A stretch of 64,000 nt of DNA from Candidatus Lindowbacteria bacterium RIFCSPLOWO2_12_FULL_62_27 (GTDB lineage Bacteria; Lindowbacteria; 2-12-FULL-62-27). The position numbers and the translations under genes are program-made. Positions 1 to 64,000 of this stretch are shown one piece after another; within the stretch, counting starts at the first letter, position 1; every line of letters begins with the position of its first letter. A model generated the notes under the pieces. That model saw only the letters and a list, made by a program, of their open reading frames with translations, had not been told where the DNA came from and did no database searches. The stretch covers positions 186,001 to 250,000 of the forward strand of contig MFPR01000020.1 in assembly GCA_001784175.1 (NCBI GenBank), in the 5' to 3' direction.

Positions 1-683
1 TCTGTAAAGAAAGTGAACGGGTGCCAGAAAACAGATAAGGGTCCGAAACGTTCCTGTGACATCCATCGTCGTGTAAACGACCTCGGCGGTGGAAAAGTCT
101 CTTTCAAAATATTGATGAACCGATGAAGTCCTTCCAGTTTGTCGGCGATGTTGTTCAACCGGACCACGTCACCAGCCGTGATGGATAGTTGCAAGTCGAT
201 GTCAGCCAGCCGGGGAATTCTTTGGCCCGGTGGCGGGGCCCATCGACAGGCCAGTGCGAAGGCCGCGTCGATCGCCGCCCAGAGCGCGATGTCAAGAAGG
301 GGGAGAGCATCCGCGCTGCCGCCCGCCCGAAGCGCCGCGTCCCGTTTTGAAAAAAAGTCTTCCCACAGACTTGCGGCCTCTGACGGGGTGAGGGGATGGG
401 GTCTTTCCCACGCTTGGGATGCCATCGATATAAACGTGTCGGCCATGCCGGAAACAGCTTTCCCCTGAGCGATCTTTCGGAAGAAGGGGCCGTTTCGTTG
501 TCTTCGCGCCGTTATTCTCTCTATGAGGTCGCTTCGGCTCGTGTAATCGACAACGAAGTCCCGGACGTTCTCCGAGTGGGTCTCTCGGGTTCTCGGGCCG
601 GCGGTTGTGACAACCAGAAATTCGTTGTCCGAGAACCGGATGACCGCTTCTGTTCCGGAGGACTTTAGAAAATCAAGAGCCAT
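1..683 (-). CDS. Unrecognised protein, C-terminus beyond the left edge
   Basis: An open frame runs from an ATG at 683 to the window edge with no stop, giving at least 227 residues. I do not recognise it. It starts MALDFLKSSGTEAVIRF, is fairly rich in Arg, Phe and Trp, and has one moderately hydrophobic stretch (DIALWAAIDAAFALAC, about residues 130-145). The start lies 6 bp beyond the stop of the HlyD-like gene, so the two are probably cotranscribed. No Shine-Dalgarno is evident and translation may depend on coupling. Continuous codon use and the tight spacing support a real gene; function is unknown. Confidence 0.6.
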   Translation of the reverse strand, partial: MALDFLKSSGTEAVIRFSDNEFLVVTTAGPRTRETHSENVRDFVVDYTSRSDLIERITARRQRNGPFFRKIAQGKAVSGMADTFISMASQAWERPHPLTPSEAASLWEDFFSKRDAALRAGGSADALPLLDIALWAAIDAAFALACRWAPPPGQRIPRLADIDLQLSITAGDVVRLNNIADKLEGLHRFINILKETFPPPRSFTRRWMSQERFGPLSVFWHPFTFFT

Positions 684-689
684 GGGGGG

Positions 690-1472
690 CTATTGTCCAA
701 ACTTGATAACCGCTCCCTCCGGCCTTTGGGCCAGGAGCACACCAAACAGAGAGCCTTTGTAATGTACGGCCTCGACGACCACTTCCGATCCGATTGGAGG
801 GACGGTCGTATCCGTGAATGCGACGGTGCAGTTGACATGAGATTCATAAGAACGGTTCGGCCGGATGAGGCCAACACCCCGGAAAACAACTCTGCCTGAA
901 TAACGCTTGCCCCAGACATCCGTTATCGAAACAAGAGAGCCTTCGCCAAACGCCCTAAACCCGCGTTCGGGCACAGGCACATCAATTGTCGGAGAATCCG
1001 ATTGATAAATACGAAACAGCGGTCGGTCTTCGATGACCGTGCGGCCTTCCTCCAAAAAATCGAATAATTCGACGATCCCGGTCACGGGTGCGCGAAGAAC
1101 CACGGCCTTCATATTCTCTTCGAGCCGCTGCATCCGCGTTTTGACGTGTTCATCTCGCGGGAGCGGTATGTCAATCCATCCAGTTTCGAGTTTGGATTGT
1201 AAAGATGAGATTTCATCTGCGAAGCCGCCCGTATCCAGAATCAGGACGGGATCGCCCGCAGAAACCTTCACGCCTGTTGAGGCGACGATTTTTTTCAGAG
1301 GCGCCTTAAACGGTGCGGAGACCAGGATGGTCTTGCCGGTCACTGTTCCGGCCGCCGGAACCACGATGCGGACGGGAACGAATATTGTCAGGGCGACAGC
1401 GACCATGACCGCGAGGCCCAAAACGGTCCTGCCGATTCGAGCGATGAATTTGGGTGAAATCCAGCGGTTCAT
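690..1472 (-). CDS. HlyD-like membrane fusion/adaptor protein
   Basis: 260 residues. One N-terminal membrane segment (about residues 13-32, VLGLAVMVAVALTIFVP) is followed by the beta-strand pattern of a biotinyl-lipoyl-like domain (PAAGTVTG...VSAPFKAPLKKI). A short hairpin follows, then a second half-lipoyl strand (VVLRAPVTGIVELF) and a C-terminal beta-barrel region. That order is typical of periplasmic adaptor subunits of type I secretion or RND pumps, but the protein is short for the family and its coiled-coil hairpin is brief. It overlaps the upstream gene by 4 bp and sits 6 bp from the downstream one. No pump or outer membrane channel gene is in view, so the partner is unknown and may lie left of the window. 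Confidence 0.75.
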   Translation of the reverse strand: MNRWISPKFIARIGRTVLGLAVMVAVALTIFVPVRIVVPAAGTVTGKTILVSAPFKAPLKKIVASTGVKVSAGDPVLILDTGGFADEISSLQSKLETGWIDIPLPRDEHVKTRMQRLEENMKAVVLRAPVTGIVELFDFLEEGRTVIEDRPLFRIYQSDSPTIDVPVPERGFRAFGEGSLVSITDVWGKRYSGRVVFRGVGLIRPNRSYESHVNCTVAFTDTTVPPIGSEVVVEAVHYKGSLFGVLLAQRPEGAVIKFGQ

Positions 1473-2362
1473 TCTTCCACGTCCGTCGATTTTTCTTCAA
1501 TCAGTTCCTTGTTCAAGGCGACAAGAGACGATCCCGGTGAGCCCGGATAGGGCGTTGGATTCTCCATAAACAGTCTGTCGCACTGGGGACAGCTTGTCAC
1601 ATCCGGCTGTAAATCGAGAGACCTCTTTTTTCCATCCTCGCGCGGTGGGACAAGGTGAACGAAACTCGACGGCGAGTACCATTCGGCGGGAGGCTTGCCG
1701 CCCACGCGCCTGAGAAGGTCCTCCGCCAGATCCAACAGCGTCTTCACCGCGCTCATGAACGCCGTTTTTGAAGCGGAGGCTCGGCCAAGATAAGGCGACA
1801 TGCCGCGGGCCAGGTCGTGACTGTTGGTGATCCGGCGGCTGATGCTCGCCACTTCCAGATAAATCTTGAACAGGAGGTCCATCGATTGGTCCCCTCGGGC
1901 CAACAGTTCATTGAGGTTGTCGATCCACGTATCGAGACGAATCCGGTGATGGAACAATTCGCGCGATGGGATGAGGCGCGTTCGATGAGCGTTCTCGGCG
2001 ATTTTCTTCAGGGTGTCGGCGATCCCCGTCTTGTCGAACAGGCATTGACCGCCCAGGACGGCGTCCCGGATACCGGAAGGGTCGGGAAACATTTGGATGT
2101 GGGACAAGACCCATTGGAACGCGGGGAACCGGATCATCACGGCCCAGCCCTTGCCGCGCCTCCAATACACATGGCCGTCGCGCGTCCCACCGTCCATTTC
2201 GACCGCCACCAGAGTGGTAATCCCCAGATCACGGAACAGACCGCTGGGTTCATCGGTGCTCGCCTTGGGATGTCGGAACACGGCCAGGCTCGTTTTTTCG
2301 TTCCGATACCAGTCCGACCAGAATTGGATCGCTTTTTCTCTGGCTTCACGCGGTTCGATCAT
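1469..2362 (-). CDS. Unrecognised protein with C-terminal CxxC, operon head
   Basis: 297 residues, predicted soluble, no signal peptide. I do not recognise a family. The N-terminal half is mixed alpha/beta with several Trp residues, the middle is helical, and the last 40 residues carry a CPQCDR motif that could bind zinc or be redox active. It heads the three-gene minus-strand operon with the HlyD-like protein, and the 4 bp overlap implies translational coupling. The ATG has no Shine-Dalgarno but lies 9 bp from a possible -10 box, as in other genes here. A cytoplasmic partner of the adaptor is possible but is only inference. Confidence 0.6.
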   Translation of the reverse strand: MIEPREAREKAIQFWSDWYRNEKTSLAVFRHPKASTDEPSGLFRDLGITTLVAVEMDGGTRDGHVYWRRGKGWAVMIRFPAFQWVLSHIQMFPDPSGIRDAVLGGQCLFDKTGIADTLKKIAENAHRTRLIPSRELFHHRIRLDTWIDNLNELLARGDQSMDLLFKIYLEVASISRRITNSHDLARGMSPYLGRASASKTAFMSAVKTLLDLAEDLLRRVGGKPPAEWYSPSSFVHLVPPREDGKKRSLDLQPDVTSCPQCDRLFMENPTPYPGSPGSSLVALNKELIEEKSTDVEE

Positions 2363-2371
2363 CTGGGACGT

Positions 2372-2400
2372 ATTCTATCATCAAAGCCGAGAGGGCAAAA
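2372..2400 (-). promoter_or_regulatory. Candidate promoter for the HlyD operon
   Basis: On the minus strand TTTTGC, 17 bp, TAGAAT. The -10 box ends 9 bp before the ATG at 2362, so the transcript would be nearly leaderless. The -35 is weak; support comes mainly from the same geometry at other genes. Confidence 0.35.
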
Positions 2401-2445
2401 GGGGCGGTCGATACGCCTCTCTCTCATGAGAGAGTGGCCTGTCCA

Positions 2446-2474
2446 TTGACTTTTCCCCGGTGTCCGCGTAAGTT
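2446..2474 (+). promoter_or_regulatory. Leaderless-type promoter for the TPR membrane protein
   Basis: TTGACT, 17 bp, TAAGTT; the -10 ends 9 bp before ATG 2484. No Shine-Dalgarno precedes the start, so initiation is probably leaderless. Confidence 0.5.
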
Positions 2475-2483
2475 GCATTGGCC

Positions 2484-3623
2484 ATGTCGAAGAAAAACAG
2501 GCGCGACCGGCAGGAACGCGGGAAACCTTTTCAACCGGAGCAGGGCAAACCTGCGCCATCGGGCACGCCCGCCGGTCAGCCCCCCGGCGCGGCGCCGCAG
2601 CCGCCTGCGCCCGTCCAGCCTGGGGCGCCCGAGGGACCTTCGGGGGTCGACCCCAAATACTTGACGTGGTCCTGGTATGGCAAAATCTTTCTCGGCTGTT
2701 TTGTTCTGACGTGGATCGCGTTTCTTGGGTTTGTCTACATCATGAAGAGCATTTCCAGGGGTTACACGGAAGACGGCATCGCGATGTACCGGATGGCGAA
2801 GAGTCTCCAGGCCCAGAAGGAGCGGCATCCGGATATCGTGACGGCGGAACTCGCGGCGCTCGACGCCGTCGTCGATATCGAAAAACTCAAGGCTTTCATC
2901 CTCAGCGACGTCGCCTACAAGGAGGTCGTCACGGAGGACACCAAAGCATGGCTCCGGGAACAGGATGAAAAATATACGGAGCTGTTGGATCACCTCAAAC
3001 AAGTCAAGGCATTTGACCCGATCCAGGAAAAAATTCGGGACAAGACCGTGGAAAAAATACAGATCATCCAGGACAGCGTCCGGACCATCCTCAAAAAGGC
3101 CGATATGTCCGACCGGCTCGCGTTTCGAAACACGGCGATCGCGCTGGACCGGACCATCAACCAGGCCGCCTGGTACAGTCAGATCGCCGCCGGGTTCTTT
3201 TCCTGGCCCGCCGCACTCGATGCCGCCGAACGGTCTTTCTTTGAAGCCCTTCGGTTCTGGCAGGAGAATCCGGAGGCGGCGTACTGGTGGGGCCGGGTGC
3301 TGGACGAAACGGCCATCCATGACGTGGCGGCGGAAAAAAAGATCATGGCGGTTCGATTCGATCCAAAATCCGAGCTCGCCGACAGCATCGTTGTGGAATT
3401 CAAGACGGCCCTCGACGCGAACCCGGAGGCGCCCCGCGCGATTTACAATTATGCGTTCGCCCTCTACCGCAAAGGCCGCGTGGATGAGGCGGTTCCCCTC
3501 TACCGCAAGGTCTATGAAAAAGATCCGCAGATGGAAACCTTCGAAGGATTCCTCGCCAAACGCCGGCTGGATATCATCGAACGCAAGATCGACATGCGCT
3601 GGTACAAGACTGACGATTTCTAG
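2484..3623 (+). CDS. Membrane-anchored TPR-like protein, Pro-rich N-terminus
   Basis: 379 residues. A basic then proline/glycine-rich N-terminus (to about residue 55) precedes one hydrophobic segment (IFLGCFVLTWIAFLGFVYIM, about 66-85). A long, mostly helical extracytoplasmic region ends in a TPR-like unit (AIYNYAFALYRKGRVDEAVPLYRKVYEKDP-like pattern, about 320-350). It is probably anchored in the inner membrane with its C-terminus outside. Partner and function are unknown; TPR proteins usually scaffold complexes. A TTG at 2478 is in frame two codons upstream. I prefer the ATG because it lies 9 bp from the -10 box. The next gene, def, starts 30 bp downstream on the same strand. Confidence 0.7.
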   Translation: MSKKNRRDRQERGKPFQPEQGKPAPSGTPAGQPPGAAPQPPAPVQPGAPEGPSGVDPKYLTWSWYGKIFLGCFVLTWIAFLGFVYIMKSISRGYTEDGIAMYRMAKSLQAQKERHPDIVTAELAALDAVVDIEKLKAFILSDVAYKEVVTEDTKAWLREQDEKYTELLDHLKQVKAFDPIQEKIRDKTVEKIQIIQDSVRTILKKADMSDRLAFRNTAIALDRTINQAAWYSQIAAGFFSWPAALDAAERSFFEALRFWQENPEAAYWWGRVLDETAIHDVAAEKKIMAVRFDPKSELADSIVVEFKTALDANPEAPRAIYNYAFALYRKGRVDEAVPLYRKVYEKDPQMETFEGFLAKRRLDIIERKIDMRWYKTDDF

Positions 3624-3653
3624 CATCCGGTAACGAATACCCCGCTTTTCTCG

Positions 3654-4205
3654 ATGGGAATCCTGAAAGTCGCCAGGCTTGGGCACCCCGCCATTCGCGC
3701 AGGCGCGCTACCCGTGCCGGACGGGTGGTGGAAGTCGCCGGCGGCCCGGCAGTTCCTTCTGGACATGGTCGATACGATGCGCGAGTACGGCGGCGTCGGC
3801 TTGGCCGCGCCGCAGGTTCACCAGCCCGTCCGAGTCGCCGTCATCGAAATCGAACACAATCCGCGGTATCCACAGGCGCCCCCCTTCCCGCTCACCGTTC
3901 TCATCAACCCCCGAATTGTCTGGCGCTCGGATGAAACCGAGGAGAACTGGGAGGGTTGCCTCTCGGTGCCGGACCTGCGCGGCCGCGTGGCACGGGCGTC
4001 GAGCGTCAGAATAGAGGCGGTCGACGAAAATGGCCGGACCCGCGCCTGCGAAGCGTCCGGATTCGCCGCGCGCGCCTTCCAGCACGAACTTGATCACCTG
4101 GATGGCAAGGTCTTCCTGGACCGGATGGACACGCCGTCCAGCCTGACGCATCTTGACGAGTATTATCGGTTTCACTGCCGGGATGGCGGCGAATCCGAGT
4201 CTTGA
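3654..4205 (+). CDS. def: Peptide deformylase
   Basis: 183 residues. Removes the N-formyl group from nascent proteins in the cytoplasm. All three family motifs are present: GVGLAAPQ (motif I, about residue 48), EGCLSVP (motif II, with the metal-binding Cys, about 101) and QHELDH (motif III, two metal-binding His and the catalytic Glu, about 144). Length is normal. No Shine-Dalgarno precedes the ATG, and the gene probably shares a transcript with the upstream TPR gene. No fmt neighbour is present. Confidence 0.93.
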   Translation: MGILKVARLGHPAIRAGALPVPDGWWKSPAARQFLLDMVDTMREYGGVGLAAPQVHQPVRVAVIEIEHNPRYPQAPPFPLTVLINPRIVWRSDETEENWEGCLSVPDLRGRVARASSVRIEAVDENGRTRACEASGFAARAFQHELDHLDGKVFLDRMDTPSSLTHLDEYYRFHCRDGGESES

Positions 4206-4230
4206 AAACGCAATCCGGTTTGTATATGAT
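4202..4230 (+). promoter_or_regulatory. htpX promoter
   Basis: TTGAAA, 17 bp, TATGAT: near-consensus sigma70 geometry. Unlike many genes here it leaves a leader of about 30 nt with a GGGGAG Shine-Dalgarno before the ATG at 4267. The -35 overlaps the end of def. Confidence 0.6.
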
Positions 4231-4266
4231 ATGGACACGTTATGACATCTGAAAGGGGAGAACCCT

Positions 4267-5157
4267 ATGGCATGGATTAAAAGAATATTTCTGTTTGTCG
4301 CTGTCAACCTGCTGGTGATTGTCACCATCTCGATCGTTCTGAACGTCCTCGGCGTGAAGCCATACATCACGGCCCGCGGCATCGACTACCGGATGCTCAT
4401 GGCGTTCTGTCTCGTATGGGGCATGGGCGGCGCCTTCATATCGCTCGCGCTGTCCAAAGTCATGGCCAAATGGATGGCCGGCGTTCGGGTCATTGAGCCT
4501 GACACGCGCGAGCCGGTCCTCCGAGACCTGGTCCAGATGGTCCATTCCTTGGCCCGGCGCGCCGGCATGACGAAGATGCCGGAAGTCGGCGTTTACGACA
4601 GCCCGGAAATCAACGCGTTCGCCACCGGCCCCACAAAAAACAGTTCCATCGTCGCCGTCTCCACCGGACTCCTTCAGCGCATGGACCGCAGCCAGCTCGA
4701 AGGCGTCCTCGGACACGAAATTTCTCACATCAACAACGGCGACATGGTCACGATGACGCTCATCCAGGGCGTCGTCAACGCATTCGTCATGTTCTTCGCT
4801 CGCGTCATCTCCTGGGCCGTCTGCCAGAACGTCAAGGAGAATGCGCGGTACCTCGTGCATTTCCTCGTGACCATGGTGCTTGAGATCGTCTTCAGTCTCC
4901 TCGGGTTCATCGTCGTCGCTTACTTTTCAAGACACCGCGAGTACCGGGCCGATGCGGGCGGCGCGCGCGTCGCGGGACGCGATAAAATGATCGATGCGCT
5001 CAAGGCGCTCATGGGTTCCGAACGGATGGTGGACAAGGGCAACGAGGCGCTGGCCACGCTCAAGATTTCCGGCCGGCCCTCCGGATTCATGGCGCTCTTC
5101 GCCACGCATCCGGCCTTGGAGGACCGGATCCGCAGACTGGAGTCGGCGCGGATCTAG
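4267..5157 (+). CDS. htpX: Membrane protease HtpX
   Basis: 296 residues. Zinc metalloprotease of the inner membrane that degrades damaged membrane proteins. Two N-terminal membrane segments (about 7-27 and 40-58) are followed by HEISH (HExxH zinc site, about 155), two more hydrophobic segments (about 175-240), and REYRADAGGA, which supplies the third zinc ligand. Length matches E. coli HtpX. It has its own promoter and a good Shine-Dalgarno. It converges on the methyltransferase, with stop codons overlapping by 4 bp. Confidence 0.93.
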   Translation: MAWIKRIFLFVAVNLLVIVTISIVLNVLGVKPYITARGIDYRMLMAFCLVWGMGGAFISLALSKVMAKWMAGVRVIEPDTREPVLRDLVQMVHSLARRAGMTKMPEVGVYDSPEINAFATGPTKNSSIVAVSTGLLQRMDRSQLEGVLGHEISHINNGDMVTMTLIQGVVNAFVMFFARVISWAVCQNVKENARYLVHFLVTMVLEIVFSLLGFIVVAYFSRHREYRADAGGARVAGRDKMIDALKALMGSERMVDKGNEALATLKISGRPSGFMALFATHPALEDRIRRLESARI

Positions 5158-5927
5158 GTATCCCCCTCTCCCGCCTTTGGCGGGAGAGGGTTGGGGTGAG
5201 GGTGGCCGTCCCGAAGCCGTTCGGACACCAGCAGCAGTCGAAAGGGCCACCGCCAGGGAGCGGTGGCGATGTAGGGATAGCCGCCTTTCGCGAGGATCCC
5301 TCGCATTTCGCCCAACGTGTAGGCGCGCCGGAAGGACAGCGGCGCGTCGTTTCGAAACAGGAGGCTTGGTGGCGCCAGCCTCCGGGCCACCACTTTACAC
5401 ATCCAGTAGAACAGCGCCGTTCGGCGAAGGTCGGTGAGAATCACGCCCACCCGAGCCAGCCGGTACGCCTTCCATAAGAAAAACGAAATCTGCTCGCTCG
5501 ATAGATGATGAAGAAGCAGCGATGCGATCACAAAATCAAAACTGCCGTCCGAAAACTTCGATTCGAAAAAATCCGAGTGGACAATGTCGATCTCCGGATA
5601 TCCCGAGATCCGCTCCCGCGCCAGCCGGACGGCGTGCGGATGCGAATCGATCCCGATCAGGCGCATCCCCCAGCCCCGCCGGCGCGACAGCCTGGCCAGC
5701 GTCTCGTCGATGTCCCCGCCGCCGCAGCCGACGTCCAGCACCGTGAAGGAGGACAGGCCGCGGACGCGCACCATCTCCTCCAGCGCTCGAACCACGGTCG
5801 ACGCGCCGCCCAGCCGGTGATTGGTCCACTCGACCGCACGAAACGCGCTCGCGTATTCATCGTAGGGAATAAGTTCGGCGGGCGCGTCGATCTGCTCCCG
5901 CTGGTGTTGTTCCCGTTTAAGCCACAT
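5154..5927 (-). CDS. SAM-dependent methyltransferase partnered with a ketosynthase
   Basis: 257 residues, class I methyltransferase. The SAM motif is VLDVGCGGGDIDETLA (about 65-80), followed by LIGIDSHPHAV (motif II) and FDFVIASLLLHHL (motif IV). The pattern with an N-terminal TNHRLGG resembles methyltransferases found beside polyketide or fatty acyl synthase genes. The ATG at 5927 is chosen because it overlaps the ketosynthase stop by 11 bp; longer versions are antisense readings. The last 18 residues (HPHPNPLPPKAGEG and neighbours) come from a genomic palindromic repeat that has been read through, so the ancestral stop was probably earlier. Confidence 0.8.
   Translation of the reverse strand: MWLKREQHQREQIDAPAELIPYDEYASAFRAVEWTNHRLGGASTVVRALEEMVRVRGLSSFTVLDVGCGGGDIDETLARLSRRRGWGMRLIGIDSHPHAVRLARERISGYPEIDIVHSDFFESKFSDGSFDFVIASLLLHHLSSEQISFFLWKAYRLARVGVILTDLRRTALFYWMCKVVARRLAPPSLLFRNDAPLSFRRAYTLGEMRGILAKGGYPYIATAPWRWPFRLLLVSERLRDGHPHPNPLPPKAGEGDT
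5164..5206 (-). repeat. GC-rich palindromic repeat, copy A
   Basis: A perfect 12 bp inverted repeat CCCTCTCCCGCC with a 3 nt loop, followed by TTGGGGTGAGGGTGGC. It lies between the converging htpX and methyltransferase stops and could act as a two-way terminator. It also encodes the methyltransferase C-terminus. Confidence 0.85.
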
Positions 5928-7191
5928 GGCGGCTGACAATGAGCGCGGCGTTCTTGGATCCGAAGGCCAGCGTGTTGACCAGGGCGGCATCGCACCGCCA
6001 CTTGCGCGCGCGGTTCGGCACGTAATCGAGATCGCACGCAGGGTCAGGCTCGTCCAGATTGACGGTGGGCGACACCACACCGTCGGTGATCGGCAAAAGC
6101 GCCGCCGCCAGGCCCGCCGCGCCGCTCGCGCCCTGCGGATGGCCGATCATCGACTTGACGGAACTGCACGGGATGCGGCGGCCGGCCGGCCCGAAGGCGG
6201 CTTTGACGGCTTCCGTCTCGATCGCGTCGTTCATCCGCGTCGAGGTTCCATGCACCTGGATGTGGCCGATGTCCGCCAACGTGAGGTTCGCGTCCTCCAC
6301 CGCCAGCCGCATCGCCCGCGCGCTTTCGGCCGGGTCCTTCAGTTTGACACGGTGATGGGCCTCGCAAGTCGCGCCGTAGCCGCGAATCTCTCCATATATT
6401 CTTGCGTCCCGCCCGAGGGCGAGATCCGCCCGCTCCAGCACAAACATCCACGCGCCCTCTCCCAGCACAAATCCGTCCCGCGCGGCGTCGAAGGGCCGCG
6501 ACGCGCGCGCCGGGTCATCGTTCCATCGCGCCGCCAACACGCGCATCATGTCGAACCCGGCCATGATGCCCGGCGTGATCGTCGCGTCCACCCCGCCCGT
6601 CAGCACGCGGTCCAGCCGGCCCGACCGGATGTGGTGCAGGGCGTACCCGATGGCGTCGCTCGAACTGGTGCACCCGTCCGAGATGACGTGGGAAAGTCCG
6701 CGCAAGCCAAAATGGATCGATATCTCGCTTCCCAGCGTGCCGGTCGTTGAACTGGAGATGTTGTACACGGAAAGACGCGCGCTGTCTTCGCGATGGCCAT
6801 GGTGTCCGTTGCCGAAATATATCTCGTATTGCCGTTCCGAAAAATCGATCGGCCCCCCGCCGCTGCCGATGCACACGCCGAACCGCCGCCGATCCTCGTC
6901 CGTGAGCCGCTCCGCCGCAAGACCCGCATCCGACATCGCCTCCCCGCTGGCCGCCAGCGCCATCGGCACGGCCCGGCTGATATGCCGCAGGTCCCGGTCG
7001 CCGGCCGGTAGATGGGCCGCCGCGTCAAATTCCAGCGCCTGCCCCGCGATCCGGGTCTTCAGCCGCCCGGGATCGAAAAGCTCTATCCTCCGAACCCCGC
7101 TCCGCCCCTCCACGAGCGCCCGCCGAAACGCCGGCCACCCCTGAGCGTTCGGCGATACCACACCGACCCCGGTGATCACCGCTTGATCCAC
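5917..7191 (-). CDS. Beta-ketoacyl-ACP synthase (KAS II/FabF-like)
   Basis: 424 residues. Condenses acyl thioesters with malonyl-ACP. The catalytic triad is visible: Cys in DGCTSSSDA (about 165), His in VHGTSTRMND (about 305) and His in SMIGHPQGA (about 340). Length is typical of FabF-type condensing enzymes. The GTG at 7191 is chosen because VDQAVITGVGVVSP is the usual family N-terminus and a TACCGT -10 box lies 6 bp upstream. An ATG at 7245 is in frame, and the frame stays open through a GACA repeat to 7329. No acyl carrier protein or FabG is adjacent. With the overlapping methyltransferase gene it looks like a small specialised lipid or polyketide pair rather than housekeeping fatty acid synthesis. 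Confidence 0.85.
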   Translation of the reverse strand: MDQAVITGVGVVSPNAQGWPAFRRALVEGRSGVRRIELFDPGRLKTRIAGQALEFDAAAHLPAGDRDLRHISRAVPMALAASGEAMSDAGLAAERLTDEDRRRFGVCIGSGGGPIDFSERQYEIYFGNGHHGHREDSARLSVYNISSSTTGTLGSEISIHFGLRGLSHVISDGCTSSSDAIGYALHHIRSGRLDRVLTGGVDATITPGIMAGFDMMRVLAARWNDDPARASRPFDAARDGFVLGEGAWMFVLERADLALGRDARIYGEIRGYGATCEAHHRVKLKDPAESARAMRLAVEDANLTLADIGHIQVHGTSTRMNDAIETEAVKAAFGPAGRRIPCSSVKSMIGHPQGASGAAGLAAALLPITDGVVSPTVNLDEPDPACDLDYVPNRARKWRCDAALVNTLAFGSKNAALIVSRHVA

Positions 7192-7197
7192 GGACTC

Positions 7198-7226
7198 ACG
7201 GTAACAAAGCAACTTGGCGCGGGCAA
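7198..7226 (-). promoter_or_regulatory. Candidate ketosynthase promoter
   Basis: Minus strand TTGCCC, 17 bp, TACCGT, with 6 bp to the GTG at 7191. It would give a leaderless transcript and supports that start. Confidence 0.35.
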
Positions 7227-7257
7227 CGTTCCCCCTCACCCACATCAAAAAAAAGCC

Positions 7258-7294
7258 TTGACAGACAGACAGACAGACAGACAGACAGTATAGT
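7258..7294 (+). promoter_or_regulatory. Promoter-like element with a GACA repeat as spacer
   Basis: A perfect TTGACA (7258-7263) and a TATAGT (7289-7294) are separated by 25 bp made entirely of GACA units. Removing two units would bring the spacer to 17 bp, the sigma70 optimum. A weaker CAGACA inside the tract is already at 17 bp. This is the arrangement of slipped-strand phase-variable promoters, driving the secreted-protein pair downstream. Confidence 0.55.
7260..7288. repeat. Tetranucleotide repeat (GACA) x7.25
   Basis: Seven complete GACA units plus a G, 29 bp, uninterrupted. It lies between divergent genes and also inside the open frame upstream of the ketosynthase start, where it would read as CLSV repeats if translation began at 7329. 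Confidence 0.95.
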
Positions 7295-7298
7295 ATGC

Positions 7299-9182
7299 GT
7301 GAAACGCGGATGGCGTTGGCGGGCGGCAAGGACGACGGTGTGGATCATGGGCGGCGTAGTGGGCGCCGTTATTATGTCGGAGGCGAATCTGTCCATGCAC
7401 GGGATAGATGACTCGATTGCCCGGGCGGCGCACCGGCATGGCGGACAGGGTGATATACCGGATACGGGCGTCTGTGACGAGGGAAACGATGCGGCGATCG
7501 AGCACACGGACGAACTTCTCGAACTTGGAAGTCCTATTTTGCTGGAAGGAGACTGGAATGTGGTCGAACCAACGGGTGGCGGATTCGTAGGCCAGGTGCG
7601 CGTCACGCCCGGGCTGGGAGATTACACGTTCCCGGTGACTGCGCACTTTGGAACCTGTGTGAATAAGTTCCAGATTGTGGGGATCGAAAATGGTGAGAAG
7701 TTCGTCATAACGGGTCCTTGTTCGCCCGTGGTGGATTCGCCGGTGACGTATGTCATGAAGCTGGTGGACCCCAAGACAGGGGATCCGGAGGAACCGGACC
7801 TGGCTGCCAGTCCGATCGAAAACATCATGGCGGGGGAGTTCCGTATCCGTGAGATCGCGGCAGGAACAGCGTTTGCCGCCATCAAGCTTCACGGGTTTAA
7901 CGGCGGCATTCCGCTGAGTGGTGTTGTGAAGTCGACCGAGTGGGGGTTTACCAACAGTCTGACGTTTGAATTCACGCAGGACGGCGCCCACGAACTTGAG
8001 ATGGTCTGGGAAGTGCCGGCGCCGCCGAACGGAAAATCTCGGACGATCGTCAGTTCCGCATTCAAACGCGTGCTTGTTGTGCCGGCGGGGTCGAAGTTCA
8101 CTGTTACCGACTGCCGCGCGGATTCGTCGGCTACCTGTGTGACTCGGACGGACAGCCCGGGATCATTTACGATTATGGGCCGGCAGGAAGCACGGCCACG
8201 AATGGATCCGACCCCGACCGCGTCGGAGCCGGAAGCCGAAGTCGAGATAACAGTGAAGCATCCGGGATTGAGCAACTTCAAGATCGGATTCCTCGCGGAA
8301 CGGGAGGCGGGCAGCGGGGGGCATGAGGCGGCCGTCCACCAGAATGTGGCGGGATCGGGGCCGTCGAATTTGACTGACGGCCAATGGGCCACGCATCCGC
8401 ATATCCCGATCGGCTTCCACAAGGACGGCGCGTTCCATGACGCGTCGGCCGGTGAGGTCAAGGGCGTGTACAAGGTGACGGCCTTCGGCGGCCGGGAGCG
8501 GGTGCGGATATTTGTGCTACCGAGCGGCGAAAGGTTTCGGACAATCCGGCCGAACGGCAGCATCGAGTTCGACGCCGAAATGGGCGGCCTCACCCACGAT
8601 GAGCAACAGCAGCAATTGAAACTGGTCGTGGGGTCGGGACGCTTTGCCGGATGCCACCTCGGAACCATTGAGATCGACGTCAAGGTCAAAGACGAGTTCG
8701 GCAACGATTTGGAGGCGTTGGGCCAAAGGATGACGGATGAGGGCATAACGAATATCACCCTTGTGGGTGGAACTTGTGAACATCACGGACCACGAAACGA
8801 CAACTTATTACAAAATTGCCGTACTCCGGACAACAATCACTTCGGGCGAATAAATCTAAACGACAGTATTATTGATGTCGCATCCGAGTTTGAAGCGTGG
8901 ACCGGGGATAATCTCCTGGTCAATGATATGAGCTTGGGGGAAGATGGCGAAGGGTATGGAGGTCGATTTGACCTCGACGGAGAATGGGAGGCATCGACCA
9001 GCCACGACCCCGAATACGGTCACTCCAATGGTAGCGCGGCCGATTTGGATGCGTCTAATGTCGACGATATAGTTGATGTACTCACAGACGTGCCTTTCAA
9101 TTATGCCGAGATATCGACAAGCGATCCTTTTACTCCAAACGCTTTCATCGACGAAGTCACTCACATCCACCTGATGAAATGA
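7299..9182 (+). CDS. Large secreted protein of unknown function
   Basis: Up to 627 residues. From the GTG at 7299 the N-terminus looks like a signal peptide: a basic KRGWRWRAAR then WIMGGVVGAVIM, with cleavage near SEA. That GTG is only 4 bp from the TATAGT box; an alternative GTG at 7338 has AAGGA five bases upstream but would lose the basic region. The mature part is beta-rich, His/Glu/Asp-rich in places (GDIPDTGVCDEGNDAAIEH) and has several Cys. I recognise no family. It is followed with an ATGA overlap by a second secreted protein, so the two are translationally coupled and probably act together outside the cytoplasm. Confidence 0.65.
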   Translation: MKRGWRWRAARTTVWIMGGVVGAVIMSEANLSMHGIDDSIARAAHRHGGQGDIPDTGVCDEGNDAAIEHTDELLELGSPILLEGDWNVVEPTGGGFVGQVRVTPGLGDYTFPVTAHFGTCVNKFQIVGIENGEKFVITGPCSPVVDSPVTYVMKLVDPKTGDPEEPDLAASPIENIMAGEFRIREIAAGTAFAAIKLHGFNGGIPLSGVVKSTEWGFTNSLTFEFTQDGAHELEMVWEVPAPPNGKSRTIVSSAFKRVLVVPAGSKFTVTDCRADSSATCVTRTDSPGSFTIMGRQEARPRMDPTPTASEPEAEVEITVKHPGLSNFKIGFLAEREAGSGGHEAAVHQNVAGSGPSNLTDGQWATHPHIPIGFHKDGAFHDASAGEVKGVYKVTAFGGRERVRIFVLPSGERFRTIRPNGSIEFDAEMGGLTHDEQQQQLKLVVGSGRFAGCHLGTIEIDVKVKDEFGNDLEALGQRMTDEGITNITLVGGTCEHHGPRNDNLLQNCRTPDNNHFGRINLNDSIIDVASEFEAWTGDNLLVNDMSLGEDGEGYGGRFDLDGEWEASTSHDPEYGHSNGSAADLDASNVDDIVDVLTDVPFNYAEISTSDPFTPNAFIDEVTHIHLMK

Positions 9183-10315
9183 AAACTTTCAAACGAAATC
9201 TGGCCGTCACAATTATTTTGATCTGCGGTGCAGTGGGTGTGTCCGTTGCGGAATTGGTAGAACCCGGAACGATCTGGCCTCGGAAGAACGATTTTTCAGC
9301 CACGGTGGAGGTGAGTGTATTTAGGCATACCGCCGGATATGATTTTGTCTATACCGTGGGCAATGCCTCAACAAGCCGTCAATCCATTGCGCGATTTGTG
9401 ATCATGCACTTCGATCCCACCATGTCATTAGATGAGGGTGTTTCCCAGCTATATGGTTATGTTCGGGGTGTATCCCTGGGAGAACCTGGGTATCGTGGAG
9501 GTTGGGCGGGCAGAAATGCCAAGGGCAGAGGACTAATCACTTGTTCCTGGAGTGTTCGTTCCGATCCGGGGTGGGGCAAATTAGATTCTCGTTCCAAAAT
9601 GCCAAGTAAAGTTATTAAACCAGGCCAATCGGAAAATGGGTTCAAGCTTTTCAACCGTCGGGGTCCGCCAAAAATTGCACGTTATTTTCTTGAAGGGTGG
9701 GCGCCCCGTCCTGTTTTAGATGGAGGAAAAATTGTCATAGAGGATCAAAGTGGGCCTTTGCCAGTAACTCAAGTAATAGACAATGCTGGACAATTTGGCG
9801 ATTCCGTTCTGAAGGGTGTTTTACCGAATCAAAAAGCCAGCGAGAACAGTGTTGGTGGAAAAACATTAGGCCCTGCTGTTCCTCCCACTGAACAAGTGGT
9901 TATCTGCGACACGTTCATCCTCGACCTGATCGGCCAATTGCGCGAGGCGGTGGCGTTGGGCTGGATCAAGCACGACCTGCGGAAGGACCAGGACGACGAT
10001 GAGGATCACGGCAAGCGGAAGGGCGACGACAAGGGCAAGAAGAAAGGCCACGAGAAGGACGGCGACGAAGGCGACGACAACGGGGACGATGACGACCTAT
10101 CCGCCGCGGACAAGCAGTTGCCCGGCGTTGCGAAGGCGCTCATCAAGAAATTGACGAAGGCGCGGCGGGAGTGCCTGCGCGGTCGGTTTGGCGAGGCGCG
10201 GGAGATGCTGCGGGCGCTTCTCAAGCAGGTGAACGCGCAGAGAGGCAAGCATCTGACAGACGAGGCGTATTATCTGATCCGGTTCAACGCCGAGTTTCTA
10301 GTGGAAAAACTCTGA
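9179..10315 (+). CDS. Secreted protein with a C-terminal FIMAH-like helical domain
   Basis: 378 residues. A clean signal peptide (MKTFKRNLAVTIILICGAVGVSVAE) precedes a beta-rich domain of about 200 residues that I do not recognise. The C-terminal 120 residues have helices LDLIGQLREAVALGWI and ALIKKLTKARRECLRGRFGE, then LLKQVNAQRGKHLTDEAYYL. This resembles the FIMAH domain found at the ends of many secreted bacterial proteins. Unusually, a highly charged Lys/Asp/Glu/Gly linker of about 50 residues is inserted between helices one and two. The start overlaps the previous stop (ATGA). Base composition drops in the middle (9.3-9.9 kb) and rises again in the C-terminal domain, which suggests a composite gene. 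Confidence 0.65.
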   Translation: MKTFKRNLAVTIILICGAVGVSVAELVEPGTIWPRKNDFSATVEVSVFRHTAGYDFVYTVGNASTSRQSIARFVIMHFDPTMSLDEGVSQLYGYVRGVSLGEPGYRGGWAGRNAKGRGLITCSWSVRSDPGWGKLDSRSKMPSKVIKPGQSENGFKLFNRRGPPKIARYFLEGWAPRPVLDGGKIVIEDQSGPLPVTQVIDNAGQFGDSVLKGVLPNQKASENSVGGKTLGPAVPPTEQVVICDTFILDLIGQLREAVALGWIKHDLRKDQDDDEDHGKRKGDDKGKKKGHEKDGDEGDDNGDDDDLSAADKQLPGVAKALIKKLTKARRECLRGRFGEAREMLRALLKQVNAQRGKHLTDEAYYLIRFNAEFLVEKL

Positions 10316-10362
10316 ACCCCCAATCCAAACCTTCACCCGATCTCGAACTCGCATCCGCCTGA

Positions 10363-10391
10363 TTGATTTCCGTTGGGTTTGACGCTACGCT
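10363..10391 (+). promoter_or_regulatory. Leaderless-type promoter for the DUF4258/DUF2283 pair
   Basis: TTGATT, 17 bp, TACGCT; the -10 ends 9 bp before the ATG at 10401. Confidence 0.5.
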
Positions 10392-10400
10392 TTGCTCCGC

Positions 10401-10646
10401 ATGAGCGGATACCATTTGACCCGTCACGCGAAAAACAATCTTCGCCTGTTCAGGATCGACCGGTCGGACGTAGATCAAACCATCGATCCATCAAACAAGG
10501 TTGCCGATGAAGGCAAATACACGATATACTTGAAGCAGTTCCCGGCGAAATACGGGGGATTACCGTTGAAGGTCGTCACGAACGACCCGGACAAGGCCGT
10601 TATATCGGCTTATCCGCTCAAACGCGGATGGAAGGAGCGCACATGA
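10401..10646 (+). CDS. DUF4258-like small protein (possible toxin-like member)
   Basis: 81 residues. The LTRHAKNNLRLFRI start, the central YTIYLK strand and the LKVVTNDPDKAVISAYP end fit the DUF4258 fold, which is related to RelE/BrnT-type small proteins. The start is set at ATG 10401, 9 bp after a -10 box; a TTG at 10392 is also in frame. Its stop overlaps the start of the DUF2283 gene (ATGA). DUF4258 and DUF2283 genes recur as pairs and are suspected toxin-antitoxin-like modules; activity here is inference. Confidence 0.7.
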   Translation: MSGYHLTRHAKNNLRLFRIDRSDVDQTIDPSNKVADEGKYTIYLKQFPAKYGGLPLKVVTNDPDKAVISAYPLKRGWKERT

Positions 10647-10855
10647 AATTCACTTACGATCCGGAAGCGGACGCCGCTTATTTCCGTTTGTCGAAAACGC
10701 GGCCTCAGGCGGCGGTCGAAGTGCGTGAAGGCGTCATCCTCCACGTCACCGAACACGACAAAATCGTCGGAATCGAAATCCTCGACGCCAAGTCGCGCCT
10801 GCCGATCCCTGCGCTGATGAAATCTCCCGTCGCCGACGGCGCACATTCTCATTGA
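10643..10855 (+). CDS. DUF2283 family protein
   Basis: 70 residues. MKFTYDPEADAAYFRLS at the start and the GIEILDAKSRL core are the DUF2283 signature. An AAGGAG Shine-Dalgarno lies 6 bp upstream and the start overlaps the DUF4258 stop, so the two are made together. It is the likely partner or antitoxin of the pair. The stop is 29 bp before the left end of the insertion sequence. Confidence 0.8.
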   Translation: MKFTYDPEADAAYFRLSKTRPQAAVEVREGVILHVTEHDKIVGIEILDAKSRLPIPALMKSPVADGAHSH

Positions 10856-10883
10856 TTTTCGTGAGGCCAGCAGGACGACAGTA

Positions 10884-10901
10884 GAGGTTGTTGAAAAATT
10901 C
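10884..10901 (+). repeat. Left terminal inverted repeat of the IS
   Basis: GAGGTTGTTGAAAAATTC, preceded by CAGTA. Confidence 0.9.
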
Positions 10902-11007
10902 GCCAATTTTTTGATTTGTCCCTTGTTGGACAGATTTTTGGGAATGGACTTCCCCCTGTTTTCTTCTTTTTTTCTACCGCATCCAACCACTCACGGCGAT
11001 CTTCCCG

Positions 11008-12504
11008 TCAACCGTAGCCCAGGCTGACCAGTTTCTGAGGCCGTAAAGGGCATCGTCCCTCCAGAATTCGAAGTGCCTTCTTGGCGTTGAGCATGAAAAA
11101 GGTCAGGAAGGCGTGAACTGCCATTCGCCACCGTCCTCGATACCGGGCTGTTGAAAAATCGTGCCATTTCTTCGCCTTGCCGTAGATCCGCTCCACCGTC
11201 GTCCGAAATCGAAACAGGGCTTTCTGCAAATCCGGCGATAGAGGACTTTCCAATCTGAGTTGCCGATCCAATGACATAAGCACCCGCGCGCGTCCGTCAC
11301 GCGCCGAGAAACTTGGACACCCGGATGCGCCGGGGCATCCGCCACAATCCCGAACCGAAAAATAAAACAGCTTCCCTTCCGGATGCGGACTTTGTCCGAT
11401 CGCCGTCTTCCCTTCCGGGCACCGCAAGCTTTGGGTCGATGGATCATACTGGAATGCCTCCGCCTGAACCGTCACGTCGTGGGCCGGAATCACCTCCTGC
11501 ATCCCCAACTCTTTTCGAATCTCCTCCCGGTTCTCTCCGCTCCCGTACAACTTGTCCGCCAATGCCACATCGCCGCTCAAACCCCGTTCTTCCTCCTGCG
11601 CCAGCAACCTCGGCAGGTCCTGACCCTCATTCACATTCCCCGGCATCGTTTCCACCGTCGTCACGATCTCCGACTCGTTCGTCACCGTGTGCACCTTATA
11701 TCCATAAAACGGCTTGTCTTTTGACTTGTAACCAAATGCCGCATCCACGTCCGTCAGACTCCCCACCGACCGATCCGTCAAAAACAACAGCTCTTCGATC
11801 CCTTTCGACAACTCGACCACCGCCTCCGAAAATCGTTCGCCTTGCGCCTTCGCCAGCATCTCTCTCAGTCGCCCGATCTCTTCGGCCAGCACAGTCGGAT
11901 TCTCCTCTTCCTCCTGATCCATCCTCCTCGACCCTTCCCGCTTTTGTTCCTCCGTCAACAACTCCTCGTAGAATTCCCTGTTGTCCCGCCTCATCGCCGC
12001 ACGAAGTTTCCCCTGGGCCTGCCTCACGATCCCCAACCTCGACCGAGCTCGCGCGTTCGCCAACACATGCGTCGCGTCCACGATCTTCAACCGATGTGAG
12101 ATCAATCCCGCTTTCTCCAACTCCTCCACAAATCTCTCGAACAGCCGCCGAAATCCTTCCTCTCCCAATCGCCCTCGAAATACGCTCAGCGTCGAATAAT
12201 CCGGCACCGTCTCCTCCAGCGGCAATCCCGCAAAATATCGATACAGCGCGTTGTATCTCAGTTGTTCCTCCACCTCGTGATCCGACAGATTCGCGTAGAT
12301 TTCCAAAAATAGCGTCAGAAATATCGTCCTCGGCGGATACGGTGGCCGGCCTACGGCCGATGCTGAGTAGTACCTCTCCAACTCGCGGTCGATCCACGAA
12401 AAATCAAATTTCTCCTTGATCCGTACCAGTTCGTGATTTTTTGGAATCAGATTGCCCCACAACAGATCGAAAAAACTATTCTGCGGTTGCTTCTCTTTGA
12501 CCAT
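11008..12504 (-). CDS. IS1182-family transposase
   Basis: 498 residues. The N-terminal DUF772-type domain (PYPPRTIFLTLFLEIYANLS, about 55-75) precedes the DDE catalytic core. The first Asp is in LKIVDATHV (about 165), the second in DVALADKLYG (about 315) and the Glu in FRTTVERIYGKAKKW (about 445). A charged coiled region lies between the first and second Asp, as in IS1182 and relatives. A GGGAGGGG Shine-Dalgarno precedes the ATG. No frameshift or stop is seen, so it may be active. Confidence 0.92.
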   Translation of the reverse strand: MVKEKQPQNSFFDLLWGNLIPKNHELVRIKEKFDFSWIDRELERYYSASAVGRPPYPPRTIFLTLFLEIYANLSDHEVEEQLRYNALYRYFAGLPLEETVPDYSTLSVFRGRLGEEGFRRLFERFVEELEKAGLISHRLKIVDATHVLANARARSRLGIVRQAQGKLRAAMRRDNREFYEELLTEEQKREGSRRMDQEEEENPTVLAEEIGRLREMLAKAQGERFSEAVVELSKGIEELLFLTDRSVGSLTDVDAAFGYKSKDKPFYGYKVHTVTNESEIVTTVETMPGNVNEGQDLPRLLAQEEERGLSGDVALADKLYGSGENREEIRKELGMQEVIPAHDVTVQAEAFQYDPSTQSLRCPEGKTAIGQSPHPEGKLFYFSVRDCGGCPGASGCPSFSARDGRARVLMSLDRQLRLESPLSPDLQKALFRFRTTVERIYGKAKKWHDFSTARYRGRWRMAVHAFLTFFMLNAKKALRILEGRCPLRPQKLVSLGYG

Positions 12505-12581
12505 CGGGTTCCCCTCCCTTTTGGATTTCTCGTTGACGAGGGGATTATATCATCTGCGGGGTCTCACCCTGATTTGTAGGG

Positions 12582-12599
12582 GAATTTTTCAACAACCTC
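12582..12599 (-). repeat. Right terminal inverted repeat of the IS
   Basis: Reverse complement of the left end, 18 of 18 bp, followed by CAGTA. Confidence 0.9.
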
Positions 12600-12655
12600 C
12601 AGTACCGCTCTTGACTTTTTGACTTTCATTTCAAATTCCACCGGTGCTCGCCGCC

Positions 12656-12684
12656 TTTACACCGGCGCTTGGCGCGGGTATATT
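12656..12684 (+). promoter_or_regulatory. Leaderless-type promoter for the TPR gene
   Basis: TTTACA, 17 bp, TATATT; the -10 ends 9 bp before the ATG at 12694. No Shine-Dalgarno is present. Confidence 0.55.
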
Positions 12685-12693
12685 TAAAACACC

Positions 12694-13194
12694 ATGTCCT
12701 CCGGTGAGAAAAAGGAAACCGACGCAGTCGCCATGTCGAAAGAATACTTCGACCGGGCCTACCGATATCAGATGGAAGGGAAACTCAAACACGCCGCCCG
12801 GTGCTATCTCCGGTCCATCGAACTGCACCCCACGCCCGAGGCGCACACGTTTCTCGGCTGGACCTACTCCTTCACAGGCAGATACGACGAGGCCATCGCC
12901 GAATGTAAAAAGGCCATTGAGGTCGATCCGGCGTTCGGCAATCCCTACAACGACATCGGGGCCTATCTCGTCGAAACCGCCAAATACGAGGAGGCGGTCC
13001 CGTGGCTCACGAAGGCCGTCGCCGCCGAACGCTACGAGCCCCGGCATTATCCGCATTTCAATCTCGGCCGCGTCTACGAAATCCAGGGGAAATGGGCCGA
13101 TGCCATGGCCGAGTACCAGAAGGCCATCGAGCTTTTTCCGGAGTACTCTCTGGCGATTGAGGCGCTGGATCGACTGAAAGCCCGGCTAAACTAA
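12694..13194 (+). CDS. Small TPR-repeat protein
   Basis: 166 residues, soluble, no signal peptide. At least four tetratricopeptide units are visible, e.g. AEAHTFLGWTYSFTGRYDEA-like and YPHFNLGRVYEIQGKWADAM, covering residues 20-160. Such proteins mediate protein-protein contacts; the partner is not identifiable. It converges with the NRDE-family gene, with 9 bp of overlap. The promoter starts about 50 bp from the insertion sequence end. Confidence 0.8.
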   Translation: MSSGEKKETDAVAMSKEYFDRAYRYQMEGKLKHAARCYLRSIELHPTPEAHTFLGWTYSFTGRYDEAIAECKKAIEVDPAFGNPYNDIGAYLVETAKYEEAVPWLTKAVAAERYEPRHYPHFNLGRVYEIQGKWADAMAEYQKAIELFPEYSLAIEALDRLKARLN

Positions 13195-13911
13195 AAGAGC
13201 ACTCACATCTTTCCAGAGATTTCTGCAGGGTTGGCCCTCGTGGTACTGCCACCGGCTCTTCGACCGGTCACCGGCGTGAACCGCGATAATGTTCGCCGAC
13301 AGCGTTTGCGGCGGCCCGTCATGCTTGCAAATCCTGTGGTCGGCTGACAGCAACGGCTCGTGGACGGCCAGGAGTTCTTGCAGCTTCAAGAGGACATCGT
13401 CGATGCCGGCCTGCGCCGGATCCAGAGACAGAAACCGCCGCACGGCTTCCATGTCGACCTGATTCAAATCGTGGACGTTGGACAGCACATGCAGGCCCGG
13501 CCTCAGGCGGACCGACAGGTCGCTCGGGCCGCCGTGTTCCACCACAAAGGCCATTTCTGTGTCCGCGTAAATCCAGTGAAAGGGAGAAAACAGAAACGTC
13601 GGAATCCGTTCGGCCCGCCGGTGCGCCTGAAACGCCGTTCTTTCCTTCAACGCCTCCAGCGGAAGCGCTCCGCGGGATTTGACTTCGGGACCTGGGGCGG
13701 GCGCGCCTTTCCGGTTGGTGACGACGGACAGAACCCCGGCCGGGTTGATCCCGATCCACGTCCCGCCCGCTCTCGGATCCCTCGGCGCGGCGAAGCCCTC
13801 CGACCACCGAAACGGCGGCTCGCCGCCCCGCGCCGGATCTTCGTCGCGGTTCGCCGCGACAATCAGCGGATAATCCGGAACGACTTTGTGCAAAAGAACC
13901 AGCAGGCACAT
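13186..13911 (-). CDS. TANGO2/NRDE family protein
   Basis: 241 residues. Starts MCLLVLL, with the conserved second-position Cys, followed by AANRDEDPARG (the NRDE motif, about residue 20) and WIGINPAGVLSVVTNR, all characteristic of the TANGO2 family. Eukaryotic and some bacterial members have been linked to haem trafficking and to Ntn-hydrolase-like folds; the bacterial role is not settled. It follows the EamA gene by 4 bp and is cotranscribed. Confidence 0.88.
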   Translation of the reverse strand: MCLLVLLHKVVPDYPLIVAANRDEDPARGGEPPFRWSEGFAAPRDPRAGGTWIGINPAGVLSVVTNRKGAPAPGPEVKSRGALPLEALKERTAFQAHRRAERIPTFLFSPFHWIYADTEMAFVVEHGGPSDLSVRLRPGLHVLSNVHDLNQVDMEAVRRFLSLDPAQAGIDDVLLKLQELLAVHEPLLSADHRICKHDGPPQTLSANIIAVHAGDRSKSRWQYHEGQPCRNLWKDVSALLV

Positions 13912-13915
13912 CGGG

Positions 13916-14338
13916 TCAGAGACTGATCAAAATGACGCCCGCCACCGCAAGAACCGTCCCGGCCGCTTTTGTCCACGTCAGGTGCTCCTGTAAAAACAGG
14001 ACGCCCATGAGAAACGTGATCAGCGGATACGTCGCGCAAATCGGCACGACCTGCGTCGCCTCCATCCGCTTTATCGCGGCAAAATAGAGATACAGCCCGA
14101 AAATCGCCGACAGAATCGCCGCGCCCACAATGTAGGCCAGCGTCCGGGCCTCAAGCTGGAAAATCTCCGACCGCAGGCCCGGCATCAGCAGAAGCGGCAG
14201 AATGCAGACAAACGTCGTCGTAAACCGAACCGCCATCACCGCGCCCGCCGACGCCTTCTCCATGCCGAGCTTGTCCAAAACCGGTGTCACACCCCACAAC
14301 ACGGATGTCATCAGAGCCAGAATCACTCCATCTCGCAT
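13916..14338 (-). CDS. Half-size EamA-type transporter
   Basis: 140 residues with four to five membrane helices and the EamA pattern: ALMTSVLWGVTPVLDKLG at the start, IPICATYPL-like and LTWTKAAGTVLAVAGVILI at the end. It is a single-EamA-domain protein of the small multidrug resistance/drug-metabolite transporter type and would need to dimerise. The ATG at 14338 is preferred over an in-frame upstream ATG because a TATTGT -10 box sits 7 bp upstream. Substrate unknown. Cotranscribed with the TANGO2-like gene. Confidence 0.82.
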   Translation of the reverse strand: MRDGVILALMTSVLWGVTPVLDKLGMEKASAGAVMAVRFTTTFVCILPLLLMPGLRSEIFQLEARTLAYIVGAAILSAIFGLYLYFAAIKRMEATQVVPICATYPLITFLMGVLFLQEHLTWTKAAGTVLAVAGVILISL

Positions 14339-14345
14339 GCGGGCG

Positions 14346-14374
14346 ACAATATCAGCTTGGGCGGGGCCTGTCGA
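14346..14374 (-). promoter_or_regulatory. EamA promoter
   Basis: Minus strand TCGACA, 17 bp, TATTGT, with 7 bp to the ATG at 14338. It overlaps the divergent promoter of the TPR gene. Confidence 0.5.
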
Positions 14375-14385
14375 TATGCTATACA
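14357..14385 (+). promoter_or_regulatory. Leaderless-type promoter for the secreted TPR protein
   Basis: TTGGGC, 17 bp, TATACA; the -10 ends 9 bp before the GTG at 14395, which decides that start. Confidence 0.5.
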
Positions 14386-14394
14386 CGCGTCAAG

Positions 14395-16539
14395 GTGAGG
14401 CGCCTGTCACGTGAGGTCGTGTGTTGCGTGCTGCTCGTACTTGGGAGTGGGGTGGCGATCGCGGCGCCGCTGTTTCAGGAAACATTCGATGGGCCCGCGG
14501 CTCTCGGGAATGCTGCGTTTGACACACAATTCCTGACGGGGCGAGTCCAGGCCGGCGCGCTTCATCTGTTCTACTCGACTGAGCCCAACAGCCAACCCAA
14601 TGCGCTCTCCTGCATGTTGCCGGCCGTTTCCCGCCCGCCGGAGGAGCGCCGGACGGTCCTCCATTTCGGTGGCGGCGGCGCGGATGTCTCCAACAGCGTC
14701 TTCGTTTCCTATGCTGTCGGCCCCGGTGACGGGCTCTCCCTGATTCCCTTCCCCTACGGGCCACTGGCCAACGGCGCCTCCGGGTATCGGGCCGGGTACG
14801 TCATCCGGTTTCTGCGGCATGGCGACGGGACCAACGAGATCGAAATCTATCGTAACGATACGGGATGGATCAGGAAACTCCTCAACGACTGGCTGCCGTC
14901 CAATCCTGTCCGAACCCTCCGCCGGATCGACATCCGGCACAGGCGTAACGGAGAACATCTCATCGCGGTCCGGTTCGATACGGGAGTGGCCTACGAAAGA
15001 ACGTATCGCTTCATCGATGCGTCCTTCCCGCCCGGCAATCTGTATCGCGGGATTCAGTTCATCGCGAAGGCCCATTCGGCCATGAAAACGGAGTTGACCT
15101 ACCAGACGGACACGTGGATCGTCGTCGACGAATACGGTCCGGGCGCTCGCCGCCCGGAACCGCGAAACGAGCCGGCGGCACGCGCGATTCAGAAGCCTTC
15201 GGCTCCGATGGAAGAAATGGTGGCCCGGGCTGAGTCGCTTTTTGCGCAGTCCGATACCCAATCGGCCGCGGATCTCTGCCTGCAGATTTTGAATCAGGAC
15301 GGCGATCACGCGGACGCGCAGGACATGCTCGGAAGAATCGAACGCCTGTCCGGAAACTTGTCGGACGCCCACCGGCTTCTTTCTCGCGCCTTGGATGCGC
15401 GACGGCGCGCCTATCCGCCGGACCATCCCAAGGTCGCGGAAAGCATGCTCCATCTGGCAGGCTTGTTCGCCGCGCGGGATTCGGCCCGTGCGGACTCGCT
15501 CTATCAGGGCGCGGTGGAGATCATGGAAAAACGGCTCGGGACCTCGCACCCCGACCTGGTCCCGTTCCTGCACGAACAGGCAAGATTCCATGAATATCAG
15601 AAAACATTTTCAAAAGCCGGGCCCATGTATCTGCGGATCCTGTCCATATTGGAAAACTCATACGGTCTCCGCGATCTTCGGCTCCTGCCGGTCCTGACCG
15701 ATGTGGGAAAACTGTGCGCGGTCACCAAACAGTACGCGCCGTCCGACTCGTTTCTCAGCCGCGCGCTGGAGATCGGGCAGACGGCGTACGGCGAAACTCA
15801 TCCGGCGGTCATCACCGCCCTTCAGGCCCTGGAGCTTCTTTATGAACTCCAGCACCTCGACGACAAAAGCGAACCGGTCTACCGCCGGCTGATCGAGTTT
15901 CAGACGCGCCGCTCGGGCGACCTGACCCACACCGCGCGGCGAATGAACAATCTCGGCATGATCTACCAGCGCAAAAGCCACTTCCAGGATGCGGAAACCA
16001 TGTTCCTGAAATCGATCGAAACATGGACACGCGCCATGGGGCCGGGCTACTTCGAACTGCCCGACATCCTCGGCAACCTCAGCCTTCTCTACCAGGCGAC
16101 GGGACAGTTGGAGAAAGCCGAAGCCGTGTATCTGCGCGGCCTGGAGATCAGAAAAAAAGAACAGGGGACCAACCATCCGGAGGTGGCCCGGACCCTCAAC
16201 AACCTGGCCACCCTCAATCATCAACTGAAAAGATTCGATCGGGCCATCCAGTATTATCAGGAGGCGCTCGCCGCCCTCGATAACGCGACCGACCCCGAGG
16301 TCGTCAATCAGGCCCATGTCTGCTACCAGTTGCTGACGCTCTATTCGGCGCGGGACCAGTACCTGGCGGCGGAACAGGCGGGCCGGCGCGCATTGAGCGT
16401 ATTTGAAAAAGAAGAGGCGACGCTCCGGCCCCACCTCCTCGCCACCCTCCGCGCCCTCTCCCGCCTCTACGACAAAATGGGCCGGTCGATGGAGGCTTCC
16501 TACTTTGCCCATCGCGCAGGAATGATTGAAATGCGGTAA
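14395..16539 (+). CDS. Exported TPR protein with an N-terminal beta domain
   Basis: 714 residues. The GTG start gives a signal peptide (basic RRLSRE then VVCCVLLVLGSGVAIAAP). Residues 25-250 form a beta-rich domain resembling a laminin-G/concanavalin-like jelly roll (FQETFDGPAALG, VRFDTGVAYERTYRF), which often binds sugars. From about 270 on there are at least ten TPR units of the kinesin-light-chain type (TPR_10/12), e.g. VARTLNNLATLNHQLKRFD. It is probably periplasmic or at the surface. Longer frames upstream are antisense to the EamA gene. It converges on the Crp-type regulator with 34 bp between them. Confidence 0.8.
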   Translation: MRRLSREVVCCVLLVLGSGVAIAAPLFQETFDGPAALGNAAFDTQFLTGRVQAGALHLFYSTEPNSQPNALSCMLPAVSRPPEERRTVLHFGGGGADVSNSVFVSYAVGPGDGLSLIPFPYGPLANGASGYRAGYVIRFLRHGDGTNEIEIYRNDTGWIRKLLNDWLPSNPVRTLRRIDIRHRRNGEHLIAVRFDTGVAYERTYRFIDASFPPGNLYRGIQFIAKAHSAMKTELTYQTDTWIVVDEYGPGARRPEPRNEPAARAIQKPSAPMEEMVARAESLFAQSDTQSAADLCLQILNQDGDHADAQDMLGRIERLSGNLSDAHRLLSRALDARRRAYPPDHPKVAESMLHLAGLFAARDSARADSLYQGAVEIMEKRLGTSHPDLVPFLHEQARFHEYQKTFSKAGPMYLRILSILENSYGLRDLRLLPVLTDVGKLCAVTKQYAPSDSFLSRALEIGQTAYGETHPAVITALQALELLYELQHLDDKSEPVYRRLIEFQTRRSGDLTHTARRMNNLGMIYQRKSHFQDAETMFLKSIETWTRAMGPGYFELPDILGNLSLLYQATGQLEKAEAVYLRGLEIRKKEQGTNHPEVARTLNNLATLNHQLKRFDRAIQYYQEALAALDNATDPEVVNQAHVCYQLLTLYSARDQYLAAEQAGRRALSVFEKEEATLRPHLLATLRALSRLYDKMGRSMEASYFAHRAGMIEMR

Positions 16540-16573
16540 CGGATGCGGGTATATCTACGTGCTGAAAACTCAA

Positions 16574-17305
16574 TCAGGAGAGGCCGGACGGGAGGGCGCT
16601 GAAAAAATAGCCCATGCGTTCGGAGAAATCATGGTCAATCGGATCGACGTGGGATTTGAGCCATTCCCGGTCGATCGTGATTTTGGTGGGGCGGTGTTCC
16701 AGAACGCCCCTGTCCTCCAGTTCCTTGAGGATGCGGTTGACATGCTGGCGACTGACATTCAACATCGCCGCCATCTGAGACTGGGGCATCCTTCGCCGGA
16801 TTACAATCTGGTTTCCCTCGAGTTTGCCGAATTTTTCCGACTGGTACAGCAAAAACATCGCGAGACGGGTGGAGGCCTGGTCATCCCCCTGTCCCAGGAC
16901 AAAAATCTTGATGATGGTCGCAAAATCCTTCAACAGCCGGACGGACAGGTCCGGGATTTTCAAAAACACGTTGAAAAACGAATCCCTTGATAATTTGAGC
17001 AATTTGGAATCGGTTAGGGCGGCGGCGTTCAGGTAATACTTCTCAAAAAACGCCTCGCCCGTGCCGACGAGGTCGCCCGGTTTCAATACCACGATGTGGT
17101 GCTTCTTCCCGTCCCGCGTGTATTTGAAAAGTTCGATGCTTCCTTCGACGATGACATACACGGCGGTCACGTCATCCTCTTCAAAATAAAGAGGGCGTTT
17201 CTGTCTGACCGCGATGGGTTCAAACCTCCCCGCCAATTTTTGAAGATCCCCCTTCGCGCAGGATGCGAATACCGGCAGGGACTTCAGGAGTTTTTCATCG
17301 ACCAC
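16574..17305 (-). CDS. Crp/Fnr-family transcription regulator
   Basis: 243 residues. The cyclic-nucleotide-binding fold spans residues 10-125 (YVIVEGSIELFKY, VVLKPGDLVGTGEAFF). The C-terminal winged helix contains MPQSQMAAMLNVSRQHVNRI (about 180-200), the recognition helix. No N-terminal Cys cluster is seen, so it is not a classical FNR iron-sulfur sensor. Residues expected in the cAMP pocket are not clearly conserved, so the ligand is unknown. The GTG start is 6 bp from a -10 box. It lies just downstream of the amidohydrolase gene, whose promoter region contains a Crp-like palindrome. Confidence 0.9.
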   Translation of the reverse strand: MVDEKLLKSLPVFASCAKGDLQKLAGRFEPIAVRQKRPLYFEEDDVTAVYVIVEGSIELFKYTRDGKKHHIVVLKPGDLVGTGEAFFEKYYLNAAALTDSKLLKLSRDSFFNVFLKIPDLSVRLLKDFATIIKIFVLGQGDDQASTRLAMFLLYQSEKFGKLEGNQIVIRRRMPQSQMAAMLNVSRQHVNRILKELEDRGVLEHRPTKITIDREWLKSHVDPIDHDFSERMGYFFSALPSGLS

Positions 17306-17311
17306 GGAACT

Positions 17312-17341
17312 TTCCTATCAGATCATTTCCGCTCGTGTAAA
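17312..17341 (-). promoter_or_regulatory. Promoter of the Crp/Fnr-family gene
   Basis: Minus strand TTTACA, 18 bp, TAGGAA, with 6 bp to the GTG at 17305. Confidence 0.45.
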
Positions 17342-17357
17342 GAAGCCGATGAGACCT

Positions 17358-18872
17358 TCAGAACTGCACCGCCCACGTTGCGGCCGGCTCATCGTCGTAA
17401 ACGGTCGATGCCCCCTGCGCGTCCGGCGCGAGCCAGTCGGCGTCGAGATCGTCGTTGACCTGAATCCGGTATCGGAGCTGCGTTCCGGCCGCCTGCGCCG
17501 GCATCGACGCCTTCCAGTAGGCATATCGCCCGAATCTCGCGGTGATTTTCATCGGCGCCCAGTTCCAGGTCGCGCCGCCGTTGGTTGTGTACTTCACGTT
17601 CGCGCTGGTCAAGTCGCGGTCCGCGGCCCGCACCGACACGTTGAACGGCGTTCCCGGGCCGGGCTGAACGGGGAACCGGTATGTCTCGCCGAGGCCGTCC
17701 GGTGCGGCAGCGGGATCATGCAGGAGAGGATTCCACCAGACGTCGTTGTCATTTTCCGCGAGTTGAAACAGGGACTTGGTGTTTTTCCACATCACGTTCT
17801 CAAAAATGCCGGGCGCGAGATTGTATTGAAGGTTCGCATAGACCTGCTCGTAGGATTCCACGCCCTCCACGTTCATGTTCCGGTAATGGTCCTCTCCGTC
17901 TGTAGAAGCGTCCGAACCGAAGATCACCTTGTTGGATCCCGCAATGGAAATTTCCTCGATACAGTGATTTCCCGTGTTCCATGACAATTCGATATGGTAA
18001 TTGGGCACGCTGTTCGCGTACCCGGCCGACCGTTGCCGCCCGCCGTCATTCGGACCCATGTAGACATGGTAGGCGACAACTTTGACATTGGGAAAACGCA
18101 GAGCGAGGTTCCGGATGCGGTCAGGATCCGCGATGCCGGGACCGGCGTGGATGACCATCGGGACATTGTAGCGCTCGGCCAGCCTCATGAACGGGTCCAT
18201 CCTCGCGTCATCGGCCGGGACGCCGTAGCTGTCGGGATGATATTTGATGCCCACAAACCCACGGTCGCGAAGGTAGGTTTCCACTTCGCTGACGGATACG
18301 GATCCCGCGGACGGATTGGCCCAGGCCAGCCCCCTCAACCAGGAATATCGGGCCACCCAGTAGTCCGTCTGGGTGTTGTCCATCCAGGACGTCAACGCGA
18401 GGTCGACGCCGAAACTCTGGGTGGAGGTGAGATACGAATTTGGGGTGAGACGGGAAAATCCCGCCGAAGGGCCGTCGCCGATGTGGGTATGGGCGTCGAT
18501 GATCCGGGTGTTCAGCCGTCGTTTGAAGTCTCGATTGAAATTATTGTCCCAGGCGGAACCATTGGTAAAAACGAAATTGATTTCTCTTCTTCCATAGGCG
18601 TTCATCAGAACGATTTCCCACCATCCGTTGCCGCGTCGGGTCATCGCCGACGTCGCGGGAGACTGCCACCCATCGTATCCGAAATGCAATGAAACGTTGG
18701 CGGAATTTGCGAGATCTCCCCTGTAATATACAGTGAGTTTGCCCTGCCCGAGCGCGCTCCGGTCGATATCCACCGGGATTGCGCCGGGCTGGTAGCCCAT
18801 GCCGACAGATGCCTGCATCAACAGAAAAACGGTCGCCATCATCAGCCATTTTCCACCGGTCGCGATTTTCAT
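17358..18872 (-). CDS. Secreted amidohydrolase with carbohydrate-binding-like module
   Basis: 504 residues. A signal peptide (MMATVFLLMQASVGMG) is followed by a CBM25-like beta domain (TVYYRGDLANSANVSLHFGY, about 46-65). A TIM-barrel amidohydrolase domain comes next: RIIDAHTHIG carries the first two metal His (about 125), IKYHP is in the middle, MVIHAGPG is the third His region and GSDAS carries the catalytic Asp (about 318). The last 110 residues form another beta module (VSVRAADRDLTSANVKYTTNG). A GGGAGGA Shine-Dalgarno precedes the ATG. The fusion of a sugar-binding-type module to an amidohydrolase suggests action on a polysaccharide-linked or surface substrate; the actual substrate is unknown. 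Confidence 0.85.
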   Translation of the reverse strand: MKIATGGKWLMMATVFLLMQASVGMGYQPGAIPVDIDRSALGQGKLTVYYRGDLANSANVSLHFGYDGWQSPATSAMTRRGNGWWEIVLMNAYGRREINFVFTNGSAWDNNFNRDFKRRLNTRIIDAHTHIGDGPSAGFSRLTPNSYLTSTQSFGVDLALTSWMDNTQTDYWVARYSWLRGLAWANPSAGSVSVSEVETYLRDRGFVGIKYHPDSYGVPADDARMDPFMRLAERYNVPMVIHAGPGIADPDRIRNLALRFPNVKVVAYHVYMGPNDGGRQRSAGYANSVPNYHIELSWNTGNHCIEEISIAGSNKVIFGSDASTDGEDHYRNMNVEGVESYEQVYANLQYNLAPGIFENVMWKNTKSLFQLAENDNDVWWNPLLHDPAAAPDGLGETYRFPVQPGPGTPFNVSVRAADRDLTSANVKYTTNGGATWNWAPMKITARFGRYAYWKASMPAQAAGTQLRYRIQVNDDLDADWLAPDAQGASTVYDDEPAATWAVQF

Positions 18873-18994
18873 GTCGTTGTTCCTCCCAGATACTCGGTTT
18901 TCGCGGCTGTACGGCCGCGCGAGAAGCGTTGTGTCGTTTCGCGTCTCTGGGTGAAATCTATCGCGATGGAGGCGTGTTGTCAGTCACATGCGTT

Positions 18995-19010
18995 TGTCAC
19001 CTATGTGACA
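18995..19010. promoter_or_regulatory. Palindromic operator candidate upstream of the amidohydrolase
   Basis: TGTCAC, 4 bp, GTGACA: a perfect 6 bp inverted repeat in the 161 bp gap between the PBP1 stop and the amidohydrolase start, about 125 bp upstream of the latter. The neighbouring Crp/Fnr-family regulator is a plausible binder. Confidence 0.35.
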
Positions 19011-19033
19011 TCTGCCGGGTTCGGCGCCTGTTA

Positions 19034-21280
19034 TCAGAAACGGAATATTTTTTTAAGCCAGCCGCTGATCCCCCCGGCGTGGAGCCGGCATTGGATCTTA
19101 GGCTCGGTTCCCGCCAGAAAATATTCCCGCTTGACACGGATGCAGCCGGATCGCGCCAGCTCTCCGCTGGCCAGGTCGACTTTCGCTTCAACCACATCTG
19201 CGGCGCTCGGAAACGCCATGTCCGGCCGGTCGCGCAGGGCGCGCTCCATGAACTGCGCCCAGATCGGCAACGCTACCTGCGCGCCGGTCAGCTTGAGCGG
19301 GCGCGGCAGGTCGTGGCCGACCCACACGCCGCACAGAAGCTCGGGCGTGTAGCCGATAAACCAGGCGTCGCGGTAGCTGTCATTGGTGCCGGTCTTGCCG
19401 GCGCCGATTCTGTGAAATCCCCAATCCCTCGCCCAACGCGCCGTGCCTTCCTTCACAACCCCCGACAGCGCGTCGTTGACCAGAAAGGCGACCGCAGAAC
19501 TCACGACGACGTCGGTGACGACGGCGTTTTCCTCCACCGGCTCCCCCCGGTGATTGTACACCGCCACGATGCTCCGCTCGGCCGGCAACGCGCCCATGTT
19601 GGCCCAGGCCGAATAGGCGCGCGTGAGTTCGAGCAGGCTCACTTCCATCGATCCCAGCGCAAGAGACGGCACCGGGAGCAGCGGACTTTCGATGCCGAGC
19701 CGGCGCGCCACTTCAACAACCTTCGGAAGGCCCACGCGCATCGCCGCCCGGACGGTCGGGATGTTGATGGAATGCGTCATCATCTCCCGCAGCGTCACGG
19801 GGCCGCGAAACGCGCTGTCGAAATTTTGCGGGGTCCAGGTGTCCGTCCAGTCGGCCATCGTCAGCGGGGTGTCGTCCTCCATCGAGATCAGGGTGAGACC
19901 GTTTTCGAGCGCGGCGGTCAGGACAAAAGGTTTGAACGCCGACCCGGGCTGGCGGCGCGCCTGAACGGCGCGGTTGAACTGGCTCTCCTGATAATTTTTC
20001 CCGCCCACCATCGACAGAATGTCGCCGGTCCGAGGGTCCATCGCGACCAGCGCCGATTGAAACTCGCACCGGCGCGCCAGCTCCTCGGCGGCGGCCTGAA
20101 GATGGGCGTCCAGCGTCGTGAAGATGGAGAATCCCTGCGTGTTCAGCGCCGTCGGGTTGTACCTGCTGCCGAGCACGCTGTGTACGTAACTCAGAAAATA
20201 GGGCGCCCGGCGGCCGGGCGCGGTTCGGACGCCTGCCGTTTCGATCGGTTCGTGGATGGCTTGATCATAGTCCGCCTCCGAAATGAATTGCTGGTCCAGC
20301 ATGCTCCTGAGGACCACGTCCCGGCGTTTTTTCGCCAGCGGCAAATTGAGGTACGGCGAATACAGATTGGGCGCTCGAATGAGCCCCGCCAGAAGCGCCG
20401 ATTCGGCCAGGCTGAGACCGGCCGCCTTCTTGCCGAAATACAGGTCCGCCGCCTCCTCCACCCCGAAGACGTTCACCGGCCCGCGCTGCCCGAGATAAAT
20501 CTGGTTGAGATACATCTCCATGATTTCAGCTTTCGAGTAGCGCCCCTCCAGCGCAATGGCCAGACCCATCTCCAGAATCTTGCGATGCAGCGTCCGCCTC
20601 CTCGTGAGAAATAAATTCCGCGCCAGTTGCTGGGTCACGGTGCTGCCGCCTTGCGCAAACCGCCGCGCCCGGAGGTTCTGCCACGCCGCACGGGCAACGC
20701 CCCTGGGATCCACGCCCCGATGAGAATAAAATCGCCGGTCTTCAATCGCAATCACCGCTTGCACCAGCGCCGGCGGCAGATTCTGCAGCGGGATCCACTT
20801 CCGCGACTCGTAGCTCGATGAAAACGTCCCCAGCACGATCGGGTCCAGCGTCAGCGTGTCCAGAAATTCGTCCGCCGACCGGTCGACGATCCGATCCACA
20901 CCGCGATCCGAAAACGCGATCTCCAGGGCGTTTCCCCTTCCAAGCTTTCCCGGGTACTCGAAGGCCCGCCGGACGACAAACAACGTCCGGCCCTTGACGA
21001 GATACTGACCGGGCTCCAGCGGCCCGCTTCGCACCGCCGCGTACTCGGCGCCCTTCAGATGCTCGAGCACCGCCGGCAGGGAGGTGCCCGACTCCGCCGT
21101 CAGCGTGAGCGGCGCGCTGTAGACGCGGCTCGGAAACGTCCAGCCCTTTCTCGTGCTGTGCAGTTCCGCCAGGCCGGCGATGTGCATGTAGTAATACCAG
21201 CCAAGGAATGTCGCCACCGCGAGCAGGACAACGACCGCGCCGGACAGAACGTATCGAGTGACCCGCCGGAAGGCTTTCAT
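19034..21280 (-). CDS. Bifunctional penicillin-binding protein 1 (PBP1B-like)
   Basis: 748 residues. Polymerises and crosslinks peptidoglycan in the periplasm. An N-terminal anchor (about 12-32) precedes a UB2H-like region (PSRVYSAPLTL). The GT51 glycosyltransferase has its catalytic Glu in IEDRRFYSHRG (about 181) and GGSTVTQQLARN (about 215). The transpeptidase has PGSAFKP (SxxK, about 445), HSINIPT (SxN, about 505) and GAGKTGTNDSYRDAW (KTG, about 650). The ATG at 21280 lies 10 bp from a possible -10 box; an upstream ATG at 21295 is in frame. The UB2H-like region suggests PBP1B type, which in other bacteria needs an outer membrane lipoprotein activator. Confidence 0.92.
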   Translation of the reverse strand: MKAFRRVTRYVLSGAVVVLLAVATFLGWYYYMHIAGLAELHSTRKGWTFPSRVYSAPLTLTAESGTSLPAVLEHLKGAEYAAVRSGPLEPGQYLVKGRTLFVVRRAFEYPGKLGRGNALEIAFSDRGVDRIVDRSADEFLDTLTLDPIVLGTFSSSYESRKWIPLQNLPPALVQAVIAIEDRRFYSHRGVDPRGVARAAWQNLRARRFAQGGSTVTQQLARNLFLTRRRTLHRKILEMGLAIALEGRYSKAEIMEMYLNQIYLGQRGPVNVFGVEEAADLYFGKKAAGLSLAESALLAGLIRAPNLYSPYLNLPLAKKRRDVVLRSMLDQQFISEADYDQAIHEPIETAGVRTAPGRRAPYFLSYVHSVLGSRYNPTALNTQGFSIFTTLDAHLQAAAEELARRCEFQSALVAMDPRTGDILSMVGGKNYQESQFNRAVQARRQPGSAFKPFVLTAALENGLTLISMEDDTPLTMADWTDTWTPQNFDSAFRGPVTLREMMTHSINIPTVRAAMRVGLPKVVEVARRLGIESPLLPVPSLALGSMEVSLLELTRAYSAWANMGALPAERSIVAVYNHRGEPVEENAVVTDVVVSSAVAFLVNDALSGVVKEGTARWARDWGFHRIGAGKTGTNDSYRDAWFIGYTPELLCGVWVGHDLPRPLKLTGAQVALPIWAQFMERALRDRPDMAFPSAADVVEAKVDLASGELARSGCIRVKREYFLAGTEPKIQCRLHAGGISGWLKKIFRF

Positions 21281-21290
21281 ATCCAAGGAT

Positions 21291-21320
21291 AGCATGGCCT
21301 CTGTTAAGGCATGCGGTCAA
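21291..21320 (-). promoter_or_regulatory. Candidate PBP1 promoter
   Basis: Minus strand TTGACC, 18 bp, CATGCT, with 10 bp to the ATG at 21280. The -10 is weak. Confidence 0.3.
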
Positions 21321-21428
21321 GTCAAACCGCTTGATCCAGTCGCGCTCCAATGTTTACATGCTGTTGTGAATCCGGTTGTTTCTCTAGGACGGGAAAGGGC
21401 CGCGCGGGCACTGGCGGTCAGGACTCCC

Positions 21429-23453
21429 ATGGCGTCCGAGTATGCGGATCTCTTCGGCGAGGTGAGCGTAAACGGTCACGCCCTTCGAGTGGATGTCGCC
21501 ATCGCAGAGCTGACTCGCGAATTTCAATCGCGGTTCTGCGAGGTGCTCGCCTCACGGCGCGCGTTTCTTGATCGCGTCGCGACCGGGCGCGCCCGGTATG
21601 GATTCGCCCGCCCGGACGAGCGCTTTGAAGACGCGGACGGGAACGTCAAATCGGCCGCGGATATCCGGCAGGGCATGCTTGATCAGTTCTACGGCAAGGA
21701 CTCCCCCCACCGCTGGCGGTTGAATACCGGCGTCCCCGCGCCGGCTGAAATCGTCCGGCCCGGCCTCCAAGGGACGGGACCGTTTGACGATCTCGGCATG
21801 GCGATGCGCGCCCTGGGCGCCGGCGCGTATGGCGCCGCCTCCTGGATGGCCGACTGGGAGGACGCCGGCAATGACTATCAGGACAAACTCTATCGTGCAT
21901 GGCGCAATCTCAAGGAACTTCTGGCGGGCGACTGGACCGGCCGGACCTGGCGCCACCCGGAAAAGAACAAGGACTACGCGATCGATCTTCCGCATTCTGC
22001 CTGGCCCGTGATTTTTCATCGCGTGCCCGGCATCCACCTGCGCAGTCGCCAACTCACGCTGAGGGGCGCGCCGGTGCCGGCCATTATCCCGGCGCTCGTG
22101 ATGCACACCTTTCACAATTTCGACTCGCAGATCAAAAATCGTTCCGGCATCTATTTTTATGTGCCCAAAATCGAAACCCCGGCTGAGGCCCTGCTCGTGG
22201 CGCGGATCCTCAACGCCATCGAACGCATGATCGGCGCCGCGCGCGGCACGATCAAAATAGAAATGCTCAACGAGCGCGCCCGATACACGGCCTATCAGGA
22301 ACTCATCATGTGGGTCCTCCGCGACTGGCTCATCGGCCCGAACGTAGGCCGCTGGGATTATCTCAACAGCCGCATCGAAATGCTCAAAGACCGGCTGGCC
22401 GGCGTCTTCCCCGATCCTCACACCGTCGGGATGACCGAGCCGTCCATGACCGAATACACGCGCCGCAATGCCCTCCTCACCGCCCTGGTCGGAGGATTTC
22501 CGGTCGGTGGGATGTCGGCCGTGATGAAAAATCCGAAGTCGCCGCCGGACGTGAACCAGAAGGCGGTACGGTCGATCTGGTTCGACAAAATCCGCGAACG
22601 GCTCACCGGCCTCATGCAGATCGACGGCCGGTCCTTCGACCTCTACCGCCAGAGCTGGGTGGCGACGACCGAGGAGGAATATGTGCGGGCCGGCGCGGAA
22701 CCTTTGCAGTCCCCCAAAGACCATTTGCCCGAACTTGTGCGGCGCCTCTCCGACGACGAGCGCGCCCGGCTCCAGGCGCTCGACCTGCTCGATCGCCAGG
22801 GCCGCATCGTCCCCTTCAAGGTCACGCCCGGCGATCTTGCGCCCCGCCGGATGTTCTCGTCCGCCGCATGGCAACGCCTCTTTCGAAGACCGAAAGGTCC
22901 GATCACCGAAAAGGGCCTTCGATACGCCGTCTACATGGCGTCCGAATACATGTTTCAGCAGCTCAACGGAAACAACGCGGCCGCCATCGAGGATTATTTG
23001 AGCGGCAACCGCCTCATGAACGATTTCGCAACCTACGAAATATTCTGGCACTGGCTCTGGACCGCGCTCCATCACGAGTCGCGCCTGACGGAGGCCGGCG
23101 AAAGCACCCGCAAGGGTGAGCGGCTCACGGCCAAACTCATGGCCCGGCTCCTGGACGAACGCAGCGCCGCCGTGAAAGAATACTTCGCCAAACAGGACCG
23201 CGAGGGCGTCCGGAGCCGCTTCGACCGCGCCAAGGCCCCGTTGACGATGGAGATTCTACGCCGGCAACTGTTCCATCCCCGCTGGATCACCTATGGCTCC
23301 CGGGTGCTCCTGTCGGTGATCGAGTCTTCTGCGGCGGAACGCCGGCGGATTCTGGATGCCGTGTTCAGCCGCGGCCGGCCTGCGGCGGCCAGAGAGGCCG
23401 CGGCGTTTGATTTCGTTTACGATTCCCATGATCGGAGGCGCATGCATGGCTAG
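21429..23453 (+). CDS. aceB: Malate synthase (large A-type)
   Basis: 674 residues, longer than the roughly 530 of E. coli malate synthase A. Condenses glyoxylate and acetyl-CoA to malate in the glyoxylate shunt. Recognisable signatures are [17 protein letters not shown] (active-site region), [10 protein letters not shown], and [16 protein letters not shown], which aligns with the family segment carrying the catalytic Asp. The extra length is at the N-terminus and in the [18 protein letters not shown] region. The ATG has an AGGA five bases upstream. A GTG at 21366 is in frame and 6 bp from a weak -10 (TTGATC, 17 bp, TTACAT). It overlaps isocitrate lyase by 8 bp, so both shunt enzymes are coupled. 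Confidence 0.88.
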
Positions 23454-25236
23454 AAAATCTGACTCGGAAGTGCAAAAAGAGCAGGAATCATTCCGGAAAG
23501 AGGTGAGCGCAGTCCAGGAGTGGATGGCTCAGCCCAGATTCAAGCACACCACGCGGTACTGGACCGCCGAAGACCTCGTGCGGGTCCGGCCGCGCATCCG
23601 AAACGAATTCACGTTCACAAACGCCATGGCCGGAAAATTCTGGACCCTCCTCCAGACCCTCAAAAACAACGGCCGGCGCGGCCGGCAGCCCAACCATACG
23701 GGCACGGGCGGCGTCATCGACGGCGCCCAGGCCGCTGTCTTCGCGATGCGCGGCCTCGAAGCCCTCTACGTCAGCGGCTGGCAGGCCTCGCTCCTCCATT
23801 ATTCTTCCGGCCGCACCGGGCCCGACCTTGCAAAATATCCGTACGACACGGTTCCCAAAGTGGTCGAACGCATCACCCGCGCGCAGCGGTGGTATGACGC
23901 GCGGCAGCGCGAAGAACGCAGTTGGATGACCCGCGCGCAACTGGCGGAGACGCCGGCCGTCGATTACTTCCTGCCGATCTTCGCGGACGGTGACACCGGC
24001 CACGAGGCGATGGCAGAACTCATGGAACTCTTCATCGAGGCCGGCGCCGCCGCCGTCCACATCGAGGACCAGGCCCACGGCAAAAAAAAGTGCGGACACA
24101 TGGCAGGCAAGGTCCTCGTGCCGATGCAGGAACACACGCTGAGGCTGCTCGAGGCCCGCGCGACCGCGGACATCTGGGGATCCGAAATCCTGATCGTCGC
24201 CCGCACCGACTCCGAGGCGGCCAAACTCCTGACGTCGGACGTCGACCCCCGCGACCACTGGTTCATTCTCGGCACGACCCTCGAAGATATCCCGGCGCTC
24301 GCAAAAATTATCGGCATGGCATGGGACAGAACCAACCGCAGGGAAAATGAAGTCCGCGTGACCCGCCTCGAAAAACGCTGGCCCTCCTTCGCCGCCGGCA
24401 TCCGCCGCCTCTGGCAGTGCTCCGATGGCGGCGACAGCAAGAGCGCCAAGGAAATGACGGAGGCCCTGACCTCCGAGTGGAACCGCCAGGCCGGGCTTAT
24501 GACCTACTACGAGGCGGTGGCCAGGGCCATCGATAAGTCAGATCGGCCTAACAAAAAAGAACTTCTTCGCCGGTGGGAGGAGGAAAACGGCCCCGCCAAC
24601 GCGCTCGCCCTGCGGGAGCAGGTCGAACTGGCGGAAAATATGCGCATCCATGTGGAATGGAATAAATTCAAGCCGAAAGTTTTTGAAGGGTATTTTCAGG
24701 TCAAATCGTGCGTCGAAGCGGCCATCGCGCGCGGGCGGGCCTTTGCGCCCTTCGCCGACATCCTGTGGATGGAACAGGAAAAACCGAGTCTCGACGAGGC
24801 CCGGCGTTTCGCGGAAGGCGTGCTCGAAAAATTTCCGGATGCCGTCCTGGCGGCCAACAACTCACCGTCCTTCAACTGGGACAATCCCGACCTCCACCGC
24901 GGATTGAGCCAGGCGCGGATCGACGCCAAGCACAAGGCCCATCAGGACGAGCAGGGCAAAATGGGATATGTCTTTCAGTTTGTCACGCTCATGGGAAGCC
25001 ACATGTCGCTCCTTGCAACGCACGAGACCGGCACGACCTTTCGGGAGGAGGGAATGCTGGCCTACGTGCGGGACGTGCAGCGCAGAGAAAAGGCCATGGG
25101 CGCGCCGTTTCTCAAGCACCAGTGGTTCGCGGGATCGGGTTTGCGCGAAGCGATGGAGCGGCTTATCTATGGCGGCGCGTCGGCGACCGGAATCGGAGGC
25201 AAGGGCCTCACGGAACGGCAATTCGACAAGAAATAG
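23446..25236 (+). CDS. aceA: Isocitrate lyase (long form)
   Basis: 596 residues. Splits isocitrate into glyoxylate and succinate. [14 protein letters not shown] (about 209-222) contains the catalytic Cys motif [14 protein letters not shown] and IHVEDQ-like (VHIEDQAHG) supply metal ligands, and NNSPSFNWD is the conserved C-terminal active-site segment. It is longer than E. coli AceA (about 434) and resembles the long bacterial/eukaryotic class. A GGAGG Shine-Dalgarno lies inside the end of malate synthase. It is followed 7 bp later by a secreted hydrolase gene. Confidence 0.95.
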
Positions 25237-25243
25237 GTTTGTC

Positions 25244-26224
25244 ATGAAAAGGGGCATCGTGCCGGCGCTGGCCGCATCAATGGTTTTTGCAGCGCATCTT
25301 GCGGCGCCGGCGGTGGAATCAGGTCCGGCGGTGGGCCCGCCGCGGCCAACGGCTCCGCCGGCAGCCCGCCGCGGCATCCCGCCCGTGTTTGAACAGGCTT
25401 CCATCCCGGCCCTCGCGCAAAAAAAAATCCGGCCCGGACCCATCACCGTCGCCTCCCTCGTGGAAGATTCCTTCGCCTTTAAAATCGACAGCGTCCGGTA
25501 CACCAGCGACAATCTCACGGTTTCAGGACTCATCGCGATTCCGAAATCCCGCAAGCCGCCCTTTCCCGCCGTTGTGATTTGTCATGGATACTACCCGCCC
25601 GCCAACTACTGGCAGGGATTGGGCACGCTCGACACCATCCAGGCGCTCGCCGCCGAAGGATACCTCGTGTTCCTGCCGGACTACCGCGGATTTCCTCCGT
25701 CCGAAGGCCACGCAACCTATCCGTATCCGGGCGAGGTCATGGACGTTGTTCAAGGCGTCGTTTCCCTTTCGATGCATCCCAAGGTCGACGCCAAACGAAT
25801 CGCCGTCATCGGGTACAGCATGGGCGGCGGAATCGCGCTTCAAGCGGCGGAAATCCTCGGATCGCAGATCAAGGCCTTTGTGGATTATTACGGCCAACTG
25901 GGCGGATTTTTCCTCCGCGAAGATGAGCTGGCCCTTCTCCTGGATCAGGGCGTCGATTTTCCGATGGCCGAGGCGATCTTCAAGGCCAAGTCCCCCTTCC
26001 ACCATCTCCAAAGGCTCTCCTGCCCCACCCTCATCTTTCACGGCCAGAACGATCGCACGGTCTCGATCTCCCAGAGCCTGATGCTGCGCAACGAGCTTCG
26101 GCGCCTCGCCAAACCGGTCGATCTCGTCGCCTTCCCCGAATACGGCCACGCTTTCGGCGACTCCTTTCGGAACCGTTCCTTCCCGCAACTCCTCGCGTTT
26201 TTGAAAACACAGATCGGGAAATGA
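25244..26224 (+). CDS. Secreted alpha/beta hydrolase (S9/dienelactone-hydrolase-like)
   Basis: 326 residues. A signal peptide (MKRGIVPALAASMVFAAHLAAPAV) and a proline-rich linker precede the hydrolase domain. The nucleophile Ser is in GYSMGGG (about 193), the Asp in HGQNDRT (about 270) and the His in EYGHAFGD (about 302). FPAVVICHGYYPP forms the oxyanion region. Substrate cannot be read from sequence; esterase or peptidase activity is likely. It follows isocitrate lyase by 7 bp and overlaps the next gene by ATGA, so all four genes from malate synthase on may form one transcript. Confidence 0.85.
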   Translation: MKRGIVPALAASMVFAAHLAAPAVESGPAVGPPRPTAPPAARRGIPPVFEQASIPALAQKKIRPGPITVASLVEDSFAFKIDSVRYTSDNLTVSGLIAIPKSRKPPFPAVVICHGYYPPANYWQGLGTLDTIQALAAEGYLVFLPDYRGFPPSEGHATYPYPGEVMDVVQGVVSLSMHPKVDAKRIAVIGYSMGGGIALQAAEILGSQIKAFVDYYGQLGGFFLREDELALLLDQGVDFPMAEAIFKAKSPFHHLQRLSCPTLIFHGQNDRTVSISQSLMLRNELRRLAKPVDLVAFPEYGHAFGDSFRNRSFPQLLAFLKTQIGK

Positions 26225-27675
26225 ATCCGCCGGGTGAATGTTCCCCCCTCTCCCGCCGTAGGCGGGAGAGGGTCGGGGTGAGGGTGGCCCTGCTCTGTCT
26301 GCTCCTCACCGCCTGCGGCAAGCCCGAACCGGCGCCACCGGCGGCCGGCATTCGGGAATCCGAAACCTGGTACGTCGCATGGCTGGGATCGGAAAAAATC
26401 GGATACCTCCGCAAGACCGTCTCGCGGACACCGGAGGGACGCCTTCGGCTGTACAGCGAGAATTACGTTTCGGCCAGAACCCTGCAACACCCGGTCCGGA
26501 TGAAAGCGATCGAGATCGTGGAAGCCACGCCCGATTTTCAACCGTACCGCTATTTCCAGAAGATCGAGACGGGGCTGGACGCCGTGTATCAGGTGAAAGG
26601 CTGGTTGGAGGGCGATCAATTCAAAATTGAGGTCGCATCCTCCGGAAACATCATCAAAACGAAGTCCTTCGCGACGGCCGATCTTACCTTCCCGCAACTG
26701 GCCGACCAGAAAATTCTCTCGGAAGATCTCTCGCCTGGACTTCGCCGGACCTTCCAGGTGGTCAACCCGGTCGATTTCCTCCCGATCCGCATCACCCTCG
26801 CCGTCGACCGCGCGCCGCCGGACAAAATTCCGGCGGACAGGTCAAACGTCCTGCGCGTGACGGCCGCGCTTGGAGCCATCGAGATCGTTTCCTACGTCGA
26901 CACGTCGGACCCGGAACCGTTTCTCATCGAATGGCCTCAGATGGAACTCAAATACATCCGGGGCGACAAAGAAGCGGCGGAACGCGTCGCGTCCGCGGCG
27001 CCCGCGGATATCGACCTCGCCTATTTCGCTGCCGTCGTGCCGACCGGAGGATCGGCACCGCCTGAATCCTCCGGCCGCGTCCGGGTCGTTCTTCGGGGTC
27101 CCGGACTGGGGGATCTCAATCTATCGGGAGATTTTCAGAAGGTGATAGACAAATCCGAAGAGCAGGTGACATTGGAAATCGGATGGCCTGACATCCTCGC
27201 CCTGGCCGACCGCCCGTCCGCCGCGTCGCCGGTGGACTCGTCCGTGGTGACACCCGCGATCCGGAAAATCGCCGGCCTGTTCCGGGAACGGCCGCCTCTT
27301 GAATTTTCTCGCGGCGCCATCCGGTGGATGCGGGCGCACATCCGGCAGGTCCCCACATCTTTGGTTCCCAGCGCGGACGATGTGCTTGAGATCCGGCAGG
27401 GCGACTGCAACGAGTTTTCGGCTCTGTTCCATGCCCTCGCCTCCGCCGCCGGCCTTCCGTCAAAAATCGTCTCCGGAGTCGTTTATATGGACGGGAAATA
27501 TTTTTATCATTCGTGGAATGAACTCTTCGTCGGCGGTCACTGGGTCCCGGTCGATCCCATCCTCAACGAAGTGCCGGCTTCACTCAAACATATCAAACTG
27601 ATCGAAGGCGACTATTCGGCCTCGTGGCGTCTTGCGGCGTGCTTGAGGACGCTGCGGATTGATATCCTGAATTAA
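26221..27675 (+). CDS. Transglutaminase-like lipoprotein
   Basis: 484 residues. The N-terminus ends in LLCLLLTACGKPEP, a good lipobox with Cys at about 32, so it is an envelope lipoprotein. The C-terminal quarter is a transglutaminase core: GDCNEFSALFHAL (Cys, about 400), YFYHSWNELFVGGHWVPVDP (His, then Asp). The first 300 residues are beta-rich and unrecognised. The basic n-region of the signal peptide (SRRRRERVGVRV) is encoded by a genomic palindromic repeat. Such domains act as proteases or crosslinkers; the substrate is unknown. Confidence 0.85.
   Translation: MNPPGECSPLSRRRRERVGVRVALLCLLLTACGKPEPAPPAAGIRESETWYVAWLGSEKIGYLRKTVSRTPEGRLRLYSENYVSARTLQHPVRMKAIEIVEATPDFQPYRYFQKIETGLDAVYQVKGWLEGDQFKIEVASSGNIIKTKSFATADLTFPQLADQKILSEDLSPGLRRTFQVVNPVDFLPIRITLAVDRAPPDKIPADRSNVLRVTAALGAIEIVSYVDTSDPEPFLIEWPQMELKYIRGDKEAAERVASAAPADIDLAYFAAVVPTGGSAPPESSGRVRVVLRGPGLGDLNLSGDFQKVIDKSEEQVTLEIGWPDILALADRPSAASPVDSSVVTPAIRKIAGLFRERPPLEFSRGAIRWMRAHIRQVPTSLVPSADDVLEIRQGDCNEFSALFHALASAAGLPSKIVSGVVYMDGKYFYHSWNELFVGGHWVPVDPILNEVPASLKHIKLIEGDYSASWRLAACLRTLRIDILN
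26246..26288 (+). repeat. GC-rich palindromic repeat, copy B (inside a coding region)
   Basis: CCCTCTCCCGCC inverted repeat plus the GTCGGGGTGAGGGTGGC tail. It is translated as part of the lipoprotein signal peptide. Confidence 0.85.
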
Positions 27676-28757
27676 AACTCGCTCGGGATTCCTGAAATCC
27701 TCAGCGTGGGAGACTGGCTGAGCCGCACAACGGTCGCAGGGATCGTCTGACCCAAGGGATCGTAAACGACCTTCACGTCCGGCCGCGTGATCGCCTCTTT
27801 CGGCACAGCCTTCACGATCCCGTGCCGGCCGTCTGACAGCGTCACCCACGTGCCGACGGGGAAGGGCGCAAAAAGCTGGGAGAAAATATCCCGAAGTTCC
27901 GGCGCAAACTGCGGTTCCTTGCTGGACATCAAAACTCCGAGCGCCAGAATGGCCGGCTGCCGGAGCCGGTATGGCCGGTCCGACGTCATGCCGTCAAACG
28001 ACTCACAGGCGCCGACGATGCCGGAATACTGATGAATCTGAGTCCCCGACAGTCCTTTCGGATATCCCTTGCCGGAGACCCGCTCGTGATGCTGGATGGT
28101 CACCGCCCGGGACGTGGCCTTGATCTCCGTGAACCGGCTGAGATACTTGAACCCGAATACCCCGTGCAACTGCATCTTGGACGAGTCGTCTGGCGCGTAT
28201 TTTGTCTTCTTGTTCACGAGTTCCGCAGGAACAAAGGCCTCACCGATGTCGTGCAAGAGGCCGCCTACCACAAGGTCCCGGAGGTGCATCAGATTGTAGC
28301 CCATCCGGCTGCCTACGTACGCCGACAGAACCGCCACCTGGACGGCGTGCTCCGCCGCATAATCCTCGGGATTCTTCACGCCTATGACATCCACAACCCG
28401 CCTACGCTCCCCCATCGCCACTTCGTCCACGATCGCGTTGCAGGCGTCAAAAACCGCCTTGAGATCCAGCCCGGGCGCCGCGTCGATGTCGGTTTTCCCC
28501 CGAATCGCCTGAAATGTCTTGTGCATGAGCCGGACGGCGGAAAGTCTGAGCCCGTCCGATATCAAAGGCCTCGGTTCGATGGACGCGTCCAGCGTATCGG
28601 CGATGACCAGCGTCTTGTAGCCCATGCTGGACAGCCGGTCGACGATGTTGGCGTCCAGCTTGATCCCTGCCGTGAATAGACACTGCCCGTCAAGATTGAA
28701 TATGTGCTCGTACAGAGAGTGCCCGAAATGCGCTTTATCGATTGAAATAAGTCTCAT
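27672..28757 (-). CDS. HD-GYP domain protein (c-di-GMP phosphodiesterase-like)
   Basis: 361 residues. An N-terminal domain of unknown type (1-130) precedes the HD-GYP domain: EHAVQVAVLSAYVG, GGLLHDIGE (HD pair, about 187) and HHERVSGKGYPKGL (HHExxxGxGYP, about 225). GACESFDGMTSDRPYR completes the signature. All metal-binding residues look intact, so c-di-GMP hydrolysis is likely. A C-terminal beta extension (WVTLSDGRHGIVKAV) is common in this subfamily. In a flagellated organism it would favour motility. AAGGA precedes the ATG. It sits 23 bp downstream of parB. Confidence 0.9.
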   Translation of the reverse strand: MRLISIDKAHFGHSLYEHIFNLDGQCLFTAGIKLDANIVDRLSSMGYKTLVIADTLDASIEPRPLISDGLRLSAVRLMHKTFQAIRGKTDIDAAPGLDLKAVFDACNAIVDEVAMGERRRVVDVIGVKNPEDYAAEHAVQVAVLSAYVGSRMGYNLMHLRDLVVGGLLHDIGEAFVPAELVNKKTKYAPDDSSKMQLHGVFGFKYLSRFTEIKATSRAVTIQHHERVSGKGYPKGLSGTQIHQYSGIVGACESFDGMTSDRPYRLRQPAILALGVLMSSKEPQFAPELRDIFSQLFAPFPVGTWVTLSDGRHGIVKAVPKEAITRPDVKVVYDPLGQTIPATVVRLSQSPTLRISGIPSEF

Positions 28758-28780
28758 TCGCCGATCCTTTGACTGATGGC

Positions 28781-29743
28781 TTACAGTCGGCTTTCAATGA
28801 CTCCTTTTCGAACGACCCCCAAAATCCTGTCTACATCTTCCTTTGAATGAATCTGAATTTCAATTGTCCCTCTGTACTGTTCATCCCTCTTCCTCAATTT
28901 TACTTTTACACCGGTTCCAAGGTGCCTGCAGAATTCCTGCTCCAGTTTCTCCCATTCATTCACGGCCGCAATATCATTCTTGCCATTCCCGGATGTCTCG
29001 GCGTTCATACGCCTTGCTTCTTCCTCAGATTTTCTGACTGACCACGAAAACTCAACAATTTTAGAGGCTAATTCTGCCCGGCGATTCTCATTCTGGACTG
29101 ATAGTATTGCTTTCGCATGCCCAAATTCAATCTTACCGTCCAATAAATACTTCTGAATATCCTCTGAAAGAGACAGTAATCTGAGTAGATTTGATATTGT
29201 TGATCTATCTTTCGATAACTTGTCCGCGATCTCATCCTGTGTCAAATTGAATTTGACCTGCAGAGCCCGAATTGCCTTCGCTATCTCTACAGCATTCAGG
29301 TCCTCGCGTTCAATATTCTCAATTATAGCAGCTTCCAGCATTGATTTATCATCATAATTTTTTATAATGACAGGGATTGAGTCTATATTTGCCATTTTAC
29401 AGGCCTGCCATCGTCTTTCACCAGATACAATCTCGTATCTGCCTGCATTTCTCCTAACAATAATAGGCTGAATGAGACCGTTTTTACGTATTGTTTCTGA
29501 TAGCTCCTTAAGCTTATCCTCATTAAATCTTATTCTTGGCTGATATGGATTCGGTGTTAGAGAGTCTGTCGGCTGATATGTCAGATACTCACCGACTTTA
29601 TTTCCATTATTAGTTATTTCAGTTGCTAATTGACTCACTAACGATGTCTGTAATGATTCCTCTATCGGCGTTATCTGCTCCCGCTGTGGATTCTCCATTG
29701 GAATTAACGCTGACAGGCCCCGGCCCAATACTGCTTTCTTCAT
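28781..29743 (-). CDS. parB: Chromosome partitioning protein ParB
   Basis: 320 residues. Starts MKKAVLGRGLSALIP, the classic ParB N-terminal ParA-contact motif. The CTPase/ParB-Srx domain has NPYQPR (about 68) and IVSGERRWQA (GERR, about 107-115). The helix-turn-helix LTQDEIADKLSKDRSTISNL (about 172-192) reads parS. The C-terminal dimerisation domain is present. The coding sequence is strikingly AT-rich compared with neighbours. Its first 41 codons overlap the end of parA in another frame. A parS-like palindrome lies 1.1 kb away. Confidence 0.95.
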   Translation of the reverse strand: MKKAVLGRGLSALIPMENPQREQITPIEESLQTSLVSQLATEITNNGNKVGEYLTYQPTDSLTPNPYQPRIRFNEDKLKELSETIRKNGLIQPIIVRRNAGRYEIVSGERRWQACKMANIDSIPVIIKNYDDKSMLEAAIIENIEREDLNAVEIAKAIRALQVKFNLTQDEIADKLSKDRSTISNLLRLLSLSEDIQKYLLDGKIEFGHAKAILSVQNENRRAELASKIVEFSWSVRKSEEEARRMNAETSGNGKNDIAAVNEWEKLEQEFCRHLGTGVKVKLRKRDEQYRGTIEIQIHSKEDVDRILGVVRKGVIESRL

Positions 29744-30593
29744 AGTCCCCCCTTATTGTTACATTTTCTATGTCAGCTTTTTCAATTGTGGCTGACGTTT
29801 CTTCATTGTTGATCTCTATTCCATATAATAGTTCCCTTGCCAGATCCTTGATCGCATGGGCGCCCTTTGACTCCGGCGCATATTGCTGAATCGGCTTTCC
29901 GAATGACGGCGCCTCTGCAAGGCGAATGTTTCTTGGAATAATTGTTTCGAGTACTTTTCCATTGAAGTGGCTCTTGATCTCCGACACAACAGCCTCCGTG
30001 AGTCTCATCCGGAAATCCACCATGCTGAGGACAACGCCAAGAATCTCGAGGCTGGGATTCGCAAAATTTTTGATCGATTCATAAACCTTGATGAGCTGTG
30101 TGATCCCTTCCAGCGCGAAGAACTCGCATTGCATCGGAATAAGGATCTGGTCGGCCGCGACAAAGGCGTTCACGGTCAGAAGTCCCAGGGAAGGCGGCGT
30201 GTCCATGAGAATGAAATCGTACTGGTCCCGCACAGGATCGATCGCCTTCTTGAGAAGGAACTCCCTGAAATCCATTCCGGCGATCTCGATGGCGGCGCCG
30301 GCCAGATTCATGTTCGCGGGGAGAACGGACAGGTTCTCATAGGAAGTCGTGGCCCGGGCCTGGTCCAACGGCAATGCCCGGATCAAAACATCATAGGCCG
30401 TCCTCTCCGCATTCTTGGCAACCCCCAGTCCGCTCGTCGAGTTCCCCTGGGGATCCAGATCGATCAGGAGAACTTTCTTGCCTTCCTCCGCCAGTGATAC
30501 CGAGAGATTGATCGACAAGGTTGTCTTGCCTACTCCGCCTTTTTGATTCGCTACCGCAATGACCTTCTTCACATCCAGTTTTCTTCTGTCCAT
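29619..30593 (-). CDS. parA: Chromosome partitioning ATPase ParA with extended C-terminus
   Basis: 324 residues. The deviant Walker A NQKGGVGKTTLSINL (about 16-30), LLIDLDPQGNSTSGLG and FILMDTPPSLGLLT are typical of Soj/ParA. Family members end near LARELLYG (about 260); here some 65 extra, low-complexity residues follow (Glu/Ser/Asn/Gly-rich). The last 41 codons lie in the parB start region, a 125 bp overlap in different frames. A GGGGGAG Shine-Dalgarno precedes the ATG. Base composition changes from GC-rich to AT-rich at the extension. Confidence 0.95.
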   Translation of the reverse strand: MDRRKLDVKKVIAVANQKGGVGKTTLSINLSVSLAEEGKKVLLIDLDPQGNSTSGLGVAKNAERTAYDVLIRALPLDQARATTSYENLSVLPANMNLAGAAIEIAGMDFREFLLKKAIDPVRDQYDFILMDTPPSLGLLTVNAFVAADQILIPMQCEFFALEGITQLIKVYESIKNFANPSLEILGVVLSMVDFRMRLTEAVVSEIKSHFNGKVLETIIPRNIRLAEAPSFGKPIQQYAPESKGAHAIKDLARELLYGIEINNEETSATIEKADIENVTIRGDYEESSIGPGPVSVNSNGESTAGADNADRGIITDIVSESISN

Positions 30594-30677
30594 ACTTCTC
30601 CCCCCTTTCCCTTACTTACATACCTCATCGACATCCGCAGCGGTGACCTTGAATGCTCGTAACTGTTCAGGTGTTCC

Positions 30678-30720
30678 CCCTCTCCAGCCTCTGGCGGGAG
30701 AGGGTTGGGGTGAGGGTGGC
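30678..30720 (+). repeat. GC-rich palindromic repeat, copy C
   Basis: Same family as copies A and B with a few stem changes; lies in the 230 bp parA-rsmG gap. Confidence 0.8.
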
Positions 30721-30746
30721 AGGCTGCGGTCGTCGCTGTCTGTACC

Positions 30747-30792
30747 CCCCTCACCTCAATCCTCTCTCGCCCCTCGCGGGGGGAGAGGAGGT
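30747..30792 (-). repeat. GC-rich palindromic repeat, copy D (inverted relative to C)
   Basis: CCCCTCGCGGGG core with flanking CCTCTCTC and GGAGAGGAGG. It lies 26 bp from copy C in the opposite direction, a paired arrangement typical of REP-like elements. Confidence 0.75.
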
Positions 30793-30805
30793 GAATAGTT
30801 ACGAA

Positions 30806-30821
30806 TGTTCCACGTGGAACA
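30806..30821. promoter_or_regulatory. parS site
   Basis: TGTTCCACGTGGAACA, a perfect 16 bp palindrome that fits the bacterial parS form TGTTnCACGTGnAACA. It lies next to the rsmG stop and 213 bp upstream of parA; ParB is expected to load here. Confidence 0.88.
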
Positions 30822-30823
30822 CG

Positions 30824-31492
30824 TCAGTTCAATTTCAAATGGAAGACGAACAGTGGATCCCTTCTGTCTTCGTATCCAGGGATGGGAATGCTGTCGATCA
30901 GGTCACACCCTTGGCCTGCAAGATCATTCTTCGAACCAAAATAAATAATGTCCGTTCCACGTGGAAACTTTTTCATTAATAGGCCATAAATATTCACAAG
31001 TTTTATACCCCTTATCAACAATTCCTCAACACAATCCAGGTCTTTAGTGCTGATATCCTCCAATCCACATGGTATTATTTTTACATTTTTTATGCTTAAT
31101 TTATTGACTACCTCATGTAAAAATGCAATTTTTTTATTATTTCTCTCACATAGTACTATTGATATACTATTTCTGACTAGTTTAATGGTTATACCGCAGA
31201 TACCAGCACCTGAACCAACATCTAATAAGCACTTTTTATCTATTAATTGTGTTGCAATAATTGATGGCACAAGAAGTTTATTATATATATCTGAATAATC
31301 AAGCTTACCTACAATGTTTATCTTAGATTTATACTCATTAATAATGTCTATATATCTTCCAAGTATTTCTATTATTTTCTTGTCCACGACGTAACCGGGC
31401 GATGTAAAGGGGTTAACCCCCCTCTTTCCCTCCTTTAAAGGGGGGGATAAGGGGGGGTCCAACTTCTGTTCACCAGTGGAATTGCTCTTCAT
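30824..31492 (-). CDS. rsmG: 16S rRNA m7G methyltransferase RsmG (divergent)
   Basis: 222 residues. LLDVGSGAGICGITIKLV (about 88-105) and ERNNKKIAFLHEVVNKL match the RsmG/GidB SAM-binding core. The later part is less conserved than usual. Residues 12-28 (DPPLSPPLKEGKRGV) are encoded by a palindromic repeat. That they are translated is supported by a promoter whose -10 lies 8 bp before the ATG at 31492. A GTG further in could start a shorter form. The gene is very AT-rich for this genome. parA-parB-rsmG clustering is typical of origin-proximal DNA. Confidence 0.85.
   Translation of the reverse strand: MKSNSTGEQKLDPPLSPPLKEGKRGVNPFTSPGYVVDKKIIEILGRYIDIINEYKSKINIVGKLDYSDIYNKLLVPSIIATQLIDKKCLLDVGSGAGICGITIKLVRNSISIVLCERNNKKIAFLHEVVNKLSIKNVKIIPCGLEDISTKDLDCVEELLIRGIKLVNIYGLLMKKFPRGTDIIYFGSKNDLAGQGCDLIDSIPIPGYEDRRDPLFVFHLKLN
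30953..30968. promoter_or_regulatory. Second, degenerate parS-like site inside rsmG
   Basis: CGTTCCACGTGGAAAC keeps the 13 bp core of the nearby parS but differs at three outer positions. It is in rsmG coding sequence, 131 bp from the perfect site. Confidence 0.6.
31417..31460 (+). repeat. GC-rich palindromic repeat, copy G (CCTCCTTTAAAGGGGG type)
   Basis: CCCTCCTTTAAAGGGGGGG with flanking C and G runs. It is translated as DPPLSPPLKEGKRG at the RsmG N-terminus. Confidence 0.75.
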
Positions 31493-31510
31493 ATCGTGCT
31501 AAGATATCAT
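31482..31510 (+). promoter_or_regulatory. Leaderless-type promoter for the methyltransferase
   Basis: TTGCTC, 17 bp, TATCAT, with 6 bp to the ATG at 31517. The -35 lies within rsmG. Confidence 0.5.
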
Positions 31511-31528
31511 AATGCGATGAAGAATCAA
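31501..31528 (-). promoter_or_regulatory. rsmG promoter, overlapping the divergent one
   Basis: Minus strand TTGATT, 16 bp, TATCTT, with 8 bp to the ATG at 31492. The -35 lies within the methyltransferase coding region. Confidence 0.5.
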
Positions 31529-32214
31529 GATGAGAACAGATTCGTTACAAGCTACAGTAAATATTCGGAGGATGCGATCAGAAATTGGGTTAAATGCCGT
31601 AGAGATAAACGCATTTCTAGATTTTTTGCTGTATTATTAAGGCAGTATTGTTGTCCTATTTTTCAGAAAAATGGATTATACTATGTCCTGGATGCAGGTT
31701 GTGGACTTGGACATGATGCTCAGGAATTTTCAAAGGCCGGTTTTAATGTCGTTGGTGTTGATGCCGTGAAAGAATTTATTCTATATGGAAGAAAAATGGA
31801 TTCCCGATTTCGCGGGAATAACGGGAAGAAAGCAGCACCCCAAGGAAGGGTGAAATTCATTTGTGGAGATTATGCTTGCTCTGATTTAATCACTCCTCTT
31901 ATTCGCCGCCGATTATTCGATCTCATCTGGGCCAATGCCAGCTTGATACATTATCCCAAGAAACGATTGACGCCCGTGCTGAATCGGATGGCGTCGTTCG
32001 TCCGTCCGGCAGGGCTTTTTGCAGGGACATTTTTTCACGGCAAGGGCGAGGGCGTCTATCATGGATCGTTCGTGCCTGGACGCTTCTTTGCACGATACTT
32101 GAAGGACGAACTCCAGTCTCATGTTGAAAACGCCGGCTGGCGCATCCGATGGATCCATACGGTTGCCAATGAAGAACGGCGCGGCCGCTGGATTCAGGTG
32201 ATTGCTGAGAAACG

Positions 32215-32218
<4 letters not shown>
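31517..32218 (+). CDS. SAM-dependent methyltransferase with repeat insertion
   Basis: 233 residues, class I fold. VLDAGCGLGHDAQEFSKAG (about 54-72) is the SAM motif, VVGVDAVKEF motif II, and LIWANASLIHYPK motif IV. Residues about 95-110 (DSRFRGNNGKKAAPQG) are encoded by a 20 bp palindromic repeat and its tail, inserted between motifs II and III. The 5' half is AT-rich while the 3' half from about 31.9 kb is GC-rich. The ATG at 31517 is favoured over 31496 by the promoter position. It overlaps the bipA stop by 4 bp, converging. Substrate unknown. Confidence 0.8.
31800..31819. repeat. ATTCCC-N8-GGGAAT palindromic repeat inside a gene
   Basis: Twenty base pairs with perfect 6 bp arms, extendable to CCCG/CGGG. 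The form equals that of neisserial dRS3 repeats. Only one copy was noticed in this window. Confidence 0.8.
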
Positions 32219-34044
<1,826 letters not shown>

Positions 34045-34105
34045 GGGAGTTCGTAGTACCGAGCGCCGACTTCCGAGCAGAATCGGGGGAACCCAGTACC
34101 GGCCT

Positions 34106-35002
34106 TTATCGTCTCCGTTTCTTGCGGTACCGGCCAAGACCCAGATATCGGCCGATGTTTGCGTTCGGATCGAGGGTCGGTTTGAACCAGCCGCCCGGAC
34201 TGGTCAGGACCGTCTGGACGCCGGGCCCGTGGCCGGCGAGGGAGGAATCGCCGTGGATGACGACGGCGATGGTCACGGCGCCCTTTTTGTAGGACCAGCC
34301 GTAGGCCGACTTGTGGTCCTGGATGGCGACGACGTCGCCGAGCCGGAGTCGGTCCAGGCGGTGTTGTTTCACGACCTCCGGGTCGCTGGTCTGGATGTCG
34401 TAGTCGCCCTTGTAGGAATCGTTGTGGCCGAGTCCTGAGCCCATGAGCGCCCCGGGCACGACGGCGGCAACCGGAATTTGGATATATTTTCCCGTCTCCC
34501 GCATCCGAAGCTTTTTGACGAGCCCGGGATCGATCCCGTGGAGGGTGATGTCGGGATGGTCGACGAGCCTGAGCCCCTGCCCGACGGCGCGGATCATGAG
34601 CTTGTCGTCGAGCGTCATCTTGTCGACGGCTTCGGGCGGGAAATCGACGATGACGTGTTCGACGCCGCCGTGATGCCCGGTCACGACGCCCTTTTTGCTT
34701 TTGGCGGCGCCTGAAATCAGCGTGACGGTGTTGCCGATGCAGGCGTAGGCGTTGAAGGCGCGGTTGGGATTTTCCGACAGCTTGTCGGACGAGGCGGTGG
34801 TCGACACGCAAGGCTCGATGTGGTCCGCGGCCCAGCCGTACACGCTGTCCCCGACGAGGACGTTGTAGGTGATCCCGCCCACGGACGGCAGAATTTTCAC
34901 CTCGCCCTCGTGCGTGATCTCCCACCCAAAACAGCGCGGAAAGATCACGGACCCCTGCACGGCCATCTCGATCAACTGCGATTCGTTCATCTTGAGCGTC
35001 AT
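34106..35002 (-). CDS. DUF4438 family protein
   Basis: 298 residues, cytoplasmic. The YNVLVGDSVYGWAADHIEP (about 46-64) and CIGNTVTLISGAAKSKKGVV (about 88) segments and VPGALMGSGLGHN match DUF4438, a conserved family of unknown function first seen in Thermotoga and other anaerobes. The ATG at 35002 is 10 bp from a -10 box. It is followed by bipA after 61 bp on the same strand. Confidence 0.85.
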   Translation of the reverse strand: MTLKMNESQLIEMAVQGSVIFPRCFGWEITHEGEVKILPSVGGITYNVLVGDSVYGWAADHIEPCVSTTASSDKLSENPNRAFNAYACIGNTVTLISGAAKSKKGVVTGHHGGVEHVIVDFPPEAVDKMTLDDKLMIRAVGQGLRLVDHPDITLHGIDPGLVKKLRMRETGKYIQIPVAAVVPGALMGSGLGHNDSYKGDYDIQTSDPEVVKQHRLDRLRLGDVVAIQDHKSAYGWSYKKGAVTIAVVIHGDSSLAGHGPGVQTVLTSPGGWFKPTLDPNANIGRYLGLGRYRKKRRR

Positions 35003-35012
35003 AAGCGCCAAG

Positions 35013-35042
35013 CTTCTATCATCGGCCGGCAGGCGTTGTAAA
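35013..35042 (-). promoter_or_regulatory. Leaderless-type promoter for the DUF4438 gene
   Basis: Minus strand TTTACA, 18 bp, TAGAAG, with 10 bp to the ATG at 35002. Confidence 0.45.
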
Positions 35043-35062
35043 CGGGCGATGGAAAGAATCCG

Positions 35063-36292
35063 CTATTTGACTTTGAAAACGTAATCGTACTCGTAGGCGA
35101 CCGTCGTGCCCGGTGGTCTGGCGCAGGAGCGGGAACCGGCTTGGCCGCATTCGTCCTTCCAGAGGAGGGTGTCCTTCAATTTGAGTTCAAAGCCGAACGT
35201 CCAGCCGCCGGCGGAGTTTGTCAGGGCGAACCGGATGTGGTTATCGCCCTTGACGAGGTAATCGTTGATGGGGATCCAGCCGGTTTCTTCCTGGTATCCG
35301 GCTTCGACGATGTCCGTCCCGTTGACTGTGATGGTGGCGAAGTCGTCGACGTTATACGCCCGTACGTAGAGAGGGTCGGTCATCACCCGTTCAGGGGCTT
35401 TGCCGTCAGGATGGATGAGGACCTGTGCCGTAACCGGGAAATGGTCCGACGGATAGCGGCCGTTCTGCGAATCGGCGATCACCGTGTGGGAGAGGACGTC
35501 GATGGCGCCGGTCACGAAGATGAAATCGATGGCGCGTTTTGGGGCGGCAGTTTTCTTGAAGCCGTTGAATGTTCCGGGCGGGCCCGTGGGCGGCATTTTG
35601 GAAATGTCGCGGGCGTCCTTGAGGAGCGGCCGCGCGCCGCCGGCGGTTGTCAGGGTCTGATACGGTTTGGATTCGCGGCCACAGTTGAAATCGCCGAGGA
35701 GGATCGCCGGCGCCGACCCGGAGATTTCCCTGATTTTGCGGATCACCAGCGCCGCACTGCGCTCCCGGGCGGTCTTGCCCCGGTTGTCGAAATGGGTATT
35801 GAAAAAAAACCAGGTACGGGCGGTGGATCGTTCACGCACCTGCGCCCAGCGGACCAGCCGGGGTTCCTGCCCGTCCCAGCCGCGGCTTTTGCGGTCAGGC
35901 GTTTTCGACAGCCAGAACGTGCCGCCGCGAACCAATTCGAAACGCGCGCTCTGATAGACGATGGCGTTTTTCACCCCATAGAATGTCCAGTCCGGCAGGC
36001 GTTTCTTCAAGTCGTCGATCTGCCGTTTGTCGGGTTCCTGGAGGCCCGCCACATCGACCGAGTATTTCTTGAAGATGTCCGCCGCCATTTTTTTTCGATG
36101 AGGCCATGCGTTCCTGCCGTCTCTGGGGGTGTTGTAGCGGACGTTGAAACTCAAGACGCGGACCGCGGCGGCGCTCCGGTCGGCGGCGGCCGCGGGCCCG
36201 CCTGCGCAGATGGAGCACGCGATGGCGATCAGCGCCCAAAGGGCGAACGCCTCCGGGCGCATGTCAGCGCCGGACGGGTGTTTTCTTTGCAT
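35063..36292 (-). CDS. Secreted endonuclease/exonuclease/phosphatase-fold protein
   Basis: 409 residues. A signal peptide (FALWALIAIACSICAGGPAAAA, cleavage near residue 37) is followed by the EEP fold: VRVLSFNVRYNT, VDVAGLQEP (Glu ligand), LGDFNCG (Asp/Asn) and YPSDHFPVTA (catalytic His). A C-terminal beta domain of about 90 residues (LYVRAYNVDDFATITVNGTD) may bind sugar or protein. Substrate may be nucleic acid, phosphoinositide-like or sugar phosphate. The ATG at 36292 is chosen for its GGAGG ten bases upstream; longer frames have no family support. Confidence 0.85.
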   Translation of the reverse strand: MQRKHPSGADMRPEAFALWALIAIACSICAGGPAAAADRSAAAVRVLSFNVRYNTPRDGRNAWPHRKKMAADIFKKYSVDVAGLQEPDKRQIDDLKKRLPDWTFYGVKNAIVYQSARFELVRGGTFWLSKTPDRKSRGWDGQEPRLVRWAQVRERSTARTWFFFNTHFDNRGKTARERSAALVIRKIREISGSAPAILLGDFNCGRESKPYQTLTTAGGARPLLKDARDISKMPPTGPPGTFNGFKKTAAPKRAIDFIFVTGAIDVLSHTVIADSQNGRYPSDHFPVTAQVLIHPDGKAPERVMTDPLYVRAYNVDDFATITVNGTDIVEAGYQEETGWIPINDYLVKGDNHIRFALTNSAGGWTFGFELKLKDTLLWKDECGQAGSRSCARPPGTTVAYEYDYVFKVK

Positions 36293-36410
36293 CCGCGAAC
36301 CTCCGCCGTTGGTTTCCCAGAGACTGTCATCTCCTACCTTATCGCAGTCGACCCTTAAAGGTCGGCTGCGGGATTTTCTACGGAGGTTTCGAACTTCATA
36401 TCCTCGGCTA

Positions 36411-36701
36411 TTGAATAAGTCAATTAAGTCAATACCCGACCCCATTCGCCGACCGCCTCACCTTGAGGTCATCGGTGAAGCGACCGTCGAGAAGAGCGAA
36501 CGCTCCGACAACTTGCCGGAAAAAATACTCGCCTTCGTCGCGCGGTCGGAAAATCCGCCGGCCCGGGAGACGATTCGGACCGCGCTATCAGTCCGCAATC
36601 AGACCCTCACCGCGACGTTGCAATATCTTCAGAAGCAGGGCCGACTCATCCGCCATCAAGGCCGCTGGGCCATGCCGCTGATCGAAGCATCGTCCACCTG
36701 A
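36411..36701 (+). CDS. Small winged-helix-like ORF, possible remnant
   Basis: 96 residues if started at the TTG at 36411, which lies 6 bp after a TATCCT box. Residues 36-90 (LPEKILAFVARSENPPARET ... LQYLQKQGRLIRHQGRWAMP) look like a winged helix-turn-helix, as in many DNA-binding C-terminal domains. No full-length family is recognised. The start region contains the tandem 9-mers AATAAGTCA and ATTAAGTCA then ATACCCGACCCC, reminiscent of sequences beside REP-associated transposase genes. It may be a decayed piece of such an element or a small regulator. Confidence 0.4.
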   Translation: MNKSIKSIPDPIRRPPHLEVIGEATVEKSERSDNLPEKILAFVARSENPPARETIRTALSVRNQTLTATLQYLQKQGRLIRHQGRWAMPLIEASST

Positions 36702-36709
36702 CGGTTTTC

Positions 36710-36751
36710 CGTTCCGTTCCCGCTCCTTAAGGATGGGAAGGGAACGGAACG
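36710..36751. terminator. Hairpin after the small winged-helix ORF
   Basis: CGTTCCGTTCCC pairs perfectly with GGGAACGGAACG (12 bp) around an 18 nt loop that contains CCTTAAGG. There is no long T-run, so it may be a structural repeat rather than an intrinsic terminator. Confidence 0.5.
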
Positions 36752-36824
36752 CGAAACAAGAAATGTCAGCCGGAGGATAGAGCTCTGCCGAGGGGCAACT
36801 CGATCGCCGCGCCGACGGGCTGTA

Positions 36825-36933
36825 CTGTGGTGAAGGCGGCGTCGTGTCGAAAAGGCACGGCGCCGCCGGATCCTTTCTTCACCACAGGCAGCCCCCAAAC
36901 GCGACAACCCTCGGGGTCCGGGGCAGCGCCCCG
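36825..36933. repeat. Nested inverted repeats in a gene-free stretch
   Basis: CTGTGGTGAAG (36825-36835) pairs with CTTCACCACAG (36877-36887), enclosing GGCGGCG/CGCCGCC. A second hairpin, CCGGGGC AGC GCCCCGG, follows at 36917-36933. The 255 bp between the small ORF and the toxin gene holds these structures and no convincing gene. Confidence 0.55.
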
Positions 36934-36956
36934 GTTACCCATTCATCAACCGCGCC

Positions 36957-37259
36957 TTATTTCGCCCGTGCTTGCCAGTGCTTTGGATGACGACTCGCGT
37001 GGAAGACTGCGAAGACGAACACTGTGGCGCCTTCGAGGCGGTAAAAAATACCGTATGGAAATCGACGGATCAGGGCACGCCGCAAGGTGTTGTGAACATG
37101 GGCATACAGGCGAGGATTGCGCTGGATGGAGGCCAAGGCCGCTTCCACCGACAACAAAAATTCATCCCCGAGGCCTTCACGCTGTTCCTCATACCATTGG
37201 TAGGCCTCTTTGATATCCGACTCGGCTTCGGGTTTGACGATCAGCCGACAGTTCTTTAT
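36957..37259 (-). CDS. ParE/RelE-type toxin, no canonical start codon
   Basis: About 100 residues. RLIVKPEAESDIKEAYQWYE, then IFYRLEGATVFVFAVFHASR and HWQ are typical of the ParE/RelE superfamily. The frame has no ATG, GTG or TTG before residue 34 (a TTG at 37157), yet homology clearly begins upstream of that. An ATA at 37259 overlaps the antitoxin stop as ATAA, in the position where ATGA would be expected. A CTG at 37244 is the other option. The start is therefore non-standard, mutated or coupled. Function: inhibits gyrase or cleaves mRNA. Confidence 0.75.
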   Translation of the reverse strand: MKNCRLIVKPEAESDIKEAYQWYEEQREGLGDEFLLSVEAALASIQRNPRLYAHVHNTLRRALIRRFPYGIFYRLEGATVFVFAVFHASRHPKHWQARAK

Positions 37260-37477
37260 CGGCCTGATCGGACGCGCCTCTTGACCTCCGCCCAGGGCGA
37301 CCCTGCTCGCGGGTTCCTACGATGCGCGTCCAATCGCCGATCCAGCTCGTTCTTCTGCGCTTCCGACAGCGGCACGGCTTCAGGGACACTGGCGACGCTA
37401 TCCCAGATGTCTTCGACGAGCTGAATGCGCTCAGGCACACTTAACTTCACTACCTCAGCCGCTGAAATATTTTTCAC
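37256..37477 (-). CDS. Addiction module antitoxin (TIGR02574-like)
   Basis: 73 residues. VVKLSVPERIQLVEDIWDSV and LDRRLDAHRRNPRAGSPWAEV match the putative addiction-module component family that pairs with ParE/RelE toxins. The GTG at 37477 lies 9 bp after a -10 box. It precedes and touches the toxin frame. It is probably autoregulated by the complex. Confidence 0.88.
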   Translation of the reverse strand: MKNISAAEVVKLSVPERIQLVEDIWDSVASVPEAVPLSEAQKNELDRRLDAHRRNPRAGSPWAEVKRRVRSGR

Positions 37478-37486
37478 GGTACATGA

Positions 37487-37515
37487 ACTCTATCCCGCAA
37501 CAGCCCAGCCGTCAA
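37487..37515 (-). promoter_or_regulatory. Toxin-antitoxin promoter
   Basis: Minus strand TTGACG, 17 bp, TAGAGT, with 9 bp to the GTG at 37477; leaderless-type geometry. Confidence 0.55.
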
Positions 37516-37604
37516 GTTTCATTGGGTAGAGTCGCGGGTAGAGTCGCGAACCCAGCGAGATGGCGCCGATGATAACGCCAAGCACAGTTCTTTCCCCCCT
37601 GACC

Positions 37605-37633
37605 TTTACACTCTTGGGGTTCCCCTGTTACCT
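37605..37633 (+). promoter_or_regulatory. Candidate nadE promoter
   Basis: TTTACA, 17 bp, TTACCT, with 8 bp to the ATG at 37642. The -10 is weak; no Shine-Dalgarno is seen. Confidence 0.4.
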
Positions 37634-37641
37634 CTAGCGGT

Positions 37642-39267
37642 ATGAAAATCGCGTTGTGCCAGATCAACACGACGGTTGCGGATTTTGAGGGGAACGTGAG
37701 GAAGATCTCCGAGTATGCGTCGCGTGTGGCGGCTCGCGGGGCCGGGCTGGCTGTTTTTCCGGAGCTGGCGGTCACCGGGTATCCGCCCAGGGATTTGCTG
37801 TTGCGCGTGGATTTTGTCGAGTCGGTGCATCGGGCGCTTCGGGATCTGGCACGGCGCGTACGGTTGCCGCTGTTGGTCGGGACGGTTGTGCCGAATGAGT
37901 CGAAGGTCGGCAAGCCCCTGTACAATGCCGCCGCGTTTGTGCGCGGTGGGCGCGTGGCAGCGGTGTTCCGGAAGATGCTGATCCCGACGTACGACGTGTT
38001 CGACGAGGCGCGGTATTTCGAGCCGGGCGGCGCGCCGGGGGCGATCCGGATCGGGCGCGAGCGGGTGGGGGTGACGATCTGCGAGGACGTATGGAACGAC
38101 GCGGACTTCTGGCCGAAACGGCTGTACCGGGTGGATCCGGTGGCGATTCTGTGGAAACAGCGGTTTGATCTGCTCGTCAATCTTTCGGCGTCTCCCTTTG
38201 AGCTTGGCAAGGCGGACCTTCGGAGACGGATGCTCGCGGCGGCGGCCCTCAAATACCGGCGGCCGGTTTTGCAGGTGAATCTGGTTGGCGGGAACGACGA
38301 GCTGTTGTTTGACGGGAATTCGCTGGCGATTGACGCCGCCGGCCGGACGGTGGCGAGAGGGAATGCGTTTGAGGAGGATATGGTCGTGGTGGACACGGAC
38401 CGGCTCTCGCCGATTTCATGCGTGTCTCCGTCGGAGGCCGCTGAGGCGTATGAGGCGCTGGTGATGGGCACGCGGGATTACGCGCGCAAGACTGGGTTTC
38501 TGTCGGCGGTGCTCGGTCTTTCAGGGGGCATCGACTCCTCCGTGACGGCGTGCATCGCGGCGGCGGCGCTGGGCCCCAAAAACGTTCTTGGGGTTCTCAT
38601 GCCCGGGCCGTATTCATCGCGGGGAAGCATAGACGATTCCCGGGCGCTGGCGAAGGCGCTGGGGATCCCGACCGTGACGGTGTCGATCGTTCCGATATTT
38701 CGGGCGTTTCTCCAAACGTTGAGGGCCGTCTTCAAAGGTCTCAAACCGGATGCCACCGAGGAGAATCTTCAGGCGCGCCTGCGCGGGACCATTCTCATGG
38801 CGCTCTCCAACAAATTCGGGCATCTCCTCCTCACCACCGGGAACAAATCGGAGATGTCGGTCGGCTACTGCACGCTGTACGGGGACATGTGCGGCGGGTT
38901 GGCGGTGATTTCAGACGCGCCGAAGATGCTGGTGTACGCGATGGGGCGGCACATCAATGGAATCCTGCCGGTGATTCCGGATCCCGTGTTCAAGAAGGCG
39001 CCCTCCGCGGAACTTCGGCCCAACCAGACGGACCAGGACAGCCTGCCGCCGTATCCGGTGCTGGACCGGTTCATCGACGCGTATGTGGAGCGGCTGGAGC
39101 CGCCATCACGCATGAAAATTCCGGGATTCTCTCACGCCAAACGCGAAACGTGGGCGAGAAAGATCGACGCGGCCGAGTACAAGCGCCGGCAGGCGCCGCC
39201 CGGACTCAAGCTCACGCCGCGCGCGTTCGGGTCCGGGCGGAGGGAACCGATCGCGCGAAAGATTTAA
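37642..39267 (+). CDS. nadE: Glutamine-dependent NAD+ synthetase
   Basis: 541 residues. Final step of NAD synthesis. The N-terminal nitrilase-type glutaminase has its catalytic Glu in FPELAVTGYPPRDLL (about 41), a Lys in FRKMLIPTYDVFDE (about 112) and a Cys in TICEDVWND (about 152). The C-terminal ATP-pyrophosphatase domain has LGLSGGIDSSVT (SGGxDS, about 292) and TGNKSEMSVGYCTLYGD (about 398). Two-domain length is normal. It converges on flgJ with a 4 bp overlap of stops. Confidence 0.96.
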   Translation: MKIALCQINTTVADFEGNVRKISEYASRVAARGAGLAVFPELAVTGYPPRDLLLRVDFVESVHRALRDLARRVRLPLLVGTVVPNESKVGKPLYNAAAFVRGGRVAAVFRKMLIPTYDVFDEARYFEPGGAPGAIRIGRERVGVTICEDVWNDADFWPKRLYRVDPVAILWKQRFDLLVNLSASPFELGKADLRRRMLAAAALKYRRPVLQVNLVGGNDELLFDGNSLAIDAAGRTVARGNAFEEDMVVVDTDRLSPISCVSPSEAAEAYEALVMGTRDYARKTGFLSAVLGLSGGIDSSVTACIAAAALGPKNVLGVLMPGPYSSRGSIDDSRALAKALGIPTVTVSIVPIFRAFLQTLRAVFKGLKPDATEENLQARLRGTILMALSNKFGHLLLTTGNKSEMSVGYCTLYGDMCGGLAVISDAPKMLVYAMGRHINGILPVIPDPVFKKAPSAELRPNQTDQDSLPPYPVLDRFIDAYVERLEPPSRMKIPGFSHAKRETWARKIDAAEYKRRQAPPGLKLTPRAFGSGRREPIARKI

Positions 39268-39761
39268 CGCTGGAGCGGGATTCCGAACGGCGTTGCGTCG
39301 CCGGTTGCGAGCTGTTGCGCGAATTCTTCCGTCAGCGTGTTGATGTGGGTCTTGAAGATCTTGTCGGCGATTCCGAATTCCCCGTTGGCGGATATCTTGT
39401 TGGACAATTCGTCGTCCATCATCTGAGTGAACATTTTTGTGGCATGGCCGGCGCTGCCGAACAGGTCTTCATCCTCCTCCGGCTCCGGGATGGTGCTTCG
39501 CATGGCTTTCATGACCTGCCGCACGAGCATGGCTTCCATGCCGTCCGCGCCTTTCCGCAGTTCCTCGCGCCGCTGGAGATAGATGTCCTTGAAGGAGGGC
39601 GCGAACGATTTGGGCGCCGCGCCCCTTTCCAGGGCCACGGGCTTGTCCGCCTGCGGGAGGCCCATGGGGGATTCCGCCGGTTTGAGCGGAATCGGCGCGT
39701 GGCCGGAGGGCGCGGTGGCCTGATGATCGCGGGGATTGAGCGGAACGAACGCGACCGACAT
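39264..39761 (-). CDS. flgJ: Flagellar rod-binding protein FlgJ (single domain)
   Basis: 165 residues. The C-terminal half (GMEAMLVRQVMKAMRSTIPE ... ANGEFGIADKIFKT) is the rod-binding domain of FlgJ. The muramidase domain of gammaproteobacterial FlgJ is absent, as is common elsewhere. The first 60 residues are proline-rich and variable. It is the last gene of the murA-flg operon; its start overlaps the flgI stop (TGATG). A separate hydrolase must open the wall for rod passage. Confidence 0.85.
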   Translation of the reverse strand: MSVAFVPLNPRDHQATAPSGHAPIPLKPAESPMGLPQADKPVALERGAAPKSFAPSFKDIYLQRREELRKGADGMEAMLVRQVMKAMRSTIPEPEEDEDLFGSAGHATKMFTQMMDDELSNKISANGEFGIADKIFKTHINTLTEEFAQQLATGDATPFGIPLQR

Positions 39762-40927
39762 CAGATCAGGACGATTTCGGCGTAGAGCGCGCCGGCGGAC
39801 CGCATGGCCTGAAGGATGGAGATGACGTCCCTGGGCGTTACGCCGAGGGCGTTTAAGGCCTTGACGATATCGTTGACCGACACGCCGTCGGCCATGTTGA
39901 GGACCTTTTCGCCGATGGGCGGGCCGTCGGGATTGGCCGGGTCCTTGACGTTGACGCTGATGTTTCCGTGCGAGACGGAGACTTTGGACACGCGGACGTT
40001 TTCTCCCATGATGATCGTGCCGGTGCGCTCATTGACGACGATTCTCGCGGGCAGGTCCGGCTCGACCTGGAGGTCCTGGAGGATCGCCAGAAACGTGACC
40101 GGGTCGCCCACGTATTTTTCGGGCATTTTGATGAACACGGCCTGCGGATCCATCGCTTGGGCCAGCGGCTCGGAAAACGTCTGGTTGATCGTGGCTGACA
40201 GGCGCGAAGCGGTGATGAAATCGGGTGCGTGGAGGAGGAGCCGGACGCCGCCGTTCTGAACGTTGATGTCGGAGGCGACTTCCTTTTCGATGATGGCGCC
40301 CTGCGGGACCGTCGCGACCATCGGGTGGTTTCGGGACATCCGCGCGCCGCCGGTTTTCGGGTTGAATCCGCCGATCGACAGGTTTCCCTGCGCGACCGCA
40401 TAGACTTTTCCGTCGGCGCCCACGAGCGGAGTCTGAAGGAGCACGCCACCCTGGAGGTTTTCGGCGTCGCCGATGGACGAGACCTGCACATCGAGCCGGT
40501 CGCCGGGCCGGGCGTAAGGCGGCAGCGTGACCGTAACGAGGACCGCCGCGACGTTGTCGACGCGGATGCTGGTGGGCGCGATCGAAACGCCGAACCGCTG
40601 GAGCATATTGGCGATGGACTGAAGCGTGAAAAGGGACCGTGTTCCGTCGCCGGTGCCTTCGAGTCCCGTGACGAGTCCGTATCCTGTGAGCTGGTTATTC
40701 CGCACGCCGTCGACCCGCGTGAGGTCCTTGACGCGGACCGCGACGGACGAGTGGACGGGCACGGGCATCATAAAGAGGAGCAGGACACTGAGGATGATCC
40801 CAAGCGCCTGCTTGATCCATCGGACCACCGGAGACGCTGTCGCGTCGGCGCGGAACCGGCGCCGGACGCGGATCTGCCGCTGGCTGACGAAATGAATCAT
40901 TCGCGGCGTGCCGTAGATCCGTTTCAT
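39761..40927 (-). CDS. flgI: Flagellar P-ring protein FlgI
   Basis: 388 residues. The P-ring surrounds the rod in the peptidoglycan layer. VRVKDLTRVDGVRNNQLTGY and GLVTGLEGTGDGTRSLFT (about 60-95) are hallmark FlgI sequences, as is LNALGVTPRDVISILQAM near the end. The signal peptide has an unusually long basic n-region (about 45 residues) before ALGIILSVLLLFMMPVPVHS. The ATG has GGAAACGG upstream. It sits 9 bp after flgH. Confidence 0.95.
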   Translation of the reverse strand: MKRIYGTPRMIHFVSQRQIRVRRRFRADATASPVVRWIKQALGIILSVLLLFMMPVPVHSSVAVRVKDLTRVDGVRNNQLTGYGLVTGLEGTGDGTRSLFTLQSIANMLQRFGVSIAPTSIRVDNVAAVLVTVTLPPYARPGDRLDVQVSSIGDAENLQGGVLLQTPLVGADGKVYAVAQGNLSIGGFNPKTGGARMSRNHPMVATVPQGAIIEKEVASDINVQNGGVRLLLHAPDFITASRLSATINQTFSEPLAQAMDPQAVFIKMPEKYVGDPVTFLAILQDLQVEPDLPARIVVNERTGTIIMGENVRVSKVSVSHGNISVNVKDPANPDGPPIGEKVLNMADGVSVNDIVKALNALGVTPRDVISILQAMRSAGALYAEIVLI

Positions 40928-40936
40928 GTCCGTTTC

Positions 40937-41584
40937 CTAGAACAGCACATCGACGATGGGCCCGAAGATGCGGTCGGTCAGCGTGCGGCGTTTTTTGGCG
41001 TTGACCGTGAATTCCGGCGTGTAAGAGATGTGGGCATCCCCGAGCTGGCTGGACCGGATGGTGTTGTCCTTGGCGATGTCGTAAGGCCGGATGACGCCGC
41101 TGACCTGGAGGATGATGCGGTCGTTGCTGACGACAAGCGATTTTCGTCCATGGAGGACGAGGTTGCCGTTGGGGAGGACGTTAACGACCTGAGCGGCGAT
41201 GGCGAGGCTGAGGAGCGACTCGTTGGCGGTGTTGTTTTTGCGTTCCAGCTCGGATTTGCCGTTGATTTCCGCGCCGAAGAGCGGGATTTTGCGAGCGATC
41301 CGGTGCCAGAAGTGATCGTCGTCCTTGTCATTGGGCTGCGGCGAGGTGGCGCCGTCGATTTTCCCTCCGACCTTAAGTTCCTTTTCGCGGGTATTGTCAT
41401 TCTTGTTCCGGCTTTTCTGATTCTCCGTGACGATGACGGTCACGATGTCGCCGATCGAATGCGCGCGGATGTCGGCGAACATCGACTCCGAATTGGCGTT
41501 CCAGAGCGACTTGGCGTCCGCAGGTTTGGCGAACCCGAGCGCCGAGCAAACGAGCAGGGCAAGAGCGAACCTTACGGGTTTCAT
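40937..41584 (-). CDS. flgH: Flagellar L-ring protein FlgH
   Basis: 215 residues. Outer membrane ring of the flagellar basal body. LWNANSESMFADIRAHSIGD and IVTVIVTENQKSRNKN match FlgH, as do LPNGNLVLHGRKSL and VSGVIRPYDI. FlgH is usually a lipoprotein; here the signal region (FALALLVCSALGFAKPADA) has a Cys but no good lipobox and looks like an ordinary signal peptide. The ATG at 41584 overlaps the flgA stop. Confidence 0.93.
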   Translation of the reverse strand: MKPVRFALALLVCSALGFAKPADAKSLWNANSESMFADIRAHSIGDIVTVIVTENQKSRNKNDNTREKELKVGGKIDGATSPQPNDKDDDHFWHRIARKIPLFGAEINGKSELERKNNTANESLLSLAIAAQVVNVLPNGNLVLHGRKSLVVSNDRIILQVSGVIRPYDIAKDNTIRSSQLGDAHISYTPEFTVNAKKRRTLTDRIFGPIVDVLF

Positions 41585-42345
41585 CCTTTGTCTCCTTCCG
41601 CCCACACGAAACGCGCCTGGCGTGGGCCTGTGATATTGGCGTAAAAGCGTTTGAGGCTGAGCGTATTCTTAAACGGTATCTGGTCGCCGACGAATCCCGA
41701 GGACTGCGCCTCCGCGAAGACCTTGACCCCCATGCCGCCCGCCACCAGTTCGACTTCGATGATTTCCCCGCGAAGGACCGCGAAGGGCTGGCGGGCGAAA
41801 TCGCGTTCGATCCGTTCGCCCTGAGAGATATTCCGGTTGGCTTCCTGGTCGAGGATCTGTGCGGGGTCGGTGACGGCATCGGTTGGAAGATCGTCCAGCC
41901 TTACCCGGCGGAGAATCAGATCGCTTTCGGCGATCCGCTTCCCCGCCGGGATGTGATATCGAGCGCGAATGTCCAGCCCCTCAGCCGACACCGCCGCCGC
42001 GCAGAAGGCGGTCTTGCGAATCCCGCGCTCGCCCAAGGCTGAAATTTTATACCTGCGGATCCCAAGCCGTCGGTGGCCTGCCATTTCTTCAAATACAAGT
42101 TCGGACCCTTCCGGGTAAGGAAATTTTTCCGGGAACTGCGTGAATCGGATGCGGATGTCGGAGAATCCCAGAGGGTCGAGTTCCGCGGCAAGCACCGCCA
42201 AGATCTTCGCCTCCGCGTCGGAGCGGGTCAGGGATTTGTTTTCGATTGCCCCTGCGGTAAAACAGAGTCCCCCCACCCAGCCTCCCCCACAAGGGGGGAG
42301 GAGGGAGATGGTGACGGTAATCAGGATCAGGGCCACCCGTTTCAT
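41581..42345 (-). CDS. flgA: Flagellar P-ring assembly chaperone FlgA
   Basis: 254 residues, periplasmic. The C-terminal SAF-type region is recognisable: IPAGKRIAESDLILRRVRLDDLP (about 133-155), LDQEANRNISQGERI and VLRGEIIEVELVAGGMGVKV. The signal peptide is odd: VALILITVTISLLPPCGGG then WVGGLCFTAGA, where the second part is encoded by a GC-rich palindromic repeat. The start overlaps the flgG stop (ATGA). Confidence 0.88.
   Translation of the reverse strand: MKRVALILITVTISLLPPCGGGWVGGLCFTAGAIENKSLTRSDAEAKILAVLAAELDPLGFSDIRIRFTQFPEKFPYPEGSELVFEEMAGHRRLGIRRYKISALGERGIRKTAFCAAAVSAEGLDIRARYHIPAGKRIAESDLILRRVRLDDLPTDAVTDPAQILDQEANRNISQGERIERDFARQPFAVLRGEIIEVELVAGGMGVKVFAEAQSSGFVGDQIPFKNTLSLKRFYANITGPRQARFVWAEGDKG
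42268..42310 (-). repeat. GC-rich palindromic repeat, copy F (CTCCCCCxxTGTGGGGGAG type)
   Basis: Core CTCCCCCCTTGTGGGGGAG, followed by GCTGGGTGGGGGG. It is translated inside the FlgA signal peptide. Confidence 0.8.
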
Positions 42346-43130
42346 CGCTTGAGACCTGCGGCCGTCTGGAGCATTCCGTCGGAGGTCTGGATGGACCGGG
42401 AGTTGACCTCATAGGCGCGCTGGGCGGTGATGAGGTCGACCATGCTTTCGACGACCTGGACGTTGGACATTTCGAGGAATCCCTGGCGGAGCGCGCCGAT
42501 GCCCTCGGTTTGGGGCTGCGCTTCGATGGGCGCGCCGCTGGCCGCCGTTTCGAGAAAGAGGTTTTGTCCGACCGCGCCGAGGCCCGCCGGGTTGACGAAC
42601 TTGGCCAGCGTGATCGTTCCGATCTGCGCCGGCGCGACCGCGCCGGGCTGCTGGACCGAGACGGTGCCGTCGGTGGTGATGAGAATGGCGGTAGCGTCCT
42701 GCGGCACCGTGATGGCGTCCGCGATGGGGTCGCCATCGGAGGTAACGACGCGGCCGGTCGAATCGAGTTTGAAGCTGCCGTCTCGCGTGAAGGCCGTGAT
42801 GCCGCCCGCGAGGGTGACGCGGAAAAACCCGTCGCCCTCGACAGCGATATCGAGCGGATTGGCGGTGCGTTTGAGGCTTCCCTGCTCGAACATTTTTTGC
42901 GTCGCCGCCACGCGGGTGCCCAAGCCCACCTGGATGCCGGTCGGGATCTGGACGTCGCCGGAGGTCGGCGTGCCGGCGAGGAGCATGCGCTGATACATGA
43001 GGTCTTCGAAGTCGACACGGTCTTTTTTAAAAGCCGTGGTATTGACGTTGGCGAGGTTGTTCGAAATGACGTCGACATTGAACTGCTGTCCGATCATGCC
43101 GGTCGACGCGGTCCACAAAGATCTCATCAT
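42342..43130 (-). CDS. flgG: Flagellar distal rod protein FlgG
   Basis: 262 residues. The N-terminal MMRSLWTASTGMIGQQFNVD and VISNNLANVNTTAFKKDRVD are the rod/hook family signature. The FlgG-type middle and the C-terminal EMSNVQVVESMVDLITAQRA motif complete it. Length is normal. It is separated from flgF by 28 bp. Confidence 0.96.
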   Translation of the reverse strand: MMRSLWTASTGMIGQQFNVDVISNNLANVNTTAFKKDRVDFEDLMYQRMLLAGTPTSGDVQIPTGIQVGLGTRVAATQKMFEQGSLKRTANPLDIAVEGDGFFRVTLAGGITAFTRDGSFKLDSTGRVVTSDGDPIADAITVPQDATAILITTDGTVSVQQPGAVAPAQIGTITLAKFVNPAGLGAVGQNLFLETAASGAPIEAQPQTEGIGALRQGFLEMSNVQVVESMVDLITAQRAYEVNSRSIQTSDGMLQTAAGLKR

Positions 43131-43158
43131 GGCAGGTTGACCTCCTTCAGTTGGGTTC

Positions 43159-43947
43159 TCATACTCTCGATACCTCGTTGACGGCCTGGCCGAGGAGCTG
43201 GTCGTGGGACGTGATGACCCGCTGGTTGGCCTCGTAGGCGCGGTTGACGACGATCATTTGCACCATGTCTTTGACGATATTCGAATTCGCGGCTTCGACG
43301 AAACCCTGGCGGAATTCCGTCGGGGCGGGCGCGGGGACGGGGTCGCCGCTTTTTTGCGTTTGCGCAAAGAAATTATCGCCGACTTTGGAAAGCATCTGCA
43401 TATCTTTGAAGGTGACCAGCCGTATCTGTCCGAGCACGATCCCGTCGCGGTCGACGAGGAGGCCATTTTTCTGGACGTAGAGGCCTTCGACGTTTACCGG
43501 AATGGGATCTCCGTCCACGCCGAGGACGCGGTCGCCGTGGAGGTTCGTGAGAAGCCCGTCGCCGTTGCGGATGAAGTTTCCGGCCCGCGTGTAGAATTTG
43601 CCTTGGCCGGGCCGATCCACCTCAAAGAATCCCTCGCCCCAGATGGCGAGGTCGAGCGGGTTGCCCGTGGACTTCAACGCGCCCTGCGAAAAGTCGACAT
43701 ACTCGCCCTTGACGCGCACGCCGGTGCCCATGTCGCCGATGTAGGGCCGGATATCGAAATCGCCGGCGGGCGTTTCGATGACGTTGTGGAAGAGGCGATG
43801 CATCTTGAAGCGGGGTTCCTCTTTCCAGAGCATGAGGTGCCGTTTAAAGGCCGGGGTGTCGACGTTGGCGAGGTTGTTGGAGAGGACGTCCATTTCAGTC
43901 CATTTGGCGAGCATGCCGGATGCGCCGGTGTAGATGCCGCGAATCAT
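43159..43947 (-). CDS. flgF: Flagellar proximal rod protein FlgF
   Basis: 262 residues. MIRGIYTGASGMLAKWTEMD and VLSNNLANVDTPAFKRHLML open the protein; FVEAANSNIVKDMVQMIVV and RAYEANQRVITSHDQLLGQA close it. The absence of FlgG-specific features, and its place before flgG, point to FlgF. The ATG at 43947 overlaps the murA stop (ATGA), which rules out the longer frame. Translation is therefore coupled to murA. Confidence 0.93.
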   Translation of the reverse strand: MIRGIYTGASGMLAKWTEMDVLSNNLANVDTPAFKRHLMLWKEEPRFKMHRLFHNVIETPAGDFDIRPYIGDMGTGVRVKGEYVDFSQGALKSTGNPLDLAIWGEGFFEVDRPGQGKFYTRAGNFIRNGDGLLTNLHGDRVLGVDGDPIPVNVEGLYVQKNGLLVDRDGIVLGQIRLVTFKDMQMLSKVGDNFFAQTQKSGDPVPAPAPTEFRQGFVEAANSNIVKDMVQMIVVNRAYEANQRVITSHDQLLGQAVNEVSRV

Positions 43948-45197
43948 CCGTGTTTCCTTCGGATGGCGGCGCCGACGCTTCTCAGTTTTTTTTCCATCGT
44001 TTCGTAGCCGCGGTCCAGGTGATAGACGCGGCTGATGGTGGTTTTGCCCTCGGCCACGAGCCCCGCCAGCACGAGTGCGGCGCTGGCGCGAAGATCCGAG
44101 GCGGTGACGGGCGCGCCCTTGAGGCACCGTGCGCCCTTGATCACAGCCACGCGCCCTTCGAGGGAGATGTCGGCGCCCATGCGTGTGAGTTCGGCGGCAT
44201 GGAGGAATCTGTTTTCAAACACCGTTTCCGTGATGACGCTGGTCCCGTCGCCGACCGCCATGAGCGACATGAACTGCGCCTGCATGTCGGTCGGGAATCC
44301 CGGGTAGGGCATGGTGGTGAGGGTCAGGGCCCGGGGCCGGCGGTCCGCCGAGACTCGCACTTCGTCGACGTCCCGGTCGACCCGCGCGCCGGCCTCGGCC
44401 AGCCGATCGAGGACGGCGGCCATGTGGTCCGGCCGGGCATGGAGGAGGCGCAGATCACCGCGGGTCAGCGTCGCGGCGACCGCATAGGTGCCGGCTTCGA
44501 TCCGGTCAGGGACCACGCGATGTTTGACGCCTTGGAGCCGTGCCGCGCCGCGGACCACGAGTTTGGAGGTCCCCGCGCCCTGAACGGATGCGCCTGCGGC
44601 CGTGAGGAATGCGGCGAGGTCCGAGATTTCCGGCTCGCGGGACGCGTTCAGGAGGGTCGTTTGCCGCGGCAAGGCGGCCGCGTACATCATCAGATTTTCG
44701 GTCGCGCCGACGCTCGGAAAGGGCAGGCGGACGATCCGTTTTGGGGTGTCTTTTGCCGCCAGTTCCACGTAGCCGGCATCGAGGGATATCGCAGCGCCCA
44801 GGGCCTGAAATCCCTTGAGGTGGAGATCGATCGGCCGCGCTCCGATCGCGCAGCCGCCGGGCAGGGACACGCGCGCTTTCCGGAATCGCGCAAGCAGGGG
44901 TCCCATCACGAGGATGCTCGCCCGCATGGTCCGCACGAGCTCGTAGGGCGCGACGAAGGACCGAAGTCTGCGGGAATCGATGGTCAGGCGTGGCGGCGCG
45001 CAGTCGATCTTCGCGCCCAGCCAGGTCAGAAGTTTTGCCATGGTATGGACATCTCTCAAGTTCGGCACGTTTTCGATTTCGACGAAGTCGGAAGTCAGCA
45101 GGCTCGCCGCCATGATGGGCAGCACGGCATTCTTGGATCCGCTGATTGTGATCTTCCCTCGAAGCGGTTTCCCGCCGTCGATCACAAAGGTGTCCAT
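43944..45197 (-). CDS. murA: UDP-GlcNAc 1-carboxyvinyltransferase MurA
   Basis: 417 residues. First committed step of peptidoglycan synthesis. ISGSKNAVLPIMAASLL carries the catalytic Lys-Asn (about 22), LPGGCAIGARPID has the active-site Cys targeted by fosfomycin (about 113), and PYPGFPTDMQAQFMSLM (about 300) is the conserved substrate loop. The Cys predicts fosfomycin sensitivity. The ATG at 45197 has AGGGGG upstream. Its overlap with flgF makes it the head of the flagellar rod and ring operon. Confidence 0.96.
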   Translation of the reverse strand: MDTFVIDGGKPLRGKITISGSKNAVLPIMAASLLTSDFVEIENVPNLRDVHTMAKLLTWLGAKIDCAPPRLTIDSRRLRSFVAPYELVRTMRASILVMGPLLARFRKARVSLPGGCAIGARPIDLHLKGFQALGAAISLDAGYVELAAKDTPKRIVRLPFPSVGATENLMMYAAALPRQTTLLNASREPEISDLAAFLTAAGASVQGAGTSKLVVRGAARLQGVKHRVVPDRIEAGTYAVAATLTRGDLRLLHARPDHMAAVLDRLAEAGARVDRDVDEVRVSADRRPRALTLTTMPYPGFPTDMQAQFMSLMAVGDGTSVITETVFENRFLHAAELTRMGADISLEGRVAVIKGARCLKGAPVTASDLRASAALVLAGLVAEGKTTISRVYHLDRGYETMEKKLRSVGAAIRRKHG

Positions 45198-45303
45198 CCC
45201 TGTGTTTCCCCCTACCACCACCCCAAGCCAAGCCCCCCTCAGGGGCTCTTGTTTGATCTTCGGTATGCAGGGGCCTGGACTTTAAAATTCTTCAGCAAAG
45301 ATG

Positions 45304-45332
45304 TGTACATTTGCAATTGTTTGAAGTATGGT
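45304..45332 (+). promoter_or_regulatory. Candidate rho promoter
   Basis: TGTACA, 17 bp, TATGGT, with 8 bp to a GTG at 45341 that opens the leader ORF. Confidence 0.4.
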
Positions 45333-45340
45333 GCGGCCCT

Positions 45341-45412
45341 GTGTCAGAGGATGAGGGAATCCCCGAGCATTCAAATCGAAAGGACATGACGGATCCATAT
45401 GCGAGAACTTAA
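45341..45412 (+). CDS. Putative rho leader peptide (23 codons)
   Basis: GTG at 45341, 23 sense codons, TAA at 45410-45412. It begins MSEDEGIPEHS and ends DPYART. The GTG lies 8 bp after a -10 box, the leaderless geometry seen at other genes. It overlaps the rho ATG (45399) by 14 bp in another frame, so its translation could gate rho translation. It is short and unproven. Confidence 0.35.
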   Translation: MSEDEGIPEHSNRKDMTDPYART

Positions 45413-46385
45413 GCGGCATCACCGCGCTGACGCAGCATCGTTTTCCCGCCAGAATCGCAGGGGGCCCAGGATGGACACCCGGAGGGCGCCCTCGCAGGCG
45501 CCGGCGCCTACCGCGGTCCGGAAGGCGTTCGAGCAGTTGACGGCGACGCATCCGACGCAGCGAATGGTCATGGAAACGCGGCCGGAGGAAAAACTGGGGC
45601 GCTGGATGGACCTGCTCACGCCGATCGGCCGGGGTCAGCGGTGCCTGATCGTGGCGCCGCCGAAGACCGGCAAGACGACGCTACTCAAAACGATTTCGCA
45701 GGCTCTGACCCAGAACCATCCCGAGGTGGTCCAACTGGTGCTTTTGGTGGATGAGCGCCCGGAGGAGGTGACGGATTTTGAGCGGTCGGTGAAGGCGAAG
45801 GTGGTGGCGTCGTCGTCGGACAAATCGACCGAAAACCATATTGCCCGGACGCGGGGTGTTCTGGAGGAGGCGATGCAGGCGGTGCTGGACGGTCGCGACG
45901 CGATCATTCTCCTCGACTCGATCACACGGCTGGCGCGGGCCTTCAACCTGCATTCCAATTCCAACTCCAAAACCCTCTCGGGGGGACTGGGCGCGCAGGC
46001 GATGCAGGAGCCCCGCCAGTTTTTTGGCGCGGCTCGGTATGTCGAGAACGGCGGGAGCCTGACGGTGGTGGCGACCGCGCTGATTGAAACGGGATCCCGG
46101 ATGGACGACGTGATATTTCAGGAATTCAAGGGCACCGGAAACATGGAGCTGGTTCTGTCGCGGGACCTCGCGGAGAAGCGGTGTTTCCCCGCGATCAATA
46201 TCCGCGAGTCCGGCACGCGGAAAGAGGAGCTCTTGTATCCCGAGGATCAGTACCGCGGGCTGGTGTCGCTGCGCCAGATCATGAGCCAGCTCAGCCCGGA
46301 CGACGCCTTCCGGATGGTGGACAAAGTTCTGACGGACTTTCGGAGAAACCAGGATCTCCTGCTGCAGCTCGGGTCAGGCAGGTAA
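45399..46385 (+). CDS. rho: Transcription termination factor Rho, lacking the N-terminal RNA-binding domain
   Basis: 328 residues against about 420 in E. coli. The ATPase core is complete: SPIGRGQR-like [20 protein letters not shown] (Walker A, about 75-95), [19 protein letters not shown] (about 113), [14 protein letters not shown] (Walker B, about 170), a Q-loop [12 protein letters not shown], and an R-loop [20 protein letters not shown]. The N-terminal helix bundle and OB-fold (primary RNA-binding site) are absent. They are replaced by about 50 basic, proline-rich residues, which might bind RNA non-specifically. No rescue by frameshift is seen in the 177 bp upstream. A second start at 45471 is possible. 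Confidence 0.88.
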
Positions 46386-46398
46386 GAAGGCTATTCAG

Positions 46399-46444
46399 GC
46401 CCCCTCACCCCAGCCCTCTCCCCCTGTGGGGGAGAGGGGGGTGA
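46399..46444 (-). repeat. GC-rich palindromic repeat, copy E, after rho
   Basis: CCCTCTCCCCC TGT GGGGGAGAGGG, a perfect 11 bp stem beginning about 28 bp after the rho stop. It may serve as its terminator. Confidence 0.8.
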
Positions 46445-46468
46445 ATCCAGCCTCACCCGGCAGGGGGG

Positions 46469-46648
46469 GTGAAGCGGAATTCGGCGACGCGGGGGAGACC
46501 CGCGAGGTCCGGATGAAGGGCGGCCAGACGAAGCGGCGAATTCTCCAACAATCCGCCGGACTCCAGGGCCGCAGCGATCCGCGGGGACACTTCTAGGAAC
46601 AACGCGCCGTCCGGCCGAAGGTGGCGGGCGGCGGACCTGAAAATCCTA
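46469..46648 (-). pseudogene. Duplicated 3' end of prmC
   Basis: 180 bp that match 47004-47183 (end of prmC) at all but seven positions by my count, offset 535 bp. This copy still carries what looks like the ancestral prmC ending (RFTPPAG then TGA). It has no start and is not a gene on its own. Confidence 0.85.
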
Positions 46649-46672
46649 GGAGCACGAGAGCACGAAGAGCAC

Positions 46673-46714
46673 GGAGCACGACGCCAGACCGTAGGAGCAC
46701 GACGCCAGACCGTA
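46673..46714 (+). repeat. Tandem 21 bp direct repeat
   Basis: GGAGCACGACGCCAGACCGT plus A, twice in a row (46673-46693 and 46694-46714). The second copy runs into the inverted repeat. Confidence 0.85.
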
Positions 46715-46996
46715 AGTTGTTAAGTTGTTTTGTAAGTCGAACACGAGGAGCCAGTTTCTGTTCACGTAAACGTGGGGTAGTGCGATAGTTTCTGGACGGC
46801 GGGAGGGAAGTTGAGCCACCGGGATACGGTGGTGGAATCGTGTCCCCTGTGAGCGGCCTTGGGCGGCATATGATTAGGCCCATAGCAACGCTTTCGCAGT
46901 TATTACGGCATACAAAGCCGTCTATACGCCGACTGCATCCTTCTCACCTCAGAAAAGATACAGAACAACTTAACAACTTACGGTCTGGTGCCGTGC
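46697..46996. mobile_element. MITE-like element inserted at the prmC 3' end
   Basis: A 25 bp perfect terminal inverted repeat: CCAGACCGTAAGTTGTTAAG and five more bases at 46705-46729, matched by its complement at 46964-46988. The match extends outward with two mismatches to about 32 bp. The 234 bp interior has no convincing gene. No transposase and no clear target duplication were identified. The right arm supplies the present stop of prmC. Confidence 0.6.
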
Positions 46997-47884
46997 CGGT
47001 GCCGTGAAGCGTAATTCGGCGACGCGGGGGAGACCCGCGAGGTCCGGATGGAGGGCGGCCAGACGAAGCGGCGAATTCTCCAACAATCCGCCGGACTCCA
47101 GTGCCGCCGCGATCCGAGGGGACACTTCCAGGAACAACGCGCCGTCCGGCCGAATGTGGCGGGCGGCGGACCTGAAAATCCTACGATAAACCGTGAGGCC
47201 GTCCCCTTCGTCGGTCAGGGCCAATCTTGGCTCGAAGCGGCGGATGGCGGGCGGCAGGGCTTCAAATTCCTCCAAGGACAAATACGGCGGATTGGATACG
47301 ATCAGATCGAATCTGAGATCGGACGGAAACGGGAATAGGTTTCTGTGCAGGATGCGGACGCGGCCGAGAAGACCGAGGGCCGCGACGTTTTTCACGGCGA
47401 TTCGCGCCGCCGGCCCGGAGATTTCCGTCGCCGTGATCGAACACTCAGGGCGGGCGCGGGCCAGGGCCGCCGCGATGCATCCGGAGCCGGCGCCGATCTC
47501 ACACACTTGGATTTTAGATTTTAGATTTTTGATTTTAGATTGATGCGCAATCCATCGTGACGCCTGCTCGACCAGGTGTTCTGTTTCCGGTCTTGGGATC
47601 AGGACATGCTCGTCCACATAGAACGGGAGTGAAAAAAATTCCTTTTTGTTCAAGAGGTACGCGACCGGTTTGTGTCCCGCTCTCTGGCGGACCCGTTCGC
47701 GGAACGCCGAAATCTCGATGTCGGTGAGGCGGCGTTCCCTGCCGGCGAGGAGGCGTTCGCGGGGGAGGTCGAGCGTATGGGCGAGGATGAGTTCGGCGTC
47801 GAGGCGAGCGGTGTCGATACCGCGTTTTTTGAAGAAGTCCTCCGTGGTCGAGAGGATGGCACCGACGTTCCAGGATTCTTTCAA
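46970..47884 (-). CDS. prmC: Release factor glutamine methyltransferase PrmC
   Basis: 304 residues. Methylates the Gln of the GGQ motif of release factors. VCEIGAGSGCIAAALA is the SAM site (about 125), FDLIVSNPPYLS the catalytic NPPY (about 192). The N-terminal helical domain (ARLDAELILAHTLDLPRERL) is intact. A TTG at 47884, 7 bp after AGGA, is taken as the start; a TTG at 47890 overlaps the prfA stop. Two oddities: residues about 112-122 (SKIKNLKSKIQ) come from an AT-rich simple repeat inserted before the SAM motif, and the last 11 residues come from the MITE-like insertion. Confidence 0.88.
   Translation of the reverse strand: MKESWNVGAILSTTEDFFKKRGIDTARLDAELILAHTLDLPRERLLAGRERRLTDIEISAFRERVRQRAGHKPVAYLLNKKEFFSLPFYVDEHVLIPRPETEHLVEQASRWIAHQSKIKNLKSKIQVCEIGAGSGCIAAALARARPECSITATEISGPAARIAVKNVAALGLLGRVRILHRNLFPFPSDLRFDLIVSNPPYLSLEEFEALPPAIRRFEPRLALTDEGDGLTVYRRIFRSAARHIRPDGALFLEVSPRIAAALESGGLLENSPLRLAALHPDLAGLPRVAELRFTAPARHQTVSC
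47514..47545. repeat. AT-rich simple repeat inside prmC
   Basis: Alternating AAAATCTAAAATC-type units, about 32 bp, in frame within GC-rich prmC. Confidence 0.75.
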
Positions 47885-47886
47885 GA

Positions 47887-48957
47887 TCAATCCTGATCCG
47901 CCCGGAGTCTGGCCGCGACATCGGCTTCCATGAGGGGGCGGATGAGTCCCTCGACATTTCCGTCGAGGATTTCGGTCAGGGCATGGAGGGTGACGTTGAC
48001 GCGGTGATCCGTGACGCGGTTCTGCGGAAAATTGTAGGTCCGGATGCGTTCGGACCGGTCCCCCGTTCCAACCATCTGGCGCCGGCTGGCGGCGCGTTCG
48101 GATTCGGTCCTCTGCCGTTCGAGGTCGTAGAGTCGCGCGCGGAGGACCTTGAGGGCGCGCGCCCGGTTTTTGTGCTGGGATTTTTCGTCCTGGCACGACA
48201 CGACCAGCCCGGTGGGCAGGTGTGTGACGCGGACCGCGGAGTCGGTGGTGTTGACGCTCTGTCCGCCGTGTCCGCTGGACCGGAAGACGTCGATGCGCAG
48301 GTCCTCCTCGCGAATTTTGACGTCGACCTCTTCGGCCTCGGGCAGCACGGCGACGCTGGCGGCCGAGGTATGGATCCGGCCGGAGGCCTCGGTGACCGGC
48401 ACGCGCTGGACGCGATGGACGCCGCTTTCATGTTTGAGGACGCTGTAAATTCCCTCGCCTGTAATCGCGATCACCGCTTCCTTCATCCCGCCGATCCCGG
48501 TGGAAGACAGGGAGAGGACTTCCGTGCGCCAGCCGCGCCGTTCGGCGTAGCGGGTGTACATGCGAAAGAGATCGGCCGCGAAGAGCGCGGCCTCCTCGCC
48601 TCCCGTGCCGGCGCGAATTTCGAGGATGACGTTTTTGGCGTCGTTGGGATCCCTGGGCAGGATGTCCGCGAGCAGGAATTTTTCCATGTCCGCGAGATCG
48701 GACTCCTTCAAAGCCAGTTCGGACCGGGCCAGTTCGGATATTTCGCGGTCGGTGGAGAGCATGATCTTCAAGTCCGCGATTTCCTTCCGCAAGAGGTCAA
48801 GCTGCCGGATGCGATTCACCAGCGGTTCCAGTCTGGAGAATTCGCGGCCGAGGTCCGCCATCCGGGAGGGATCGGCCGCTATCTGAGGTTGTGCGAGGAG
48901 ACGCTCCACCTCCGCGTACCGCACTTGAATCTTTCGAATACGATCCATCAGTGACAT
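47887..48957 (-). CDS. prfA: Peptide chain release factor 1
   Basis: 356 residues. Reads UAA and [20 protein letters not shown] holds the GGQ tripeptide (about 233); the anticodon-like [18 protein letters not shown] segment (about 183-200) corresponds to the PxT region. Length is normal. Its stop overlaps the PrmC start zone, and PrmC modifies its Gln, so the pair is functionally linked. Confidence 0.96.
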
Positions 48958-49012
48958 GATGGCATACGCCCGTCAGAGAGAAAGGGAACCCGGGGGCGGG
49001 ATCGCCCGCGCC

Positions 49013-49228
49013 CTACGTTGAGGAAATCTGGTAGGTTTTGTAGCGGTTCAGAAACCGTTCAATGCGCCCGGCCGAGTCGACGAACTTGTGCTGGCCGGTA
49101 TAAAAAGGGTGGCAGCTCGAGCAGATTTCGATCCTCAGCTCCTTTTTGGTGGAGCGTGTGGTGAAGGTATTGCCGCAGTTACAAACGACCGTGCAGAGGT
49201 CATACACGGGATGAAGGTCCTTTTTCAT
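49013..49228 (-). CDS. rpmE: Ribosomal protein bL31, zinc-binding form
   Basis: 71 residues. [20 protein letters not shown] with [20 protein letters not shown] gives the CxC...CxxC zinc set of the C+ type, so no zinc-independent regulation is expected. It heads the rpmE-prfA-prmC operon. The ATG lies 9 bp after a -10 box and has no Shine-Dalgarno. Confidence 0.96.
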
Positions 49229-49237
49229 GGCGCGAAG

Positions 49238-49266
49238 AAGCTACGACGGGGGGCGGGGAAAGTCAA
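49238..49266 (-). promoter_or_regulatory. Leaderless-type rpmE promoter
   Basis: Minus strand TTGACT, 17 bp, TAGCTT; the -10 ends 9 bp before the ATG at 49228. Confidence 0.6.
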
Positions 49267-49295
49267 GATGGGGGTGCCCCCTTTCATTAAGTCGT

Positions 49296-49317
49296 CCCTC
49301 CATATTAATATGGAGGG
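49296..49317. promoter_or_regulatory. Perfect palindrome over the pdxJ ribosome binding site
   Basis: CCCTCCATATT followed directly by its reverse complement, 22 bp. In RNA it can fold so that CCCTCC pairs with the GGAGGG just before the ATG at 49319 and hides the ATG at 49310. As DNA it could be an operator. Confidence 0.7.
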
Positions 49318-50125
49318 TATGAGCAGCTTGGATGACAGCCGGTATCTCTGCCGGCTGGGCGTGAACGTCGATCATGTGGCGACGCTCCGGCAGAACCGGG
49401 GGACGCTGTATCCCGATCCTGTTGCCGCCGCGATGTCGGCGGAAGGCGCCGGGGCGCACCAGATCACGGTGCATCTGAGGGAGGACCGGCGGCATATTCA
49501 GGAGCGCGACGTGGAGATCCTTCACAAGATCGTGCAGACGCGTCTGAACCTCGAGATGGCGGCGACCGAGGAGATGGTCCGGAGGGCGATCCGTCTTCGG
49601 CCTGACCAGGCGACGCTGGTGCCTGAACGCCGGCAGGAACTCACCACGGAGGGCGGGCTGGATGTGTCCGGTCAGAAATCCCGGATGTCGCGCGTGGTCC
49701 GGCGCCTGACGCGGGCGGGGATTTCCGTTTCGATGTTTGTGGAGCCCGACCGGCGCCAGATCGAGTCGAGTGCCGATGTCGGCGCGTATTCGGTGGAGCT
49801 GCACACCGGCCGCTACGCGAACGCGCGTGGCCGGCGGCAGGCGATCCGCGAGTTTGACCGGCTGGGGGTTGCGGCGAGGGATGCGCGGAGCGCGGGACTG
49901 CGGGTCTATGCGGGCCATGGCCTGCATTATCAGAACACGCGGCCGGTGGCGGAGCTGCCGGAGATCGAGGAGCTGAACATCGGCCACAGCATTGTGTCCC
50001 GCGCGATCTTCGTCGGGATAGAATCGGCGGTCCGCGAGATGCTGGAGCTTTTGCGGCGGCACGCGCCGGCGCCGGCCGAGGCGCCGTTTCCGCCGACGTA
50101 CAAGGGAGGGACCATACACTCCTGA
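49310..50125 (+). CDS. pdxJ: Pyridoxine 5'-phosphate synthase
   Basis: 271 residues. Last ring-closing step of vitamin B6 synthesis. [20 protein letters not shown] (about 15-34), [29 protein letters not shown] and the C-terminal [19 protein letters not shown] and [12 protein letters not shown] are all PdxJ signatures. The start is either ATG 49310 or ATG 49319. GGAGGG sits 1 bp before the latter and is trapped in a palindrome. It leads the pdxJ-glmS-mnmE-mnmG operon; glmS starts 1 bp after its stop. Confidence 0.95.
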
Positions 50126-50126
50126 T

Positions 50127-51971
50127 ATGTGTGGAATTGTCGGTTATACGGGAGATCGAATCGCGAAAGACGTCTTGTTCGAGGGTCTTCGGCGTCTTGA
50201 GTACCGGGGTTACGACTCGGCCGGGATTGCGCTGGTGGAGCGGAACGGCGCCGGCCGGCTGATGATCCAGAAGAAGGTCGGCAAGCTTTCGGTGCTCGAG
50301 GCGCATTGCCGGAACCTTAAGACGAGCGCGACCACCGGGATCGGCCATACCCGCTGGGCGACCCACGGCGGCGTGACGGTCGCGAACGCCCATCCCCACC
50401 CGGACTGCGCGGGCCGGATCGCGGTCGTGCACAACGGGATCATCGAGAACCATGAGCGCCTGCGCGCGGACCTCCGTCGGCGCGGCCACAAATTCAAATC
50501 CGAAACCGACACCGAGATCATCGTGCACCTCATTGAGGAGAATCTGAAAAAAGGCCTTCTGGTGGCGACTCGGCTGGCCGCGCAGAAACTCGAGGGCGCC
50601 TACGCGATCGTCGTAGCCGAGCGAAACGGCGGGATGCTTGTGGCCGCGCGGATGGGCGCGCCGCTCGTGGTGGGTCTGGGCGAGCGGGGCCGCGAGAATT
50701 TCGTCGCCTCGGACATTCCGCCGCTTCTGCCGTTCACGCGGTCGGTGCTGTTTCTGGACGAGGAGGAAGTGGCGGAGGTGACGCCGTCCGGCGTGCGGGT
50801 GTTTCTCCTGGACGGCCGCGCGCGAAAGAAGGCGGTGCAGAAAATCACATGGGACTTTGTCGCCGCCGAGCGCGGCGGCCACAAGCATTTCATGCTGAAG
50901 GAAATTTACGAGCAGCCCGAAGCCGTCGCCAAGGCGGTGGGGACGTACGTCCAGAAGGGCCGGATCGTGTTTCCCGAAGTCGACGGGGTGAGCGGCTGGC
51001 TGGCGGAGGCGCCGCCGAGCCGCGTGACGTTCCTGGCCTGCGGGACCAGTTTCCACGCCGCGATGGTCGCGAAATACGCGATGGAGCAATGGATCAAGGT
51101 TCCGGTTGAAACCGACGTCGCGTCGGAACTGCGGTACCGGCACGCCGTGTTGACCGACCGGGAGCTATTGGTGGCTGTAAGCCAGAGCGGCGAGACCGCC
51201 GACACGCTGGCGGCGGTGAAGCGGTTTCGAAAGAGGAGCCGGAAGGTGGTGACGATCTGCAACGTCGTCGGCAGCACGCTGACGCGCATTTCCGACGGCG
51301 TGATCTACACGCTGGCCGGCCCGGAAATCGGCGTGGCCGCGACCAAGACTTTCATCACGCAGCTTGTCTGCCTCACGCTTTTGACGCTCGACCTCGGCGC
51401 GCGTCTTCGCCGGATCGCGCCGGCGGAGTTGCGGCGGAAACTGCGCGCGTTTGAGGCGCTGGGCGCTGTCCTGCAGAAAACCATCGATATGGCCAAACCT
51501 GCGATCGCCCGGATTGCGCAGGCCGAATGCAAAAAAAATGATTTTCTCTATCTGGGCCGGGGCGCCAATTTTCCGATCGCGCTGGAGGGCGCGCTGAAGC
51601 TCAAGGAAATCTCGTACATCCACGCCGAAGGGTATGCGGCGGGCGAGATGAAGCACGGGCCGATCGCGCTGATCAACGACGAGATGCCCGTCCTGGCGAT
51701 CGCCACCGCCGACGACGTGTACGCCAAGACGCTGTCGAACATGCAGGAGGTCAAGGCCCGCGGCGGGATTCTCATCGGCCTTGCGCACGAGGGCGACCCC
51801 AAAGTCAGCAAGATGTGCCGGTATGTGATCGAGGTTCCGAAAGTCGACCCGCTTCTTCAGCCGATCGTCAACGTCATCCCGCTGCAGCTTCTGGCGTACA
51901 CCATCGCCGACCTGCGCGGCTGCGACATCGACACGCCGAGGAACCTGGCCAAGTCGGTTACGGTGGAGTAA
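50127..51971 (+). CDS. glmS: Glucosamine-fructose-6-phosphate aminotransferase
   Basis: 614 residues. Makes glucosamine-6-phosphate for peptidoglycan and LPS. MCGIVGYTGDR gives the N-terminal catalytic Cys; RLEYRGYDSAG follows. Two SIS domains contain FLACGTSFHAAMVAKY (about 303) and AVSQSGETADTLAAVK (about 350). It ends LAKSVTVE, the conserved tail whose Lys closes the active site. No glmS ribozyme is present, since the gene follows pdxJ by 1 bp. Confidence 0.97.
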   Translation: MCGIVGYTGDRIAKDVLFEGLRRLEYRGYDSAGIALVERNGAGRLMIQKKVGKLSVLEAHCRNLKTSATTGIGHTRWATHGGVTVANAHPHPDCAGRIAVVHNGIIENHERLRADLRRRGHKFKSETDTEIIVHLIEENLKKGLLVATRLAAQKLEGAYAIVVAERNGGMLVAARMGAPLVVGLGERGRENFVASDIPPLLPFTRSVLFLDEEEVAEVTPSGVRVFLLDGRARKKAVQKITWDFVAAERGGHKHFMLKEIYEQPEAVAKAVGTYVQKGRIVFPEVDGVSGWLAEAPPSRVTFLACGTSFHAAMVAKYAMEQWIKVPVETDVASELRYRHAVLTDRELLVAVSQSGETADTLAAVKRFRKRSRKVVTICNVVGSTLTRISDGVIYTLAGPEIGVAATKTFITQLVCLTLLTLDLGARLRRIAPAELRRKLRAFEALGAVLQKTIDMAKPAIARIAQAECKKNDFLYLGRGANFPIALEGALKLKEISYIHAEGYAAGEMKHGPIALINDEMPVLAIATADDVYAKTLSNMQEVKARGGILIGLAHEGDPKVSKMCRYVIEVPKVDPLLQPIVNVIPLQLLAYTIADLRGCDIDTPRNLAKSVTVE

Positions 51972-51975
51972 TCGC

Positions 51976-53358
51976 ATGAACGATCCGATCGCCGCGATCG
52001 CGACGTCGACGGCGACCGACGCGGCCCTCGCCGTGATCCGGATGTCGGGCGAGCGGTGCCATGCGCTCCTGTCGGCCTGTTTGCGGAAAAAAGGCGCGCC
52101 GGTCGATCTCGCCCGGTGGCCGGTCCGGCGTGTGAAGCTCTGCGAGTTTGTTGATCCAACCGTCGGCCAGCTTCTTGATCTCGTAACGGTGATTCTGTAC
52201 CGGGCGCCCGGCTCGTATACCGGCGAGGACAGCGCCGAGCTGATCTGTCACGGCGGCCGGGGGCTGACCCGTCAGATTTACCGCGCGCTTCTGCGCGCCG
52301 GATTCTCCCCTGCGTTGGGCGGGGACTTCACGCGCCGCGCGTTTTTGAACGGCAAGATGGACCTCACGCAGGCGGAATCGGTGTCGGCCGCCACACAGGC
52401 GGGGTATGCGCTTGCCGCCCGTGCGGCGGCGTCGGGCCTGTCGGGGGAAACCTCGGCGCGCATTCAATCGATGGCGAACCGGCTCGTGGACATCCTGTCG
52501 CTTTTGGAGGCGAACCTCGACCTGACGGAGGAGGGCATCAACGTGGTGGATCCGTCGCGCATCCTGTCCACGCTGAATGAATGCCGGGACTCGCTGGCGG
52601 AGCTTCTGCGTCATGCCGAGCGTTCCGCGCTTCTTTCGGGGGCGCTTCGAGTCGCGCTGATCGGAAAGCCCAATGTCGGCAAATCGACTTTGCTGAACCG
52701 TCTTCTGGGATCGGACCGCGCGATCGTTTCGCCCGATCCGGGCACGACGCGGGACGTGGTTGAGGGCCGTGCGGAGATCGGCGAGATGCTGTTTGAATTT
52801 GTGGACACGGCGGGCATCCGGCAAGCAAGCGGGGAGATCGAATCCGAGGGCATCCAACGGAGCCGCCACGCGGCGTCGGGCGCGCATCTGGTCCTGTTCG
52901 TCCTGGACGCCTCGTCGATCGGCGCGGAGGATCATGCCATCGCCGCGGATCTGCCGCCTGCCGTACCGCGCCTGACCGTATTGAACAAGACAGATATTGC
53001 AACTGATGCGAGGATTCCGGGAAACGGATTTTCCGGCGCGCCCGTGGTCCGGACCGTCGGCACGGCGCCGGAGGGTGTCCGCGACCTTTTCGTGGCGTTG
53101 GAGGAACAGGGGCGGAATCTTCTGGGAGGTCTGTCCGACGCGCCGGTCTGGATCAGCGAGCGCCAGTCGGAATGTCTTCGCCGCGCGCAGGCCTCTGTCG
53201 ACCGCGCGTTGTCTGCGATGGAGGAGGGCGGGCTGACGGAGGAATTTGTCTCGGCGGACATCCGGGAGGCCCTGGCCGCGCTGGCGGACTTTGCGGGGCG
53301 GAAGACGCCGGACGATGTTCTCAATCGGATTTTTTCAAAATTTTGTGTTGGCAAATAG
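51976..53358 (+). CDS. mnmE: tRNA modification GTPase MnmE
   Basis: 460 residues. With MnmG it adds the aminomethyl-type group to wobble uridine 34. LIGKPNVGKSTLLNRLL (G1, about 227), DPGTTRD (G2), DTAGIRQ (G3) and NKTD (G4) are present. It ends FCVGK, matching the C[I/L/V]GK tail with the catalytic Cys. It starts 4 bp after glmS. Confidence 0.96.
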   Translation: MNDPIAAIATSTATDAALAVIRMSGERCHALLSACLRKKGAPVDLARWPVRRVKLCEFVDPTVGQLLDLVTVILYRAPGSYTGEDSAELICHGGRGLTRQIYRALLRAGFSPALGGDFTRRAFLNGKMDLTQAESVSAATQAGYALAARAAASGLSGETSARIQSMANRLVDILSLLEANLDLTEEGINVVDPSRILSTLNECRDSLAELLRHAERSALLSGALRVALIGKPNVGKSTLLNRLLGSDRAIVSPDPGTTRDVVEGRAEIGEMLFEFVDTAGIRQASGEIESEGIQRSRHAASGAHLVLFVLDASSIGAEDHAIAADLPPAVPRLTVLNKTDIATDARIPGNGFSGAPVVRTVGTAPEGVRDLFVALEEQGRNLLGGLSDAPVWISERQSECLRRAQASVDRALSAMEEGGLTEEFVSADIREALAALADFAGRKTPDDVLNRIFSKFCVGK

Positions 53359-53359
53359 C

Positions 53360-55195
53360 ATGAATTACGACGTGATCGTCGTCGGCGCCGGGCATGCCGG
53401 GATGGAGGCGGCGGCCGCGTGCGCGCGTATGGGGCTGAACACGCTCATGGTCACCCTGCGCAAGGAGGAGATCGGTCAGATGTCGTGCAACCCGGCCATC
53501 GGCGGGTTGGCCAAGGGGCAGCTTGCGCGGGAGGTCGACGCGCTGGGCGGGCTGATGGGCCGGCTGACCGACGAGGCCGGCATCCAGTTCCGGATGCTGA
53601 ACACCAGCAAAGGGCCGGCGGTACGGTCGCCGCGCGCGCAATGTGATCGGAAGGGCTACAAGGCGGCCGCGCGGCGTGTGCTGGAATCGATTCCGAATCT
53701 GACGATTCTCGAAGATGAGGCGGTCGAGATTAAGGGGGGAAAAAGTATTACGGGATTGAGATGCAAAGGGGCCGGGGAGATTGCGTGCAAGGCTGTGATT
53801 CTGACCACCGGCACGTTTTTGCAGGGGCTCATGCATTTCGGTCTGGAGACCAAGGTCGGCGGCCGGATGGGATCGCCCGCCGCATATCCGCTGTCCGACA
53901 ACCTCCGCGCGCTGGGCGTGGACTTGGGCCGGCTCAAGACCGGAACGCCGCCGAGGCTGGACGGGACGACCGTCGATTTCTCGGCGTTTGAGCCGCAGGG
54001 CGGGGACGATCCGCCGCCGCGTTTCAGTTTTTGGGCCGGGATCGAGCCGCGCAACCGCGCGGCGTGTCATCTCGGACACACGAACGACCGCACGCACGAG
54101 ATCATTCGCGCGAGTCTTGACCGCTCGCCCCTCTACACCGGCCGGATCAAATCGCGGGGTCCCAGGTACTGCCCGAGCATCGAGGACAAGGTCGTGAAAT
54201 TTTCGCATCACCCGCGGCACTACGTCATCCTGGAGCCCGAGGGGCTCGACACGACGGAACTCTACGCGAACGGCATCGCGACGTCGCTTCCGGCCGACTG
54301 CCAGCTCGACTTTGTCCGGACGATCCGTGGGCTGGAGCGTGTGGAGATCACGAAATTCGGCTATTCGGTCGAGTACGACTATGTCCCGCCGCACGAGATT
54401 TGGCCGACGCTCGAGTGCCGGAAAATCGAAGGACTGTATTTCGCCGGCCAGATCAACGGCACGAGCGGCTATGAAGAGGCGGCGGCGCTGGGAATCGCGG
54501 CGGGGATCAACGCCGGCGCGAAGCTGAAGGGCCTGCCGCCCGTCGTCTTTTCGCGAGATCAGGCCTACCTCGGCGTCCTGATCGATGATCTCGCCACGAA
54601 AGACACGAGCGAGCCTTACCGCATGTTCACGAGCCGCGCCGAGTACCGGCTTCTCTTGCGGCAGGACAACGCGCACCTGCGCCTGTGGCGGATCGCCCGG
54701 CAGTACGGGCTACTTCCGCCGGACGTGCTGGAGCGATTCGAGGCTGAGGAGAGGAAACGGGACGAGATTCTGGAGGGACTGCGCAGCGTTCGTTTGCAGG
54801 TGACGGCCGAATTGAAGCGGCTCTGCGAGCAACGCGCCACCGCCGTGCCGCAGACGTCGGTCACCGCGGAGGAACTGCTCCGGCGTCCCCTGGTGAGATA
54901 CGCTGATCTTGGAGAGGGGGTACCCCTAATCTCCGACTCAGTGATCCAGCAGGTCGAAATCGAGGTCAAGTACGCGGGCTACATCCGGCGCCAGCGCGAG
55001 GCCGTCGACCGGGGACGGCGGCAGGAAGAGAAACATATTCCGGTGGGCTTCGAGTACGAGGCCGTGCCGAATCTCACGAACGAAGCCCGTGAAAAGCTCA
55101 ACAAATTCCGGCCCGCCACGCTGGGCCAGGCGGCCCGACTGTCCGGCGTCTCGCCGGCCGACATTCAGAGTCTGCTTATATTTCTGGTTTCGTGA
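53360..55195 (+). CDS. mnmG: tRNA uridine carboxymethylaminomethyl synthase MnmG
   Basis: 611 residues. FAD enzyme partner of MnmE. The start MNYDVIVVGAGHAGMEAA contains the dinucleotide site; EIGQMSCNPAIGGLAKG (about 42), RMLNTSKGPAVRSPRAQCDR and GQINGTSGYEEAAALGIAAG are GidA hallmarks. The ATG is 1 bp after the mnmE stop. It ends overlapping the L,D-transpeptidase gene by 20 bp, converging. Confidence 0.97.
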   Translation: MNYDVIVVGAGHAGMEAAAACARMGLNTLMVTLRKEEIGQMSCNPAIGGLAKGQLAREVDALGGLMGRLTDEAGIQFRMLNTSKGPAVRSPRAQCDRKGYKAAARRVLESIPNLTILEDEAVEIKGGKSITGLRCKGAGEIACKAVILTTGTFLQGLMHFGLETKVGGRMGSPAAYPLSDNLRALGVDLGRLKTGTPPRLDGTTVDFSAFEPQGGDDPPPRFSFWAGIEPRNRAACHLGHTNDRTHEIIRASLDRSPLYTGRIKSRGPRYCPSIEDKVVKFSHHPRHYVILEPEGLDTTELYANGIATSLPADCQLDFVRTIRGLERVEITKFGYSVEYDYVPPHEIWPTLECRKIEGLYFAGQINGTSGYEEAAALGIAAGINAGAKLKGLPPVVFSRDQAYLGVLIDDLATKDTSEPYRMFTSRAEYRLLLRQDNAHLRLWRIARQYGLLPPDVLERFEAEERKRDEILEGLRSVRLQVTAELKRLCEQRATAVPQTSVTAEELLRRPLVRYADLGEGVPLISDSVIQQVEIEVKYAGYIRRQREAVDRGRRQEEKHIPVGFEYEAVPNLTNEAREKLNKFRPATLGQAARLSGVSPADIQSLLIFLVS

Positions 55196-55850
55196 CGACC
55201 GGCGGCAACTCCCAGGCCGCCTGAACTTCCCTATAGACCGGTTCCGGAAGCTGGACGAGGACCGGTTTCGCGCCGGGGTCGATCCATTTGAGGATGTATT
55301 CGACGTCGTTCAGGGCCAACGCGGTGCATCCGGACGTTCCGGTTTTTCCGTCTTTCCAGACATGGATGAAAATACAGCTTCCTCCGGAGGGAACCGCCGG
55401 CGCATCGTTGTGCCGGACCACGATGACCCGCCGGTAGAGGTCGTCCGTGCGCACCATGGGTTCGGCCGATCGCCAGTCGCGGTCGGAGCTGTCGGTCACG
55501 ATCTCATTGTAGTGGCGTGAGACCGGGTCATCGACACACAAGAGTTTGGCAACCGACGGCCGGTAGGGCCAACGCGATCCCCTCGGCGGCGCGGGATCGT
55601 ATCCGTACGCGGCGCCCAGCGAGAAGACGCCGGCGGGGCTTCGCATGTCGCCCTCCGCCTTCTGCGGTTTCTCGCGGACTTCGGGATGGAGGCCGATGCC
55701 CCAAGCCATGCCTTTTTCGCCGAGGACCGCCTGCATTTCCTTTTTCAGGCGCCAAGCCTCACCGGTTTTGTCATAGAGGAAAACGCGCGCGTCCATGGAA
55801 ACCCATGACCGGCTTGCTACGACGATGAACTGCCGGCTGTTTTTGGAAAT
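55176..55850 (-). CDS. L,D-transpeptidase-like (YkuD) protein, start unclear
   Basis: 206 residues from the first canonical ATG (55796). HVWKDGKTGTSGCTALAL (about 148-165) is the YkuD active-site pattern with catalytic Cys. It looks cytoplasmic or anchored upstream. The in-frame sequence before that ATG (SRQFIVVASRSWVSMD) matches the first strand of the fold, so the real N-terminus lies further up. No ATG, GTG or TTG exists between 55796 and the moeA stop; an ATT at 55850 is given as the limit. Read-through from moeA, a rare start or a mutation are all possible. Similar proteins (YafK/YcbB-like) crosslink peptidoglycan. Confidence 0.72.
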   Translation of the reverse strand: MSKNSRQFIVVASRSWVSMDARVFLYDKTGEAWRLKKEMQAVLGEKGMAWGIGLHPEVREKPQKAEGDMRSPAGVFSLGAAYGYDPAPPRGSRWPYRPSVAKLLCVDDPVSRHYNEIVTDSSDRDWRSAEPMVRTDDLYRRVIVVRHNDAPAVPSGGSCIFIHVWKDGKTGTSGCTALALNDVEYILKWIDPGAKPVLVQLPEPVYREVQAAWELPPVVTKPEI

Positions 55851-55861
55851 CGTTTCCGTTC

Positions 55862-57073
55862 TTAGCGCCAGCGCCAGACTTCGAGCAGTTCGCCCGGCTG
55901 GACGGAGAGGCGGCCTTCGGGCAGGACAATGAGGCTGTTGGAGCCGTAGAGAGACGTCACGAGATGGGATTCCTGCGGCCCGGTGGTCCGGACGACCGTC
56001 TTGCCGTTGTCGGCCTGGACGCGGCCGCGCAGGAAGTTGGTGAAGCGTGGATTGCCGCCGATGGGTTCGGAGGCTTCGGCGAATTCGCGGGGCAAATCGA
56101 GGGCCCGAAATCCGGCCATGCCCAGGACGAAGGGCCGGACGTAGAGGAGGAAGGTCACAAAGGTGGAGACGGGGTTCCCGGGCAGCGCAAACAAGAAGTC
56201 GTTGCCCTTGCGGGCGAAGAGAATCGGCTTTCCGGGTTTCTGGCGGACTTTGTAAAACAGCGCCTTCATCTTAAGCCGCTTCTCCACCACCGTCTTCACA
56301 AAATCGTACTGCCCGGCCGACACGCCGGCGGAGGTGACGACCACGTGGCATTTGCCGAAGGCGGAGCGGATGGCGGAAGCGATCTGGCGTGGATTGTCCT
56401 TGACGATGCCGAAATTCCGGCATGGGATGCGGTAGTGTTCGAGGAGCGCAGCCATGATGTGGGTATTGACGTTCCGGACCTTCCCTTTCATCAACTTGTG
56501 GCCCGGTTCGACCAGCTCGTCGCCGCTGGTGAGGAGGCCGACGACAGGTTTTTCGAAGACAGGAATTTTTTGCGCGCCCGCCAGATGCGCCAGCGCGATC
56601 TCGGCCGGACCGAGGCGGTCTCCTTGCCGCAGCACCACGGCGCCCCGGCGGATGTCTTCGCCGGCCCGGCGAATGTTGTCACCGCGAAGCCTGGGCGGAC
56701 GGTATACGTACACGGTATTCTGCTCTTCCCGCGTTTCCTCCACCGGCACGACCACATCCGCCCCTTTGGGGATGGGCGCGCCGGTTGTGATCCTCATCGC
56801 CTCGCCGGCGGAAACCCGCCGGCTGGGGACCTGCCCGGCCCGCACGGAACCGACGATTTTAAGCTTGGTCGGCTCCTCGCCCTTTCCGGCCACATCGTCG
56901 TACAGGATGGCGAATCCGTCCAGGGCGGAATTGTCCATGGTCGGAATATCGCTGTCTCCTTTGACGTCCGCCGCCACGCAGGAGTACATGGCCTTGGAAA
57001 CAGGTATCCGGACAGGCTTGGGCTTTGGGATGTTCGCTTTGAGAACCTCTTGAGCTTCCTGGAAACTAACCAT
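55862..57073 (-). CDS. moeA: Molybdopterin molybdenumtransferase MoeA
   Basis: 403 residues. Inserts molybdenum into molybdopterin. DIPTMDNSALDGFAI (about 42-56), MRITTGAPIPKGADVVVPVE (about 92), GLLTSGDELVEPG (about 183), VVTSAGVSAGQYDF (about 247) and FALPGNPVSTFVTF are diagnostic. Domain order and length are normal. No mog, mob or molybdoenzyme gene is nearby. The ATG has no Shine-Dalgarno. Confidence 0.95.
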   Translation of the reverse strand: MVSFQEAQEVLKANIPKPKPVRIPVSKAMYSCVAADVKGDSDIPTMDNSALDGFAILYDDVAGKGEEPTKLKIVGSVRAGQVPSRRVSAGEAMRITTGAPIPKGADVVVPVEETREEQNTVYVYRPPRLRGDNIRRAGEDIRRGAVVLRQGDRLGPAEIALAHLAGAQKIPVFEKPVVGLLTSGDELVEPGHKLMKGKVRNVNTHIMAALLEHYRIPCRNFGIVKDNPRQIASAIRSAFGKCHVVVTSAGVSAGQYDFVKTVVEKRLKMKALFYKVRQKPGKPILFARKGNDFLFALPGNPVSTFVTFLLYVRPFVLGMAGFRALDLPREFAEASEPIGGNPRFTNFLRGRVQADNGKTVVRTTGPQESHLVTSLYGSNSLIVLPEGRLSVQPGELLEVWRWR

Positions 57074-57187
57074 TTAAGTCAAATAGCGCCCGTGAGATAG
57101 CACAAATGTTCCATAAATTAAGGGGGATCATATCAGATTTTTTGGAAAAATCAAGGGGAGTGTCCGCACGGCCGAAAAATAGAGCAT

Positions 57188-57949
57188 ATGATCAGTCTGG
57201 CCATGATAGCAAAGAATGAGGAGAAACGGATCGAGCGGGCGATTCGCAGTGTGCAGGGGTGCATCGATGAGATCGTGGTGGTGGACACGGGATCCGTGGA
57301 TGGCACGCGTGAAATCGCGCGGAAGTTGGGCGCCGAAGTCCTGGAACATCCATTCCGAGGTGATTTTTCGGAGGCCCGGAATGTGAGTCTGTCCGGGTGC
57401 CGCGGGGATTGGATACTGGTTCTGGACGCCGACGAGTTTTTTCCGCTTTCCCCGAAAGTGATGCTGGAAGCGGCCGTGGAGGAGAGCGTCGGCGGTGCGC
57501 CGAACTGCTACAAGGGCTATTATCTTCTGCGGCACAATTACGAGGAAACCGGGCAGGCGGTGACCTACAGCGATTATGTGCTGAGGTTGTTTCGAAACCG
57601 TCCGGGCGTGGCGTTCCGGCACCGGGTGCATGAGACGCTGGAGGAGAGCCTGGATCTCATCGAAGGCAAATACACGCACGTTTCCGCCATGCCGATCTCG
57701 CATTATCTGTACGAGCGCGAAGCCGTGTATCTGGACACGAAGCACGAGCGTTACGTGGAGGGCCTGAAGAAGGACATTGCGGATAATCCCGCGGACGCCG
57801 GCCGATACGATTTTCTGGGTTGCGAATACGCGCGGCTGGGCCGGCTGGAAGAGGCGGAAGGCGCGTTTCGGACCCTGCTGAGCCTGCAACCGGGGCATCC
57901 CGGCGCGATGGAATCCCTGGCGCTGGTCCTACGATTGAAAACCGGTTAA
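57188..57949 (+). CDS. Family 2 glycosyltransferase with C-terminal TPR
   Basis: 253 residues. MISLAMIAKNEEKRIERAIR and DEIVVVDTGSVDGTREIA are the GT2 nucleotide-binding start; ILVLDADEFFPL has the DxD-type motif (about 79). The last 60 residues form a TPR-like unit (GRYDFLGCEYARLGRLEEAE). Soluble; such enzymes decorate lipids or cell-surface and flagellar proteins. Single gene between converging and diverging neighbours. No Shine-Dalgarno is seen. Confidence 0.88.
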   Translation: MISLAMIAKNEEKRIERAIRSVQGCIDEIVVVDTGSVDGTREIARKLGAEVLEHPFRGDFSEARNVSLSGCRGDWILVLDADEFFPLSPKVMLEAAVEESVGGAPNCYKGYYLLRHNYEETGQAVTYSDYVLRLFRNRPGVAFRHRVHETLEESLDLIEGKYTHVSAMPISHYLYEREAVYLDTKHERYVEGLKKDIADNPADAGRYDFLGCEYARLGRLEEAEGAFRTLLSLQPGHPGAMESLALVLRLKTG

Positions 57950-57961
57950 CTCAAATTCGAA

Positions 57962-58984
57962 TCAAGTAAGGCAGGGCTTGGGCAGGCCCTCCTGCTGGAG
58001 GACGAAATCGCAGATGGCCTGGAGCGATGCGATCGCCGGGCCGGATTCGGGGTCGCGCTGGGCCGTCAGCAGATCACGGGCCTCGGCCAGAAACGTATCG
58101 GCCTCCCGGAGGCTGCGCGGAATGATGTCGTTCTGGTTGAGGTGGTCGGTGAGTGTTGCGCGCGCCTGCGGCGAGAGGTTGTGATGGGCGGCGAGGTCGC
58201 CGATGTCGGGTGCTGCGCCTGATTCCATCAGCAGAATCGCCGGGAGGGTCATCTTGCCCTCCGCCAAATCCTGAAAGACCGGTTTGCCGAGGTGATTTTC
58301 GGAGGCGGTGTAATCGAGGATGTCGTCAATCATCTGGAACGCAACGCCGAATTGCCAGCCGAACTTCCTAAATACCTGCCGACGTTCCACCGGGACCCGT
58401 GCGGCTTCGGCGCCGACCTCGGCGCAGGCGGCGAAGAAGTCGGCTGTTTTTTTCGAGATGATCTCCATATAAATTTCGCGCCGGCTGCGAGTTTCGGGTG
58501 ACATGAGGACCTGCATGAGTTCTCCGTGGGCCATCCCGACGGTGGTGCGGGTCACGACCTGGACGGTGTGATGGGAACCGAACCGGTTAAAGATGTCGAT
58601 GGCGGTGGCGTAGAGGTAATCGCCGACGAGGACAGCGGTTTTGTCAGTGAAGAGTTCGTGGAGTGTCTGGTGGCCTCGGCGCTGGTAGGCGCCGTCGACC
58701 ACATCGTCGTGGATGAGGGTGGCGATGTGCATGAGTTCAATGGCGGCCGCCTGTTCGATGACGTCCTGGGGCGTTTCGGCGCGCGCCGCCCGGCAGGCGT
58801 GGTTGACGAGGAGGGTGATGGCGGGCCTCAGTCGTTTGCCCATGCTGCGGAATGCGCCAAATTCGCGTGGAAAGGGATCGAGCGCTTCCTCCACGATTCC
58901 CCTCAGCCTTCCATCCACGCGCTTGATATCTTCGGCGATCGGTTTATAAATTTCAGCCAAGCTCACAGCGGTTTTCGGATCCAC
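57962..58984 (-). CDS. Polyprenyl diphosphate synthase
   Basis: 340 residues. Trans-prenyltransferase making long isoprenoid chains for quinones. LIHDDVVDGAYQRRG is the first Asp-rich motif DDxxD-like (about 95) and FQMIDDILDYT the second (about 216). GKRLRPAITLLV is the conserved Arg region. It resembles octaprenyl/heptaprenyl synthases; chain length cannot be told. The GTG start lies 11 bp after a -10 box. It is divergent from lepA. Confidence 0.93.
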   Translation of the reverse strand: MDPKTAVSLAEIYKPIAEDIKRVDGRLRGIVEEALDPFPREFGAFRSMGKRLRPAITLLVNHACRAARAETPQDVIEQAAAIELMHIATLIHDDVVDGAYQRRGHQTLHELFTDKTAVLVGDYLYATAIDIFNRFGSHHTVQVVTRTTVGMAHGELMQVLMSPETRSRREIYMEIISKKTADFFAACAEVGAEAARVPVERRQVFRKFGWQFGVAFQMIDDILDYTASENHLGKPVFQDLAEGKMTLPAILLMESGAAPDIGDLAAHHNLSPQARATLTDHLNQNDIIPRSLREADTFLAEARDLLTAQRDPESGPAIASLQAICDFVLQQEGLPKPCLT

Positions 58985-58995
58985 GTTGGAAGGGC

Positions 58996-59024
58996 ACCTT
59001 ACAAATGAAAGCGGCTGAAATCAA
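58996..59024 (-). promoter_or_regulatory. Promoter of the polyprenyl synthase gene
   Basis: Minus strand TTGATT, 17 bp, TAAGGT, with 11 bp to the GTG at 58984. Confidence 0.5.
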
Positions 59025-59030
59025 GCCCAA

Positions 59031-59060
59031 TCGAACATTGAACGCCGGCCGGAGTATGAT
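59031..59060 (+). promoter_or_regulatory. Candidate lepA promoter
   Basis: TCGAAC, 18 bp, TATGAT, with 11 bp to the GTG at 59072. The two divergent promoters share an 87 bp gap. Confidence 0.4.
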
Positions 59061-59071
59061 AAAAAAATGGT

Positions 59072-60964
59072 GTGAAGGAAGAGGGAGAGGCGAGGAACCG
59101 GCCGGCGTCGGAGACGCCGGCACTTGGGGCGCCGGAGGCGCTGATCCGGAATTTCTGCATCATTGCGCACGTCGATCACGGCAAGTCGACGCTGGCCGAT
59201 CGCATCCTTGAAAAGACGGGCGCGGTGTCGAAGCAGAAAATGCGGGACCAGTTCATGGACCAGCTCGACATCGAGCGCGAGCGGGGGATCACGATCAAGG
59301 CGGCCGCGGCGCGTCTTCGCTACAGCGCGAGGGATGGGCGTGTCTACCAATTGAACCTGATCGACACGCCGGGCCACGTCGATTTTTCGTACGAGGTGTC
59401 GCGGAGCCTGGCGGCCTGCGAGGGTGCGGTCCTGGTGGTGGACGCGACGCAGGGCGTGGAGGCGCAGACCGTGTCGAATTTTTTCCTCGCCCGGGAAAAC
59501 GGCCTGACGATCCTCCCGGTCCTCAACAAGTGCGATCTCCCCCAGGCGGATCCCGCGCGGTCGGCCGGCCAGCTCAAGGAACTCGGCGTGGATACGAGGA
59601 ACCTTTTGAGAGTAAGCGCGAAGACCGGGTCGGGCGTGGATGATCTCTTGGAGCGCATCGTGCGTGTTTTTCCGAATCCGCGGCGGGCGCTGGAAGGGCA
59701 GGACATATTACAGGCGTTGATCTTCGATTCACACTACGACAATTTTCGCGGGGTACTGGCCTATGTGCGGATTTTCAGCGGGCGGTTGAAGGCGAACGAC
59801 CGCGTGCGGTTGATGGCGGCCGGGGTCGAGTCGGTGGTGACGGAGGTGGGAGTGTTTTCCCCGAGTCCCTTGCGCGTGGGCGGGCTGTCGACCGGCGAAG
59901 TCGGATACGTGGCGGGCGGCTGGAAGACGCTGACGGAGGTGGAGGTGGGCGACACGCTGACGCGCGCGGCCGGCGCCCGCGTGGAGGCGCTGCCGGGCTA
60001 CCGGCGGATCAAGCCGATGGTGTATGCGAGCCTGTTTGCGTCGGAGGGCGAGAACTACGAGGCGTTGAAGGTGGCGCTGGAGAAGCTGTCGCTGAATGAT
60101 TCAGCGCTGACGATCGAGCCGGAGGTTTCGGACGCGCTGGGCTTCGGCTTCAAATGCGGCTTTCTGGGTCTTCTTCACATGGAGATTGTGTCGGAGCGCC
60201 TGTCGCGGGAGCTTGGGATCGAGACGTTGCTCGCGACGCCGACCGTCGTGTACCGCGCGAAGGTCCGGTCGGGCGACGGCGTGGTGCGCTGGGAGGAGGT
60301 GCGGAGCGCGTCGGAGCTCCCGGGCTTGGACCGGCTGGAGGAGATAGAGGAGCCGCGGATCAAGTCTCTGATTTTCACGCCGACGGAGAGCGTCGGTCCG
60401 GTGATGCAGCTTCTGGACGAGCGGCGCGGGAAACTGCAGGAGATGAATTATCTGGACCCGCAGAAAGTGATATTGACGTATGATCTGCCACTGTCCGAAG
60501 TGATCACGGATTTTTACGACCGCCTGAAGTCTCTCACGCACGGGTTCGCGTCCTTCGACTATGAGCCGGCCGGCTACGCCGCCGCCGAGATGCGGAAGCT
60601 GGAGGTGCTGTTGAACGGCAAGGAGGTGGACGCGCTTTCGCTGATCGTCCACAAGGACGACGCCTACCGTGTCGCCAAGTCGGTGGCTCAGCGGCTGACC
60701 GAGTCGATCCCGCGCCAGCTTTTTGAAGTGGTGGTCCAGGTCGCGTCGAACGGGCGAATCATCGCAAGGGATACGATCCGGCCCATGCGGAAACACGTCA
60801 CGGCCAAGTGCTACGGCGGGGACATCACGCGCAAGCGGAAGCTCCTGGAGAAACAGAGAGAGGGCAAGAAGAAGATGAAGATGATCGGCGCCGTGGAGGT
60901 TCCCAAGGAGGCGTTCCTGTCGCTCATGCGGATCGGCCGGTCGGAACCGCCGGGTCGGGGTTGA
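59072..60964 (+). CDS. lepA: Elongation factor 4 (LepA)
   Basis: 630 residues. GTPase acting on the ribosome. IAHVDHGKSTLADRIL (G1, about 33), RGITIKAAA (G2), DTPGHVDFSYEVSRSLAACE (G3), NKCDLP (G4) and the LepA-specific C-terminus (ARDTIRPMRKHVTAKCYGGD, KRKLLEKQ) are present. The N-terminus is about 25 residues longer than E. coli LepA and hydrophilic. GTG start. Confidence 0.96.
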   Translation: MKEEGEARNRPASETPALGAPEALIRNFCIIAHVDHGKSTLADRILEKTGAVSKQKMRDQFMDQLDIERERGITIKAAAARLRYSARDGRVYQLNLIDTPGHVDFSYEVSRSLAACEGAVLVVDATQGVEAQTVSNFFLARENGLTILPVLNKCDLPQADPARSAGQLKELGVDTRNLLRVSAKTGSGVDDLLERIVRVFPNPRRALEGQDILQALIFDSHYDNFRGVLAYVRIFSGRLKANDRVRLMAAGVESVVTEVGVFSPSPLRVGGLSTGEVGYVAGGWKTLTEVEVGDTLTRAAGARVEALPGYRRIKPMVYASLFASEGENYEALKVALEKLSLNDSALTIEPEVSDALGFGFKCGFLGLLHMEIVSERLSRELGIETLLATPTVVYRAKVRSGDGVVRWEEVRSASELPGLDRLEEIEEPRIKSLIFTPTESVGPVMQLLDERRGKLQEMNYLDPQKVILTYDLPLSEVITDFYDRLKSLTHGFASFDYEPAGYAAAEMRKLEVLLNGKEVDALSLIVHKDDAYRVAKSVAQRLTESIPRQLFEVVVQVASNGRIIARDTIRPMRKHVTAKCYGGDITRKRKLLEKQREGKKKMKMIGAVEVPKEAFLSLMRIGRSEPPGRG

Positions 60965-62664
60965 TGATTCAGGGAGGCGGCGGCCGGCGGCTGTTCGACC
61001 CGTCGCTCAGAATTGGGATTGCGGCCTTCGGGGTGCTGGTGGGGTTTGCGTTCCTGTTCATCCGGCTTGGGTATCTCCAGCTCGGCCCGGAGTCGGACCG
61101 GCTGGCGAACGAGACCCGGCGCGTGTGGATGAACATGTTCGTTCAGCCGCAGCGAGGCCGGATCCTGGACCGCGAGGGCCGGATCCTCGCGGCGAGCATT
61201 GAATGCAAGTCGCTCTATGCGCATCCAACAAAAGTCAAAGAGAAGAACCGGCTGGCGCTACTCCTGGCGAAACATGAACTGGAGTCTTTGGAAGAGAGCC
61301 TGGAGCGGCTGTCGTCCAGGAGCGCGTTTGTGTGGTTGAGCCGGGGGATCGACAAGGAGCGGTGGGACAAGATCAAAGGGGAATTTGCGAAGATCGAAGG
61401 GATCGGCGCGCTGCCGGAATGGCGCCGGCGCTATCCGCTGGGCGCCGTGGGCGCCAACGTTCTCGGATTTGTCGGCGCGGACGGGCACGGACTTGCGGGC
61501 GTCGAATACACGATGGACGGCGAGCTGTCGGGAGAGCCGGGGAGCCTGAGGGTTGAGATCGGCGACCACGGGATGCCCGTGATCCGCGACGCGGCGGGCC
61601 GCGACAATCCGGTGTTCAAGGGCCGGGACGAGACGCTGACGATCGACGCGTACGTGCAGGAGGCGACGGACCAGGCGCTGTCGTCGACCGTGGAGCGTTT
61701 CGAAGCCGCCGGCGGGAGCGTGGTGGTGACGGACGCGCGCGGGGGAGAGATCCTGGCGATGGGATCGTATCCGACGTTCGATCCGAACCGTTTTACGGAG
61801 TATCATCCGGCGCAGTACCGGAACCTGGCCGTGAACGCGATGTTCGAGCCGGGCTCGACGTTCAAGATCGTGACGATTTCGGTTCTGTGCGCGGACCATC
61901 CGGCGGCGCTGGCGGACCATTATTTTTGCAATGGCTACATCAAGATTCCGGGCGTGCCGCACGGCATCCGGTGTTATGCGTCGCACGGGCCACTGACGTT
62001 CCGGACGGCCGTGGAGGCGTCGTGCAACGTGGGGATCATCCGTGCGGCCCAGCGTATTCCGCAGGAATCGTTCTACCGGGCGGTGCAATCCTTCGGATTC
62101 GGAATTCCCTCCGGCGTGGAATTGCCGGGAGAGGAGAAGGGCCTCTTGAGGAAGCCGTACCGGTGGTCGCTGTCGTCGCAGACATCGATGTCGATCGGTC
62201 ACGAAGTGGGTGTGACGAACCTGCAGATCGCGATGGCGATGGGGGCGATCGCGAACGGCGGGCGGCTGATGAAACCTGCGTTGATCCGCCGTCCCGGCGC
62301 CGGTCCCCGCCTGGTCCGGCAGGCGATGCGACCGGAAGTGGCGTACCAGGTTCGCGATTTTCTGGTTTCTGCCGTGGAAGGCGAGATGGGGACAGGGAAG
62401 AAGGCCAAAGTGCCGGGGGTGCGGGTGGGCGGCAAGACCGGCACGGCGATGGTGCCGGACCCGAAGGTTGGGGGGTATGATCCGAACCGTTTTATTTCCT
62501 CCTTTGTCGGCTTTTTTCCGGCCGAATCGCCGCGGTACGTGATTTCGGTGGTGATTCACGAGCCGGCCCCGGGCATCGGGCATTTCGGCGGAGATGTGGC
62601 GGCGCCCGCATTTTCGAAAGTGGGGACGGCGCTTCTCAAGCTGATCGTCCCGCCGCGGACATGA
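60964..62664 (+). CDS. ftsI: Penicillin-binding protein, FtsI/PBP2 type (class B)
   Basis: 566 residues. A monofunctional transpeptidase of cell division. An N-terminal anchor (IAAFGVLVGFAFLFIRLGYL, about 19-38) is followed by the dimerisation region (PQRGRILDREGRILA) and HLLGFVG-like VLGFVGADGHGLAGVEYTMD. Then come FEPGSTFK (SxxK, about 300), ASCN (SxN, about 356) and GGKTGTA (KTG, about 492). The VEYTMD spacing favours FtsI/SpoVD over PBP2 of elongation. It is outside the usual dcw cluster. The ATG overlaps the lepA stop by 1 bp. The symbol is tentative. Confidence 0.88.
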   Translation: MIQGGGGRRLFDPSLRIGIAAFGVLVGFAFLFIRLGYLQLGPESDRLANETRRVWMNMFVQPQRGRILDREGRILAASIECKSLYAHPTKVKEKNRLALLLAKHELESLEESLERLSSRSAFVWLSRGIDKERWDKIKGEFAKIEGIGALPEWRRRYPLGAVGANVLGFVGADGHGLAGVEYTMDGELSGEPGSLRVEIGDHGMPVIRDAAGRDNPVFKGRDETLTIDAYVQEATDQALSSTVERFEAAGGSVVVTDARGGEILAMGSYPTFDPNRFTEYHPAQYRNLAVNAMFEPGSTFKIVTISVLCADHPAALADHYFCNGYIKIPGVPHGIRCYASHGPLTFRTAVEASCNVGIIRAAQRIPQESFYRAVQSFGFGIPSGVELPGEEKGLLRKPYRWSLSSQTSMSIGHEVGVTNLQIAMAMGAIANGGRLMKPALIRRPGAGPRLVRQAMRPEVAYQVRDFLVSAVEGEMGTGKKAKVPGVRVGGKTGTAMVPDPKVGGYDPNRFISSFVGFFPAESPRYVISVVIHEPAPGIGHFGGDVAAPAFSKVGTALLKLIVPPRT

Positions 62665-64000
62665 GGCCGGGGAATACGGAGGCGCTCCGCCGGAACCATC
62701 CGGAGTTGCTGGCGCTGCTGGAACAGACCGCGCCGCTGACCACCGCGCATCTTGAGCCGAGCCGTCGCGGGCCGGAGACGCTCGTCTGGACGGACACCGG
62801 CGGCCGGCGGCGTTTTTTGCACAGCCAGGTCGATCCGGTCGAGGAGGCGCGGAAGCTGGCGGCGGCCGCGATTGCGCCGGGCATGACGCGCGCGCTGGTG
62901 GTCGGGCACGGCGCCGGCCACGAACTGCGCGCGCTCGCGGCCCGGGTGGGTGAAGTGTGGGTGCTGGCGGCGAACGCGCCGCTTCTGCGGCTCCTGTGCG
63001 ACCAAACGGATCTCTCGGACATTTTTTCCAATCCTGCCGTGCGCTGGATCTTTGGCCGGCCCTCGAACATGGCGCGGCAGATGGCGGAGTTGATGAAGGA
63101 TTTGTCCGGCCGGGAGGGCGAGATCGCCGTGGTGATCCATCCCCCGTTTGTGGAGACCGTCCCGGAGGAATTCTCGTCGGTGGTGGACGTCGTTCGAAAA
63201 ATTCAGAGCGGCCGGGAGACGGAGGAGGAGTTGCGGCCGGTGGCGGCCGGGAATTTCCGGCGGAACCTGCCGGCGCTGGCGGCTCCGGGCGTTTCGAGCC
63301 TGTTTGGTCTGGCGCGAGGCCGACCTGTGGTGGTGGCCGGCGCGGGGCCGTCGCTGGACGACGCGATCGAGCCGCTGCGGGGGTTGTATTCATTTGCGTA
63401 TCTCATCGCCGTGGACACGGTGGCGGAAGGGCTGGCGGAGATGGACATGCCCGCAGACCTGATCGTGAGTCTGGATCCGCGCCCGGATTCGATGATTCAT
63501 TTTCACTCCCGTGCGGACCGGCCGAGCCGCCCGGAGATTCTGGTGTTCACGCCGATCACGTATCCCGACATTGTGCGGGCATTTGAAGGCCGCCGGATGG
63601 TGGCCATTCCCCGGCGGCATTTTTTTTTGCATCCGATTGAAGCGGACCTGTCGTGCAAGGGTCTATTGCGGAGCGGTGGGAGCGTATCGATTCTGGCCGC
63701 ATCATTGGCCGCCGCGATGACGCCGGCCTATGTATGCCTGGCCGGTGTTGACTTTCAGGCGCGCCCGCGCCATTTGTACAGCCGCCTGTCATCGTATCTG
63801 CGTCGCGCGCGTGCGGAGTTGAGCCGGGTTTCGAGTTTCGAGAACGTCGAGCACGATTTTCTGTCCAAGGAACTTAGAAAAACGCCGACCCAGTCCACCG
63901 CGCCGAGGTTGGAGCATTACGCCTCGGATTTCCGGTTGATGCTGAGAGAAACGCCCGTGCCGTTCTACACGCTGGGCCCGTCCCTGGAAGGCGTGCGTCG
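62661..64000 (+). CDS. DUF115/MptE-like (Maf flagellin-modification type) protein, C-terminus beyond the right edge
   Basis: At least 446 residues, no stop before the edge. VVVAGAGPSLDDAIEPLRGL (about 222) then YLIAVDTVAEGLAEMDMPAD and LIVSLDPRPDS, followed by GGSVSILAASLAAAM and CLAGVDF, define the 6-hydroxymethylpterin pyrophosphokinase MptE-like (DUF115) domain. That domain is found in Maf motility accessory factors that add nonulosonic acids to flagellin. The ATG overlaps the ftsI stop (ATGA). Role in flagellin glycosylation is likely given the flagellar genes in the window, but no sialic-acid-like pathway is in view. Confidence 0.82.
   Translation, partial: MRPGNTEALRRNHPELLALLEQTAPLTTAHLEPSRRGPETLVWTDTGGRRRFLHSQVDPVEEARKLAAAAIAPGMTRALVVGHGAGHELRALAARVGEVWVLAANAPLLRLLCDQTDLSDIFSNPAVRWIFGRPSNMARQMAELMKDLSGREGEIAVVIHPPFVETVPEEFSSVVDVVRKIQSGRETEEELRPVAAGNFRRNLPALAAPGVSSLFGLARGRPVVVAGAGPSLDDAIEPLRGLYSFAYLIAVDTVAEGLAEMDMPADLIVSLDPRPDSMIHFHSRADRPSRPEILVFTPITYPDIVRAFEGRRMVAIPRRHFFLHPIEADLSCKGLLRSGGSVSILAASLAAAMTPAYVCLAGVDFQARPRHLYSRLSSYLRRARAELSRVSSFENVEHDFLSKELRKTPTQSTAPRLEHYASDFRLMLRETPVPFYTLGPSLEGVR

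Follow-up and report, generated by a model that had tools for sequence, protein, structure and literature searches.

The closest described relatives of the locus reported here are promoters whose output depends on a simple repeat. In Haemophilus influenzae, hifA and hifB carry TA repeats in their overlapping divergent promoters, and the length of the spacer has been demonstrated to control fimbriae. Our locus resembles this system in having a repeat in the promoter between divergent genes, with control by spacer length predicted, but differs from it in its 4-bp rather than 2-bp unit, in having no fimbrial genes, and in a divergent gene that encodes a ketosynthase-like enzyme and for which nothing points to joint control. 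The Neisseria genes porA, fetA and opc are controlled by a homopolymer between the -35 and -10 boxes, as summarised in PMC2791445. They share with our locus a simple repeat that fills the spacer, a repeat length that alters sigma-factor spacing, and exported products. They differ from it in that our repeat is a tetranucleotide starting from the -35 box and thus moving in 4-bp steps (with poly-T or poly-A in relatives), our genes have short leaders and belong to an uncultivated lineage, and switching is here predicted from sequence. The TAAA repeat of Neisseria meningitidis nadA is also a tetranucleotide promoter repeat with stepwise expression (a property only predicted for our locus), but it lies at a distance from the core promoter and acts together with NadR and IHF, whereas our repeat lies within the core promoter spacer (PMC2791445). 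In Helicobacter pylori, T and A tracts near promoters tune adhesins, with 9 of the 25 listed loci having the tract between -35 and -10 (PMC4081817). Our case is similar to sabA and other loci of that species in having T/A tracts at the promoters of exported proteins, several per genome and some within the spacer; the sabA tract, however, precedes the -35 box and serves as a rheostat, while the tracts described here are inside the spacer, immediately after TTGACA (PMC4081817).

Here, we propose that a GACA array in the window (the whole stretch of 64,000 nucleotides that was analysed) forms the spacer, variable in length, of a phase-variable promoter of the sigma-70 type, and that this promoter drives an operon of two genes for secreted proteins (7299-10315). 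We derive this reading from sequence comparison and assign it a probability of roughly 0.75. The mechanism is already known; the novelty, as far as our searches go, lies in the type of repeat, in its derivation from the -35 box, in the lineage, and in the dedication to a single exported family. The papers that we found on repeat-based promoter switching concern host-associated bacteria, and the present case comes from a GC-rich uncultivated lineage and spans three genera.

A GACA array between two promoter boxes

The array and its promoter boxes all lie on the forward strand. The -35 box (TTGACA, 7258-7263) is a perfect consensus whose last four bases are the first unit of a perfect tandem array of 7.25 GACA units (7260-7288), which therefore begins within the box. 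The spacer of 25 nt (7264-7288) consists of GACA units only, (GACA)6 followed by G, and leads to the -10 box TATAGT (7289-7294), which matches the consensus at 5 of 6 positions and recurs as a hexamer in other predicted promoters of the genome. The earlier note had described exactly this arrangement, and its arithmetic is also correct, since losing two 4-bp units leaves a spacer of 17 bp. A weaker alternative -35 box, CAGACA (4/6, 7266-7271), is found 17 bp from TATAGT and, as every register ends in GACA, a box of this type persists while enough units remain. Just upstream of the -35 box is an A8 tract (7247-7254), a possible UP-like element to which only a putative function can be given.

That a 25-bp spacer would be a poor one is suggested by the promoters of the same genome, for which we used 850 kb of stretches together with pattern searches of the whole genome. 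Among exact TTGACA boxes followed by a -10 box with at least 5 of 6 matches in these 850 kb, 13 of the 19 with a spacer of 8-31 bp have one of 16-18 bp. With this optimum, the present spacer is predicted to be weak and a 17-bp spacer strong, and the optimum can be reached by whole units (25 minus 8 being 17).

The weakest point of the promoter anatomy is the distance of 4 nt between TATAGT and the GTG start codon at 7299, on account of which a transcript from this promoter may start inside or after that codon. Many predicted promoters of the genome, like most of those in the family described below, have the start codon 6-10 nt past the -10 box and are leaderless or have very short leaders. Presumably, the in-frame GTG at 7338, which stands 5 nt after an SD-like AAGGA (7328-7332), could act as a fallback start, though the signal peptide translated from it would lack a basic N-terminus.

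The array stands out from its genome. The pattern TTGACA-N25-TATAGT is found once in the window and in none of 100 shuffles; GACAGACAGACAGACA occurs at a single place in the entire 4.39 Mb genome; and the window array is the only one of at least 4 GACA units in these 4.39 Mb. At 29 nt, it is also the longest tetranucleotide tract in the 850 kb scanned, the next being 15 nt. A chance repeat is ruled out by this uniqueness, by the shuffles and by the background tract lengths. The rarity of such tracts, which the earlier note had pointed to, holds in our sample, where (GACA)5 is present in 2 of 59 other genomes.

Downstream of the array is a gene for a secreted protein of 627 amino acids (7299-9182, forward strand, GTG start), with a signal-peptide-like N-terminus and a C-terminal HxxGxAxD...HxH motif. 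It overlaps by 4 nt with a gene for a second secreted protein of 378 amino acids (9179-10315, forward strand), which ends in a FIMAH domain, and the two likely form an operon. No Pfam family was found for the 627-amino acid protein, and among its homologues one touched Peptidase_M74 (E 0.097) and one TDH (E 0.05), neither match being significant. The AlphaFold models of the two proteins are weak (mean pLDDT of 52 and 60, respectively) and fold searches with them returned only generic beta-sandwich matches, and so we claim no function for either. Relatives of the 378-amino acid protein were sought in viral contigs and none were found. The comparison with fimbriae or adhesins of pathogens that the earlier note had drawn is not borne out: no such domain was found in the downstream proteins, and a link to a pathogen has no support either. 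Just 3' of the operon is an IS-type transposase (DUF772/DDE, 11008-12504). Further along the window, ParB-, ParA- and RsmG-like genes, recognised by eye, cluster in a low-GC stretch (28781-31492), with the minimum of the cumulative GC skew at ~30-32 kb; this stretch probably marks the origin of replication, at ~23 kb from the array.

Repeat spacers across the protein family

The 627-amino acid protein belongs to a small, lineage-restricted family of secreted proteins that is present in all three genomes of our phylum sample, namely the window's own (G000) and two from other genera of the same taxonomic family (G001 and G002). A profile of the protein identified ten loci in these genomes, nine of them with an assembled 5' end, and a FIMAH-type partner gene comes next after most of the ten. 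Identity between the window protein and the homologues aligned with it is 24-34%.

In seven of the nine genes whose 5' end is assembled, TTGACA is followed by a simple repeat in the spacer before a -10-like box: GACA at the window locus and poly-T (9-13) in the six others, where TTGACA is at the equivalent position. The window promoter can be written as TTGACA-(GACA)6G-TATAGT-4-GTG, and that of its relative in the same genome (contig C6) as TTGACA-AG-T12-CCTTGA-TATAAG-10-ATG. In G001, the promoters are TTGACA-T12-CATCTGG-TACCGT-7-GTG (C307), TTGACA-T10-CCATCTGG-TATCGT-7-GTG (C151) and TTGACA-T13-CATCTGG-TATTGT-7-ATG (C11), and in G002 they are TTGACA-CCCG-T12-GA-TAGGGT-6-ATG (C86) and TTGACA-CCCG-T9-GA-TAGGGT-6-ATG (C126). 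The -10 boxes of the homologues are our own assignment and some are weak (TACCGT, TAGGGT). The arrangement is absent from two members of the family, both in G000 (C6:246887 and C40:79775).

Tract length varies between related copies with poly-T spacers. The C307 and C151 copies of G001 are 95% identical over 359 nt from TTGACA on, yet one has T12 and the other T10C, and in G002 the flanks CCCG-Tn-GATAGGGTAC are kept between C86 and C126 with T12 in one and T9 in the other. Hence the tract changes in length while the flanking promoter bases stay, with the proviso that homopolymer lengths in assemblies may contain small errors, to which the GACA count is less prone. With repeat spacers in 7 of 9 family genes and paralogues that differ in tract length, comparison of related genomes gives strong, if indirect, support to the phase-variable promoter put forward in the earlier note, as a predicted switch.

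The combination is also specific. In the three phylum genomes, TTGACA-N0-8-T8 occurs at six sites, all six of them in front of family genes, and TTGACA-N0-8-T11 is absent from all 57 control genomes outside the phylum (G003-G059). There are 19 A/T homopolymers of at least 10 nt in the three genomes, of which 7 have TTGACA no more than 12 nt upstream; under independence this association has a probability of ~1e-12, a value that is too small, given the dependence between paralogues of one genome. All five homopolymers of at least 12 nt are in TTGACA spacers. Several of the remaining A/T tracts are preceded by hairpins or by a tRNA gene and resemble terminators. A general promoter habit of the genome is ruled out as the source of the pattern, since other good promoters lack homopolymer spacers and TTGACA with T8 is confined to the family. 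Allowing for paralogy, repeat-spacer promoters still amount to no fewer than four to five separate cases, made up of the locus in the window, the C6 gene of G000, one group each in G001 and G002 and, also in G001, an unrelated gene with kelch repeats. The promoter of the last of these (C222; L155 1501-1520) reads TTGACA-AAATC-A14-TAGAGT; its gene, one of two in tandem, codes for a secreted protein, and the A14 spacer is a candidate second switch outside the family.

Other explanations for the array

Tetranucleotide tracts usually switch genes by translational frame shift, for example in Haemophilus, and the array could act in this way if an upstream start, such as the TTG of TTGACA, read through the tract so that unit changes shifted the frame. 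Besides fitting that usual mode, this reading gains from the gene's frame being open for ~41 codons upstream, through the array (668 versus 627 amino acids), and from TTG ACA being in frame with the gene in some homologues. We nevertheless regard it as quite unlikely: in the present state there is no in-frame ATG, GTG or TTG upstream of 7299, which leaves the repeat outside the 5' coding sequence, with no usable start ahead of it; the TTG has no SD; in both G002 homologues, reading from TTG in the ATG frame meets a TGA directly behind the poly-T; and what is constant across the family is TTGACA and a -10-like box, not a reading frame. A coding role for the gene on the other side is extremely improbable. 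The divergent ketosynthase-like gene (5917-7191, reverse strand, GTG at 7191) would have to own the array as an N-terminal extension (CLSVCLSVC) and be the gene that it switches. The minus-strand frame is indeed open through the array from a TTG at 7329, and there is a coding array of this kind in an unrelated genome (G035), where ~8 TGTC units (L213:1494-2018) encode the hydrophobic stretch (LSVCLSVC) of a signal peptide, the array itself being a possible translational switch. Against this, most of the 20 listed ketosynthase homologues have their first usable start within ~5 codons of GTG 7191, that is, ~70 nt beyond the array, and there is no homologous extension. These start positions place the array outside the coding sequence, in the intergenic region, and lead us to reject a coding repeat of the ketosynthase.

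A promoter role would not by itself imply switching. The A/T tracts or GACA arrays might be static elements, acting through DNA bending or as the binding site of a regulator, an explanation favoured by the spacing of 15-20 bp to the -10-like box in most homologues and by the capacity of poly-T tracts to set promoter strength via DNA shape (PMC4081817). We consider it unlikely, because homopolymer spacers are absent from other strong promoters of the genome, because GACA and poly-T have little shape or sequence in common but share repetitiveness, and because tract lengths differ between paralogues. It is very unlikely that the array is a neutral expansion by slippage beside a chance or decayed promoter, with the real promoter elsewhere. 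The array does begin at the GACA of TTGACA, from where it could grow by slippage alone, and the start codon is unusually near to TATAGT; but the array is unique in the genome and sits exactly where the homologues have repeats of their own.

The predicted switch and other repeat tracts

How might a phase-variable GACA spacer work? Slipped-strand replication would add or remove GACA units and, with any unit lost, TTGACA would be rebuilt and shifted by 4 bp relative to TATAGT; the box would stay intact through slippage because the GACA unit is its own 3' end (TT-GACA). The predicted states are thus 7.25 units with a 25-bp spacer (weak), 6.25 with 21 bp, 5.25 with 17 bp (strong), and 4.25 with 13 bp. 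Some expression probably persists in the low state, because of the weak CAGACA at 17 bp in the present array. The sister genes, with poly-T or poly-A spacers, would move in 1-bp steps; the poly-T relatives would step around 17 bp and may act more like a dimmer. Slippage in living populations, its effect on transcription, and a bet-hedging benefit for surface or exported proteins are parts of this scheme that we infer.

A broader reading, to which we would give even chances, is that repeat-spacer switches occur throughout this sparsely sampled phylum, almost all of them on this one family of exported-protein pairs, and that one member replaced its homopolymer with a tetranucleotide taken from its own -35 box, thereby acquiring a self-preserving repeat with 4-bp moves and a sharper on/off response than a homopolymer would give. 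The architecture has been kept before one exported family despite 24-34% protein identity, in genomes that are otherwise almost free of such tracts, and this would mark the family as one subject to random variation by the cells, phages, predators and competitors being examples of what such variation might counter. In addition, TTGACA with a simple repeat provides a simple search signature for contingency genes in uncultivated bacteria.

Other tracts in these genomes were noted in passing. In G000, an A11/T11 tract (C4:131585-131610; L165) separates two divergently oriented genes whose products are exported; it is flanked by TTGACA at one end and by TTGCAT at the opposite end, and the -10 boxes are indistinct. 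Each of the three phylum genomes has a long G run (G000 C29:2480-2493, 14 nt; G001 C72:1604-1622, 19 nt; G002 C30:8818-8853, 36 nt), which could reflect either errors of assembly or additional switches. Lastly, 7-bp tandem arrays (GATTTTA, AATCCAA, GATTTTG) recur at dispersed places in the genome, at 47510-47541 of the window and at L028:670, L032:14755 and L199:2268.
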